From the NCBI GenBank assembly GCA_019235715.1, contig JAFAKE010000025.1, positions 1 to 51,803 on the forward strand: a DNA stretch of 51,803 bases, given 5' to 3'. A model generated the notes under the pieces. The model was not told the origin of the DNA. It ran no database searches and saw nothing but the letters and a program-made list of their open reading frames with translations. Below, in pieces: positions 1 through 51,803 of this stretch; position 1 is the first letter of the stretch; each line of letters opens with the position of its first letter. Origin of the DNA: Vulcanimicrobiota bacterium. GTDB taxonomy: Bacteria > Vulcanimicrobiota > Vulcanimicrobiia > Eremiobacterales > Eremiobacteraceae. A program made the position numbers and the translations under genes.

Positions 1-49
1 TTTGCGCCGCATGAAAAGCGACGCCGAGCCGAGCATGCCAGGTAACGCG

Positions 50-1411
50 CTAGACCGCCGCGGCGTGCTTGCTCGTGTCGCTTGCATATGCGTCAAAGCA
101 TGCAGCGACGTTGCGCGCGAAGAGGCGTCCTAGGGGCGTGAGCGTCAAGCGAGCGCTGGAGATCCTGACCAGCCCGTCGGCGGCCATGGGACGCAACCGT
201 TCGTACGCCGCTTTCTCTTCGCCGAGTTCCGAGAAATCCGCGGAACCACGGGTCATGATCGCGCCGATGATGCGCGCGCGCGTTATGTCATCATCGCACA
301 GGTTGCAGCCGCGCTTCGAGATAGGACCTGCTGGAGCGTCGATGTACTCGACGACGCCTGACGTGTTTTGCGAAAACGCGGCAGGACTTGCCGAAATCGC
401 GCTTGCGCCGATGCCGATCAACGTGTCCGCCCGCACCGGTGTATATCCCATGAAGGTGCGTTGCAGGCGCCCGGTCCGGCCCGCAGCGGCTAACTCGCTG
501 GCGGGCGCGGCGAAGTGGTCGATGCCGATGGCTTCATATCCGCTGTCGGCGAAGAAGTGGTTCGCGTCGACGAGCATGCCGAATTTTTCCAGCTGCGCCG
601 GCAGCTCGCGCTCGTAGATGCGCTGCGCACTGTTGACCCACGGAACGTGCGCGTACGCGTACATCGCAATCGTGTCCGGCGCAAGGCTGGACACCTGCTC
701 GAGAGTCCGCGCAAACGTCGCGCGCGATTGATGCGGCAATCCATAGATAAGGTCGACGTTGATCCCGCGGATGCCGCTCGCACGGGCCCACTCGATCGTC
801 GCCTTCGTCTGCTCGAGCGACTGCACGCGGTGAATCGCTGCCTGCGTCCGTTCGTTGAAGTCCTGTACGCCGGCGCTGAGCCGGTTAAAGCCGAGCTGCC
901 CAAGCAGCGCGATTAGCGGTTGCGTCGCCAAGCGCGGGTCGACCTCGATCGAGATCTCGGCGTCGCCCGATAGTTCGAAGCGATCGATCACCGATTCGAA
1001 AAGCCGGCGCGTTTGCGAGGGATCGAGGCTATTCGGCGTGCCGCCGCCCCAGTGCAGCGCGGTGATGCGCAGCAGTCCGCAGGTTATCGCAACCGCATCG
1101 AGTTCGCGTTCGACGGCATCGAGGTAGCGGTCGACGAGGTTCGCGTCGCGCGTGATGTAGCGGTTGCATGCGCAGTAGTAGCACAGCGATGGACAAAACG
1201 GCACGTGAACGTACAGCGCCACCTCTCCCGCATCGCGCGCGGCACCCAGTACTCGCGCACGCGCCGCCTCAGGATCGTCCTTCCAATTAGGGACGGTCGG
1301 ATAGCTCGTATAGCGCGGAAGCGCACGATCGTACGTCAGGATCAGCCGCGGCCACGCCGATTCGAGTGGCAAACCGTACGCATCGATCGGCGTATTTTGA
1401 GAGTCGGTCAT
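50..1411 (-). CDS. hemN: oxygen-independent coproporphyrinogen III oxidase
   Basis: Radical SAM enzyme of the cytoplasm that oxidatively decarboxylates coproporphyrinogen III to protoporphyrinogen IX without oxygen. The 453-residue length fits HemN. The N-terminal RYTSYPT motif is typical of HemN rather than HemW. The cluster motif CPSLCYYCACN gives the CxxxCxxC radical SAM cysteines plus the extra downstream cysteine seen in HemN. GGGTPNSL and a C-terminal HemN domain follow. The ATG at 1411 lies at the very beginning of the conserved region. The gene stands apart from hemE-hemH-hemG at 5.6-9 kb but supplies the step between hemE and hemG. Family is certain; true HemN activity is likely. Confidence 0.93.
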   Translation of the reverse strand: MTDSQNTPIDAYGLPLESAWPRLILTYDRALPRYTSYPTVPNWKDDPEAARARVLGAARDAGEVALYVHVPFCPSLCYYCACNRYITRDANLVDRYLDAVERELDAVAITCGLLRITALHWGGGTPNSLDPSQTRRLFESVIDRFELSGDAEISIEVDPRLATQPLIALLGQLGFNRLSAGVQDFNERTQAAIHRVQSLEQTKATIEWARASGIRGINVDLIYGLPHQSRATFARTLEQVSSLAPDTIAMYAYAHVPWVNSAQRIYERELPAQLEKFGMLVDANHFFADSGYEAIGIDHFAAPASELAAAGRTGRLQRTFMGYTPVRADTLIGIGASAISASPAAFSQNTSGVVEYIDAPAGPISKRGCNLCDDDITRARIIGAIMTRGSADFSELGEEKAAYERLRPMAADGLVRISSARLTLTPLGRLFARNVAACFDAYASDTSKHAAAV

Positions 1412-1521
1412 ATCCGAAAACGCCCGCTCCTAGAGTACGGCGCGGACGTCCTCGTCATGTGAATATCGGATGAACCTAGCGTTTCTGGAAGTCTGAATTC
1501 ACCTCTCTGATCGCTGCGCGG

Positions 1522-3795
1522 CTATCTGCCGCGGAAGCCGCCACCTCCGCCGTGGTACCCGCCGCCGCTAAACCCGCGGAAGCCGCTCGACCCGGCGTCG
1601 CGCGCGGTGGAGTCGCGATTGAGCTGATCCATCGTGGAGCTGGACGTGTTGCCATGGAAGCCGCCTTCGTATGAGCCCGAAGACGGATGGTAGCTTGACG
1701 TCGAGGCTGAGCTTGGGTGATAGCTCGACGTCGACGTGGAGCTCGGATGCGAGTTGACGCTCTGCCAGCTGTTCGTCGAGCCGTTGTACTTCTGCCACGA
1801 ACCATTCTGATTGCTGTAGACGTTGCCGTCGTGCGCCGCGTACACGTCCCCCGTCGAGTTGCTTTTGCCGACTTCCGTGTTGCCGTATTTCGTCGCAGAT
1901 CCAGCGACCGAGCCTTGCGCGGTCGTCGCGTGCGCGCTGTACCCATTGCCGTATGGCGTCGATACCGAGCTGTGGCCCCATTGACCGTATGGGTCGCTGT
2001 ACTGCATCGTGTGTCCTGAGACTCCATAGCGCGGGTTGTAGAACGAACCACCAGCTGCCGCGCCATTTGGACCGTACACAGAACCACCGCGCGCATACGT
2101 GCCCGTGCTGGGGTTGTACTGAGCGCGGGCCGTCGCACCGCCGTAGGGTCCGTACGCAGATGCATACCGGCCGTATGCGCCCGTCGCGGTGTTGTAATAG
2201 GCACCGCCGCCATACGTCGCAGGATATGGATAGTATGCGGGCACGGCACCTGGATAATACCAGCCCGGGTAATAGTAGCCCGTGCCGTACCACCATGCGC
2301 CGCTCGCCCAGTACGCGCCGAGATAACCGGCGGTGAAGCCGTACAGCAAGCCGTACGACGGATAGGATGAGACGACATCGTAATTATTGACGGTGACGGT
2401 GTTGCCGTTATTGTCATAGAGCGAGACGAATGTGTCCGCATAGAGCGGCGACGACGGCGGGATCGTGTAGATCACCGACGGCACGCTCGTCGCCACGGTC
2501 CACGGGCCGGTCGGCGACGATGCGCGGAACCAGACTCCGCTCTGGCACGCGTAGTAGACGTTGTTGGCGAGCTTGATGACGTCGGATGGCGTGTTGACCG
2601 CGTATTCCATCGTCGTTCCGGTGATCGGCTGGAATTCGGGCGCGCCAGGACCGTAGGTGGGATTGAACTGCGCGCTCGTTGGATCGACTTTGGCGATCTG
2701 TGGGGCGGCGGCCGCCGCACCGGCATACTCGGCTTCCGTTGTGTGAGGAACCGACACGAGTACGTTGCCGCGCGGACTGTTGACGGGGATTTTCGAGAAG
2801 TCCGACGGCAAGGTGTCGGTCGCATACGACCAGGGGCCTTGCAGATCCGTCGCGCTGAACCAGCGCCCGGACAACAGCACGTACCACGTGTTGCTCGGCT
2901 GGTACTTGAAGAGCGCAGTCTCGGTGTTGCTCACGTACGAGAGCCGCGTGCCGGAGATCGCCGCGAGTTTCGGGTCGCCGTCGGTGAGAATCATGTCCGC
3001 GGTCGACGTGCTCACGAACACCTTTGGAGCCGTTGCGGCGGCCGTTGCCGACAGGTGCTGACGCACTTCGGTCCAGTTGGCGTCATCAGGGAGCTGCGAG
3101 AAGGCCGCCGGCGCAGTTGTCGGAGTCCAAGGACCTTGCGCGTTCGCAGCAGCGATCCAATTATCGGTGTTCAGCAGGTAGTATTTCGAATCCGCGCCGT
3201 TTTGGATGACGTTCCAATTCGTGTTGACGGCGTACTTGAGATTGGTGCCCTGGACGGGCGCCATGATCGGATTGCCGTCGAACACCACTAAGATCGCAGG
3301 CGTCTGGCTGTAGAATATCGTCGGCGGCTGATGGGAAAGGTTGGACTCTTTCGGCAGCGCCTTCTGCGCCGAGATGCTTGCAAGCACGGAGGCCAATGGA
3401 ATGGTGTTATTGTGCAACTGCACCGTGCTGCGCAGCAAGCCGTCATACTTGCTCGAGTTGGCGGCAGTCTGATCGGGCCAGTGCGTGCCGGTGATCTTCG
3501 GCGTCACGATCTGCACGATGCCGGTGGTGAAGTCGGCCGACGTGAACGTCGTGAACGTCGCCGTGCCGTAGATAGGGGTCTTCGCACCGGAGGGTGTCAG
3601 TGCAACGGCCGCAATGCCGTCGAGCACCGTATAGTTGTTCCACGATTTGATCTGAGGCTGAAAGACTTTTGCCGTTGCCTGACTGCCGGTATATGTTTTC
3701 GGCCACGTCGGCGCTGTCACGCCGTCCGCGCGCGCGACGCCGAACGATGCGAGCAAACCGATCGCGGCTGATGCGATCGCTACGATCCTGGACAT
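1522..3795 (-). CDS. exported GPW-repeat protein with Tyr/Gly/Ser-rich tail
   Basis: Function unknown. A signal peptide (about residues 1-23) is followed by three copies of a roughly 48-residue module at about 175-223, 274-322 and 386-432. Each runs GT-x-L/M-x-Y, then NT, an aromatic YY or WY strand, a W and a closing GPW. Residues 480-757 are very rich in Tyr, Gly, Ser and Asn, ending in a GGGYHGGGGG run. Similar modules are sometimes labelled carbohydrate-binding family V/XII, which I would not trust without a search. The ATG at 3795 follows GGAGG closely. It lies 25 bases behind the barrel gene, so the pair is probably one operon and this protein probably reaches the cell surface. Confidence 0.75.
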   Translation of the reverse strand: MSRIVAIASAAIGLLASFGVARADGVTAPTWPKTYTGSQATAKVFQPQIKSWNNYTVLDGIAAVALTPSGAKTPIYGTATFTTFTSADFTTGIVQIVTPKITGTHWPDQTAANSSKYDGLLRSTVQLHNNTIPLASVLASISAQKALPKESNLSHQPPTIFYSQTPAILVVFDGNPIMAPVQGTNLKYAVNTNWNVIQNGADSKYYLLNTDNWIAAANAQGPWTPTTAPAAFSQLPDDANWTEVRQHLSATAAATAPKVFVSTSTADMILTDGDPKLAAISGTRLSYVSNTETALFKYQPSNTWYVLLSGRWFSATDLQGPWSYATDTLPSDFSKIPVNSPRGNVLVSVPHTTEAEYAGAAAAAPQIAKVDPTSAQFNPTYGPGAPEFQPITGTTMEYAVNTPSDVIKLANNVYYACQSGVWFRASSPTGPWTVATSVPSVIYTIPPSSPLYADTFVSLYDNNGNTVTVNNYDVVSSYPSYGLLYGFTAGYLGAYWASGAWWYGTGYYYPGWYYPGAVPAYYPYPATYGGGAYYNTATGAYGRYASAYGPYGGATARAQYNPSTGTYARGGSVYGPNGAAAGGSFYNPRYGVSGHTMQYSDPYGQWGHSSVSTPYGNGYSAHATTAQGSVAGSATKYGNTEVGKSNSTGDVYAAHDGNVYSNQNGSWQKYNGSTNSWQSVNSHPSSTSTSSYHPSSASTSSYHPSSGSYEGGFHGNTSSSTMDQLNRDSTARDAGSSGFRGFSGGGYHGGGGGFRGR

Positions 3796-3820
3796 AGGTC
3801 CTCCATAGTATCGAAATGCT

Positions 3821-4702
3821 TTAGAACTTGAACGTGTAGCCCAGCGCGAGACCCTCGAGGTTCGTGTTGTGCACGAGCCCGCCATTTGTCATATTGTAAT
3901 AAAGATTGCGGTAGACCAGCGTCCATGCACCGCTATGGAAGCCGTATCCGATGCCGCCCAGTGCTTGCCACGTGAAGTTCTGTCCGCCAGTCCCGATGTC
4001 CCCGTAAAACGGCGCGAACCAGTGTTTGTCGAGATCGAACTTGCCTTTGACACCACCGATCGCATCGAACATCGTCAACGTTTCGGAATGACTGCCGGAC
4101 GCGGGCAACAGGCCAAGCGGCCCGCTGAAGTTCCAACTCACCTGTGGATTAAAGTTCGCGTATCGGAAACCGAGGATTGCGTCAAAGTTTTCCGGCGGAG
4201 AGTTCGGCGCGAGGTTATACGACAGGGCTGTCGTCCATAATGTGGATGTGAAGCGGCCTTGGACGTTCGTGTTGATCGGAATATTGACGATGCCCCCAGG
4301 TCCGCTGATGGTCGAAACGCCTTCGCTGATGCCGGTGAGGTTCAAGTAGATCAAATCGGTGAAGGCGCCCCAGTCGCCTTTTTGCACGCCGCCAGTGAAC
4401 AACGCACCGGACGCGAGCTTGGGCACGTATTGCGAAGGCGTCACGCTGAACGCGGCGGGGCCGCCGGTTGTCGGCACAGTGAAGTTCAGGGTGCCGTGGA
4501 TGCCCGGCAGCCAGACGTATGGCGTGAGCCAGGCATGCAGCTTCGTGTCCTTCGGCTGGGCGGTCGCGGCCGGAGCCGGACTCACGTCGGCGATGGTGGT
4601 CGCGGCACTGGCGTTCGAGACGCCGGCGCATATAACGGCCGCGCTTAGCAGCGCGATGGCGAGCGCCCGTGCGAGCGCAATCGTGAAAGCTCTATGTGAC
4701 AA
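3821..4702 (-). CDS. outer-membrane beta-barrel protein
   Basis: A 293-residue exported protein with a signal peptide ending near ASA (about residue 33). A proline/alanine linker follows, then alternating amphipathic strands up to a terminal phenylalanine (GYTFKF), the usual signature for outer-membrane insertion. Recognisable barrel strands include WLTPYVWLPG and ALGGIGYGFHSGAWTLVYRNLYY. The start is TTG at 4702, supported by GGAGG eight bases upstream. First gene of a pair with the GPW-repeat protein. It shows that the cell has an outer membrane; what the pore carries cannot be told. Confidence 0.8.
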   Translation of the reverse strand: MSHRAFTIALARALAIALLSAAVICAGVSNASAATTIADVSPAPAATAQPKDTKLHAWLTPYVWLPGIHGTLNFTVPTTGGPAAFSVTPSQYVPKLASGALFTGGVQKGDWGAFTDLIYLNLTGISEGVSTISGPGGIVNIPINTNVQGRFTSTLWTTALSYNLAPNSPPENFDAILGFRYANFNPQVSWNFSGPLGLLPASGSHSETLTMFDAIGGVKGKFDLDKHWFAPFYGDIGTGGQNFTWQALGGIGYGFHSGAWTLVYRNLYYNMTNGGLVHNTNLEGLALGYTFKF

Positions 4703-4783
4703 GAGTCCAACCTCCGAACCTGTGGCTTAGTCGCCTTTACGCGCTTCCGCTTTCCGGGGTCCTAATCGGATGTGCCACCTCCT

Positions 4784-4794
4784 ATGTGTCACAT
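4784..4794. promoter_or_regulatory. perfect palindrome ATGTG-T-CACAT, possible operator
   Basis: Lies in the 155-base divergent gap between the barrel gene (minus) and the first ribbon-helix-helix-like gene (plus). A second ATGTG half begins at 4770. The DNA-binding-type product encoded next door makes an autoregulatory site conceivable. This is based on symmetry alone. Confidence 0.3.
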
Positions 4795-4857
4795 CATAAG
4801 AAACCGTTGCACTCACAGAGGACAGGCTATCTTCTGATGCTCTCCTAAGGTCGCATA

Positions 4858-5169
4858 GTGACGCGGAGAAAGCGAAGCGTCCATAAGAAAGGCGTTCCGT
4901 TGAAGGCGCAGTTGCACAAGTTCAACGGCGTGGGCGCCGCCATTGACGAGCCACTCGTCGTGCGCTCGAACTATGCGACAATCTCGCACACTCTGCCCGT
5001 TGACCTTGTCGAGCATCTGCGCGCTTTCTCGCATTATCAACGCGTTTCGGCGAGCTCGGTGATCGAGTTCGCGCTGCTTAACTTCTTTAGAACTCGAGAC
5101 GACGCAACGCTCGGCGCGATGTTGCGCCGCAAAGGCGCCGGTCCGCGGCGCAAGCCTAAGGTTTCTTAA
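4858..5169 (+). CDS. ribbon-helix-helix-like protein, copy 1
   Basis: A 103-residue basic protein with GTG start (4858) and a TAAGG element nine bases upstream. The core, about residues 45-75, has a short strand (ISHTLP) followed by two helices (VDLVEHLRAF and SASSVIEFALLNFF), as in CopG/Arc-type DNA-binding proteins. It then ends in a basic tail. It is a paralog of the product at 5269-5598: shared positions include LR-x-L/F, QRVS-x-SS and R-x-DD-x-x-x-G. No toxin gene is adjacent, so an antitoxin role is not supported; a small regulator is more likely. Confidence 0.65.
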   Translation: MTRRKRSVHKKGVPLKAQLHKFNGVGAAIDEPLVVRSNYATISHTLPVDLVEHLRAFSHYQRVSASSVIEFALLNFFRTRDDATLGAMLRRKGAGPRRKPKVS

Positions 5170-5191
5170 GGTATCCTGACGGACACCTAAG
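5165..5191 (+). terminator. imperfect hairpin at the stop of RHH copy 1
   Basis: CTTAAGGTATCC and GGACACCTAAG can pair around a TGAC loop with one bulge. The hairpin overlaps the stop codon. There is no T tract, so it may be an attenuator, a protein-binding site or chance rather than a terminator. Confidence 0.3.
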
Positions 5192-5268
5192 TTCCAAGAA
5201 AGCGGTAAGGAACCGGAACCGCCGAACTTCACAAGGCGTTCTTATGCCGTTCGCACCTGCGCCGTAAA

Positions 5269-5598
5269 ATGAAGCACGTAGCACCAAGCAACACATATGT
5301 GAGGCGCGGTGCCACGCTGGAGGGTGTTACGATCATCGCACGGATAAAGGGCGATTTCGACCGGCGCACGGCAGGGGCGAATGGCAATGGAAGCACCGAC
5401 CGGTACAAACCGCAAGTCAAGCTTTCGGTCAATGTGCCGGCGGATCAAGGCGAGCGCCTGCGTACGCTCGCGTTCGAGCAGCGTGTGAGCGAGAGCTCGA
5501 TCGTGCAAGTCGCGCTACGTCTTCTCTTCACGCGGGGAGATGACGAGGCTGTCGGCTCGATCCTCAAAGATCACGGCGCAACGCTGCGGCGCCGCTAG
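5269..5598 (+). CDS. ribbon-helix-helix-like protein, copy 2
   Basis: A 109-residue paralog of the preceding gene. A variable N-terminus (about 47 residues) precedes KLSVNVPADQGERLRTLA and SSIVQVALRLLF, the strand-helix-helix pattern of CopG-like DNA binders. A basic LRRR end follows. Its 3' end overlaps the 3' end of hemG, on the other strand, by 35 bases. The ATG at 5269 is the first start, but initiation could be further in (GTG at 5323), nearer the conserved core. Likely transcribed with copy 1; target unknown. Confidence 0.62.
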   Translation: MKHVAPSNTYVRRGATLEGVTIIARIKGDFDRRTAGANGNGSTDRYKPQVKLSVNVPADQGERLRTLAFEQRVSESSIVQVALRLLFTRGDDEAVGSILKDHGATLRRR

Positions 5599-6982
5599 AC
5601 AGCGCGCTCGCAGCTTGCTTAGCACGGCGGATGCAGTCCGCCGTGCTGATGCCATCAAAATAGTTACCGGCGAGGGTTAGACCCGGCATGCGCGCCACAG
5701 CGGCAGAGATCCGTCCGAGCCGCTGTTCGTGTCCAAGTTCATATTGGGGAATTGCGGCCGCCCAGCGAAATCCGCCGACGATCACGAGTTTGCTTCGCCC
5801 AATACGCATGACGCGCCGCAAGTCCGCATCGACCACGAGCGCAAGCTCATCATCGCGCAGCTGTGCGGCCTTTTCGTCGAGCGCGCCGCCCACAAACGCA
5901 GTGCAGAGCACGCGATCGCCTGGTGCGCGATCCGGAAATATCGCGGAGTTCCAAACCGCGCCGAGGATGCGCACGTCTTCGCCGCGACACGTCAAAAAAC
6001 CGAACCCGTCGAGCGGCACTCCGACCGCCGCGCGCTCGTATGCGACCGCCACTTGCGCGATGGGAACGTAGCGGATCTCGCGCAGCGCAGCTGCGGCGTC
6101 GGCCTCAAGCGGCGCGAGCAACGCCGCCGCCGCGCCCGCCGGCGTCGCCACCAACACCCGCGCAGCCTCGACGGTCCGCTCGGGAAGGCCGTCGAACTCG
6201 AGCGCAAATCCCGCGCCGCGCTGATGCAGCGAAACGGCGCGCGCGCCCGTGTATATGAGTCCGGAAAGGCGCGCTCCCAGCGCTTCGATCAAGGTCGCGT
6301 TACCGCCTGAGAAACCAATCGCCGCGCGAGAACGAGACTTACTGGCTTGCGCCGCAGGCGCGCGCCTGCGCGATGCAAGATAGCCGCGCACAATGCTGCC
6401 CCGCTCGCGTTCGAAGCGGACGAGTGCCGGAAGCGCGCTGCGCGCCGACAGCCGGTCGCTATCGCCGGCATAGATCCCTGACATAACCGGTGCGGCGATT
6501 GCGTCCACCGATTCGGCTCCGATGCGCCGCGTGAAAAACGAAGCCACCGACTCGTCGCCCGCGCCGTTTGCCGCGCCCGGGCGTTCGGCCGAAACGAAGG
6601 GCTCGGCCAACAGCCGCAGTTTCGCAGCTGTCGAAAGCAGCGGGCTTGCGAGAAACGCGCCCGCTGACATCGGCACGGCGAGAAGGCGCCCGTGGCGGTA
6701 GATGTAGCGTTTCGCGCCGGCGCCGCCGGCGTACTGGACGCGCGACTCCAAACCGAGATCGGCGATCAGCTCGAGCAGCGCAGGCGCGCTGACGAAGGTT
6801 TGCGGTCCGCGATCCGCGAGATATGGCCCGTTTTGTATGGAGCCGATGCAGCCGCCCAAGGTCGTGGCGGCTTCGAACAACGCCACCCGTCGACCGGCCT
6901 TCTGCAGCGCGTACGCGGCTGCGAGACCGGATATGCCACCGCCGACCACCGCGACCTCAAGCGATTGGAGCGGTGAAGCCAT
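5564..6982 (-). CDS. hemG: protoporphyrinogen oxidase
   Basis: FAD enzyme of the HemY/PPOX family that oxidises protoporphyrinogen IX (or coproporphyrinogen III in the coproporphyrin-dependent branch) by six electrons. The N-terminal FAD fold shows VVGGGISGLAAAYAL and an acidic FEA end to the second strand. The C-terminal GNYFDGIS-x-x-DCIRRA motif is characteristic. Start at ATG 6982 gives 472 residues, normal for the family, and removes an N-terminal extension that runs over hemH. It is 17 bases behind hemH in the hemE-hemH-hemG order. Presence of HemN suggests the protoporphyrin route. The symbol could equally be hemY. Confidence 0.93.
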   Translation of the reverse strand: MASPLQSLEVAVVGGGISGLAAAYALQKAGRRVALFEAATTLGGCIGSIQNGPYLADRGPQTFVSAPALLELIADLGLESRVQYAGGAGAKRYIYRHGRLLAVPMSAGAFLASPLLSTAAKLRLLAEPFVSAERPGAANGAGDESVASFFTRRIGAESVDAIAAPVMSGIYAGDSDRLSARSALPALVRFERERGSIVRGYLASRRRAPAAQASKSRSRAAIGFSGGNATLIEALGARLSGLIYTGARAVSLHQRGAGFALEFDGLPERTVEAARVLVATPAGAAAALLAPLEADAAAALREIRYVPIAQVAVAYERAAVGVPLDGFGFLTCRGEDVRILGAVWNSAIFPDRAPGDRVLCTAFVGGALDEKAAQLRDDELALVVDADLRRVMRIGRSKLVIVGGFRWAAAIPQYELGHEQRLGRISAAVARMPGLTLAGNYFDGISTADCIRRAKQAASALSSGAAALRRDL

Positions 6983-6999
6983 CGTCTTTAATGCGCCCC

Positions 7000-7992
7000 T
7001 CAACAGGGCGCACCCACGACGCCAAGCGCCCGCTCTACGGCATGAGCCAGGCATGCGACGTACGAGGGATGGCATTGCACGGTCGGCACGCGCTTGAACT
7101 CACGAATCCCATCGGCGCGCGCCGCCTGCGCGTACTGGATGTCGATCTCGTTGAGCGTTTCGACGTGCTCGCTGACGAAGGCGATCGGCACGACGCAAAT
7201 CGCACGCGCACCGTCGTGCGCCAAGCGCGCGATCAGCGACTCGGTCGCAGGCTCCAACCATTTTTCCGGGCCAAGCCGGCTCTGGAAGGACACGTGTACC
7301 GGGCCGGGGTGGTCGAGCAGTGCTGCAACCCCCGCGACCGAGCGATTGACCTGATCCAGATACGGATCGCCACGCTCGATGTAGCGCACGGGCAGACCGT
7401 GCGCCGAGAAAATGACATGGACGTCGCGCGCCGGAGTGCTGAACGAAGCGAGCGTAGTCCGCGTAAGATCGGCGACCGCGGCGAGAAAATCCGCGTCTTC
7501 GCAGTACTGATCGATCACGCGCAATTCAGGCTCGTATCGCATGACCCGCATGACGCGCTGCAGCTCGTTAAGGCTCGATCGCGTCGTCGAAAACGAATAC
7601 TGCGGATATAGCGGAACGAAAACGAGCCGCTCGACGCCGGCTAAGCGGGCAGCCTCGAGCGCCTCGCGCGAGAACGGCCGCCAGTTGCGCATCGCGAGAT
7701 AGACCGGCAGCGGCGCCGCCCGACGCTTGAGCTCGGCCGACAGTGCGTCTGCTTGTGCTTGGCTTTGCGCGCGCAGCGGCGACCCGCCGCCGATCGACGC
7801 ATACAGCCGGCGCGAGTATGGCGCGCGCACCGTCGAGATCAGCCATGCCGTCGGCTTGATGAGAAACGCCGGCACCGGAATATTATCGGGGATCAGATCG
7901 ACGAAGAAGTTGTAAAGGAAGGGACGCACGTCAGCGAGCGTCTCCGGCCCGCCGAGCTGCGCCAAAACCACAGCGGTCAGCTTATCAGGCAC
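7000..7992 (-). CDS. hemH: ferrochelatase
   Basis: Inserts Fe(II) into the porphyrin at the end of haem synthesis. 330 residues from a GTG start at 7992, just before VLAQLGGPET, the conserved family start. The metal/porphyrin site residues are visible: the His of FSAHGLP and the Glu of VSEHVETLNEID. Its start overlaps the hemE stop by 8 bases, so translation is probably coupled. It carries no cysteine cluster at the C-terminus. Confidence 0.94.
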   Translation of the reverse strand: MPDKLTAVVLAQLGGPETLADVRPFLYNFFVDLIPDNIPVPAFLIKPTAWLISTVRAPYSRRLYASIGGGSPLRAQSQAQADALSAELKRRAAPLPVYLAMRNWRPFSREALEAARLAGVERLVFVPLYPQYSFSTTRSSLNELQRVMRVMRYEPELRVIDQYCEDADFLAAVADLTRTTLASFSTPARDVHVIFSAHGLPVRYIERGDPYLDQVNRSVAGVAALLDHPGPVHVSFQSRLGPEKWLEPATESLIARLAHDGARAICVVPIAFVSEHVETLNEIDIQYAQAARADGIREFKRVPTVQCHPSYVACLAHAVERALGVVGAPC

Positions 7993-9013
7993 TGACTGCA
8001 GCCTTCGGCGCGCCGACGAACGCCGCGGCGCATTCGAGCGGCGTCTGCGGCAAGATCCCATGGCCAAGATTGAGGATGTGACCCGTCGGACCGGCCGATT
8101 CGAGCGCTGCGAATGCGGCCTCCGCCGTGCGCGCCGGCGTGCTCAGCAAGACCGTAGGATCGACGTTGCCTTGGAGCGCGAATTCAGGGCCCACGCGCGC
8201 GCGTGCATCGGACAGCGAAATGCGCCAATCCACGCTGAGCACGTCTGCGCCCGTCGCCGCCATGAGTTCGAGCACGCCCGCGCAACCGTTGACGTACAAA
8301 ATCGCGGGAACGCCCGAGCGCCGTATGCGCTCGATGACTTTGGATTGATAGGGGCGCGCGAACTCGTCAAACGAGGCCGGGTCGAGCTCGCCGGCCCACG
8401 TATCGAACACTTGGACGGCCTGCGCGCCTGCTGCCGCCTGGGCGGCCGCAAATTCGGCGATCACGGCGGCCAGCTTGTCCAGTAGCGCGTGAAACACGCG
8501 CGGTTGCGAATACATAAACGACTTGGCCGCGGCCAAGTTTTTCGATCCTCTGCCTTCTATTATATATGTGGCGAGCGTGAAGGGCGCCCCGGTGAAGCCG
8601 ATAAGGGCCGCCCTGCCCGCAAGCGCCCGGGCGCATAAGCCCAACGTCTCCATGACGAAGGGCATCGCCTCACGCGGGTCTGGGATCCGCAGCGCGTCGA
8701 CGTCCGCCTGCGAGGCGATATGACCTTCGAGACTTGGACCTGCGTCGGTGAAAGCGAGGGGCACGCCCATCGCCTCGACAGGGATGAGTATGTCGCTGAA
8801 CATGATGCACGCGTCCATGCCGAAGCGGTCGATCGGCTGCAGCGAGACCTGCGCCGCGAGCTGCGGTGTCTTGCACAGCGTCAAGAAATCCACGCGCTCG
8901 CGCACGGCTCGGTACTCGGGCAAATAGCGCCCTGCCTGGCGCATCATCCACACAGGCGTGCGGTCGACGGGTGAGCGAGCGCATGCAGCGAGAAAGCGCT
9001 CGACCGAGTTCAT
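7985..9013 (-). CDS. hemE: uroporphyrinogen decarboxylase
   Basis: Removes four carboxyl groups from uroporphyrinogen III. 342 residues starting at ATG 9013, which overlaps the metK stop by one base (TGATG). The substrate-binding WMMRQAGRYLPEYR motif lies near residues 22-35, followed by FSDILIPVEAMG and the GFTGAPFTLATY segment. The C-terminal LNLGHGILPQTP motif is complete. It follows metK and precedes hemH in a tightly packed operon. Confidence 0.95.
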   Translation of the reverse strand: MNSVERFLAACARSPVDRTPVWMMRQAGRYLPEYRAVRERVDFLTLCKTPQLAAQVSLQPIDRFGMDACIMFSDILIPVEAMGVPLAFTDAGPSLEGHIASQADVDALRIPDPREAMPFVMETLGLCARALAGRAALIGFTGAPFTLATYIIEGRGSKNLAAAKSFMYSQPRVFHALLDKLAAVIAEFAAAQAAAGAQAVQVFDTWAGELDPASFDEFARPYQSKVIERIRRSGVPAILYVNGCAGVLELMAATGADVLSVDWRISLSDARARVGPEFALQGNVDPTVLLSTPARTAEAAFAALESAGPTGHILNLGHGILPQTPLECAAAFVGAPKAAVSA

Positions 9014-10251
9014 CAGCGCAGGACGGGCTTGGGGAATTTCTCCTCGTCCAACTTCACGCCCGCAGCGTCGCGCAACGTGAGCGCGAGATCGACGCGCTCC
9101 CACGGCAGATCGAGTTCCGGCCGGCCGAAGTGGCCATACGCGGATACCTGCTTGTAGATCGGGCGGCGCAGATCGAACCGTTCGATGATCGCGCCGGGAC
9201 GCAGATCGATGTGCTGCTGCACGAGGTCGGCGATCTTCCACTCATCGATCCGGTTCGTGCCGAAACAGTCGACATAGACGTTGAGCGGCCTGGCCACGCC
9301 GATCGCGTAGGCTACTTGGATCTCGCAGCGATCCGCGAGGCCTGAGGCCACGACGTTCTTCGCCGCGTAACGCGCGGCATAGGCCGCGGTGCGGTCGACT
9401 TTGGTGGGATCTTTGCCGGAAAACGCGCCGCCGCCATGCCGCGCCATGCCGCCGTACGTGTCGGCGATGATCTTGCGACCCGTCAAACCCGCATCGCCCA
9501 AGGGACCGCCGATGACGAAGCGGCCTGTCGGGTTGATCAGGATCTTCGTGTTCTTGTCCAGCAGGTCGCTGCCGATCGCGACGTCGATGACGTGCTTGCG
9601 GATGTTGTCGCGGATGACGTCCATCGGATAGCCTTCGGCATGCTGCGCGGAGACGACGACGGTATCGACGTGGATAGGCTTGAAGCCGTCGTACTCGACC
9701 GTGACCTGCGCCTTGCCGTCCGGACGCAGGAAGTCGACGACGCCTTGCTTGCGCACCGCGGCAAGCGTTTTCACCAGCCGCTGCGCCAGCTCGATCGGCA
9801 TCGGCATGAGGTCCCCGGTCTCGCGGCAGGCGAAGCCGAACATCATGCCCTGGTCGCCGGCACCGAGCACTTCTGCCGCGGACGCGGACTTGGTCGTGCC
9901 CTCCTTCACCTCGAGCGCCTTATCGACGCCCAGCGCGATGTCCGGCGACTGCTCATCGATGGAGATCGACAAGCCGCAGGTGTCGGCATCGAAACCGAAC
10001 TTCGCATCGGTGTATCCGATGTCGCGGATCGTCTTGCGCACGACGCGCGGGATGTCGATGTAGCACGAAGTGCTGATCTCGCCGGCGACGTGAACCTGAC
10101 CCGTGAGCACGAGCGTCTCGCATGCGACGCGTCCGTTTGGATCCTGCGCGAGGATCGCGTCGAGCACGGCGTCCGAGATCGCGTCGGCGACCTTATCGGG
10201 GTGGCCTTCGGTGACGCTCTCTGAGGTGAAAAGCCGTTTATGGGTTGCCAT
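9013..10251 (-). CDS. metK: S-adenosylmethionine synthetase
   Basis: Forms SAM from methionine and ATP in the cytoplasm. 412 residues. Start set at ATG 10251 ([12 protein letters not shown]), seven bases after ahcY, because the longer reading adds a non-conserved stretch. [16 protein letters not shown] near the N-terminus, [13 protein letters not shown] in the middle and [22 protein letters not shown] at the C-terminal third are standard MetK motifs. Second gene of the ahcY-metK-hem operon; together with AhcY it makes and recycles SAM, the cofactor used by HemN and the methylases encoded nearby. Confidence 0.96.
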
Positions 10252-10258
10252 TAGGGTG

Positions 10259-13723
<3,465 letters not shown>

Positions 13724-13849
13724 TGGATGGACCGCAGAACGGTACGAACATGCCACCATTTGAGACCTGGAACGGAATGGACCGTGGGTGCGTTGCTCAT
13801 GAAGGGGAACTGCGCCCGCGATTCGCTCGACAAAGGACCCAACGCTGAC

Positions 13850-14335
13850 ATGACCTGCCACGATTGCCGACCTCTGCTGATGGACTACGCGCATCACGAG
13901 CTTGATGACGCGCAGGACGCGCTCGTCCACGAGCATCTGCAGACCTGCACCGAGTGCCGCGCCGCCCTACAGGCCGAGGTCGACCTGACCGATTCGATCC
14001 GCTACGCCTATTCTGAAGAGCTTGAGATGCCGCAGTCGATCGTGGCCGGCGTGCGCCAAGCCGTGCGCGGTTACTCGCCCTCCTTCTCCGAGCGCGTCCG
14101 AACTGCGCTGCGCCCTGCATTCCTTGCGCCCGCCGCGGCCATCGCCCTGATTCTCGCCGGCGCGCTGCGCTATGGGCCGATGCTGCTCACGCCGCCGTCA
14201 TCGCAGCTTTCGTCATCATACTTCGTCAGGCAGCACGTCGCACAGACGCTCGGTTCGCCGTCGAGCGACCGCAGCTGGGCGGCCTACGTCTTGACCTCAG
14301 AGAACGCGAAGAGCTCGCAGCCGAGTGGCCAGTAA
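13850..14335 (+). CDS. membrane anti-sigma factor with zinc-finger (zf-HC2)
   Basis: 161 residues when started at ATG 13850 (MTCHDC); the frame is open further upstream but not family-like. The HLQTCTEC segment gives the H-x3-C-x2-C zinc-binding anti-sigma motif that clamps ECF sigma factors, with further Cys and His just before it. One membrane helix lies near residues 90-110 (FLAPAAAIALILAGALRYG), then a short outer part without a clear protease or sensor domain. The 127-base gap from the sigma gene is large compared with its neighbours. It overlaps the RseB-like gene by 11 bases. Confidence 0.85.
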   Translation: MTCHDCRPLLMDYAHHELDDAQDALVHEHLQTCTECRAALQAEVDLTDSIRYAYSEELEMPQSIVAGVRQAVRGYSPSFSERVRTALRPAFLAPAAAIALILAGALRYGPMLLTPPSSQLSSSYFVRQHVAQTLGSPSSDRSWAAYVLTSENAKSSQPSGQ

Positions 14336-15356
14336 AGCGGGACTGCTCGCGCTGATCGCGAGCATCGCGCTCACCGCGTTCGGGCACGCGCCCGCGCACG
14401 CGGCCGCGGCGCCCAATCCGTACACGCTGCTCGAAAACGCGGTGACCGCCGACGATCACGTCTCGTTTTCCGGCAGCGTCACGACGGTGGTGTACGGCGC
14501 AGCGTCGACGAGCGCGACGGTTGTGCGCATCGAGCACAAGGCCCCCAACGACTGGCGCCTGTGGTACGTCGCGCCGGCCGATGCCTATGGCCGCTTGATC
14601 ATCAGCAACGAATCCGTCGCATACGAGTACGAACCGACCACCGGAAAAGTGTTCAGCAACGACTGGGCGTCTCTGTCGCCTTTTGCCACCGAGCTGGACA
14701 TCGGCCGCATCAAACGCAACTACAGCGTACAAGTGACTGACCGCGCGTCGGTCGCCGGCAGGGCGGCGCGTATGCTGTCGTTGACCTCGGTATACTCGCA
14801 TGCGCTGGTGCTGCGCCTCTGGGTGGACGCGGAATCGGGGCTGACCTTGCGTCGCGAAACGTACCACGGCGACGGCACGATTGCGACGAAGACAGAATTC
14901 GACAATATCCGCTTTGTCAAAGATCTGCCCGACGATCTCTTCAAGATGACCGTCCCCGCGGGCATGACCCTGACGCCCGGGGCTGACTACAGCAGCTCGA
15001 CCAACGCGCTCGACGCGCTCACCGGCAAGCTCTCCTTCAAATCGGTCAGCCCACGCGAGCTGCCTGAAGGCTTCACGTTTGAGAAAGCTTCGAGCGAAAC
15101 GCGGGCCGGCGTTCAGACCGTCCAGTTCGTGTACTCAGACGGGTTGCGCAGCGTCTCGCTGTTCGAAAACGCGACCGGACGCTTCCCGTCTTTCGACGAT
15201 CCTCCGCCCAAGCAGCTCGTCGTCGGCAAACAAAGCGGCAAGTACACCTCCGCTTCGGGCCAGACGCTCTTGAGCTGGAACGCGGACGGCTTGAATCTCA
15301 CGCTCGTCGGCGATATGCCGGCCAAAGAGCTCGCGCGCATCGGCGCCTCGCTTTAG
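14325..15356 (+). CDS. RseB/MucB-like periplasmic regulator
   Basis: 343 residues, GTG start within the end of the anti-sigma gene. Signal peptide to about residue 28 (ending AHA). The N-terminal two thirds match the outer-membrane lipoprotein-carrier-like fold of RseB: FSGSVTTVVY, then DRASVAGRAARMLSL and LWVDAESGLTLRRETYHGDG. A smaller C-terminal domain follows. RseB proteins bind mislocalised lipoprotein or LPS and shield the anti-sigma factor from proteolysis, so it probably forms a sensing unit with the two upstream genes. A DUF4367-type C-terminal domain is possible from about residue 240. Confidence 0.78.
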   Translation: MASKAGLLALIASIALTAFGHAPAHAAAAPNPYTLLENAVTADDHVSFSGSVTTVVYGAASTSATVVRIEHKAPNDWRLWYVAPADAYGRLIISNESVAYEYEPTTGKVFSNDWASLSPFATELDIGRIKRNYSVQVTDRASVAGRAARMLSLTSVYSHALVLRLWVDAESGLTLRRETYHGDGTIATKTEFDNIRFVKDLPDDLFKMTVPAGMTLTPGADYSSSTNALDALTGKLSFKSVSPRELPEGFTFEKASSETRAGVQTVQFVYSDGLRSVSLFENATGRFPSFDDPPPKQLVVGKQSGKYTSASGQTLLSWNADGLNLTLVGDMPAKELARIGASL

Positions 15357-15378
15357 TTCGCCGCTCCGGTTTGCCGGT

Positions 15379-16407
15379 TCATAACCAGGACAGCACCTCC
15401 GCGATCATCCCGCGCAGCTGCGGATTGTGCGGCATGTGGCCGCTCGGCACGTGCACGCGGCCAGCGCCTTCCCCGAAAGAGCGCGCCAGGGTGCGCGCGC
15501 TGGCGTGCAGGTTCGGCAGCGAATAGCCGCCCTCCAAAACGAATGCAAGGCCGGCGCCGTACGCGGCGGCAGTCTCTCCGAGCAGGCCGCACAGCGCGTC
15601 GACCGCTTCGATACCGACCGGTAGGCCGGCGATCGGATCGCCCTCGAGGAAATCGAACCCGGTCGACACGACGATCGTCGACGGACGCAGCTTCGCAGCG
15701 AGCGGCGGCAGTAACATCGACCAGGCGCCGATGAAATCATGCGTCGGCGTTGAGAGATCGAGCGGGATATCGATCATAAAACCGCCGTCTGCGGTGTGCG
15801 ACTCGGAAAACGCGCCGGTGCCGGGATACGCCGGATACGCATGCGTCGAGATGAAACCCAGCGGCGCGCCCCCGTCGGACAGCGCGCGCTCCACCCAGGC
15901 TTGCGTGCCGTTCCCGTGGTGATAGTCGAAATCGACGATCAGCGTGGCGCCTGTGTTCGCGCGCGCGGACTGCGCCGCGACGGCGACGTTGTTGAGCAGG
16001 CAAAATCCCATGCCGCGCGCCGGCTCAGCGTGGTGGCCCGGCGGACGCACGAGCGCGAATACCGGCCTATCCGCGCGCGCGCGGCGCGCGGCGTCAACGG
16101 CAGCGCCCGCCGCGAGCAACGCGATCCGGAACGAGTCGTGTCCGACCGTCGCGTCCCCCGTCGGCAGCTCGGCGACGAAATAGTCAGGTAATTTTTCGCA
16201 GACCCGCTCAACCAGCGCGACGTAGGATTCGTCGTGCACGCGCGCGAGCGCAGCGCGATCGACTATAGTCGGAAGCTGATAGCGCGCGGGCGGACAGCCG
16301 CCCGCAGTCAATCCCTCGATGACGGCGGCGAGGCGCGCCGGGCGTTCGGGGTGGTCATCGCCGGTCGTGTGCTCGGTGAACTGGCTGTCGTAGATGACGT
16401 CGAGCAC
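15379..16407 (-). CDS. histone-deacetylase-family amidohydrolase (AcuC/AphA-like)
   Basis: 342 residues from GTG 16407, five bases inside the end of the TPR operon frame. Arginase/deacetylase fold motifs: HPERPARL at the start, RPPGHHAEPARGMGFCLLNN (active-site His pair), VDFDYHHGNGTQ (zinc Asp and His) and STGFDFLEGDP (second zinc Asp). Bacterial members deacetylate acetylpolyamines, lysine residues or other amides; the substrate here is not indicated. Last gene of the etfB-etfA-TPR run; its 3' end faces the RseB-like gene across 22 bases. Confidence 0.9.
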   Translation of the reverse strand: MLDVIYDSQFTEHTTGDDHPERPARLAAVIEGLTAGGCPPARYQLPTIVDRAALARVHDESYVALVERVCEKLPDYFVAELPTGDATVGHDSFRIALLAAGAAVDAARRARADRPVFALVRPPGHHAEPARGMGFCLLNNVAVAAQSARANTGATLIVDFDYHHGNGTQAWVERALSDGGAPLGFISTHAYPAYPGTGAFSESHTADGGFMIDIPLDLSTPTHDFIGAWSMLLPPLAAKLRPSTIVVSTGFDFLEGDPIAGLPVGIEAVDALCGLLGETAAAYGAGLAFVLEGGYSLPNLHASARTLARSFGEGAGRVHVPSGHMPHNPQLRGMIAEVLSWL

Positions 16408-16411
16408 GGTC

Positions 16412-17884
16412 TTACTGCGAGAGCTGCTTGATGTACCCGCGTGCTTTCGCCGCGACGTCGCCGCTCGGCTGCAGCGCCAAGAACGTCTTATAGGCCGCGA
16501 CGGCGCTCTGCTTGTCGCCGAGCATGCGGTTCGCATCGCCAAGGAAGAACCAGATCTGCGGATCTTGATGCTTCGGATCTTGATGGCTCGCGATCGCTTC
16601 GAATGCATCGCGCGCGTCGCGGTAGTCCTTGAGCGAATAGAACGCCACCGCCAAATTGTACAAGGCCTGGGCTGAGTGCGTGATCTCAAAGGCATGGCGA
16701 AACGCATCGCGCGCCTGCGTCCAATTGCCCTGCGAGCCGTAAGCTTCCCCTAGGAAGAATTGCGCGTCCGCGTTGTTGGGATCTTTGGCGAGGATCTTGT
16801 TGAACGCGTCGATCGCCTTGTTCGGGTTGTGCAGGGCCTGCAGCTGAAGGCGCCCGTACTCGAACAAGATGCGCGGATCGTCGGGCGCTATGGCCAACGC
16901 CTGCTCGAATTCGGAGGCCGACTGGGTGAAACGCTTTTGGTTCTGATCGTACTCGGCTTGCAGGACGTATGGCTCGGTCGCTTTCGGATGATCCTTTTCG
17001 GCGGCGGCAAACTCCTGACGCGCCTGCGTCTCCATGTTCTTGGAGAGGTAGAGCTCGGCCAAATCGTCTTCGGGCTCGACCGTCTCAGGGTGCGCCTTGA
17101 CGATGGTCGTGAGAATCGCGGCGGCGCCGCTCACGTCGTTTTTCATCGCCAGCGCTTCGGCTTTGGAGTGAAGCGCATCGAGATCGTCGGGACTGGTCTT
17201 GAGGACGGTATCGAACTGGGCGATCGCCAGGTCGGGGTTGGGCGTCTTGCCTGCCATGTACGAGCGCCCGATCAATAAGTGCGCGCGAGCTTCGTTCGGG
17301 TCGATAGCCAGCGCCTTATTGAGGGTCGCGCGGCCGTCATCGAATTGGCCGCGGTCGAGCTGGACCGTGCCAAGCGCGACGTAGCCGAACGCCTCGGTCG
17401 GATGCAGTGCGATGGCGCGCTGCGCGATGCGCTGCGCGTCGTCGGCGCGGCCCAGCGCAAGATAACCCTCGGTCAGGCTCGAGAGCACCGCCTGGTTGCC
17501 GGGATCCGCCAACTCCGCTTTCTCAAATGCGCTGACCGCGTCGGGCATGTCGTTGAGCTCGCGGTTGGCGACGCCGACGAAATACCATAGCTGCGCGTCG
17601 TTCGCGCCCAGACGAACGGCGTTCTCCAGCTGATCGCGGCCTTCGCCGGGCTTGCCGTTCTCGATCAGCAGCACGCCTAGCTCTTCACGCGCGTCTTTAT
17701 CGTTCGGATTGTCCTGTACCGTCTGCTGCAGCGTCTTGATGCGGTCAAGCGGGTTCTCCGTCGGCGAAACGGACGGCGCCGGCGTGCTGCTGTTCGCGCC
17801 CTTCTTAGCCTGCGCGACCGGCGCGTTCGCGAACGCGGCGATAAGGCAAGCCAGCAGGCAGAGGACGATGAGGATGCGACGCAC
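16412..17884 (-). CDS. exported tetratricopeptide-repeat protein
   Basis: 490 residues. Signal peptide of about 26 residues (LIVLCLLACLIAAFANAPVAQA), then roughly ten TPR units with the typical A-x-x-x-P spacing, for example DARDAFEAIA, DDAQRIAQRAIALHP and AAVAAYKTFLALQP. No enzymatic domain. Likely a periplasmic scaffold or envelope-assembly factor; partner unknown. It lies 18 bases behind etfA, but this link may reflect compact packing only. Confidence 0.85.
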   Translation of the reverse strand: MRRILIVLCLLACLIAAFANAPVAQAKKGANSSTPAPSVSPTENPLDRIKTLQQTVQDNPNDKDAREELGVLLIENGKPGEGRDQLENAVRLGANDAQLWYFVGVANRELNDMPDAVSAFEKAELADPGNQAVLSSLTEGYLALGRADDAQRIAQRAIALHPTEAFGYVALGTVQLDRGQFDDGRATLNKALAIDPNEARAHLLIGRSYMAGKTPNPDLAIAQFDTVLKTSPDDLDALHSKAEALAMKNDVSGAAAILTTIVKAHPETVEPEDDLAELYLSKNMETQARQEFAAAEKDHPKATEPYVLQAEYDQNQKRFTQSASEFEQALAIAPDDPRILFEYGRLQLQALHNPNKAIDAFNKILAKDPNNADAQFFLGEAYGSQGNWTQARDAFRHAFEITHSAQALYNLAVAFYSLKDYRDARDAFEAIASHQDPKHQDPQIWFFLGDANRMLGDKQSAVAAYKTFLALQPSGDVAAKARGYIKQLSQ

Positions 17885-17902
17885 GGTGACTCCTATATAA
17901 CG

Positions 17903-18883
17903 TCAGGCGTTGGCACGCCGTTCCTTGACGAGCGTGGTCAGCTCCGGCACGATTTGGAAGAGGTCGCCGACGACGCCGAGATCGGAGAACTCGAAGATGG
18001 GGGCGTTGGGATCTTTATTGATGGCGATGATCGTGCCGGCCGAACGCATGCCGACCTTGTGTTGGATCGCGCCCGAGATGCCGACGGCGATGTACAGCTG
18101 CGGCGACACCGTTTTGCCGGTCTGGCCGACCTGATGCGAGTGCGCGATCCAGCCGGCATCGACGGCCGCACGCGACGCGCCGACGGCTCCGCCGAGCGCA
18201 TCTGCGAGCGCTTCGATGATATCGAAATGTTCCGGTCCGCCAAGCCCGCGTCCACCCGAGACGACGATGCCCGCCTCTTCGACGCCGAGCTTGCCGGCTT
18301 CTTGCGCGACTTTCTCCTCGACCGTCACCGCGTATGTTTTGCCTGCTGGGCTCGCGAGCTGTTTGATCTCGCCATTGCCCGGCTCTTGGCGCGCGATGAA
18401 GCTGTTGGCGCGGCAGGTGATCACGCCGTATTCCGAATTCTTAAAGCCGACGGTCGAGATCACGGAACCGCCGAACTTCGGTGACTGCACCCACGCCGAG
18501 CCATCCTTGACCGAGATATCGGTCGCGTCGGTGATGACGCCGGCGCCGAAGCGTACGCCGATGCGCGCTGCGATATCTTTGCCGAGATTTGTCAGCGGGA
18601 ACAACGCGAGCGTCGGACCCAATTCGCGCAGCAGCGCTTCGACGGCGTCGACCGCAGGATCGTTGAGGTGACGATCGAGCGCGTTGTCTTCGCCGACGTA
18701 GATCGCGTCGATCGGCGTCCCTTTGAGCTGCTCGGCGGCTTTGCTCGCGCCGGCACCCAACACGACTGCGGCCGAAGGCACGCCGAGTTCTCTGGCGACG
18801 TCGGCGCCGCGCGTGCACATCTCGAGGCCGATGCGCCGGATGGCGCCGCTTTCGTGTTCGACGAAGACGATGACCGATTTCAC
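17903..18883 (-). CDS. etfA: electron transfer flavoprotein, alpha subunit
   Basis: FAD-binding subunit that takes electrons from acyl-CoA and related dehydrogenases and passes them to ETF-quinone oxidoreductase. 326 residues; C-terminal FAD domain with [54 protein letters not shown] and [22 protein letters not shown], all complete. GTG start at 18883, one base after the etfB stop. No dehydrogenase gene lies beside it, so it is probably a general housekeeping ETF. Confidence 0.96.
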
Positions 18884-18884
18884 G

Positions 18885-19676
18885 TCAGACGACCTTCTTC
18901 GCGATCAAGAAGTCGAGGATCTGCTTGGCGCCTTCCTTTGCGTCGCTGACGCTGACGACTTGGCCTTTTTGACGCGCTCCGACAGGCGCGAACGATTCGA
19001 CGACGGTCTTGCTGCCCGCTTCGCCCAGCCGCGCCGGATCGGCGCCGATGTCCGCGATGCTCGGCGTTTGTATCTCCTTTTTCTTCGCGCCCATGATGCC
19101 TTTGAGCGTCGGATAACGCGGCTCGTTGATCGCTTTGGTCACGGAGACCAGCGCAGGCAGCGGTGCGCGCACGCGTACGAAGCCGCTTTCGGTCTCTCGT
19201 TGCGCATCGATCGCGTTGTTCTCGACGGTCAGCTTCTTCACGTAGGTGACGCACGGGATGTTCAGGTGCTCGGCGATCGCGGCGGGGACGACGCTGCAAA
19301 TGGCGTCGGTGCTTTGCGTTCCCGATAGTATCAGGTCGAAGCCCACATGCTTGAGCGCCTGCGCCAGCGCGTACGCCGTCGCCATGGTGTCGCTGCCCGG
19401 GATAGCGTCGTCGGAGAGCAGCACCGCGTTGTCAGCTCCCATGCCGAGCGCCTTGCGCACGACGTCGGTCGCCGACGCCGGCGCCATCGTCAGGATCGTC
19501 ACCGTGGTGTCGGCGCCCTGCGCTTCTTTGATGCGCAGTGCCTCCTCGATCGCGTACTCGTCGAACGGGTTCAGCACGTTCTCGATCGAGCTGCGGTTCA
19601 AACGCTTGGTGACGGGGTCGAACGTCTTTTCAGCGTTCGTATCCGGCACTTGCTTGACGGTCACGACGATCTTCAA
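18885..19676 (-). CDS. etfB: electron transfer flavoprotein, beta subunit
   Basis: AMP-binding partner of EtfA. 263 residues beginning MKIVVTVKQVPD with a TTG start at 19676. NPFDEYAIEEALRIKE, LGMGADNAVLLSDD, DLILSGTQSTD and the ETF-beta signature region near EPRYPTLKGIMGAKKKEI are present. First gene of the etfB-etfA-TPR-deacetylase run; 153 bases of non-coding DNA lie upstream and must hold the promoter. Confidence 0.96.
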   Translation of the reverse strand: MKIVVTVKQVPDTNAEKTFDPVTKRLNRSSIENVLNPFDEYAIEEALRIKEAQGADTTVTILTMAPASATDVVRKALGMGADNAVLLSDDAIPGSDTMATAYALAQALKHVGFDLILSGTQSTDAICSVVPAAIAEHLNIPCVTYVKKLTVENNAIDAQRETESGFVRVRAPLPALVSVTKAINEPRYPTLKGIMGAKKKEIQTPSIADIGADPARLGEAGSKTVVESFAPVGARQKGQVVSVSDAKEGAKQILDFLIAKKVV

Positions 19677-19814
19677 AACGGACGGGCTCCAGAATGAAGG
19701 CGACCTCGCGGTCGCCGCGCTGCCGGCGCGAACATCAAATCGCGCGCTGATCTCACAAAAGTGGAACAGGCATTTGTTCTCGGCGCGCCTGCCTGGAACC
19801 CTGCCGATGGAGTG

Positions 19815-19829
19815 CGGCGCATCGCGCCG
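19815..19829 (-). terminator. GC hairpin directly after the hydrolase-like gene
   Basis: CGGCGC-GAT-GCGCCG, a perfect six-base stem with a three-base loop, begins right after the TAA at 19830-19832. There is no T run. It could end the six-gene transcript or protect its 3' end. The rest of the gap up to 19677 shows nothing else recognisable. Confidence 0.4.
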
Positions 19830-20792
19830 TTAAGGGCGCACGCTCCGCAGAAACGTGCCGATAGCCGCATTGAGCGCATCCGGCTGATCGAGCATCACGA
19901 AGTCTTTTGAGTTATCGATCGTCTGTACCGTCACCGACCGCGCGCCCGCGTACTGCGAGAGATAGTAATCGTGGATCGTCTGATCGAGCTGTGCGGGCGC
20001 GAGCGCGCGCAGTTGATCGTTCATGTAGGGCGCCTGGGCTGAGACGGGCGCGATCACGAGCATCGGCTTGTCGATCCGGGCCAAGCCCGGCCGCAGGTCT
20101 TCGAGCGACATTTCACTCATCGCGCCCGCCAGCGTCGTGCGGTCGCTGCGCAGCGAGTGATCGGCGACTTCGCTCGCGCGCGCCGGATCGCTCACCATGG
20201 TCGCGCTTGTCGAGCGCGTCTGATCCTGATAGATCCAATCGGGTGCGGACGCGATCGCATCAGAGAACGAGGCGATGTTCTGCGCGCGCTGCTGCGCCGT
20301 CTGACCGGCTGCGAGCGGCGGGAAATACGGAGTCTCGTCGACGATCACCGCGCCCGCAAACGTATCCGGATGTTCTTCCATCACCCGTAGCGCGATGTGG
20401 CCCCCGAAGCCGTGGCCGATGATGACCGGCTGTTTGAGATTCTCTTGCGAAACGAGGCGTAGGATGGCGGTGTCCGCTTGCGAGACGTATGGCGGCGGAG
20501 ACGCCGGCGTGCCATCAAAACCGGACATCGTCGCCGCATAGACCGTGTGGTCGTTCGCAAATGCGCCGATCGTGGTTTGCCATTCCCACGATCCCATTGA
20601 GAGGCCCGGAAGCAAGATCAACGCGGGCGTGGGCGCATTGGCGGTGCCATACACGTCGAAATGCATGTTGCCGATAGACACCGTTTTTGTCGGAGCGGAT
20701 GACCAGGCGAGCGCACCGGGCGCCGCCGGCGGCGATATCAGCAGCGCCGCGACCATTGCGCCTGCGGCGATTGTGTTCTTGAAAAACCTCAC
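19830..20792 (-). CDS. alpha/beta-hydrolase-fold protein without catalytic residues
   Basis: 320 residues with a signal peptide (to about 29). The fold is clear: LLPGLSMGSWEW (oxyanion-loop region), SGFDGTPASPP, IIGHGFGGHIALRVMEEHPD (nucleophile elbow) and DNSKDFVMLDQPDALNAAIGTFL. But the elbow is G-H-G-F-G: Gly128 (GGC) stands where Ser is expected. Asp297 stands where the catalytic His should be, and the usual acid site (LVIAPVSAQAP) has no Asp. Probably a non-catalytic exported binding or scaffold protein. GTG start at 20792, with AGGAGG 12 bases upstream, overlaps the stop of the preceding gene (GTGA). Last gene of the six-gene operon. Confidence 0.8.
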   Translation of the reverse strand: MRFFKNTIAAGAMVAALLISPPAAPGALAWSSAPTKTVSIGNMHFDVYGTANAPTPALILLPGLSMGSWEWQTTIGAFANDHTVYAATMSGFDGTPASPPPYVSQADTAILRLVSQENLKQPVIIGHGFGGHIALRVMEEHPDTFAGAVIVDETPYFPPLAAGQTAQQRAQNIASFSDAIASAPDWIYQDQTRSTSATMVSDPARASEVADHSLRSDRTTLAGAMSEMSLEDLRPGLARIDKPMLVIAPVSAQAPYMNDQLRALAPAQLDQTIHDYYLSQYAGARSVTVQTIDNSKDFVMLDQPDALNAAIGTFLRSVRP

Positions 20793-21199
20793 GAAAAGAG
20801 AGCGCCTCCTGTGCAAAGCGTCAACGCACCAAGCCCGATGACGGCAGCGGTCACGATGAACAGCCGCAGCTGGGCCGCTGATGGGCTTGTGCTGCTGCGA
20901 CGATATGAGTAGACGGCGATCGCGGCAAGTACAAGGTAAAGCGCGACGATCTCAAGCTTCGCCATCGTGGAAATGCCCGAACCGTTGCCCATAGAACTTC
21001 CAGCGATCGCGATGAACAGCAATCCGAAGCCGAACGCGATGGCGATGCCGACCGCACACCCGCCGGCCAGTGCGAGCATGGAACCGAGGTTAGACCTTGC
21101 CGGCCGAAGGACGTGAGGGACCTGCGGATTCGCGGCGCAGTTCGGGCAGCTCGTTGCCCCTGCCGCTAGCGGCTTGCCGCAGTTGGGACAAATATCGAT
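20789..21199 (-). CDS. zinc-ribbon plus three-TM membrane protein, non-standard start
   Basis: The first ordinary start in this frame is ATG 21079, giving a 96-residue protein with three membrane helices. The frame is open upstream and encodes CPNCGKPLAAGATSCPNC, a complete zinc ribbon nearly identical in plan to that of the product at 21868-22131. No ATG, GTG or TTG lies before it. ATC at 21199 (MDICPNCGK), nine bases after AAAGGA, is the best candidate; ATT at 21193 is another. The ribbon is read from the same bases that encode the last residues of the Lgt-like protein in another frame. Function unknown. Confidence 0.62.
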   Translation of the reverse strand: MDICPNCGKPLAAGATSCPNCAANPQVPHVLRPARSNLGSMLALAGGCAVGIAIAFGFGLLFIAIAGSSMGNGSGISTMAKLEIVALYLVLAAIAVYSYRRSSTSPSAAQLRLFIVTAAVIGLGALTLCTGGALFS

Positions 21200-21855
21200 G
21201 GTGTCGATTCCTTTACGACGAGTTCTATCATCTTATACCCGAAGAACGCCAGTCCGGCAATACATGCATACTGCGCAAACGACAAGCCGGCGAACAAGGA
21301 CGGTCCTTCTCTGAAGAACTCGATGCCGAAACGCGCTGCGCAGAACAGTGTGCCTTGGATGTAGAACAGCGCGTTCTCCGGCAACGGCTTTGTATGCAGG
21401 TACCACAGCGCGACGAAAATCGCAGTCGCAGCGAGCGCGAGATATGCTTGCGTCGGGTGACGGTACGCGCCGTGCTCGTAGATCGCCCATGGCAGATGCG
21501 AGGCGATCTTGCCGTAGCAGCATTGTCCGAAGAAGCAGCCCCAGCGTCCGATCGCTTCGCCGGCGGCGAGCGCCATCGCGAAAAGATCGCCCGTAGGCCT
21601 GACGATACCAAGCCAGCGCTTTGTCAGCACGACCGCGATGTAGCCGCAGATCACTCCGCCGAGCAACGTCTTGCCGGGAGAGCCGGTGACGATCAATTGC
21701 GTCAGATTCGCGCCGGCCAGTCCCCCGATGAGCCCGGCGCTCATGAGCGTCCAGATTCCGGTCGTCGCGATGCCGCGCCGGCGCGCCATGTAGCCGAAAG
21801 CGGCCAAGCCGGCGAGGTATCCGAGTCCGTAGCAGACGGCTGAAAGCCCCATCAT
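21166..21855 (-). CDS. Lgt-like prolipoprotein diacylglyceryl transferase family protein
   Basis: 229 residues, shorter than usual Lgt (about 260-290), with around seven membrane helices. Family motifs: GRWGCFFGQCCYG (Lgt signature, in the Cys-rich version), LPWAI followed by RHPTQAY, and RFGIEFFREG. At the loop where Lgt carries a conserved HGG or YGG, this protein has KTLLGG. True Lgt moves diacylglyceryl from phosphatidylglycerol to lipobox cysteines. Lipoproteins are encoded in this window, so it may be the housekeeping enzyme, or a paralog handling a special lipid, given the radical SAM gene upstream. Confidence 0.78.
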   Translation of the reverse strand: MMGLSAVCYGLGYLAGLAAFGYMARRRGIATTGIWTLMSAGLIGGLAGANLTQLIVTGSPGKTLLGGVICGYIAVVLTKRWLGIVRPTGDLFAMALAAGEAIGRWGCFFGQCCYGKIASHLPWAIYEHGAYRHPTQAYLALAATAIFVALWYLHTKPLPENALFYIQGTLFCAARFGIEFFREGPSLFAGLSFAQYACIAGLAFFGYKMIELVVKESTPSIFVPTAASR

Positions 21856-21867
21856 CGAAACAACCTC

Positions 21868-22131
21868 TCAATGATAATTGTTCGTGAGACCGCTGCAAAT
21901 CGCGAGTATCCCTAAGAACAGCGCGATGGAGAACAGCACAGAGCAGCCGACGAGTGCGCCGAGCACCGTGATCCACGTCCTGTTCTTGCGCGTGACGAAT
22001 CGCTGGCGCTCGGCCGATATGTTGAGCGCGCCGCAATTCGGGCACAGTGAGGCACTTGCGGCTACCGGCTTGCCGCAGTTCTCGCATAGCGAGAATGCTT
22101 GTGCGCCTTGGGCCGCCGGCGGTTCAGCCAC
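21868..22131 (-). CDS. zinc-ribbon single/double-TM membrane protein
   Basis: 87 residues: N-terminal zinc ribbon CENCGKPVAASASLCPNCG (two CxxC knuckles), a basic linker (RKNR) and one long hydrophobic segment (about residues 55-80). Paralog in plan of the protein at 20789-21199; the two flank the Lgt-like gene. Overlaps the preceding small membrane gene by 8 bases and lies 12 bases before the Lgt-like gene. Such ribbons often tether small bacterial membrane proteins; no partner is known. Confidence 0.72.
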   Translation of the reverse strand: MAEPPAAQGAQAFSLCENCGKPVAASASLCPNCGALNISAERQRFVTRKNRTWITVLGALVGCSVLFSIALFLGILAICSGLTNNYH

Positions 22132-22348
22132 GGAAGAACAGCCAGTACACTTGGAAGGCGGCGATGGCCGCCATCGCGATGACCACCCAGGGCGGCTTTA
22201 CGAAGCAGCGCCACTCGCGCACGCCGGAAGCCGCCGCGTACAGATAGAGCGCGGTTGCAATCGCGGCGGTGGCGAGCAGCGTGTACTTTTGGAAGAGCAG
22301 CGCCAAGAACGCGGCCTTGCAGAACGTGAACGCCCAACCTTCGACCAT
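22124..22348 (-). CDS. small membrane protein, unknown
   Basis: 74 residues from ATG 22348 (MVEGWAFTF), with two hydrophobic helices (about 12-37 and 52-72) and charged W/R/F-rich connectors. The longer reading from 22414 overlaps the radical SAM gene and is basic and non-hydrophobic, so I discount it. It lies 34 bases behind the radical SAM gene and overlaps the next gene by 8. No family recognised. Confidence 0.6.
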   Translation of the reverse strand: MVEGWAFTFCKAAFLALLFQKYTLLATAAIATALYLYAAASGVREWRCFVKPPWVVIAMAAIAAFQVYWLFFRG

Positions 22349-22382
22349 CTCACCGCGCTGGCGACGGACATCCGCTGGGTTG

Positions 22383-23909
22383 TCAACCGCCACGATACAT
22401 CGCAACCTCCGCACGCGTCGTCGCTCCTTCGAGCGCTTTCGCGCGCACTTTCGGAAAAAGGCGGGCCGCGCAGAAGGGCATGCGCACGGGATCGTTGCCC
22501 GCGCTGCCGACGTGCACGCAGCACTGCTCGAGCCGCTCCGCGATCAGCGTGTCTGCATCCATGAAATGTTTGATGGTGATGCGCTTGACGCGCGCGCCGA
22601 CGAATTCGTGCGCAGCGTCTTTGCGGAATGCCGCATTGATGAGGCCGGCGACGCCGCCGAAATCACAGGCAGCGCACAACGTCGCCAAGTGCTTGACGAG
22701 CTCCGGGCGCGACAACGTCATCGACTCTGACATCAGGCCGCCGAGCGCGTCGCGCACGATCGCCAGCGTGTCGGCGAACGCGATGGTGTTGCCGACGACT
22801 CCGAGGTTGCGCTGCAGGACCTCATGGCCGACCAGTTCGACAAGGCTGCGATAGGCGCCGTCGTTCCCCTTGAGCATGTAACCGATCGCACAGCAGTCCG
22901 GGTGGCTGCAGGGCAGCGCGATGAGATCGAGCGCCTTGACGCGCGCGCTCTGCTGCTCGATGCGGCGCAGCACACCGGTCGTCGTGACGCGGTCCATCGG
23001 ATCGAAATGCGGCGCCCGGCCCGATGCGAACACCGGTTGGAACATCACGCCTCCGACGTATGGCGTGTCTAGGGTAGTGTCGAGGACCTGGCCGATAAGA
23101 TCTTGGTTCTCGCGCGTCACGACCATGACGAGCGTCGTGAAGACAGCGGCCGCAGACAGGCGCTCGATCGCCCGCTGTTTCACCGCCCGCAGATCTTGGC
23201 CGCGCAGATCGAGATGCGTCCGCTCACGCTGGCCGTCGTACTGTAGGTAGACTTCAATGCGGCGGCGTTGGTCGTGCAAGAATTCGGCGAGACGACCGTC
23301 GCTGGCGATGCGGATACCGTTGGTGTTGAGCAGCACGCGCGTGACGGGCAGTGCTGCCAGCTCGCGCAAGATCTCGACGATCTGCGGATGGACGGTCGGC
23401 TCGCCGCCGCTGATCATGACCACGTCAAGCCGTCCGCCTTCCCGCTCGATCGCGGTGTGCACGGCCCGCACCACGTTCTCAAGCGGCATAAAGCTCGTCT
23501 GTTTCGGCCCAGATTCCGCGTAACAGGCTGGGCACGACAGATTGCATTGCGACGTGATGTCGAGCAAGAAGATGCAGGTGTGTTGCAGATGGTCCGGGCC
23601 GAGCCCGTATTCGTAGCCGGTCGGAAGCGGGTGGATGTCGGCCGTATCGGGGTTGATGACCTTGGTCGGCACGCGCCACTGCTGCAGGTACCGCCACAAC
23701 TCGAAATCCTCTTCGTAGAGCGACCACACCTGGCCGTGGCCGCGCCGGCAATGACGTCGCAGAAAAACTTTGCCGTCGCGCGCGACGAGGTGGCCGTCCG
23801 CGATGTCGGTGGGCCACTGCGGATCGAATGCTGGGTCGTCGGCGAAGCAGCGCGGACAAACCGCGCGCACGCTCTTCAAAACGGTGTGATCGTTGATGGC
23901 GAGCGCCAT
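22383..23909 (-). CDS. radical SAM protein, tetraether synthase (Tes)-like
   Basis: 508 residues. N-terminal ribbon cysteines Cys18, Cys21 and Cys54; radical SAM cluster Cys122-x3-Cys126-x2-Cys129 (CNLSCPACYAESG), then SGGEPTVHP; further cysteines in LPCSHPDCC (334, 339, 340), LCAAC (412, 415), EQCCVHVG (463, 464) and MPFCAA (480). This multi-cluster plan matches the MJ0619/MA_1486 family, once proposed as pterin methylases and later shown in archaea to join lipid chains into tetraethers. Bacterial homologs are candidate membrane-spanning-lipid enzymes. First gene of the six-gene operon; promoter lies in the 95-base divergent gap. Family assignment strong, substrate inferred. Confidence 0.85.
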   Translation of the reverse strand: MALAINDHTVLKSVRAVCPRCFADDPAFDPQWPTDIADGHLVARDGKVFLRRHCRRGHGQVWSLYEEDFELWRYLQQWRVPTKVINPDTADIHPLPTGYEYGLGPDHLQHTCIFLLDITSQCNLSCPACYAESGPKQTSFMPLENVVRAVHTAIEREGGRLDVVMISGGEPTVHPQIVEILRELAALPVTRVLLNTNGIRIASDGRLAEFLHDQRRRIEVYLQYDGQRERTHLDLRGQDLRAVKQRAIERLSAAAVFTTLVMVVTRENQDLIGQVLDTTLDTPYVGGVMFQPVFASGRAPHFDPMDRVTTTGVLRRIEQQSARVKALDLIALPCSHPDCCAIGYMLKGNDGAYRSLVELVGHEVLQRNLGVVGNTIAFADTLAIVRDALGGLMSESMTLSRPELVKHLATLCAACDFGGVAGLINAAFRKDAAHEFVGARVKRITIKHFMDADTLIAERLEQCCVHVGSAGNDPVRMPFCAARLFPKVRAKALEGATTRAEVAMYRGG

Positions 23910-24004
23910 GCGGAGCGGTGTTGGCGCAATCGCGCGCGGCCGCCTGTCGGGAGTGCGCCGGCGCCCGACAGGGTGGGCTTTTCGCGCCTTGAATGCAAGC
24001 CGCG

Positions 24005-25111
24005 ATGAAGATCGCGGTCATCGGCGCGGGCATCAACGGCCTGTCTTCGGCGTGGGCGCTGATGCGCGACGGTCACGACATCACCGTTGTCGAGCAGGGA
24101 GCGATTCCAAATCCACTCAGCTCATCGTACGATCAAAACCGTCTGATCCGTTTCCCGTACGGTGCCAGCGATGCATATACGAACATGGTGTCGCAAGCAT
24201 ATCGCGCCTGGGATCTGCTGTGGGCGGATTTGGGCGAGACCTTGTACGCACGCACCGGCACGCTCGCGCTGGCCAGAGCTAACGACAGCTGGACGGATCT
24301 TTCGGCCGCGACGCTCGCGCGCGCTGGGATCGAAGCCAAGCGTTTGTCGCCGGCCGACGTCGAGCGCATTTTTCCGATGCTGCTGGCGGATGACGTGCGC
24401 TACGCGCTCTATCTCGACTCAGGCGGGGAGCTGTTCGCAGCGCGCATCGTCGAAGCGCTCGCGCGGCTGTTGTCCACGCGCGGGGCGCAGCTGCGCGAAA
24501 ACACCTTGGTGAAAGATGTGGACGTCGATCGCCCGCGAGTGCGGCTCGCGGATGGCTCGACGATCGAGTCCGACGCTCTCGTGATCGCGGCCGGAGCATG
24601 GGTGAAGCGCCTTGTGCCCTCAATGGCATCTCGCGTCACGCCATCGCGTCAAGTCGTGGCGTACGTGGAAGCGCCGGCCGCATATGCAGCGCATTGGCGC
24701 AGTGGACCGATGCTCATGGACTTGGACGGCGCCGGCTTCTACCTGGTGCCGCCGTACGGCGGAACGGATATGAAGGTGGGCGATCATCGCTTCAGCCTGC
24801 AAGGCCAACCCGATGTCGATCGCGAGCCGGCTCCGGCCGAAGCGGCTGCGGTCTTTGAACAGGCACGGCGTGCCCTGCGCGATTTTAAGGACTATCGCAT
24901 CAAAGCGGCGCGCACGTGCTTCTATACCGTGCAGCCCGAGGAACGCTTTCTTATAGAGCGGCTCGGGAACGCATGGCTGGTCAGTGCCTGCTCGGGCCAC
25001 GGCTTCAAGTTCGGCGCGCTCAACGGCCTGGCGGTCGCCGACGGCATCGGCCAGCGCCGGACCGCCGCCGACATCGGCGCGTACGCGGCCGGGGACGTCG
25101 TCGTGCGTTGA
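24005..25111 (+). CDS. FAD-dependent amine oxidase, monomeric sarcosine oxidase-like
   Basis: 368 residues of the DAO family. FAD fold VIGAGINGLSSAWALMRDGHDITVVEQG at the N-terminus. The C-terminal segment ARTCFYTVQPEERFLIER, then SACSGHGFKFG, corresponds to the covalent-flavin cysteine and SGHGFK region of sarcosine and N-methyltryptophan oxidases, so flavin is probably bound through this Cys. Likely oxidises a secondary or N-methyl amine to imine and peroxide; substrate unknown. Start at ATG 24005 (MKIAVIGAG); ATG 23993 adds four residues. The stop overlaps the ion-channel start (TTGA). Confidence 0.85.
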   Translation: MKIAVIGAGINGLSSAWALMRDGHDITVVEQGAIPNPLSSSYDQNRLIRFPYGASDAYTNMVSQAYRAWDLLWADLGETLYARTGTLALARANDSWTDLSAATLARAGIEAKRLSPADVERIFPMLLADDVRYALYLDSGGELFAARIVEALARLLSTRGAQLRENTLVKDVDVDRPRVRLADGSTIESDALVIAAGAWVKRLVPSMASRVTPSRQVVAYVEAPAAYAAHWRSGPMLMDLDGAGFYLVPPYGGTDMKVGDHRFSLQGQPDVDREPAPAEAAAVFEQARRALRDFKDYRIKAARTCFYTVQPEERFLIERLGNAWLVSACSGHGFKFGALNGLAVADGIGQRRTAADIGAYAAGDVVVR

Positions 25112-26193
25112 ACTCGTTCGACTGGATCTTGTTGATCGTAGGCGTGACGATCGTCTGCCTGATGCTCTACGACGTATTCGCGTCGGTGGTCTTACCGCGC
25201 ATGGCCGGATCGACGCTGCGGCTGAGCGTCGGCATGGTGCGCCAGACGTGGTACGCGTGGCGCACGTTCGCGTTGCGCATCCAAGACGCCGACAAACGCG
25301 AGGACTTCCTTGGACGCTTCGCGCCGGCGATGCTCGTCGGATTGCTCGTCGCCTGGCTCGTCGGCCTTTTGCTCGGCTATGGAGTGATCTTCTACGCCTT
25401 GCGCGTCCACGTCAATCCGCAGATCCACACGTTCGGGGACGCGATCTATTTCGCCGGCGCCTCGGTGCTGACGATCGGATACGGCGACTTTGTCGCGACC
25501 GGATTCTTCACGCGCATGCTCGCGCTTGGCTCTGCAGCGACCGGACTCTCGCTGTTCGCGCTGATCATCTCGTTCATCTTCTCGATCTTCGCGTCGTTTC
25601 AGAAGCGCGAGGTCTTTGTGGTGATGATGGGCGGTCGCGCCGGCGCGCCGCCGTCAGGCGTGACACTGCTCGAGACGATGTCGAAGAACAACCTCAGCGA
25701 TGACTTTTCCAAGAGCTTGCGCGAAGCAGAAGAATGGTCCGCAACGGTGCTCGAGTCGCACCTCGCCTACCCGATCCTCGCGTACTTTCGCTCCAGCCAT
25801 GACGACGAGTCGTGGATCGGAACGCTGGGCGCGCTGCTCGACGCCGCCACGATGATCATCACGCTGACCGATAGCCCGCTCGTCGGCCAAGCGACGCTCA
25901 TGCATATGGCGGGCACGCACCTCGTGCGCGACATGGCCCACTATTTTCGTATATCCGAAACGGGCGAGATCGGCATCGAGCGACAGGAGTTCGATCAAGC
26001 CTGCGCCACCTTGCGCGATGCCGGGTGGAACGTGACGGGCGGTGATGAAGGGTGGGAACGCTTTTCACGGTATCGCGTGAAATACGCAGGCGCGCTCAAC
26101 CGGATGGCGCGATTCTGGGCGATCCCACCATCGCGCTGGATCGGCGATCGTTCGGAGATCGGCGCGCACGCCTTGCACCTGGATGCCCGATAG
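25108..26193 (+). CDS. two-TM/pore potassium-type ion channel
   Basis: 361 residues from TTG 25108, overlapping the preceding stop by four bases. Membrane helices at about 5-25, 73-97 and 138-162, with pore helix and selectivity filter TIGYGD (about 122-127) between the last two, as in Ion_trans_2 channels. The roughly 200-residue cytoplasmic C-terminal part shows no RCK nucleotide fold and no known ligand domain; it is mostly helical. The first helix is separated from the pore unit by an unusually long basic loop. Selectivity for K+ is inferred from GYGD. Confidence 0.83.
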   Translation: MNSFDWILLIVGVTIVCLMLYDVFASVVLPRMAGSTLRLSVGMVRQTWYAWRTFALRIQDADKREDFLGRFAPAMLVGLLVAWLVGLLLGYGVIFYALRVHVNPQIHTFGDAIYFAGASVLTIGYGDFVATGFFTRMLALGSAATGLSLFALIISFIFSIFASFQKREVFVVMMGGRAGAPPSGVTLLETMSKNNLSDDFSKSLREAEEWSATVLESHLAYPILAYFRSSHDDESWIGTLGALLDAATMIITLTDSPLVGQATLMHMAGTHLVRDMAHYFRISETGEIGIERQEFDQACATLRDAGWNVTGGDEGWERFSRYRVKYAGALNRMARFWAIPPSRWIGDRSEIGAHALHLDAR

Positions 26194-26264
26194 GTCGGCT
26201 CCGCAGGCGGCGGGAACCAGCGTTCGCGGCGAACTTTAAGGTTTACGGAGTACCATTCTTACTT

Positions 26265-26870
26265 ATGATACGCTCATTCGCAGCGTGTGCAGCGCTCTTC
26301 GCGATCGCCATCAGCGCTGTTGCACCCGCCAAGCCTGCCGCAGGCGACGTCACGTGGTCGGCCGATCCCGGTCATTCGATAGCTGAGTTCAGCGTCGTCC
26401 ATCTCGGGGTGACGCACGTCCATGGTTCGATCCTCATCACGCAAGCCAGCATCGTGACGCCCGCGCAGGGCTACGTCCCGACATCGATCGATGCGGCGCT
26501 GGATCCGGCGAGCATCGACACGCGCAATTCGGATCGCGATAACGACTTGCGCGGTCCGCAATGGCTTGACGTCGCCAGCTATAAGACGATGACGTTCAAG
26601 AGCACGAACGTCGTGGCTGGGCCGAACGACACGTTCACGGCGAGCGGCGATTTGACGATTCACGGCGTGACGAAGCCGGCAGTACTGGCAGGTCATATCG
26701 ACGGAACGACCATTGACGGCAGAGGCCGCCACCGCGTCTCGTATTCGGCGACGACGACGATCAAACGTCAGGACTTCGGGTTGAACTGGGCGCAGCAGAC
26801 ACCGGGCGGAACATTTGTCGCCGGCGACAACGTCGACATCTCGATCAACATCGAGGCCGTCGCGCGCTAG
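26265..26870 (+). CDS. YceI-family periplasmic lipid-binding protein
   Basis: 201 residues from ATG 26265 with a signal peptide of about 25 residues. Family features: WSADPGHSIAEFSVVHLGVTHVHG, a middle DNDLRGPQWLDVASY segment, FTASGDLTIHGVTKPAVL and a terminal DNVDISINIEAVAR. YceI proteins form a lipocalin-like tunnel that binds isoprenoid or other long lipids; their cellular role is unsettled. A weak GGAG lies 15 bases upstream. 71 bases after the channel gene, so possibly on its own promoter. Confidence 0.9.
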   Translation: MIRSFAACAALFAIAISAVAPAKPAAGDVTWSADPGHSIAEFSVVHLGVTHVHGSILITQASIVTPAQGYVPTSIDAALDPASIDTRNSDRDNDLRGPQWLDVASYKTMTFKSTNVVAGPNDTFTASGDLTIHGVTKPAVLAGHIDGTTIDGRGRHRVSYSATTTIKRQDFGLNWAQQTPGGTFVAGDNVDISINIEAVAR

Positions 26871-26919
26871 TTCCTAGGGTTTCACCTGCGCAGCGGTAAA
26901 CGTCAGAATCATCCATCGT

Positions 26920-27218
26920 GGGATGATGGTGAAATCGGCAGACACAACAGACTTCCGATTGGAGCCGGATGACGGGAAACCACATTCGGGATGCGCTCAA
27001 AGTCGGCGAACTCTCTGCCCGCGGGCGTGACAACGCCGAGCCAAGCTCCGCAAACGGAGAAGTTGTAGAGACTGGACGGGCGCGGCCTACGGCGTGAGAG
27101 ACGCTATGGTCAAGGCACAGTCCGGACCGCAAAACGCGAGGCGGTGGCGAAAGCCATAGCGGCGCGAAAATCTGTTGCCCGCAAGGGCGTCCGGGTTCGA
27201 GTCCCGGTCATCCCACCA
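26920..27218 (+). tRNA. tRNA-Leu(UAA) interrupted by a group I intron
   Basis: Exons 26920-26954 and 27167-27218 fold into a complete class II tRNA. Acceptor stem GGGATGA/TCATCCC, D stem GTG/CAC, anticodon stem ACAGA/TCTGT, loop CTT-AAAA with anticodon TAA, long variable arm GCCC-GCAA-GGGC, T stem CCGGG/CCCGG with loop TTCGAGT, and encoded CCA at 27216-27218. Leu identity is supported by the anticodon and the long variable arm. The intron interrupts the anticodon between U34 and A35, the same site as in cyanobacterial and plastid tRNA-Leu(UAA). The gene lies in the 360-base space between YceI and ppx. Confidence 0.95.
26955..27166 (+). ncRNA. group I intron (IC3-like), self-splicing candidate, 212 nt
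   Basis: Begins after T34 and ends in G27166, as group I introns require. CTT of the exon can pair with GAG at about 26962-26964 (P1, with U.G at the splice site). CTCCG-CAAA-CGGAG at 27046-27059 is a P5-type hairpin. P7 is GACTG (27070-27074) with CAGTC (27118-27122). In the Anabaena intron, as I remember it, the same positions are GACTC/GAGTC, a compensatory change. GTGGC-GAAA-GCCAT at 27144-27157 is the P9 GNRA hairpin. GAGCCAAGC and AGAGACTGGACGGG match the conserved core. No homing-endonuclease ORF is present. Confidence 0.93.
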
Positions 27219-27230
27219 GGTGTTTTGAGC

Positions 27231-28130
27231 TCAGCCCGCCACGTGTTCGCATAAGTATCCGACGAGCAGGTCGCCCTCGCTCACGATGAACGAGGCGACG
27301 CCGCAACGGCGGGCGACCTCGCTGACGATGACGAGTCCGGCCGGAAAGATGTCCGCTCTCGATTCGGGCAGCGCGTGCAGCCGCTTTCGTTGATCGAGAG
27401 GCAACGAACTGACGAGGGCGAGCAAGTCTTCCAGATCATCGAGTCTTACGTCCGCGATGTGAGTCTCCGCGACTGAATCATAGGCGTGCAGCATGCGCGC
27501 CGCGGTATCTGCGGTGCCGCCCACAAAGACGAGCGCCGCGCCGCTCGACAGCGGCGCGCGATCGAGCTCCACGCGAACCGCGGTACGACAGGCGCCGATC
27601 TCTTGCGCCTGCGGCGGATCGTGTTTGATAAACCCCTCCGTCAACCGGACTGCTCCAACCGGCAGTGACGTCACGCGTTCGCGGGTCGCGATCTCCGTGC
27701 TTCCGCCGCCGATATCGGCGACCATCGGACTGCCATTGAGCTTGCGACCGCCGCGCGCGAGCGCCCATCGAGCGCCGTCAAACGACGCGCGTGCTTCTTC
27801 TTCTCCTGTCAGTATGCGCAGATCGGTCCCGGCGATATCTTTGACGCGGGCGGCGAATTCGGCGGCGTTCGCCGCCTCGCGCAGCGCACACGTGCCGATG
27901 ATAAACAGCCTGTCTACGCGCGTGGCGAGGCGCGCGAACTCCGCGATCGCATCGAGCGTGCGACGGATCGCGTTCGGGTCGAGCGATCGGGTGTGTGCGA
28001 TGCCCTGTCCGAGCCGCGTTCCGCGGATATCGTGGTGTTCGAGCGTTAGGCTGCGCTGTCGCGTATCGTCGACGCGTGCGATGAGCAAGCGGCACGAATT
28101 GGTGCCGGCGGAGATGATCGCCGCTCGCAC
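27231..28130 (-). CDS. ppx: exopolyphosphatase / guanosine pentaphosphate phosphatase family
   Basis: 299 residues with the actin-like ATPase fold of Ppx/GppA: ISAGTNSCRLLIA at the start (usual D-x-G-S-N-S replaced by S-A-G-T-N-S), TCALREAANAAEF, ILTGEEEARASFDGA and VADIGGGSTEIA. Hydrolyses polyphosphate or pppGpp. The first-strand aspartate is serine here (position 7), so activity should be checked. It lacks the C-terminal HD-like extension of E. coli Ppx. GTG start directly follows the TAG of the S1-like gene. Last gene of the hrcA-to-ppx run; 12 bases separate it from the tRNA 3' end on the other strand. Confidence 0.85.
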   Translation of the reverse strand: MRAAIISAGTNSCRLLIARVDDTRQRSLTLEHHDIRGTRLGQGIAHTRSLDPNAIRRTLDAIAEFARLATRVDRLFIIGTCALREAANAAEFAARVKDIAGTDLRILTGEEEARASFDGARWALARGGRKLNGSPMVADIGGGSTEIATRERVTSLPVGAVRLTEGFIKHDPPQAQEIGACRTAVRVELDRAPLSSGAALVFVGGTADTAARMLHAYDSVAETHIADVRLDDLEDLLALVSSLPLDQRKRLHALPESRADIFPAGLVIVSEVARRCGVASFIVSEGDLLVGYLCEHVAG

Positions 28131-28523
28131 CTAACGCTTCTTCCGCGGTTGCGTGATCCGCGCGGCGCGCGCTTCCTTGGCGTCTTGCACGCGCGCGGCC
28201 AAGCCGTTATGCGGATCCCAGTCTTCGGTCTGGCGAAGATATTCGATGATCTTCTCGTCAAGCGAGGCATCCGACGCACGTATGCGCTCGACTGGAGCGG
28301 CGCGCTCTGCCCGCGTTGGTTCAGCGCTCTCTGCTGCCGTCGTGAGGAGAAGCCAGCCGTCGCGCTCGGCGACGGAAAAGTCCATACGCGGACGCTGCGA
28401 GCGCGACAGTGCGCGTTTGAGCTGTGCGAACTGCGGGTCAGAAGACGGCAGATTTCCGATACGCCCGTCGGCAAGCCGCACGACGCACCCATAACGGTTG
28501 CACGAAAGCACGGTGCCTTTCAC
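28131..28523 (-). CDS. S1-like RNA-binding domain protein
   Basis: 130 residues. The N-terminal 45 residues (KGTVLSCNRYGCVVRLADGRIGNLP) resemble the first strands of an S1/OB fold, in which a glycine-rich turn leads to the binding face. The rest is charged and ends in a lysine/arginine-rich tail (ITQPRKKR). Placed between ftsB-like and ppx genes, where Gram-positive bacteria carry S1-domain genes (divIC-yabR order). The resemblance in context supports the S1 call; role in RNA binding is inferred. Confidence 0.7.
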   Translation of the reverse strand: MKGTVLSCNRYGCVVRLADGRIGNLPSSDPQFAQLKRALSRSQRPRMDFSVAERDGWLLLTTAAESAEPTRAERAAPVERIRASDASLDEKIIEYLRQTEDWDPHNGLAARVQDAKEARAARITQPRKKR

Positions 28524-28526
28524 GGG

Positions 28527-28910
28527 TCACTTCTGCGCCTGAGGCGCGACCTCGATGAACACCTCGCGCGGCTTGGTTAGGCCAAGCTGCTCGTGGATCA
28601 AGGGTACGAGATACTCGGGGTTGCGCGACAGAATGATGTCTTCGCGCAATTTGACCGTGTCGGAAGAAAGCTGCCGGTTCTGGTCTTCGACCTGATCGAT
28701 CTCGCGGTGCAAATTGTAGTTCGCGGAGCCGACGCGCCAGGCTTGTACGGAAAACGAGACGATCACGAGCAGCGCCGCCGCCAATCCGAGGACCCGCCCG
28801 GCGATCGCCATCACGCGCACCATCGAGCGCTCGCGCTGCTTGCGCGCGGTCTTGCCCAACGACCGGCCGGAGAGGTGATTGAGCGTGCGCCGCAGTTTAC
28901 CGCGCCGCAC
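28527..28910 (-). CDS. septum formation initiator (FtsB/DivIC-like)
   Basis: 127 residues: basic N-terminal tail, one membrane helix (about 36-56, IAGRVLGLAAALLVIVSFSV), a coiled coil with regular heptads (LHREIDQVEDQNRQLSSDTVKLREDI, split over about 68-93) and the FtsB-type NPEYLVPLIHEQLGLTKPRE end. FtsB/DivIC joins FtsL and FtsQ/DivIB at the division site. GTG 28910 overlaps accA by 14 bases; ATG 28823 would give a 98-residue protein closer to the usual length. Gene order divIC-S1-like supports the call. Confidence 0.85.
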   Translation of the reverse strand: MRRGKLRRTLNHLSGRSLGKTARKQRERSMVRVMAIAGRVLGLAAALLVIVSFSVQAWRVGSANYNLHREIDQVEDQNRQLSSDTVKLREDIILSRNPEYLVPLIHEQLGLTKPREVFIEVAPQAQK

Positions 28911-29871
28911 GGTCGAGCACCATCTCTTCGTGCGCGCCGATCTTGCGGTACTTCTCGTAGCGCTGATCGACGAGTTCGTCCGGCGCGAGACGCATCAGCG
29001 TTTCGAGCGCGCGCTTGTCGGCGGCGAGCACTGCGTCGATGACCTTGCCGGGATCGCGATGCGCGCCGCCCATCGGTTCGGGGACCACCTCGTCGACGAT
29101 GCCGAACTCGAACAGATCTTCCGATGTCAGGCGCAGGCGCTGTGCCGCTTCTTCGGCTTTGGAAGAGTCGCGCCAGAGGATCGACGACGCCGCTTCGGGC
29201 GAGGCGACCGAATAGATCGCGTGTTGCAGCATGAGCACGCGGTCGCCAACGCCGATCGCGAGCGCGCCGCCGCTGCCGCCCTCGCCGATGATGTTGACGA
29301 CGATCGGCACGCGCAGACCGGTCATCAACTTGATATTGGTCGCGATCGCCTCGGACTGTCCGCGCTCCTCGGCGCCGATACCCGGATACGCGCCGGGCGT
29401 GTCGATGAAGCTGATCAGCGGCTTCGCGAACTTCTCGGCGAGGCGCATGATACGCGCGGCCTTGCGATAGCCTTCGGGATGCGCCATGCCGAAACTGCGA
29501 TACAGATTCTCTTTGGTGTCGCGCCCCTTTTGCTGCGCGAGCACGAAGACCGGCGTTCCTGCGAGATAGGCGAAGCCGGCGACAAGCGCGGGATCGTCGC
29601 GATACCCGCGGTCGCCGTGCAGCTCGACGAATCCGTCGAGCCTTGCGATGTAATCCATCGCGAGCGGACGCTTCGGGTGGCGCGCCAGGTGCACGCGCTG
29701 CCACGGCGTCAAATTGCCGAAGATCTCTTCTTCAAGCGACAGCGCTTTCTCGTTGAGCGCGCGGATCTCGGCAGAAAAATCGACGCGCTGCGTCTCGTTC
29801 AGCTTCTTAAGGCCCTCGATCTTCGCCTCAAGCTCGAGCAGCGGCTTTTCAAGCTCGACGATGACGTTCAT
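28897..29871 (-). CDS. accA: acetyl-CoA carboxylase carboxyltransferase, alpha subunit
   Basis: With AccD transfers CO2 from biotin to acetyl-CoA, the first step of fatty-acid synthesis. 324 residues. ATG at 29871 overlaps the accD stop (ATGA); the longer frame upstream is antisense-like and rejected. Family motifs: ELEAKIEGLKKL at the N-terminus, QRVHLARHPKRPLAMDYI, FIDTPGAYPGIGAEERGQSEAIA, NIIGEGGSGGALAIGVGD and YSVASPEAASSILWRD. Biotin carrier and carboxylase genes are not in this window. Confidence 0.96.
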   Translation of the reverse strand: MNVIVELEKPLLELEAKIEGLKKLNETQRVDFSAEIRALNEKALSLEEEIFGNLTPWQRVHLARHPKRPLAMDYIARLDGFVELHGDRGYRDDPALVAGFAYLAGTPVFVLAQQKGRDTKENLYRSFGMAHPEGYRKAARIMRLAEKFAKPLISFIDTPGAYPGIGAEERGQSEAIATNIKLMTGLRVPIVVNIIGEGGSGGALAIGVGDRVLMLQHAIYSVASPEAASSILWRDSSKAEEAAQRLRLTSEDLFEFGIVDEVVPEPMGGAHRDPGKVIDAVLAADKRALETLMRLAPDELVDQRYEKYRKIGAHEEMVLDRAAR

Positions 29872-30740
29872 GCGGATTTCGGCCTGCGCGCTTCGGCTGC
29901 TCCATAGCGCGCGCTCGTCAAGAAGCGCAACACGTTCGCCAGGGCCGCTTTCATATCGGCGCGGCGCACCACCATATCGACTTGCCCGTGTTCCAGCAGG
30001 AACTCGGCGGTCTGAAAACCTTCCGGCAGCTTCTGACGGATCGTCTGGTCGATGACGCGACGTCCGGCAAATCCAATCGCCGCTCCGCTTTCTGCGATCA
30101 CGATGTCGGCTTGGAAGCCGTAGGAGGCGGACACGCCGCCGGTCGTAGGATCGGTGAGAATGCTGACCAGCGGCAGGCCCAACTCGCCGAAACGCTCGAC
30201 CGCCGCGCTCGTCTTGGCGAGCTGCATGAGGCCGATCATGCCTTCTTCCATGCGCGCACCGCCGGAAGCGGTCACGAGCACGCAGGGCACGCGCCGGCGC
30301 GCGCACTCTTCGACGAGCAACGTCACCTTTTCGCCGACGACACCGCCCATCGTTCCGCCGCGGAAGTTGAACTCCATGACGCCCAAACCGGCGGGCATGC
30401 GCTCGATCGTGCAAAAACCGACGATGATCGCTTCGAGCAGTCCGGATTTCGTGCGGTCGTTCTGCGTCTTCTCGCGATAGGGGATTCGATCCGACCATCC
30501 GAGCGGATCGCCGGTGGTCAGGTTCTCGGCGATCTCATCGAAGTCGCCGTCGGCGAGCAGCGCGATGCGGTCCAGCGCCGGCAAGCGGAAATGATGCCCG
30601 CATTTGGGGCACACGCGCAAACGCGCATCGAGGTCTTTGATGAAGATGCGCTCGCCGCACGACGGACAGATCTCCCACAGCTTGTCGTCTGCAGCTTGCG
30701 GCTTGGCACCGCGCCGGCGCAGCCAGTTGGGCGTCGGCAT
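29868..30740 (-). CDS. accD: acetyl-CoA carboxylase carboxyltransferase, beta subunit
   Basis: Partner of AccA. 290 residues from ATG 30740. N-terminal zinc ribbon CPSC and CPKC (about residues 25-47), then the crotonase fold: YREKTQNDRTKSGLLEAI, MEFNFRGGTMGGVVGEK and SGGARMEEGMIGLMQLAKTSAA. Overlaps the glycosyltransferase stop by one base (TGATG) and accA by four, so the subunits are translated together in equal amounts. Confidence 0.96.
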   Translation of the reverse strand: MPTPNWLRRRGAKPQAADDKLWEICPSCGERIFIKDLDARLRVCPKCGHHFRLPALDRIALLADGDFDEIAENLTTGDPLGWSDRIPYREKTQNDRTKSGLLEAIIVGFCTIERMPAGLGVMEFNFRGGTMGGVVGEKVTLLVEECARRRVPCVLVTASGGARMEEGMIGLMQLAKTSAAVERFGELGLPLVSILTDPTTGGVSASYGFQADIVIAESGAAIGFAGRRVIDQTIRQKLPEGFQTAEFLLEHGQVDMVVRRADMKAALANVLRFLTSARYGAAEARRPKSA

Positions 30741-31441
30741 CAGGCTCGTCCCCCGAAATACACCTTCGATAACTGCTTCAGGTAGTTGACGATCTCCCCG
30801 CTGTTGAGCTTGCTCGTCCCTGCAGTTCGGTCGGTGAAAACGTATGGAAATTCCTTGACCCGCGAATACTTCCCTTTGAGGATGACTTCGAGGCCGATCT
30901 TGAAACCGATCGGATCGAGTTTGACGCCGTCGATGACCTCGCGTTTGAAAAAGAAAAATCCAGATGTGATATCTTTCACGTGCGTCAGCGGGCGCGCGAG
31001 CGCGATGGCGACGCGCGACGTGATCTTGCGCCGCCACGGCCAATTCGTGATGCCGCCGCCTGCGACATAGCGGCTGCCGATCGCGAGCTCGCATTCGTCG
31101 TTGCGAATCGCGTCGACGAGCTGCGGCACGACGTTCGGATCGTGGCTGAAGTCCGCGTCCATGACGCCGAGGATCGGCGCGCTGCTCGTCGCCCAGCCGT
31201 CGATGACCGCCGATGAGAGGCCGAGCTTGCCGGCGCGATGCACGCAGCGCACGGGGTAGGTTTTGGCGAGCGCATCGACGAGCGCGCCGGTGCCGTCAGG
31301 CGAATTATCGTCGACGATGACGATCTCGCCGTTGATGCCGTCATCTTTGAAAACGGTCGTCAGCGCGTTGATGAGCTTCTCGACGCCCTGCGCTTCATTG
31401 TAGGTCGGGATGATGACCGAAACGTCGTAGGTCGTGCTCAT
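30740..31441 (-). CDS. family 2 glycosyltransferase, dolichol/polyprenyl-phosphate mannosyltransferase-like
   Basis: 233 residues, only the catalytic domain (no GtrA or multi-TM C-terminus, as in soluble DPM1-type enzymes). SVIIPTYNEAQGVEKL, VIVDDNSPDGTGALVDAL and MDADFSHDPNVVPQLVDAI give the GT-A nucleotide-sugar and metal (D-x-D) sites. The FKIGLEVILKG and TSKLNSGEIVNYL segments are typical of polyprenyl-phosphate sugar synthases. It probably charges a lipid carrier with mannose or glucose for envelope glycans. Start at ATG 31441 trims an upstream frame overlapping rsmE. The sugar is not indicated. Confidence 0.88.
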   Translation of the reverse strand: MSTTYDVSVIIPTYNEAQGVEKLINALTTVFKDDGINGEIVIVDDNSPDGTGALVDALAKTYPVRCVHRAGKLGLSSAVIDGWATSSAPILGVMDADFSHDPNVVPQLVDAIRNDECELAIGSRYVAGGGITNWPWRRKITSRVAIALARPLTHVKDITSGFFFFKREVIDGVKLDPIGFKIGLEVILKGKYSRVKEFPYVFTDRTAGTSKLNSGEIVNYLKQLSKVYFGGRA

Positions 31442-31484
31442 GCGTTCGCGGCGTTTGCTTCGGCGAGATGCACCAAGTGACCGC

Positions 31485-32210
31485 TTACCACCAGCCGGCC
31501 GTCGCGGCGAGCGCTGCGAGCATCGCCGCAGCGGCGGTTTCCGTACGCAGTATCGATGGGCCAAGTGAGACGAAGGCGGCGCCGGCGGCTCGCGCCGCGT
31601 CGATTTCGGCTGACGAGAATCCGCCCTCGGGACCGACCGCGATCGCGATTGAAGGCGACTGTCTGGCGCGCTCGACGGCCGGGTCGAACGTGCCCGCTTC
31701 AGCGTTTTCGTACGCGACGAGCAGCGAGCCGCCCACCGCTTGCACGGCATCGCTCAATGACGTCGGCTGGTCCACGGTCGGCAAGAAGCGGCGTCTGGAC
31801 TGCGCGGCGGCAGCGCGTGCGATGCGCCGCCAGCGCGCGAGCTTCGCCTCGCCGGCCTGCGCATAGCTGCGCTCGCAACGCACTGGAACGATGCGGCGCG
31901 CGCCGAGTTCGACCACCTTTTCGACCACGTCGTCGAACTTGGTGCCTTTGACGAGCGCCTGCAGCACCGTCACTTCGACCGGCAGTTCTCCGCCGCGCTC
32001 GTCGCGCGCGCCTGCGACGATCGCGTGCGCGCGGCCTTTGCCGTCCTTGGCGATCGTCGCATTCCATGCCGTGCCGGCGCTGACGATCACGATTTCGTCG
32101 CCGTCGCGCAAGCGCAAGACCGAAAACGCATGGTGTGCGTCGCCAGCGCTTAGCGCGATGCGCGCACCAGCCGCGCAGCGTTCGACGACGAAAAAGCGCG
32201 GGGCGCTCAC
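31485..32210 (-). CDS. rsmE: 16S rRNA m3U1498 methyltransferase
   Basis: SPOUT methylase acting on 16S rRNA in the assembled small subunit. 241 residues from GTG 32210, which overlaps the prmA stop (GTGA). PUA-like N-terminal part (HHAFSVLRLRDGDEI, VTVLQALVKGTKFDDVVEK), ARRIVPVRCERS, and the knot with VGPEGGFSSAEIDAA and LGPSILRTETAAAAMLAAL are all present. Follows prmA, a common order. Confidence 0.92.
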   Translation of the reverse strand: MSAPRFFVVERCAAGARIALSAGDAHHAFSVLRLRDGDEIVIVSAGTAWNATIAKDGKGRAHAIVAGARDERGGELPVEVTVLQALVKGTKFDDVVEKVVELGARRIVPVRCERSYAQAGEAKLARWRRIARAAAAQSRRRFLPTVDQPTSLSDAVQAVGGSLLVAYENAEAGTFDPAVERARQSPSIAIAVGPEGGFSSAEIDAARAAGAAFVSLGPSILRTETAAAAMLAALAATAGWW

Positions 32211-33079
32211 GAGCGCACGTGCACGTAGGCGAACCATTCGCCGAGTCGATGTTCGCTGATGAATTCCAGCCCTGCGCCGGCAAAACACGCCAGCACCTCA
32301 AGCCGTCCGCGCGCGGTGACACCGCTCGTGACGAGCACACCGCCGCGCGCAAGCGCTGCGCGCAAGTCGCGCGCATGCGCCGAGAGCGTGGGCAAGTCGA
32401 TGTTCGCGACGATGACATGCGCGTTAGGAAACTGCGCGGGAACGCGAGTCGCACGCGTGATGCGCTCGGCCTTGACGCGATTGGCGGCGAAGTTCCGCAT
32501 CGCCGCATCGATCGCATCCGCATCCGCGTCGTACGCATAGACGCGCGCGCCGCGCCGAGCCGCGGCTAAAGCCAAGATCCCGCTGCCGCAACCGGCATCG
32601 ATGACGATATCGTCCGATCGCACGTGTTGCAGCAGGAGCCGCGCCGCCAGTTTCGTCGTCGCATGCAAACCGGTGCCGAACGCCATGCCCGGTTCGATGA
32701 CGAGCGTGTCGCCGTTGCGTCCCTTGGCGGCGCGTTCCCATGGCGGCACGACGTACATCCGCGGCGCAAGCAGGTGGGTCTTAAAAAAAGCCCGCCATAC
32801 GGTCGCCCACTCGCGCCGGCGAACGCGCCCGCCCGTGAGCGGTGCATGCCGAAGTTCATCGTCCTTTTGGAGCGCGTGCAACGCCGCGTGCACGCGGCGC
32901 ACCGTGGACGCGGTTACCGCCGGCGCCATGTACACGCTCACAGATGCTGTATCGCTTCCCTCGCGTTGCTCTGCAGCTGCCGCCACGCCGCTCGCGGCGC
33001 TGAGCAGCGCGGCAGCACGCTCGGCGTCGTGCGCGGCGACCTCAAGGGTGACGCGCCCGAACGAAGCGGCAGCGCTCAC
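32207..33079 (-). CDS. prmA: ribosomal protein L11 methyltransferase
   Basis: 290 residues from GTG 33079, overlapping the dnaJ stop (GTGA). The N-terminal substrate-binding part is followed by PGMAFGTGLHATTKLAARLL, the SAM motif VIDAGCGSGILALAAARRGA, acidic YAYDADADAIDAA and the active-site region NIDLPTL (usually N-I-x-x-x-P-L). Trimethylates L11. Adjacent to dnaJ and rsmE in many bacteria. The longer open frame upstream is rejected as antisense noise over dnaJ. Confidence 0.9.
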   Translation of the reverse strand: MSAAASFGRVTLEVAAHDAERAAALLSAASGVAAAAEQREGSDTASVSVYMAPAVTASTVRRVHAALHALQKDDELRHAPLTGGRVRRREWATVWRAFFKTHLLAPRMYVVPPWERAAKGRNGDTLVIEPGMAFGTGLHATTKLAARLLLQHVRSDDIVIDAGCGSGILALAAARRGARVYAYDADADAIDAAMRNFAANRVKAERITRATRVPAQFPNAHVIVANIDLPTLSAHARDLRAALARGGVLVTSGVTARGRLEVLACFAGAGLEFISEHRLGEWFAYVHVRS

Positions 33080-34182
33080 TCGTTGCCGAGTGCGCGCTTG
33101 ACCTTTTTGAATAAGCTCGGCTCTGGAATATCTTCGCCGCCCGCTTGCGCGTACGCCTCGAGCAGCTCGCGCTGTTTGCGCGTCAATCGTTCCGGCACCG
33201 CGACGTTGATGTCGACGATGAGATCGCCGCGCCCGGAGTGGCGCAGCCGCGGCAGGCCGCGTCCAGGAATGCGGAAGCGAGTGCCGTTCTGCGTGCCGGC
33301 CGGCAGATCGAGCGATGCCGAACCGTCCAGGCCTTCGACCTCCAGCTTGGCGCCCAACGCCGCTTGCGTGAACGAGACGTCGATGCGGCAATGCAGATTC
33401 GCGCCATCGCGCTCGAACACGTCGTGCGGCTCGAGTGCGATATAGACGTACAGATCGCCGTTCGGCGCGCCGCGTTCGCCCGCTTCACCCAGGCCGGCGT
33501 AGCGCAAACGCGTTCCCTCTTCGACGCCCGGCGGCACCTTGACCGTCATCGTCTTCTTCATCTCGCGCCGGCCGCGCCCGTGGCACGAGTGGCAGGGATC
33601 GCTGATGACGCCGCCGCTTCCACCGCAGCGCGGGCAAACGCTCGTCGTCACGAATTGGCCGAGCACCGTGTTGCGCGCGGAGCGCACCTGACCGCTGCCA
33701 TGGCACTGCGGACATGTCGACGGAGCCGACTTGTCGGCCGACCCTGTGCCGGCACAGACCTCGCAGCGCGCCAAGTGCGAAAAGGTTATCTGCTCTTCTG
33801 CGCCAGCGAGCACTTCTTCAAGCGAAACGCCGAGATCGTACCGCAGATCGGCGCCGCGCTGCGGCTGGCGGCGCCCGCGAACGCCGCTGCCGAAGAACGC
33901 TTCGAAGAGGTCGCCGAACGGAGAAAAATCGCCGAAGTTGGGAATGCCCTGCGTGTCCGCGTGGCCGAAGCGGTCGTACTGCGCACGCCGGCTCGGATCG
34001 GATAGCACGCCGTATGCTTCATTGATCTCTTTGAAGTGCGCTTCGGCGGCGGCCTTGTCCGCGCCGCTGACGACGTCGGGATGATGCCGCCGCGCAAGGT
34101 TGCGGTATGCGCGCTTGATGTCGGCCTCAGACGCGTCACGCGCGATGCCGAGCACCTCATAATAGTCGCGTTTGACCGACAT
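33076..34182 (-). CDS. dnaJ: chaperone DnaJ
   Basis: 368 residues with every domain: J domain (1-70) with HHPD, a Gly/Phe-rich part (FGDFSPFGDLFEAFFGSG), four CxxCxGxG zinc knuckles (CEVCAGTGS, CPQCHGSGQ, CPRCGGSGG, CHSCHGRGR) and a C-terminal client-binding domain. Co-chaperone of DnaK. Its neighbour is hrcA; dnaK and grpE, often between the two, are absent here. Three bases behind hrcA. Confidence 0.97.
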   Translation of the reverse strand: MSVKRDYYEVLGIARDASEADIKRAYRNLARRHHPDVVSGADKAAAEAHFKEINEAYGVLSDPSRRAQYDRFGHADTQGIPNFGDFSPFGDLFEAFFGSGVRGRRQPQRGADLRYDLGVSLEEVLAGAEEQITFSHLARCEVCAGTGSADKSAPSTCPQCHGSGQVRSARNTVLGQFVTTSVCPRCGGSGGVISDPCHSCHGRGRREMKKTMTVKVPPGVEEGTRLRYAGLGEAGERGAPNGDLYVYIALEPHDVFERDGANLHCRIDVSFTQAALGAKLEVEGLDGSASLDLPAGTQNGTRFRIPGRGLPRLRHSGRGDLIVDINVAVPERLTRKQRELLEAYAQAGGEDIPEPSLFKKVKRALGNE

Positions 34183-34185
34183 CGC

Positions 34186-35265
34186 TTACGGCTGCGGTTC
34201 GTTCTGGAAAAGCGCGCTCAAGCTATCGGCGACGTGCCCGACGAGCGAGAGCAAACGCGCGTACTGCATGCGCCGCGGCCCGAGCACGCCGAGCGCACCC
34301 GCGTTGCGATCGCCGACCTTGTATGGAATGGTGACGACGCTGCACTCGTTCATGTCGGCGCTTCCCAATTCGTGGCCGATGCTCACCGTCGCACCCTCGT
34401 GCTGCAGCGACTCTTGCAGCCAGCGATACAGCGTCTGCTGCTCTTCTAGCAGTTCGAGGATGGCGCGCAGCGTGCGAAAATCGCGAAACTCTTGCTGATC
34501 GAGCAAGTTGTTGGCACCGCCGGCGAAAAGCCGGCGCTCGACTTCGGCCTTGTCGCGCATCGTGAAAAGACCGGCGAGCGCGTGGACCAGATCTGCGGGC
34601 AGCGGCGTCTCGCGCGTGAGTTCTTCGAGCAGCCGCACGTCGATGTCGTGCAGCGAGCGGCCGGCGAGTTGCGCGTTGAGATTGTTGCAGGCGCGCGTCA
34701 GCTGATCGGGATCGACTTCGGACGACGTGTCGATCGTCGTCTGCGCCGCGATGCCGAGATCTGTGACCAACACGACGTGCACGCGATGCGGATTCACCCA
34801 GATCAGCTGCAGATGCCGATACGTCTGATTATCGAGCCGCGGCACGACCGCAAAAGCGATGTTGCGCGTGAGGTTCGACAGCACGTGAGAAGCGTGATCG
34901 ACTGCGCTGTCCAGCTGCGTGCGCGCCCGATGAATCTCCGTGCGTATAAGCTCGCGTTCTTCCACGCCGATGACCTCAGGCTGGATGAGGCGATCCACGT
35001 AGTAGCGGTACCCGCGGTCGGACGGCACTCTGCCCGCTGACGTATGGGGCTGATCGAGATAGCCTTCGTCCTCCAACGCCGCCATCTCGGCGCGCACGGT
35101 CGCCGGGCTTACGCCCAGATTGTACTTCTGAGTAAGCGTGGCCGAACCGACGGGCTCGCCGGTCGCGATGTACTCATACACGACGGTGCCCAGGATGGAG
35201 GTCTTGCGCCGGTCCAGTTCCGGTTCGTCCGGAGGGAGAGGCTCTTTCTTATTATCTTTCGCCAT
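34186..35265 (-). CDS. hrcA: heat-shock repressor HrcA
   Basis: Binds CIRCE operators and is kept active by GroE. 359 residues from ATG 35265 (MAKDNKKEP). N-terminal winged helix: RKTSILGTVVYEYIATGEPV, LGVSPATVRAEMAALEDEGYLDQPHTSAGRVPSDRGYRYYVD (a standard stretch over about 30-85). The GAF-like C-terminal part ends with YARLLSLVGHVADSLSALF. An upstream GTG at 35283 would put the start inside the CIRCE element, so the ATG is preferred. Head of a ten-gene same-strand run. Confidence 0.95.
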   Translation of the reverse strand: MAKDNKKEPLPPDEPELDRRKTSILGTVVYEYIATGEPVGSATLTQKYNLGVSPATVRAEMAALEDEGYLDQPHTSAGRVPSDRGYRYYVDRLIQPEVIGVEERELIRTEIHRARTQLDSAVDHASHVLSNLTRNIAFAVVPRLDNQTYRHLQLIWVNPHRVHVVLVTDLGIAAQTTIDTSSEVDPDQLTRACNNLNAQLAGRSLHDIDVRLLEELTRETPLPADLVHALAGLFTMRDKAEVERRLFAGGANNLLDQQEFRDFRTLRAILELLEEQQTLYRWLQESLQHEGATVSIGHELGSADMNECSVVTIPYKVGDRNAGALGVLGPRRMQYARLLSLVGHVADSLSALFQNEPQP

Positions 35266-35269
35266 CGTT

Positions 35270-35296
35270 TTAGCAGTCAACACATGAGAGTGCTAA
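35270..35296. promoter_or_regulatory. CIRCE operator
   Basis: TTAGCAGTC-N9-GAGTGCTAA, one mismatch from the consensus TTAGCACTC-N9-GAGTGCTAA, with the exact nine-base spacer. It lies four bases upstream of the hrcA ATG, so bound HrcA would block both the promoter exit and the ribosome site. Autoregulation of hrcA-dnaJ is expected. No clear Shine-Dalgarno fits between it and the ATG. Confidence 0.95.
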
Positions 35297-35416
35297 TCCG
35301 CAAAATACGGCAAACTTGGAGGGCTGCCCTTCAGTAGGATGGGTCTCACCGCCGGCTCACGGCTCTCTCACCGCGGTTTCGTGCTTCGGCTAGCCGGGAC
35401 GAGCGACAATCATCGC

Positions 35417-36340
35417 ATGAGACGGTTCGTCGCGTTTGCGACCTTTGTGGTCCTGTGCTCCTCAAGTCCCCTGAGTGGCTGCGCGAGCGCGGCGGCCGGC
35501 TCTACGCTCGCCGTCGAAAGCAGCGGCGTGCGGCGCGAATACGTTTTGCACGTGCCGCCTTCGTATGATGGCAGGCGCCCCGTTCCGCTCGTGTTCGCCT
35601 TCCATGGCGGCGGCGGTCAGGCTGCGGGCATGGAGCGCATGTCCGGCATGGATGCGGTCGCCGACCGCGAGGGGTTCATCGTCGCATATCCCCAGGGATT
35701 GGACCATCATTGGAACGATGGCCGCACGGCGGACGCGAGCAAAGCGGACGATGTGTCTTTTATCAAGGCGCTGGTCTCAGATCTTGAAGCGCACTACGCC
35801 ATCGATCAACGGCGCATCTACGCGACCGGTATCTCGAACGGAGCGTTCTTCTCATTCAGGCTCGCCTGCGATCTGAGCAACACGTTCGCTGCGGTCGCGC
35901 CGGTCGCGGGTTCGCTTCCCGCCGGATTCGCGGGCGGCTGTCAAAACTCGCCGGTCTCGGTGCTTATGATCAATGGCACCGCCGATCCGCTGGTGCTGTA
36001 CGCTGGTGGCCACATCGGCGGCAGATTTGTCGCGGGCGGCGATTCGGTCGCGGTTTCTCAAGCGGCGGCCACGTGGGCGTCGATCGATCGCTGCGACGCG
36101 ATGCCGCGCGACTCGGCTCTGCAAAGCGACGATCCGTCAGACACCACGACGACGCGCGTCTCATCGTATGAACGCTGCGCCGGCGGGACTTCGGTACAGC
36201 TGTACACGATCGACGGTGGCGGTCACACGTGGCCAGATGGGCCGCAGTACCTGCCGCAAGCGATTATCGGTCCGGTCAGCCGCGACTTCGACGCGTCGGC
36301 GACGATCTGGCAGTTCTTCTCCGCACACCCCAAGGCCTGA
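35417..36340 (+). CDS. lipoprotein esterase, PHB-depolymerase/LpqC-type
   Basis: 307 residues from ATG 35417. Lipoprotein signal with lipobox LSGC (Cys about residue 22). Alpha/beta hydrolase of the esterase_PHB family: FAFHGGGGQAAGM (oxyanion), ATGISNGAFFSFRLAC (nucleophile Ser), NGTADPLV (Asp) and DGGGHTWP (His). Relatives hydrolyse polyester, feruloyl or acetyl esters outside the cytoplasm. The catalytic triad is complete, in contrast to the hydrolase-like protein at 19.8 kb. Single gene between hrcA (divergent) and dinG (convergent, 11 bases). Confidence 0.9.
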   Translation: MRRFVAFATFVVLCSSSPLSGCASAAAGSTLAVESSGVRREYVLHVPPSYDGRRPVPLVFAFHGGGGQAAGMERMSGMDAVADREGFIVAYPQGLDHHWNDGRTADASKADDVSFIKALVSDLEAHYAIDQRRIYATGISNGAFFSFRLACDLSNTFAAVAPVAGSLPAGFAGGCQNSPVSVLMINGTADPLVLYAGGHIGGRFVAGGDSVAVSQAAATWASIDRCDAMPRDSALQSDDPSDTTTTRVSSYERCAGGTSVQLYTIDGGGHTWPDGPQYLPQAIIGPVSRDFDASATIWQFFSAHPKA

Positions 36341-36351
36341 GCGCGCGCTCT

Positions 36352-38307
36352 TCAGCCGGCGGATTCTCGAACGGCCATTGGATCCGTGCGCAAGAATTCG
36401 CGCACCTCGGCAAGCGAATGCACCCGTTTGGCGGGCGGTAATGAAGCCAAGATGCGCCGCCCGTATGCCATCGTTTCAAGGCGGCCGTCGAGCACGCACA
36501 TCAATCCTTTGTCCGCGCGGCTGCGGATGAGCCGGCCGAGGCCCTGTTTCAGCCGCGTGATGGCCGCGGGCACCATGAGCAAATCGAACGAGCTCGCGCC
36601 GCGCGCCTCAAGCAGCTGCGAACGCGCGGCGATCACTGGATCGTCGGGGGGCGGGAACGGGATGCGATCGATGATCACGCACGAGAGCGACTCGCCGATG
36701 ACGTCGACGCCCTCCCAGAACGAAGCGGTCGCGAACAGCACCGGCGTCGCTTCTGCGCGGAACCATTGCAGGATCTGCGAACGCGGCGACTCGCCCTGCA
36801 CGCGACACGAAAACGGAAGCTGCGGCACGAGCGCCGCGGCGACTTCGCGCATCACCGCATACGATGTGAACAGCACGAAGGCGCGCCCGCTCGTGGCGTG
36901 CAGCACGCCTTCGATGATGTCGATCGCGCGGCGCGCGAAACGCGGATCCTTGGGATTGGGCCGCTCGGGCGGCAAGTACAGCATCGCCTGCTGTGCGAAA
37001 TCGAACGGCGAGTCGAGTACGAGCTCGTCGACTGGCGTTTGTTCGAGTCCCACCTGGCGGCGCAGGTACGCGAAATCTCCACCCGTGGCGATCGTCGCCG
37101 ACGTCATGACCACGCAGCGCGTGTTGTCGAAGAGGCGCTCGCGCAAAGTCGGTGCGATCGTCACGGGCGCGCAGACCGCGGCGTACGAGTCGCGCCGTTC
37201 GCTTTCGCGCTCGACCCAGCAGATGTAGCCGTCGAGATTGAGGCGCAGCCGTTCGATAGTCTGAGCCGACGCCGCGACGGCGGCCGACAGCAGATCGCGC
37301 CGCCGCTCGAGCGCGGCTTCGCCGAGTTGCGGGAAACGCGCGCCGCGCGACCAGTTCTCGGCCAGCCAGTTCTCGACGCGGTAGAGCGCACGCTGCAGCG
37401 GATCCATCAGCTCGATCGCGCGCTCGTTCTTTTCGAGCGGATAGCGGCCCGCCGGACCGTCCGCAAGCGCCAAGGAGAAATCATCAGCGGCCTGTGACAG
37501 CTCCGCGCGCAATGCGTCTTTGAAGATATACGCGCGGTCGATCTTATGCTGCAGCCGGCCGATGGTCGCGCGCGACAAGGATGACGAAAACGCCGCGGTC
37601 GCCCATTCCTCGATCTGATGCGCCTCGTCGAGCACGGCATAGTCGTAGGGTGGGATCAGGCCCCCGCCGCTCGCGAGGTCGATGAAGAACAGCGCGTGAT
37701 TGACGACGACGATATCCGCATGGCGCGCGGCCTCGCGCGCGCGCATGTGATGGCAGCGCTCGGGACCGAAGAACGAACACGCCTCCATGATGCAGTCGTC
37801 GGCGTCGGTATCGACTTCGCGCCACAACGCGTCGGGCGGAATGAAGTCGAGCTCTGCGCGATCGCCGGTATCCGTCAGCCCGGACCAGCGGAACAGACGC
37901 CGCTCGTGGTCGCTCTGCGCCAGCACGAGGCGCTTGCGCAGCGTCTCGAGCTTGTCGCGGCACAGATAGTTGTGCCGCCCTTTGAGAACGACCACTCGCG
38001 CGGGATCGCGCCCCTGTTGGGCGCGCAGCGCGTCGACGAGAAGTGGAATGTCTTTGGTGAGCAATTGCTCCTGCAGCGCAAGCGTCGCGGTCGAGATCAC
38101 GACGCGCTGGCCTGACAGTAGCGCAGGGACCAGATACCCGAGCGACTTGCCGGTGCCCGTGCCGGCTTCGACCATCACATGGACGTGTTCGAGCAGGCCG
38201 CGATTGACGAGTTTCGCCATCGCGAGTTGCGCCGGACGGCGCTCGTACCCGCGCAATGAATGCGCGACGAGACCGTCAGGACCGAGAACATCCTCGATGG
38301 TCAGCAT
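36352..38307 (-). CDS. dinG: DinG-type iron-sulfur DNA helicase
   Basis: 651 residues. Walker A EAGTGTGKSLGYLVP, iron-sulfur cysteines (CRDKLE, then CIMEACSFFGPERC: four in all), the VVNHALFF segment, DEAH box LDEAHQIEEW, and C-terminal motifs SFWEGVDVIGESL and RLKQGLGRLIRS. Unwinds 5'-3', on R-loops and damaged DNA. No exonuclease domain, as in E. coli DinG rather than the B. subtilis type. The 27-base gap to the small basic gene upstream suggests one transcript. Confidence 0.94.
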   Translation of the reverse strand: MLTIEDVLGPDGLVAHSLRGYERRPAQLAMAKLVNRGLLEHVHVMVEAGTGTGKSLGYLVPALLSGQRVVISTATLALQEQLLTKDIPLLVDALRAQQGRDPARVVVLKGRHNYLCRDKLETLRKRLVLAQSDHERRLFRWSGLTDTGDRAELDFIPPDALWREVDTDADDCIMEACSFFGPERCHHMRAREAARHADIVVVNHALFFIDLASGGGLIPPYDYAVLDEAHQIEEWATAAFSSSLSRATIGRLQHKIDRAYIFKDALRAELSQAADDFSLALADGPAGRYPLEKNERAIELMDPLQRALYRVENWLAENWSRGARFPQLGEAALERRRDLLSAAVAASAQTIERLRLNLDGYICWVERESERRDSYAAVCAPVTIAPTLRERLFDNTRCVVMTSATIATGGDFAYLRRQVGLEQTPVDELVLDSPFDFAQQAMLYLPPERPNPKDPRFARRAIDIIEGVLHATSGRAFVLFTSYAVMREVAAALVPQLPFSCRVQGESPRSQILQWFRAEATPVLFATASFWEGVDVIGESLSCVIIDRIPFPPPDDPVIAARSQLLEARGASSFDLLMVPAAITRLKQGLGRLIRSRADKGLMCVLDGRLETMAYGRRILASLPPAKRVHSLAEVREFLRTDPMAVRESAG

Positions 38308-38334
38308 GCGAACAGGCGTTCGCTATTCGCCGCG

Positions 38335-38541
38335 CTACGAATCCCAATCCTGGCGTTGCGCACGACGCCGTTCGGCCTTGCGTTTGCGCTCGGCAAGCGT
38401 CTCGCTGACGCGCGCGTGCGTGTTGACGGGAATCGTCGGACGCGCGGCGCGGCGCCGCTGCGTTTCGAGCTTCACTTGAAGCGCCGCGATCTGCTTGCGA
38501 CTGCCCGTCTTCTTGGCTTTGCTGCGCTTGCGGCGTGCCAT
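38335..38541 (-). CDS. small, very basic protein
   Basis: 68 residues, with about one third Lys or Arg, and a short amphipathic helix (KQIAALQVKLETQRRRAA). No family recognised; basicity fits nucleic-acid binding. It occupies the otherwise empty interval between dinG and tdh and is in line with dinG, 27 bases away. Other frames over the same stretch are longer but have no better composition. Moderately supported only. Confidence 0.5.
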   Translation of the reverse strand: MARRKRSKAKKTGSRKQIAALQVKLETQRRRAARPTIPVNTHARVSETLAERKRKAERRRAQRQDWDS

Positions 38542-38598
38542 GTCGCGCGCTTTTTGGGCAAAGGCCGCTACGCCTGCCCATCAGAATAGCGCCGGACG

Positions 38599-39702
38599 AT
38601 GAAGGCACAAACGGCTGCGCAGCCCGCGCCGGCGCGGATTTCTACGTTGCCGAAAACGATGCGCGCACTGCTCAAAGAGCGGCCCGGACCCGGCATGTCG
38701 TTGCGCGAAGTTCCGGTTCCCGAAATCGGTCCGACAGACGTGCTGATCCGCGTGCGTCGCGTCGGCATTTGCGGAACCGACGGCCACATCTGGGATTGGG
38801 ACAAGTGGGCGCAAGGACGGCTGCATCCGCCTGTCGTCGTCGGGCACGAGTTCATGGGTACGGTCGCCGCGGCCGGCGGCGCAGTGCGCGGTGTCAGCGT
38901 CGGCGAGCGCGTCAGCGCCGAAGGGCACGTCGTCGATGGCACCTGCCTCTTATGCCGCACTGGGCAGGCCAATCTTTGCGAGCGCGTCCAGGTCATCGGC
39001 GTCGATCGCGACGGGTGCTTCGCCGACTTCATCGTGATGCCCGAAGGCAACGTCTGGCGCCTGGACCCATCGGTACCCGACAATTGGGCGGCGGTCTTCG
39101 ATCCGCTGGGCAATGCCGTACACACCGTCATGACGGCGGATGTGAGCACGAAAAGCGTCGTGATCACGGGCGTCGGCTCGATCGGACTTATGGCGATCCC
39201 GGTCGCGCGCGCCGCCGGCGCGGCCAAGGTCATCGCCATCGACGTGAATCCGCACAAGCTCGAGCTCGCACGCCAGCTGGGTGCGGACGAGGTTTTTGAT
39301 TCGCGCGACCCCTCGACACGCGAGCGCGTGTACGCGCTGACCAACGGCGACGGCGCCGACGTGCTGCTCGAGATGAGCGGCAACGGCGCCGCGCTCGATC
39401 TTGGCCTGTCCATGGTGCGCAACGGCGGACGCGCGGCGCTGCTCGGTTTGCCGTCCGATGCCGTCAACATCAAGCTCGCCGAGCACATCATCTTCAAGGG
39501 CCTGACCGTCTTCGGCATCTTCGGGCGCAAGATGTTCGAGACGTGGTATCAGATGCAATCGCTTGTGACCACCCGGCGCATCGATCTGACGCCGATCATC
39601 ACGCACGTGCTGCCGCTCGAGCAGTTCGAGGAAGCATTCGCGATGCTCAAGGCCGGCAGCGCGGTCAAGATCGTCATGGACGTTTCCGGTGAGCTCGCGT
39701 GA
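38599..39702 (+). CDS. tdh: L-threonine 3-dehydrogenase
   Basis: Zinc alcohol-dehydrogenase family; oxidises threonine to 2-amino-3-ketobutyrate with NAD. 367 residues, with a roughly 20-residue N-terminal extension compared with E. coli. ICGTDGHIWDWDKWAQ and GHEFMG (catalytic zinc), ITGVGSIGLMAIPVARAAGA (NAD), FGIFGRKMFETWYQMQSL and LTPIITHVLPL are diagnostic for Tdh. The structural zinc site has Asp in place of the first of four Cys (VVDGTCLLCRTGQANLC). Overlaps kbl by four bases; the pair converts threonine to glycine and acetyl-CoA. Confidence 0.95.
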   Translation: MKAQTAAQPAPARISTLPKTMRALLKERPGPGMSLREVPVPEIGPTDVLIRVRRVGICGTDGHIWDWDKWAQGRLHPPVVVGHEFMGTVAAAGGAVRGVSVGERVSAEGHVVDGTCLLCRTGQANLCERVQVIGVDRDGCFADFIVMPEGNVWRLDPSVPDNWAAVFDPLGNAVHTVMTADVSTKSVVITGVGSIGLMAIPVARAAGAAKVIAIDVNPHKLELARQLGADEVFDSRDPSTRERVYALTNGDGADVLLEMSGNGAALDLGLSMVRNGGRAALLGLPSDAVNIKLAEHIIFKGLTVFGIFGRKMFETWYQMQSLVTTRRIDLTPIITHVLPLEQFEEAFAMLKAGSAVKIVMDVSGELA

Positions 39703-40889
39703 ACCAAGTCTTCAACCACCGGCTTAAGGCGGATCTCGAAACGCTGCGCGAGGCGGGGACGTTCAAACATCTGCGCCACATCACAACCCCGATGGATGCG
39801 GTCGTCCACATGGCCGAGGCCGGTGACGCGATCGTCCTGTCGAGCAACAACTATCTCGGCTTGGCCGACAACCCGCGCGTTGTCGAGGCGGGCATCGACG
39901 GATTGCGCCGCTACGGCGCCGGCACCGCGAGCGTGCGCTTCATCTGCGGCACGCTCGACATACACCGGCGCGTAGAGCAGCGCATCGCGGAGTTCGTGGG
40001 CACGGAGAATTCTCTGACGTACGTGTCGTGCTGGGCTGCGAACACCGGCCTCATCCCGACGATCGCGGTCCAGGGCACGGCGATCGTGTCGGACGAGCTG
40101 AATCACGCGTCGATCATCGACGGCGCACGCATGGCGACGCAGGCGCAGCGCTTGCGCTACAAGCACGCCGACATGGCCGATCTCGAGGCAAAACTCGCCG
40201 GCCTCGCGCCCGACATGACGAAATTCATCATCAGCGACGGCGTCTTCTCGATGAAAGGCGATCTTGCGAAGCTGCCCGAGATCGTCGCGCTCGCCAAACG
40301 CTATAACGCGGTGACGATCGTCGACGACAGTCACGGCACCGGCGTCACCGGGCGGACCGGGCGCGGCACGATCGAACACTACGGGTTGACCGGCCAAGTG
40401 GACATCATCACCGGCACGCTCGGCAAGGCGCTAGGCGGCGCGGCCGGCGGATTTGTCGCCGGCACGGACGACCTGATCGAAACGCTGATCCAAAAGTCGC
40501 GTCCGCAACTGTTCTCCAACGCGCTGCCGGCGACAGTGGCGTGCAGCGCGTTAGCCGCCATCGACGAGCTCGACGCGCATCCCGAGCTGCTCGCGACGCA
40601 GCGCGAGAACATCGCCTATTTCCGCGCAGGTCTCAAGCGCTTAGGTTACAAGCCGCTCGAAGGAGAGAGCGCGATCATCCCGATCATCGTCGGCGAAACG
40701 GCCTTCGCGATCCAGATGAGCGACGAGCTGCTCAAACGCGGGGTCTTTGTGACGGGTTTCGGGTACCCGGTCGTGCCCGAAGGGACTGCGCGCATCCGCG
40801 TGCAGATGAGCGCCGCGCTCACGCGAGAACACCTCGACCGCGCGCTCGCGGCGTTCAACGAGGTCGGCAAGTCGCTCGGCATCATCTAG
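39699..40889 (+). CDS. kbl: 2-amino-3-ketobutyrate CoA ligase (glycine C-acetyltransferase)
   Basis: PLP enzyme of the alpha-oxoamine synthase family that splits aminoketobutyrate with CoA to glycine and acetyl-CoA. 396 residues, GTG start overlapping the tdh stop (GTGA). SSNNYLGLADNPRVVEA, GTASVRFICGTLDIH, DELNHASIIDG, VDDSHGTGVTGRTGRGT and the PLP lysine in TGTLGKALGGAAGG are all present. Context with tdh distinguishes it from BioF and other relatives. Confidence 0.96.
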   Translation: MNQVFNHRLKADLETLREAGTFKHLRHITTPMDAVVHMAEAGDAIVLSSNNYLGLADNPRVVEAGIDGLRRYGAGTASVRFICGTLDIHRRVEQRIAEFVGTENSLTYVSCWAANTGLIPTIAVQGTAIVSDELNHASIIDGARMATQAQRLRYKHADMADLEAKLAGLAPDMTKFIISDGVFSMKGDLAKLPEIVALAKRYNAVTIVDDSHGTGVTGRTGRGTIEHYGLTGQVDIITGTLGKALGGAAGGFVAGTDDLIETLIQKSRPQLFSNALPATVACSALAAIDELDAHPELLATQRENIAYFRAGLKRLGYKPLEGESAIIPIIVGETAFAIQMSDELLKRGVFVTGFGYPVVPEGTARIRVQMSAALTREHLDRALAAFNEVGKSLGII

Positions 40890-40902
40890 CGCCTCGCGCC
40901 TT

Positions 40903-42312
40903 TCACTGCTGCAAAAGCCGCGCCATCGCGTCGACGCAGGTGTCTTGATTGAGCCACAATTGCGGCGGCGCGACCACGAGCGGCGTGGCGACTGCGCCGT
41001 TCACCAGCCCGAGCGCGCCGGCGGGTGCGGGCAGAGGATCCGGATCGAAGCCGGCGGTGCTGCGGAACAAGAGCTCGGCGTATTCCGCTTCGAACCAGCC
41101 GAACGACGTGCGCGTATAGCGGTTCGGATTTTCGGGATCGAAGCTCTCGTGAAAAAGCGTGCCGCCCTGCGTCGTCGCCTGAACGGTGCGGATCTCGCTG
41201 ACCGTCTCCGATGGAGATGCGGCGGTGATCGCGCGCATGACCAGGCCGAGCGGCCATACCCAGCCGGTCGGCGTGTGCGGGCTTCCCAACCCAGACGCAT
41301 AACTGCCCGAGTAGTAGTACGGGTTGGCCGACGACAGCGCGAAGCGCCGCGTGTTCGCATAGATCGGGTCGCCGGGCGTCGTGAAACCGTAATACGTCGC
41401 GCTGATCAGGTTGGGCACGTTCGCGTCGTCGGCGAGCAGCGTATGGCCGTAGCCGTCGACCTCGTATGCGTAGATCCAGCCGAAGTCCATCTCGTAAATC
41501 GCGCCATAGCGCTGGATGCCGGCGTCGATCTGATCGGCGAGCAGCGTCGCCGCGGCGGCGAGCTTCGCGTCGCCATATCCTGACTGGGCCATCTCCGCCA
41601 GCTCGCGCAACGCGACACACACGAACATGTTCTGTGGGATGTTATACGCGTAGCGCACCGGGTCGTCTGATGGGCGAAAGGCCGACCACACCATGCCCGT
41701 GTAGGCATAATCCAATCCCCGTCCGCTGACGAGCAAAGGCGAGCGATAGTGGGAGCATGACGCGTGGTGCTGCTCGCATTGGTACGTCGAGACCGTGTGC
41801 TCCAACGACCAGTGCAAGCGCGGCGTGAAAAGCGCGCGGTCACCAGTGCGCCGCCAGTAAGTGTACGCGAGCGTCACCGGGTAGGCCAAGGAATCGGCTT
41901 CCCACTTCTCTTCCCAGATCTTGTAGCCGGCCGTGAACGCGTTTGCGTACGGATCGGTCAGCACGTTTTTCGCGTTGCGTTCGATGACATCACGGATAAG
42001 CGGCCCAAGCGTCTGGAAATGCGCCACGAACCTGACATACGGCTTTGCTTGGGCCGACGAATCGCGCAGCCACATCGCGGGGATGTCGCCGGTCTGGACG
42101 TACATCGTCCCATCGTCTTCCAGGAAGAAGTCTGCGCTGACGGTTTGGAACAGCGTGGAGGTCGCGATCTGCATGGTGGTGGGATTGATCGCCGAGGACG
42201 GGACGATGATGAACGACGGGCCCGGCGCGCCCTGCGCCCACGCGGGCGCGCTCACGATCAGCAGCGCGGGCACTATCGCAAGCGCGCGCGTATATGACGC
42301 GGGCGAAATCAC
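40903..42312 (-). CDS. exported GH125 exo-alpha-1,6-mannosidase
   Basis: 469 residues from GTG 42312, giving a signal peptide (ALAIVPALLIVSAPAWA). Metal-independent (alpha/alpha)6-barrel family. TGDIPAMWLRDSSAQ (catalytic Asp), GYKIWEEKWEADSLAYPVTLAY, YNIPQNMFVCVAL, MDFGWIYAYEVDGYGH and the C-terminal TSFGWFEAEYAELLF are typical. Releases non-reducing alpha-1,6-mannose from glycans outside the cytoplasm. No other glycan-degrading gene is beside it. Divergent from the MFS gene over about 76 bases. Confidence 0.9.
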   Translation of the reverse strand: MISPASYTRALAIVPALLIVSAPAWAQGAPGPSFIIVPSSAINPTTMQIATSTLFQTVSADFFLEDDGTMYVQTGDIPAMWLRDSSAQAKPYVRFVAHFQTLGPLIRDVIERNAKNVLTDPYANAFTAGYKIWEEKWEADSLAYPVTLAYTYWRRTGDRALFTPRLHWSLEHTVSTYQCEQHHASCSHYRSPLLVSGRGLDYAYTGMVWSAFRPSDDPVRYAYNIPQNMFVCVALRELAEMAQSGYGDAKLAAAATLLADQIDAGIQRYGAIYEMDFGWIYAYEVDGYGHTLLADDANVPNLISATYYGFTTPGDPIYANTRRFALSSANPYYYSGSYASGLGSPHTPTGWVWPLGLVMRAITAASPSETVSEIRTVQATTQGGTLFHESFDPENPNRYTRTSFGWFEAEYAELLFRSTAGFDPDPLPAPAGALGLVNGAVATPLVVAPPQLWLNQDTCVDAMARLLQQ

Positions 42313-42388
42313 GTCCCGCCCGTTCGAAAAAGCGCAACGCAATCCCGCCCGGAGGTTATCCCCTGGACCGCGCTCGAAAGCGCGCTCG

Positions 42389-43582
42389 ATGGTCGCTCGC
42401 ATCCTCCCAATCCTCGGCATCACGTTCATCGACATCCTCGGGTTCTCGATCCTCATCCCGATCTTGCCCTACTTCGTTCAGCACTTCGGCGCGAGCGATC
42501 TCACGGTCGGCTTGCTGTTCTCGACATTCGCCGCGTGTCAGTTCATCGCCGGACCGGTGTGGGGCAACGTGAGCGATCGCATCGGGCGCAAACGCGTGCT
42601 CATCATCAGCCAGATCGGCGCGACGATCGGCTGGACCATGCTCGCATACGCCGGCAGTCTCGCCGTCGTGTTCATCGCACGGATCATCGAAGGGCTGTCG
42701 GGCGGCAACATCAGCGTGACGCAGGCGTATGTCGCCGATCTTGTCGAGCCGAAAGACCGCGCGCGCGCGTTCGGCTACGTCGGCGCGTCGTTCAGCGCCG
42801 GCATCATCTTCGGTCCGCTCCTCGGCGGTTTTCTGCTCGCGCATTACGGCTTCTCAGCGCCGTTTCTCGCGGCGGCGGCTATCCAGTTCATCACGCTGCT
42901 GCTGACGATCTTCATGCTCCCCGAATCGACGAGCAGCGCGGAACGGTCGCATGTCGCGACGTTTGCGGACATCTTGCGCTCGCTGAGCGACCGCACGCTC
43001 GCGCCGCTGCTGATCCAGATATGGGCCTTCTCGCTGTCGCTCTACGCGTGGTTCGGCGTGCTGACGCTGTTGTTCAAAGAAGCGCTGCACTTCAACGGTT
43101 CGCAGACGAGCTATTTCTTCGCGAGCTTCGGCCTTGTCAGCGTCATCCTTCAGGTAGGCATCGTCGGTGGAACGAACGACCGTTTCGGCGCACGGCGCAC
43201 GGCGCTGCTGGGCATCGGCTCGCTGCTCATCGGCTTCTTGCTCGTGCCGCTCATCCATACGATCTGGTCGGCGCTGCCGACGATCCTGTTGTTCGCGTTC
43301 GGTATGGCGATCGCGCGGCCAAGCCTCACCGCGCTGTTGACCGACCGCACGCCTGAAAACCAGCGCGGCACCATCTTGGGCGTCAGCTCTGCGTTGGACA
43401 ACCTCTCCGGCGTCTTCATGCCGCCGGTCTCAACGGGGGTCTTGGGCGCTTTTGGTCCGGCGTGGGCCGGCGTCCCCTCGGCATTCTGGTCTGTGGTCGC
43501 GCTGGTGTTGGGGCTGCGCAATCGCACGTCAAATGCGCCGGCTGACGATGCGTTGCCGCCGCAGGCGCAGGAAAGCGTGTGA
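42389..43582 (+). CDS. MFS drug/metabolite efflux transporter (DHA1, TetA-like)
   Basis: 397 residues, 12 membrane helices. Motif A GNVSDRIGRKRVLII after the second helix, and the antiporter motif C region GASFSAGIIFGPLLGGFL in the fifth, point to proton-coupled efflux. A second motif-A-like GTNDRFGARRTALLG marks the duplicated half. Substrate unknown. Start at ATG 42389; the longer upstream frame is antisense to GH125. Confidence 0.88.
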   Translation: MVARILPILGITFIDILGFSILIPILPYFVQHFGASDLTVGLLFSTFAACQFIAGPVWGNVSDRIGRKRVLIISQIGATIGWTMLAYAGSLAVVFIARIIEGLSGGNISVTQAYVADLVEPKDRARAFGYVGASFSAGIIFGPLLGGFLLAHYGFSAPFLAAAAIQFITLLLTIFMLPESTSSAERSHVATFADILRSLSDRTLAPLLIQIWAFSLSLYAWFGVLTLLFKEALHFNGSQTSYFFASFGLVSVILQVGIVGGTNDRFGARRTALLGIGSLLIGFLLVPLIHTIWSALPTILLFAFGMAIARPSLTALLTDRTPENQRGTILGVSSALDNLSGVFMPPVSTGVLGAFGPAWAGVPSAFWSVVALVLGLRNRTSNAPADDALPPQAQESV

Positions 43583-43586
43583 AGCG

Positions 43587-45485
43587 CTACTTCAGCTTGT
43601 GCGGCTTGTCGATGTAATCTTGATAGACCAGCCCCTGCGCGATCTCCATCGACTCGGTGAGCACGCCGCGCGCGAGGGCCATGTCCTCGCAGGTCTCGCC
43701 GCTCGCTAACGCCTGCGACATCAGCGTCGCGATCGGCGTCTTCGTCTCATACGAGAGCCAGGCGGCGCAGCTGATCTCACCGGGCGACACCCCGCTGCGC
43801 GTGAGCGTCGCGTACTCGGGCGTCTCCACGCCTGGAAAACGGTACGCAAGCGCTTTGCGGAACCAATCGTAGCGAGCCTGCGATGAGGTCAGGTCGAGCA
43901 TCGTGATGCGCGCGGCGAGCCAGCGGCTTTGCGCCGTGTAGATCTCGTCATCAGATTGCAGCGCCATCGCCTCGACGCTATCCCACGCGGCCTGCGCTTT
44001 GTCGAGCGCGGCGCGCACCTTCGGCATGTCAGCCGGTTTGATGTCGCCTGAGCTCGTGTCGATCGTGTCGAGGACGACGAAGTAGTCCTTGAGGGCATTG
44101 ACGCTGTCCGCCGCGGATGAGACCGCGCCGCGCGCGCGATCGACGGCGCGCGCGAGCTCGTCCGACGACGAGATCATTTGCGCGCTGATGCCCGGATAAT
44201 ACGCCTGCACGGATTGCGTGCCGATCGTCGCCTCGCTGTCGACCAGCTGCTGACCCATCTCGTGGAGCAGCGTTTGATTGTCCTGGAACAGCCCGGGTGC
44301 GGTCGTCATGACGTCCGCAGTGAGGCTGAGCGCGCCGTTGATGTCGACGATCATCTTATCGAGCGCTGCGGTCGCTTGCGCGAGGTTGTTGTTCGCCGTC
44401 TTGGGCTGGCCTAAATTGGGGACGCCGCCTGACAGCGAGTGCAGTTGCGTGGCGAGCGATTCTGCATCGCGGTTGCCCCAGCGCGCTTGTTCGCGCGCCA
44501 GCGCTGCGTCGTCGCGCGTGATGTTCAGCGCCTGCTCGATCATCGAAGCGGTCGACGCGCGACCGGCAGGATCGAGCTCGAATGCGAACTGCAACGGCGA
44601 ACCAGGACCCGCATGCATGCCTGTGTCCTTGAGCGCTGTTTGCAGACCGGCGACGTGCGAGGATGCGAGCGTATCCGAAGACTCGACGTGCAGCGCTTGC
44701 GCGTAACGCGCGTCCGCGTACGAGAAGCGTCCCTCGCTCTCGTCATGGATCGCATCGGCGGTGATCTGCGCCGCGGTTGGGTTGTCGAGCTGCGGATAGC
44801 CCTCGAGGTGCGCGATGCGATCGCTCGGCACCGGATGATCCAAAAACGCCCTATCGGCCTTGCTTTCGGGCGACTCAGACATCTTGCGCAGCTGATCCAT
44901 GAAATCGACCATCGACTGCGGATCGTAGCCGGCGCGCGACATCAGCTGCAGGCCGTATTGGTCGGCTTGCAGCTCGTCGACGCGCGAGAACTTGGTCATC
45001 GCCAATTCGCCCGCGTCGCCGCCGAAGAGCGAGGCGATGGGCGAAAGGATCGAGAGCACGCCCACGAGGATGCCGAGCACCGTGCTCTTCTCTTCTAATG
45101 AGAGGAAATGACGGCGCTCGACGTGGCCCATTTCGTGGGCGAGCACGCCCGCCAGCTCGTCATCGGAGGATACCGCGTTGAGCAGACCCATGTCGACGTG
45201 CACGAAGCCGCCGGGCAGGGCGAACGCGTTGATCTCGTCCGAGTTGATGATGCTGAAGGTGAAATTGATGTCTTCGCGCGCGCGGAATTTGGCGAGATTA
45301 CCGCCCACCGTGTTCACCCAGTTGGTGAGGAACGGATCGTCGACGAGCAGGCTTTCGCGGTCGACTTCTTTCGAGATCGCCGCACCCTTGGCGATTTCGG
45401 TCGCCGTGCTCATCGCGCGCACCTGGAGCGGCGACGCGAGATCGAAGATGAAAATGGCGAGCAGCAGCGCGGCGAGAGTGCGCAT
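43587..45485 (-). CDS. periplasmic M48 metalloprotease (BepA/LoiP-like)
   Basis: 632 residues, signal peptide to about 24. M48 domain (about 50-240): FALPGGFVHVDMGLLNA, zinc motif AHEMGH, third ligand in RVDELQADQYGLQLM, and a DHPVPSDRIAHL repeat. The C-terminal 390 residues are helical and TPR-like at first (DARYAQALHVESSDTL), then unlike known BepA. BepA degrades or helps assemble outer-membrane proteins. Fourth gene of the DtxR operon, two bases behind the TlpA-like gene, and convergent to the MFS gene. Confidence 0.88.
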   Translation of the reverse strand: MRTLAALLLAIFIFDLASPLQVRAMSTATEIAKGAAISKEVDRESLLVDDPFLTNWVNTVGGNLAKFRAREDINFTFSIINSDEINAFALPGGFVHVDMGLLNAVSSDDELAGVLAHEMGHVERRHFLSLEEKSTVLGILVGVLSILSPIASLFGGDAGELAMTKFSRVDELQADQYGLQLMSRAGYDPQSMVDFMDQLRKMSESPESKADRAFLDHPVPSDRIAHLEGYPQLDNPTAAQITADAIHDESEGRFSYADARYAQALHVESSDTLASSHVAGLQTALKDTGMHAGPGSPLQFAFELDPAGRASTASMIEQALNITRDDAALAREQARWGNRDAESLATQLHSLSGGVPNLGQPKTANNNLAQATAALDKMIVDINGALSLTADVMTTAPGLFQDNQTLLHEMGQQLVDSEATIGTQSVQAYYPGISAQMISSSDELARAVDRARGAVSSAADSVNALKDYFVVLDTIDTSSGDIKPADMPKVRAALDKAQAAWDSVEAMALQSDDEIYTAQSRWLAARITMLDLTSSQARYDWFRKALAYRFPGVETPEYATLTRSGVSPGEISCAAWLSYETKTPIATLMSQALASGETCEDMALARGVLTESMEIAQGLVYQDYIDKPHKLK

Positions 45486-45487
45486 GC

Positions 45488-46003
45488 TTACCCCTTGTCA
45501 ATCGCCGCGAGGTTATCCTTGAGCTGCTCTGGAGACATGAAACCGCGCGAGATCTTACGCACGATCCCATTGCTGTCGATGAAGAAACTCCAGGGCAGTG
45601 AGTCGACCTGATAGGCTTCAGTGAATGCGCCGGGATCGAGCAGCACGCGATACGTGATCCCAAAACGCGTCAGGAACGGTATGACGAGTTCGGCATCCTC
45701 TTGTTCGTCGATGCCGATGAACACGATTCTATCCTTGTACTGCGGATACGCCTTCACGATCCCCGGCAGCTCTTGCTTGCATGGCGGGCACCACGTCGCG
45801 AAGGCATTGATGAAGACGGGCTTGCCTTTGAATTGCGCGAGGGTGACCTGCGTACCGTCGACGTCCTTGAGCGAGAACGAGGGCGCCGGCTGGTCGACGG
45901 CTGCCCGCCCCTGAGCGCCGCCGTGCGTCGGGCCGTTTTGCTTGGCGCAGGCGCCCGCGATGAGCGCCAGCCCCGCTAGTAAGAAGATGAAACTCGATCG
46001 CAT
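45488..46003 (-). CDS. TlpA-like lipoprotein thioredoxin
   Basis: 171 residues. Lipoprotein signal (LIAGAC, Cys about residue 19). Redoxin fold with SFSLKDVDGTQVTLAQFKGK, active site WCPPC, GIDEQEDAELVIPFL and cis-Pro VDSLPWSFFID. TlpA/ResA-type proteins reduce disulfides outside the membrane, for example on copper or haem apoproteins, so helping a copper enzyme such as the adjacent oxidase is plausible. 15 bases behind the oxidase-ZIP gene and two before the protease. Confidence 0.92.
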   Translation of the reverse strand: MRSSFIFLLAGLALIAGACAKQNGPTHGGAQGRAAVDQPAPSFSLKDVDGTQVTLAQFKGKPVFINAFATWCPPCKQELPGIVKAYPQYKDRIVFIGIDEQEDAELVIPFLTRFGITYRVLLDPGAFTEAYQVDSLPWSFFIDSNGIVRKISRGFMSPEQLKDNLAAIDKG

Positions 46004-46018
46004 AGTCTTTCGTGCCGG

Positions 46019-47917
46019 TCAGGCGCCGGCGGCGGTGAGGATGAGGTCTGTGCCCAAGCCGATGACGAACCCGAGGAAGATGCCGACGGCTGCCAGTTCT
46101 TTGTGTCCGATGCGGCCGCCCGCCTTCGTCATCTCGCCGATGACGTAGATGATGGCGCCGGCCGCGACCGTGAGGAACAGCACGGAAAGCGCCGGCGAGA
46201 CAAATCGGTAGCCGATCAGCGTGCCGACAAACGTCGGGCCGCCGCCGAGCAGACCCAGCATCAGGATCTGCCGCCAGCCGACGTGCGCTTCTGTTCCGAC
46301 AAGGGGCGCGGCGATGCCGAAGCCCTCGGTCATGTTGTGCAGGCCGAAGCCGATGATGAGCAGCACGGCGAGCTCGATCGCGCCGGTCGCCGCGGATTGG
46401 CCGATGGCAAGCCCCTCGCTGAAGTTGTGCAGCCCGATGCCGAGCGCGATCGTCGTCGCCAGCGTCATGGGACTCAAAATGCCGCCTTCTGCAACCGCGG
46501 CGCGCTGCCGCGCGAACACGACGCGTGAGAAGTACACGAGGCCGACGAGTCCGAGCGCGAGCCCGCCGACATAGATCGCCGTCAGTTCCCAAAACGGCCC
46601 GGAGCCGGCGCCTTGCTGCATGCGCGTGAGCGCGTCGCCGACCGGCTCGCCGGCTTGGCGCAGGATGTCGAAGAGCAAGAAGAACAGCACGCCGATCGCG
46701 ATCGCGTTGGCGAACGCGATCCAGCGCCGCGGCACGCCGCGCATCAGCGCGAACGGCAGCCCCAGAAAGATAGTCAAGCCTGCGATCGCGCCGAGCACGA
46801 GCGTCTGCGCTTGCGTCAGCTTAGGGCCGGTGGCCGACTCGCCCGTGGGCGCCGTCGCCATCACATCTTGAGAGGCCATCGACGCGAATCGGTCGGGCGT
46901 GCCTTCGTAATGGATCGCCGACACCAAACCGCCCGGACCGCGGTCGCCATTGAGCATGTGGTCGGCGACATGACAATGGAACATCCACGTGCCGGGCTGC
47001 GCGTCAGCGACGAACTCGATGTCGCGCGTTTCGCCGGGTCCGAGCGTCAGCGTATCCATCATCTGGCGCGCGCTCGGTGCAACGGGTTGGCCGTCGACCG
47101 CCACCACTTGGAAATGATGGCCGTGCGTGTGCATCGTGTGGAACTCTGTACCGCTGATGTCGATCTCGCGCACGCGGACGCGTTGACCCGCGCGCACTTC
47201 GAACGGCTTGCCGAGCGGATAGCTCTTCCCGTTGATGCTGAAGTAGTTCTCGCTGCTGCTGAAGATCTTCCAGGACGAGATCAGCATGAGGTAGTCGCGG
47301 TCGACCCTCGGTCCTGGAGCCGGACTGCGCGGATCGACGACCACCGCACCGTAGAGTCCGCGGTCGAGCTGGTTGAGATCGTCGACATGCGTGTGATAGA
47401 TGTACGTGCCCGGCTGGCGCACGACGAACTGATAGACGAAGCTTTGTCCTGGCTGCACCGGCGCTTGGCTAAATCCCGGCGAGCCGTCCATCGCGGCAGG
47501 CACGTTCATGCCGTGCCAATGGATCGTGGTCGGCGCCGGTAGATGATTCGTGAAGATGACACGCAACGTATCGCCTTCACGCACGTGGATCGTGGGACCG
47601 GGCACGGTGCCGTTGTACGTCCAGGCATCGACGTTCACGCCGGGCGCCGGCGTCCACGTCTTGCGTTCGGCGATCAGATGCACGACGGCGACAGGCCCGT
47701 GCATCGCCGGCGGCAGTGACGGTAAGAGTGAGTAATCGCGCTGTGCGTCGGCTTCGGCGCGCGCGACGGCGGCTGCGGAGATATCGGCAGCAACCGGTCC
47801 CGGCGCTGCGCTCTCGAGCGCATCGGCGCGCACGGCCGATGGAGCAAACGCGGCCCACGAGAGGACGCCGGTGAAAAAAGCGATGCGCGCAAGCACGCGT
47901 GGCACGATCGGACTCAC
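46019..47917 (-). CDS. multicopper oxidase fused to a ZIP-family metal transporter
   Basis: 632 residues in one open frame. Signal sequence to about 31. Residues about 70-340 form a two-domain multicopper oxidase with all four copper motifs: HWHG (133), HTHVD (175), HTHGHHF (263) and HCHVADH (314). The axial position is probably Leu331 (GGL; many relatives have GGM), as in laccases. Residues 371-629 have about eight helices with the ZIP metal-site motifs HNFSEG (497) and HNMTEG (527). A ZIP N-terminus faces the periplasm, so the oxidase would sit there at the pore mouth. GTG start overlaps the DtxR-like gene (GTGA). Metal (Fe, Mn, Zn or Cu) unknown. Confidence 0.92.
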   Translation of the reverse strand: MSPIVPRVLARIAFFTGVLSWAAFAPSAVRADALESAAPGPVAADISAAAVARAEADAQRDYSLLPSLPPAMHGPVAVVHLIAERKTWTPAPGVNVDAWTYNGTVPGPTIHVREGDTLRVIFTNHLPAPTTIHWHGMNVPAAMDGSPGFSQAPVQPGQSFVYQFVVRQPGTYIYHTHVDDLNQLDRGLYGAVVVDPRSPAPGPRVDRDYLMLISSWKIFSSSENYFSINGKSYPLGKPFEVRAGQRVRVREIDISGTEFHTMHTHGHHFQVVAVDGQPVAPSARQMMDTLTLGPGETRDIEFVADAQPGTWMFHCHVADHMLNGDRGPGGLVSAIHYEGTPDRFASMASQDVMATAPTGESATGPKLTQAQTLVLGAIAGLTIFLGLPFALMRGVPRRWIAFANAIAIGVLFFLLFDILRQAGEPVGDALTRMQQGAGSGPFWELTAIYVGGLALGLVGLVYFSRVVFARQRAAVAEGGILSPMTLATTIALGIGLHNFSEGLAIGQSAATGAIELAVLLIIGFGLHNMTEGFGIAAPLVGTEAHVGWRQILMLGLLGGGPTFVGTLIGYRFVSPALSVLFLTVAAGAIIYVIGEMTKAGGRIGHKELAAVGIFLGFVIGLGTDLILTAAGA

Positions 47918-48657
47918 TTGCTCTTCAGCGGCCGCCCTGAATGCTTGACCGTGATCGCGCCGGCGAGCTGCGTGCTGACCGAATGTGCTTTGCCGTTCAC
48001 GCGTAACGTGAGCAGTCCGACGGCGCGTTCGAATTTCTCGACGCTTACGATTGTGCCGGGGCGCAGTCCGATCTGCGCGAGGTAGCGCAAGAGCTCGGGC
48101 ATGTCGTGCTTGACCTCGAGCACTTTGGCGCTCGAGCCGACCGGCAGGTCGATCAGATCGAGCGCGTCCTCATGGTCCCACAACGTGCCGTCGTCACGCG
48201 GGATCGCATGACCGTGCGGGCAGGTCGCCGGTTCGCCGGTGAACCGGTACAGATGGCGTTCGACGAGCGGTGAGATCGCATGCTCGAGGCGGCAGGCCTC
48301 AGCATACGCGAACTCCCATGGTATGCCGAGATGATCGACGAGGAGCCGCTCCGCGAGGCGTTGGCGGCGCAGCGTGAGCGCACCGATCTTCGCACCGGCC
48401 GCCGTTGGGATCACGCCATGGCGTCCGTCGTGGCTGACGTAGCCGTCGGCATCCAGTTTCTTGAGCATCGCCGAGGCCGATGCGGCCGACACGGCCAGTT
48501 CGCTTGCGATGGCGGAGGTCGAAACCGGTTCACGGCCGCGTTGCAAGCGGACGATCGTTTTGAGATACATCTCGACGTTCGGGCTGACTTCCGGCTCGTC
48601 CAAGGGCTCGGCGAGCGGCGTTTTAAGCGCGGAGTTGAGGAGGCGCTGGTTCGGCAT
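47914..48657 (-). CDS. DtxR/IdeR-family metal-dependent repressor
   Basis: 247 residues, with about 25 extra residues before VEMYLKTIVRL. Winged helix (TSAIASELAVSAASASAMLKKL), dimer domain RLAERLLVDHLGIPWE, and a C-terminal FeoA/SH3 domain (about 170-240). The primary DtxR metal site is kept (Met of EMYL; Cys, Glu and His of EACRLEH). Of the ancillary site, His79 and His98 of DtxR become Gln and Tyr. Cys at the 102-equivalent favours an iron-type sensor over a Mn-type one. First gene of the operon and likely autorepressor through the boxes at 48655-48701. Confidence 0.9.
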   Translation of the reverse strand: MPNQRLLNSALKTPLAEPLDEPEVSPNVEMYLKTIVRLQRGREPVSTSAIASELAVSAASASAMLKKLDADGYVSHDGRHGVIPTAAGAKIGALTLRRQRLAERLLVDHLGIPWEFAYAEACRLEHAISPLVERHLYRFTGEPATCPHGHAIPRDDGTLWDHEDALDLIDLPVGSSAKVLEVKHDMPELLRYLAQIGLRPGTIVSVEKFERAVGLLTLRVNGKAHSVSTQLAGAITVKHSGRPLKSK

Positions 48658-48673
48658 AATTAGCCTTACCTAA
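48655..48673. promoter_or_regulatory. DtxR-box-like site 1
   Basis: Compared with the DtxR/IdeR consensus TTAGGTTAGCCTAACCTAA, 13 of 19 positions agree, with the downstream half TAGCCTTACCTAA nearly perfect. It overlaps the start codon of the regulator, so binding would block initiation or elongation. Confidence 0.7.
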
Positions 48674-48682
48674 TTCGTTGAT

Positions 48683-48701
48683 GTAGGTTAGCTTATCCTT
48701 T
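48683..48701. promoter_or_regulatory. DtxR-box-like site 2
   Basis: GTAGGTTAGCTTATCCTTT agrees with the DtxR/IdeR consensus at 14 of 19 positions. Its centre is 28 bases from that of site 1. A weaker third match (11 of 19) lies at 48706-48724, so the whole divergent gap may be an operator array controlling both the dtxR operon and the gene at 48806. Confidence 0.75.
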
Positions 48702-48805
48702 GCTCTAAGGTCAGGCTACCTGCTGTCCCGGGGTATAAAGAGAGCGGCGAAACATAGTGAGCGCCTCTTTACGTTTTGAAGTCTAGGGGGTACGCAAAAC
48801 CATCC

Positions 48806-49291
48806 ATGAGACACACAAGACTAATCGCAGCGGCACTGATCGGGGCACTCGCCCTGGCGATGGCTCCCAAGCCCATGGCGCTGGCAGACGGTGCAGCGAG
48901 CACGCGCAACATTCTGCTCGGCGCCGGCGCTGCAGCTGCGACGTTGATCATCATCAACCATAATAAGAAGGTCCACGAGAAGTACGCTGAGGACGCGCAA
49001 AGGCAGGCCGCGTTGGCCGAGCAGCGCGATGACGCGCAGGCCGCGGCCAACCAGTACAAGACGGCGTACAATCACGAGTTGGCGGTCGCGAACGAGCAAA
49101 AGAGAGAGATCGCGATCCAGCAGCAGCAGATCGACCGTCTCAACAAACAGGTCGCGGCGCTGAATCCGCCGGGATCGAACTTCGTGAGCACGAAGCCGGC
49201 CGTTGCCGTGACGACGCAGTCGACTTCGCCGAATCGGGTCGCCACGATTTCTCCGACGCAGGTCGTGTCCTACGGTTGGGGTGACTTTTGA
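48806..49291 (+). CDS. exported coiled-coil protein, unknown
   Basis: 161 residues from ATG 48806. Signal peptide to about 28 (AAALIGALALAMAPKPMALA), a glycine/alanine hydrophobic stretch (NILLGAGAAAATLIII) that could anchor it, then a Gln/Ala/Lys-rich coiled coil (about 56-115; QIDRLNKQVAAL) and a Thr/Ser-rich tail. No family recognised. Its promoter shares the gap with the DtxR-box-like sites, so metal control is possible. Its stop overlaps the next start (TTGA). Confidence 0.7.
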   Translation: MRHTRLIAAALIGALALAMAPKPMALADGAASTRNILLGAGAAAATLIIINHNKKVHEKYAEDAQRQAALAEQRDDAQAAANQYKTAYNHELAVANEQKREIAIQQQQIDRLNKQVAALNPPGSNFVSTKPAVAVTTQSTSPNRVATISPTQVVSYGWGDF

Positions 49292-49659
49292 GCGCGCGCA
49301 CGATCATCGCGGCCTGTGCGATCGCGGTCGCGCTTGTGGCCTGCAGCCAACAGCATAGCGATCCGCAGTCGATCGCGAGCAACGTCGCGAAGGCGATCTA
49401 CAACAACGACTACAGCGGCGCGACCGCGAATTTCGACGACGAGCTCAAGTCGCAGGCGACGCGAACGCAGGTCGCGATGATCTCGGACAAGATGCACTCG
49501 CTGGGCGACTACCAAGGTCTCACGCAGACCAAGAGCGACGACGATACGCGCCGCTACTGGTTCGACGCCAAGTTCAGCAAGGGCGACATGCTGGTGGAGC
49601 TGCGGCTCCACGCGAACGGGCAGATCGCGGCCTACCGGCTGGTGCCGAAGGCAGGCTAG
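49288..49659 (+). CDS. small lipoprotein, DUF3887-like
   Basis: 123 residues from TTG 49288 that overlaps the preceding stop. Lipobox LVAC (Cys at 19). The rest resembles the small alpha+beta DUF3887/SnoaL-like domain (YNNDYSGATANFDDELK, YWFDAKFSKGDMLVELRLHANGQIAAYRL). Function unknown. Probably co-transcribed with the coiled-coil protein; it ends one base before the convergent transporter gene. Confidence 0.7.
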   Translation: MSARTIIAACAIAVALVACSQQHSDPQSIASNVAKAIYNNDYSGATANFDDELKSQATRTQVAMISDKMHSLGDYQGLTQTKSDDDTRRYWFDAKFSKGDMLVELRLHANGQIAAYRLVPKAG

Positions 49660-49660
49660 A

Positions 49661-50473
49661 TCAATACGCAGGTCCGCGCTGCTGCGGCCGCGCGGACCAT
49701 GCGAACGTCCAGCCGAACACGAGCAGCAGCGCGGCGACAAGAATCGCGCTGACGGCGATGTCGGGAAGCGGCGAGGTCCAGCCAAGGACCTGCGCTATTT
49801 CGTACGTTCCGACGGCGATCGCCAGACCGGTGACGGCGACGATCCACACGCGCGTTGCGCGCACGAGCTCGAGCGGATGGCGCGTGCACAGCCGGTGGAC
49901 GAGCAGGCTGTCGAGCGTGTCGGTCACCGTCATCCCCAACGAGAACGCCAATCCGACGATCACGCCGAACGCGATGCCGCTTCCCGCGGTCAAGGCAAGC
50001 GCGTACGTCGCGACTTGGCTTGATGTATCGAATCCCAAACCGAACAGGATGCCGACCGGTATCGCTGCGAGTGGACTGGTCGCCGCGCGCAGCGAGCGCG
50101 GCAAGAGCGCGCTCTTCAAGCCGGCCGCGCCCGTGCGATTGAGCACGAGCTGGCGTATGTTGAGCGCCGCGATCGCGAACAGCGTGACGATGCTGACCCA
50201 GGTGCCGATCGTTTCGAGCAGCTGCCCGTGTTGCGCGAGCCGGCTGCCCAGCAATCCCGCCAGCGCGGCGATCGACAGGACCATCATCGAATGGCCGCCG
50301 GCGAACAGCGTTCCGACGAAGCGGCTCAATCGTTCGCGGGCGCCGAGACTGTTGCGCGTGAGATTGTCGATCGCGGCGAGATGATCCGGATCCGCGCCGT
50401 GGCGTAAGCCGAGGACGAAGACGGTGAAAAACATGACGCCCAGCGGTAACGACGGCGCGCCGTGCGCGATCAT
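49661..50473 (-). CDS. NiCoT-family nickel/cobalt permease
   Basis: 270 residues, about seven membrane helices. The NiCoT signature is LRHGADPDHLAAIDN (usual RHA-x-DADHI) in the first helix; LFGLGFDTSSQVATYAL in the middle is the second family motif. Such permeases take up Ni2+ or Co2+ with high affinity. ATG at 50473 overlaps the stop of the NicO-like gene (ATGA), so the two are translated together. Shorter than HoxN (about 350), as in other compact members. Confidence 0.87.
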   Translation of the reverse strand: MIAHGAPSLPLGVMFFTVFVLGLRHGADPDHLAAIDNLTRNSLGARERLSRFVGTLFAGGHSMMVLSIAALAGLLGSRLAQHGQLLETIGTWVSIVTLFAIAALNIRQLVLNRTGAAGLKSALLPRSLRAATSPLAAIPVGILFGLGFDTSSQVATYALALTAGSGIAFGVIVGLAFSLGMTVTDTLDSLLVHRLCTRHPLELVRATRVWIVAVTGLAIAVGTYEIAQVLGWTSPLPDIAVSAILVAALLLVFGWTFAWSARPQQRGPAY

Positions 50474-51803
50474 GATGTTCCCCTATCGAGCGCCGGTCGC
50501 GCGTGACCGTGCGCGTGTGAATGACCGTGCGCGTGTGAATGACCGGGAGCGAGCGCATAACCGGCAATCGCTACCAGCACGAGTGCGGTGACGCCGGCCG
50601 ATGGCATGTGCAACATCGATGCGCCCGCTCCCTGGCCGACCATGAGCGCGCCGACGATCGCGATCACGCCGGCGGACACGAGCGGCCCATAGGCGACGAC
50701 GGCGTCGAAACGCGGCTGGTTCGAAAGCCACGCGGCACCGCGCACCAGCGCGACGCCGAGGCCGGTGAGAACGGCCGCGAGGCCGATGCTGAACGCGACG
50801 ATGACGAGCAAGCCGTAGCCGACTTGATGCAGCGTCAGCGCCGCGAGAAGCACGACCAAAGCGGCGGGGCATGGCGCGATATTGCCGCTCATCGCCATCA
50901 GCACGACGCCTGGAAATGACAGCGGTGCGGGGCCTTCGGGGACGTGGCGGTGTCCGTGCGCGCCGTCGTGCGCGTGATCTTCACCCCGGCGGCGGCGCAC
51001 GTAGCGTGCCAGCGCAAGGGCGCCGAGAATTGCCGCGAGCGTGCCGGATCCGAGCGTGATCCACGGATACACGTTTTCCGGCACGATCCACTGCGCCGCC
51101 GCCAGCAGCAACAAGCCAAGTCCGAGCACGCCTGCGGTATGCGCAAAGGTCAGCCCGCCCGCGAGGATCAGCGCCTGTGCGGCCGATGCGCGCGCACCGA
51201 CAAGCGAAACCGCGAGCAGCGTCTTGCCGTGTCCGGGCTCGAGTGCGTGGAGCGCTCCCAAGCCGATCGCCATAAGCAGCGTCGCGATCACGATCCACGG
51301 ATTCGATACCCCTTTGGCCAGCATCTCGGACAACGCATTCGAGCGCACTTGGGAGGTAGAGCCCGCGGGCGCCGATTCCGCGGCGCCCATAACTTCGCGC
51401 GCTATCACCCGCGCGCTGGAATCGATTGTCAGGCGCACGCCCGCGATATGGCGCGGTGAGCCGATCAACGCGGGCGGATACGAACGCAGCTCGTTGGTCG
51501 GCTCGCCATCGGGGGCGACGACGACATCTCTCCATCCGATCCGTTCGGCGTTCACGTCGTCGCGCACCTCAATCGTGTGTTGGCCGTTGGCCCGAGGGAG
51601 CGCGGCGTGAAACTCACCGACCCAGTACAACGTCGGCAGGCCGCCGGCTCCTGGCCGCGTTTGCGCGCGCGGCAAGTCCGACAAGACGTGCAGCGCCGCG
51701 CCGTCCGCGCTGACGTGTAGGCCCTGGGTGACTACGGCTGTTTCATCGCTCGCCCATCGTCGCAGCATCGCAGCGCGCGCAGCGCCATCGATGCCGCGCT
51801 CGC
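50470..51803 (-). CDS. NicO-family nickel/cobalt transporter with His-rich loops (5' end outside window)
   Basis: Frame open to the window edge; at least 444 residues are visible. An N-terminal extracytoplasmic part (to about 160 in the visible frame) carries beta-rich HTIEV and LTIDSS stretches. Then come six helices with LGALHALEPGHGKTLL (first NicO motif) and NIAPCPAALVVLLAAL (second). His-rich loops lie between helices (EDHAHDGAHGHRH) and at the C-terminus (GHSHAHGHSHAHGHA). This resembles RcnA-like exporters or CbiMNQO-type importers with a fused sensor domain. Direction of transport cannot be told. The first visible ATG (51768) is probably internal. Confidence 0.85.
   Translation of the reverse strand, partial: ERGIDGAARAAMLRRWASDETAVVTQGLHVSADGAALHVLSDLPRAQTRPGAGGLPTLYWVGEFHAALPRANGQHTIEVRDDVNAERIGWRDVVVAPDGEPTNELRSYPPALIGSPRHIAGVRLTIDSSARVIAREVMGAAESAPAGSTSQVRSNALSEMLAKGVSNPWIVIATLLMAIGLGALHALEPGHGKTLLAVSLVGARASAAQALILAGGLTFAHTAGVLGLGLLLLAAAQWIVPENVYPWITLGSGTLAAILGALALARYVRRRRGEDHAHDGAHGHRHVPEGPAPLSFPGVVLMAMSGNIAPCPAALVVLLAALTLHQVGYGLLVIVAFSIGLAAVLTGLGVALVRGAAWLSNQPRFDAVVAYGPLVSAGVIAIVGALMVGQGAGASMLHMPSAGVTALVLVAIAGYALAPGHSHAHGHSHAHGHARPALDRGTS
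50504..50545. repeat. 18-bp tandem repeat coding His-rich tail
   Basis: Two perfect copies of an 18-base unit (50504-50521 and 50522-50539) plus six bases of a third. Each unit encodes six residues of the GHSHAH pattern at the C-terminus of the NicO-like transporter. In-frame copy changes would lengthen or shorten the metal-binding tail. Confidence 0.85.

Follow-up and report, generated by a model that had tools for sequence, protein, structure and literature searches.

The conserved unit of the locus described here consists of two genes, A and D, together with a third, B, within Eremiobacterota. A encodes a radical SAM protein related to Tes, the archaeal enzyme that fuses lipid tails, and D encodes a membrane protein related to Lgt, the enzyme that puts lipids on proteins. 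A and D are shown to be co-inherited in soil Eremiobacterota, and, given that the pair is inherited together and lies side by side in mycobacteria, Nonomuraea and a marine bacteroidete, we think it probable, though with considerable reserve, that they form the core of an undescribed module for the modification of membrane lipids. A search of the literature available without subscription retrieved no paper in which Tes or a radical SAM enzyme has an Lgt-family enzyme as its partner in this way.

Gene layout and extent of the conserved unit

In the window, i.e. the whole 51,803-nucleotide stretch of DNA analyzed here, an earlier note had delineated a six-gene operon around A, and all six open reading frames are indeed present as a close-set series (Table 1). 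The distances along the transcript are -32 for A-B, -8 for B-C and +12 for C-D, while those for D-E (about -43) and E-F (about -28) both vary with the start chosen for E.

Table 1. Genes of the locus, in the order of transcription
Gene	Product	Coordinates	Strand	Remarks
A	Tes/TrsS-superfamily radical SAM protein, 508 aa	22383..23909	-	PF04055, 66.6 bits
B	Small two-TM protein, matching no known family	22124..22414	-	
C	Zinc ribbon and one TM segment	21868..22131	-	
D	Lgt-family membrane protein, 229 aa, seven predicted helices	21166..21855	-	PF01790
E	Zinc ribbon and three TM segments	20789..21199	-	Non-canonical ATC start, or protein from 21079
F	Exported α/β-hydrolase-fold protein	19830..20816	-	N-terminal signal-like stretch

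The operon survives comparison with other genomes only in part: A, B and D are kept as a unit, whereas the arrangement of C, E and F is limited to the genus and E is absent or fused even there, leading us to reject the six genes as one conserved unit. The two zinc-ribbon membrane proteins of the earlier note, C and E, are recovered by their features, but the ribbon of E needs a rare start: no ATG, GTG or TTG lies upstream of it, the options being an ATC at about 21199 after AAAGGA or the ATG at 21079, which leaves out the ribbon. Two further candidate partners were rejected, namely an adjacent FAD oxidoreductase gene (23993-25111), the similar gene near other loci showing just 25% identity, and groESL (Cpn10/Cpn60), which lies downstream in a second family and, being absent from the window, was taken as local context.

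Of 149 genomes from the phylum, 19 carry A; the D family, with a threshold of 270 bits, occurs in 16 of them and in one of the other 130 (a contig-edge fragment), and B shows the same pattern (16/19 versus 0/130). In a set of 61 relatives, all nine genomes with A and none of the 52 lacking it encode a second Lgt-family copy (Fisher 6e-11, phylogeny not corrected). The gene order is A-B-C-D within the genus and D-(small TM protein)-A-B in another Eremiobacterota family, while Mycobacterium avium and M. branderi show D-small-A, Nonomuraea has D followed by an adjacent A, and in the marine bacteroidete Persicobacter D overlaps A. The profile scan of the genome collection with the A alignment stayed within the class, the other phyla being reached via plasmid records only; a scan of IMG/VR with the Persicobacter protein recovered no match. 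The retention of A, B and D together in another bacterial family despite a different gene order indicates an association beyond chance, and these three are the neighbors that remain conserved beside the radical SAM gene elsewhere. The functional tie between the radical SAM and Lgt-family proteins is further upheld by a conserved neighborhood in three phyla and by co-occurrence when the genes are unlinked, as in one genome (G054) whose D and B share a contig separate from that of A. In two genomes (G120 and G076) A is present with D and B undetected, which weakens the case for a module.

Protein A shares the architecture of Tes and is placed outside it

A recovers the Tes structure 7TOL by sequence with E 2e-34, and its structural model has 7TOL/7TOM as best PDB match (E 1.5e-22, TM 0.65; next best 3.9e-8). 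With Tes (GDGT-MAS; MJ0619, NF045702) it has in common the fold, the radical-SAM motif (C122-x3-C126-x2-C129, an invariant CX3CX2C), three C-terminal cysteines and, possibly, a rubredoxin-like site. In Eremiobacterota the rubredoxin-like site takes the form C18-x2-C21 ... C54-x3-H58, one residue longer than the CX2C...CX2H of Tes, and in Actinomycetota it has the CX2H spacing. The three cysteines, C339, C463 and C480, are invariant from A to Tes MJ0619 and are taken, by alignment, as ligands of a C-terminal auxiliary cluster; C334, C340, C412, C415 and C464 are further cysteines in this region. In Persicobacter A the positions matching C339 and C480 carry residues other than Cys, and hence a single mechanism based on the C-terminal cluster cannot fit every A/D pair.

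Unlike Tes, the whole A clade is missing all three cysteines of the N-terminal auxiliary cluster (C73/C77/C80 plus a His), the corresponding segment being GCPYDCGLCPNH in Tes and PTGYEYGLGPDH in A. In the alignment A also has no counterpart of Met439, a ligand of the C-terminal cluster of Tes, or of Tyr459; both are dispensable in Tes (PMC9433317). A reaches the cut-off of neither NCBIfam model, scoring 170.9 bits against Tes (NF045702, cut-off 450) and 210.4 bits against TrsS (NF045646, cut-off 490). In the final tree, from which two remote loci included in the first (L068 and L069) were removed, a clade uniting A with Tes is rejected (p-AU 0.003, from two Tes sequences, a small sample with long branches), as is one uniting it with TrsS (p-AU 0.005, from one TrsS sequence). 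Thus, the scores under both cut-offs, the absent N-terminal cluster cysteines and the rejected clade place A, on sequence grounds, outside Tes though sharing its fold. The label "Tes-like" accordingly holds at the level of the superfamily and fails within Tes proper, and the grouping of A with a non-lipid family, which the earlier note had named as refuting, was not recovered, the TrsS clade being rejected too.

Genomic context draws the same distinctions. A true Tes homolog elsewhere in the phylum (L067) scores 560 bits, above the NCBIfam cut-off, and has neighbors different from those of the A loci with their linked Lgt-like gene. The (seleno)protein TrsS gives A its best NCBIfam score and aligns over the full length, but a true TrsS (L066) forms a fusion with a DVU_1551 NTP transferase and has no adjoining Lgt-like gene. 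Mss, the membrane-spanning lipid synthase of Bacillota and Thermotogota, a separate bacterial tail-coupling enzyme modelled as Tes-like, was compared by description only, and the accessible part of that report mentions no link to an Lgt-like gene, in contrast to A (PMC13274423).

These observations bear on the proposal of the earlier note that the set could make or handle membrane-spanning lipids, whereby A would join two phospholipids through the ends of their tails, as Tes does, and D would handle the bipolar product. The Tes fold and the retained C-terminal cysteines are compatible with it, as is the proposal, made without proof, that bacterial Tes homologs are the makers of brGDGTs (PMC8941075). 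Against this stand the rejection of the Tes clade, the missing counterparts of Met439, Tyr459 and the N-terminal cluster, the true Tes in the same phylum and the fact that Mss has already been reported as a separate bacterial enzyme for tail coupling (PMC13274423). With A outside Tes, we regard such lipids as an unlikely product, i.e. as one possibility rather than the default.

Protein D is a divergent member of the Lgt family

The assignment of D to the Lgt family stands: it scores 81.8 bits against PF01790 (gathering score 24.9), although only 48.4 bits against the equivalog TIGR00544, under its cut-off of 118.9. Like Lgt (5AZB), it has seven predicted helices and counterparts of E. coli R143, G154, R239, E243 and R246; R104 and R175, corresponding to R143 and R239, which contact phosphatidylglycerol in the E. 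coli enzyme (PMC4728403), are invariant. Unlike Lgt, D is shorter, has L, E or M in place of H103 and bears Cys at the positions of N146 and E151. H103 is essential in E. coli Lgt, and N146 likewise counts among the essential residues, yet Y, W or F occupies the H103 position elsewhere, and both H103 and N146 are variable among some Lgts (PMC13251419). The actinobacterial D proteins combine Y26H with N146C, the same pattern as MSMEG_5408, a second Lgt homolog of Mycobacterium smegmatis, which is presumed to be of low activity (PMC13251419). D proteins from the three phyla form one group separate from canonical Lgt (support 99/98), and, as a canonical Lgt is encoded in the same genome, D is not the housekeeping enzyme. 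A PDB fold search with its AlphaFold model (pLDDT 81.5, built from 12 sequences) returned no significant match, Lgt structures included.

The missing H103 would suit an alternative in which D is a structural or anchoring partner devoid of transferase activity and A acts on a peptide, a cofactor or a metal-related compound. The higher score of A on TrsS than on Tes (210 versus 171 bits) and the pairing of A relatives with a DVU_1556-family methyltransferase, related to arsenite methyltransferases, point the same way. However, the TrsS clade is rejected, the best structural match of A is a lipid enzyme, and the invariant counterparts of R143, R239, E243 and R246 in D would be needless in a mere anchor; we consider this alternative doubtful.

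Small membrane proteins with a conserved cysteine

At most of the loci examined the A/D pair is accompanied by small membrane proteins in which a Cys near the C-terminus is conserved. The final TM segment carries this invariant Cys in 12 highly divergent Eremiobacterota proteins and in 5/5 actinobacterial ones; profile comparison did not establish homology between the two sets (31% probability, with the Cys outside the alignment). C has such a Cys and ends in ...FLGILAICSGL, E ends in ...IGLGALTLCTGG, and in B Cys32 and Cys70 are invariant, in REWRCW/FVKPPW. Both the window and L012 have the motif GHGFGG in F, whereas L013 has GHSIGG, and the usual His is absent from all three; hence F is probably inactive, as the earlier note had held, though the motif in L013 shows that the picture is not uniform. 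In L012, F is fused to an E-type membrane protein, which puts the region C-terminal of the E-type Cys on the exported side.

Such cysteines could be the acceptors in a protein lipidation reaction, with D transferring a diacylglyceryl group, or one modified by A, to the uncleaved small protein, thereby yielding a membrane proteolipid. The invariance of the Cys in both sets, its topology in the L012 fusion, on the side where Lgt works, and the finding of D only together with A among the 61 relatives are in line with this. On the other hand, the residue preceding the Cys is usually large (L, I or Y), which differs from a lipobox, H103 is missing from D and its N146 position is taken by Cys, the two sets of small proteins lack support for common ancestry, and the Cys could serve metal or disulfide chemistry. 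On present evidence we give the lipidation reaction only a low probability.

A possible lipid-modification module

We return to the reading of A and D as a membrane-lipid modification module, which is favored by the Tes architecture of A with its intact radical-SAM site and three C-terminal cysteines, and by the retention in D of both phosphatidylglycerol-contacting arginines. In such a module, cytosolic A would generate a 5'-deoxyadenosyl radical that abstracts a hydrogen from the alkyl chain of a phospholipid, and its C-terminal cluster, predicted to lie beside the lipid pocket, may, as in Tes, help to form C-C or C-S bonds. The tail chemistry might be C-C coupling (giving a membrane-spanning lipid), sulfur insertion or another reaction. 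D, in the membrane, would bind the phospholipid head region and use or deliver the diacylglyceryl part of the lipid modified by A; the small membrane proteins, in which the last TM helix bears the Cys at its outer end, are candidates for the acceptors or docking partners of D. The reading is weakened by the position of A outside the Tes clade, lacking the N-terminal cluster, Met439 and Tyr459, by the missing H103 of D and the failure of its model to match Lgt structures, and by the sharing of the fold with TrsS and the methyltransferase-paired relatives, whose substrates are possibly non-lipid. An amphipathic-helix measure of the lipid pocket did not separate the groups. The most specific version, in which A couples or thiolates phospholipid tails and D attaches the product to the Cys of a small protein, appears quite improbable; if true, radical chemistry would give rise to a lipid anchor, perhaps a membrane-spanning one, in Eremiobacterota, mycobacteria and Bacteroidota.

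Implications

Bacterial Tes homologs, which are often all counted together, may supply the missing enzymes for bacterial membrane-spanning lipids, the basis of soil and lake palaeothermometers. The tree, the cluster ligands and the partner genes set A apart from Tes as a well-defined clade, and finding a member of it should thus not be taken to mean a capacity for brGDGTs. The nearly always present Lgt-like partner provides a functional clue for A that makes the question testable, and the A/D module may put into context the second Lgt homologs of mycobacteria, which lack an explanation.

The gene set and its co-occurrence within the phylum

The six closely packed reading frames of the earlier note are borne out; they lie on the minus strand, with small overlaps or gaps. 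Relatives that carry names assign the window to Candidatus Eremiobacterota. Family searches identify A as a radical SAM protein, C and E as zinc-ribbon membrane proteins, D as a member of the Lgt (prolipoprotein diacylglyceryl transferase) family and F as an exported protein of the α/β-hydrolase fold; the two-TM protein B matches no family. The zinc ribbon of E requires a non-canonical start codon. The nucleophile of F is absent in the window and in the comparison locus L012 and present in L013, and the usual His is absent in all three.

A close homolog of A is found in 9 of 61 relatives. The LGT family search recovers the usual Lgt, scoring about 160-205 bits, in almost every genome of the 61, and a second, weaker copy (74-92 bits) in 9/9 genomes with A versus 0/52 without it. 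Among 149 genomes of the phylum, 19 encode A of this clade: the D family, counted where its own profile scores 270 bits or more, is present in 16 of them and in one other, cut by a contig end, while B is present in 16/19 versus 0/130 of the others. In genome G054 A lies on one contig and D and B on another; thus, the co-occurrence outlasts lost linkage. In two genomes with A (G120, G076) D and B were undetected. The gene order is A-B-C-D in the genus of the window and D-(small TM protein)-A-B in a second family; C and F are limited to the genus, within which E is variable.

Coordinates of the gene set and of associated or related features
Locus	Positions	Feature	Remarks
Window	19830-23909	A to F	minus strand
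Window	17903-19676	electron transfer flavoprotein subunit genes	after F, same strand; adjacent to the module only within the genus
L012	5480-6700	E-type membrane protein fused to F	single reading frame
L021	10635-12625	Cpn10/Cpn60 (groESL)	downstream of the module, second family; matching places in seven other loci
L129	11581-17010	PfaA polyunsaturated fatty acid synthase-like gene (by eye)	~2 kb downstream of the two Persicobacter genes
L067	4996-8342	Tes homolog (genome G074)	above NCBIfam cut-off; ~1 kb from a CDP-alcohol-phosphatidyltransferase-like gene (by eye)
L066	3038-5536	TrsS and DVU_1551-family NTP transferase, one protein	CoA-ligase-like gene overlaps its end
L128	7977-10345	sister arrangement	DVU_1556-family methyltransferase
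L130	5992-8155	sister arrangement	DVU_1556-family methyltransferase
L131	4926-7204	sister arrangement	
L132	5013-7123	sister arrangement	
L065	5256-7435	sister arrangement	DVU_1556-family methyltransferase where tested, as in L128 and L130

The pair in other phyla

Homologs of A with 44-46% identity occur in plasmid-collection records of Mycobacterium avium (pS2b), M. branderi and Nonomuraea gerenzanensis, the last an 11.85 Mb record that amounts to a chromosome. In all three an Lgt-like gene lies just upstream of A, with small membrane proteins beside or between the two. The A of Persicobacter psychrovividus (Bacteroidota) is 30% identical, and an Lgt-like gene runs into its start.

D from the three phyla forms one group versus canonical and other Lgt-like proteins (support 99/98). 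Eremiobacterota and Actinomycetota A form one clade (100/100), which Persicobacter A joins without support (71/23). Membership of A in a clade with Tes (tetraether lipid synthase) or with its relative TrsS is rejected (p-AU 0.003 and 0.005, respectively); the tree, with few rows and long branches, is safer against such membership than for placing the A clade. A also scores below the NCBIfam cut-offs of both families (Tes, 171 vs 450; TrsS, 210 vs 490).

Features of A and D

The predicted structure of A (mean pLDDT 65, pTM 0.75, values that indicate a core better modelled than the C-terminal part) has the tetraether synthase 7TOL/7TOM as its best match (E 1.5e-22, TM 0.65), with the next enzyme far behind. 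Sequence alignment shows that A retains the radical-SAM cysteines and a rubredoxin-like site. It also retains cysteines 339, 463 and 480, which are common to both Tes sequences and are taken, by alignment rather than structure, as putative C-terminal cluster ligands. Unlike Tes, A lacks the N-terminal cluster cysteines and has replacements at Met439 and Tyr459; Tes mutants of either residue are still active (PMC9433317). Persicobacter A shows the reverse pattern, retaining the N-terminal cluster and missing the C339 and C480 counterparts.

D has seven predicted helices, like Lgt, and retains the counterparts of R143, G154, R239, E243 and R246 (E. coli numbering), with L, E or M at H103; Eremiobacterota versions have Cys at the N146 and E151 positions. 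In E. coli Lgt, R143 and R239 contact phosphatidylglycerol and H103 is essential (PMC4728403), while some Lgts have Y, W or F at H103 and C at N146 (PMC13251419). Actinobacterial D in these loci shows the pattern of M. smegmatis MSMEG_5408, a second Lgt homolog with Y26H and N146C (PMC13251419). Lgt-like proteins with the motif GRxGCFLNGCCYGK occur in other classes of the phylum (L113, L114, L121), off the contig that carries the Tes-like gene; both Lgt-like copies found in G074 carry it.

Superfamily relatives and functional interpretation

The same phylum also has genuine members of both families: a Tes homolog (L067, 560 bits) and a TrsS fused to a DVU_1551 NTP transferase (L066, 629 bits). 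In a sister arrangement, a methyltransferase gene follows or overlaps a Tes/TrsS-like radical SAM gene, in haloarchaeal and Mycolicibacterium plasmids and one Eremiobacterota genome. Members of the superfamily seem to exchange partner genes.

The pair is accompanied in most loci examined by one or two small TM proteins, many of which carry a zinc ribbon in Eremiobacterota or a proline-rich N-terminus in Actinomycetota. Their terminal TM segment contains a Cys invariant in each set (12 Eremiobacterota and 5 Actinomycetota sequences); judging from positive charges and from L012, where E is fused to the exported hydrolase, this end lies outside the cytoplasm. Comparison of the two sets established no homology. 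Lipidation of these Cys proteins is, in our view, possible but improbable. We rate equally low a membrane-spanning coupling of lipids; the L067 Tes homolog is a better candidate than the window's gene for bacterial membrane-spanning lipids. A non-lipid substrate is rated at the same low level. The first two alternatives overlap with lipid modification in general, and hence these likelihoods are not to be summed. That a radical SAM enzyme of the Tes fold is inherited together with a member of the Lgt family points to phospholipid as their putative common substrate. On balance, we slightly favor the proposal that A and D form the core of a putative lipid-modification module.
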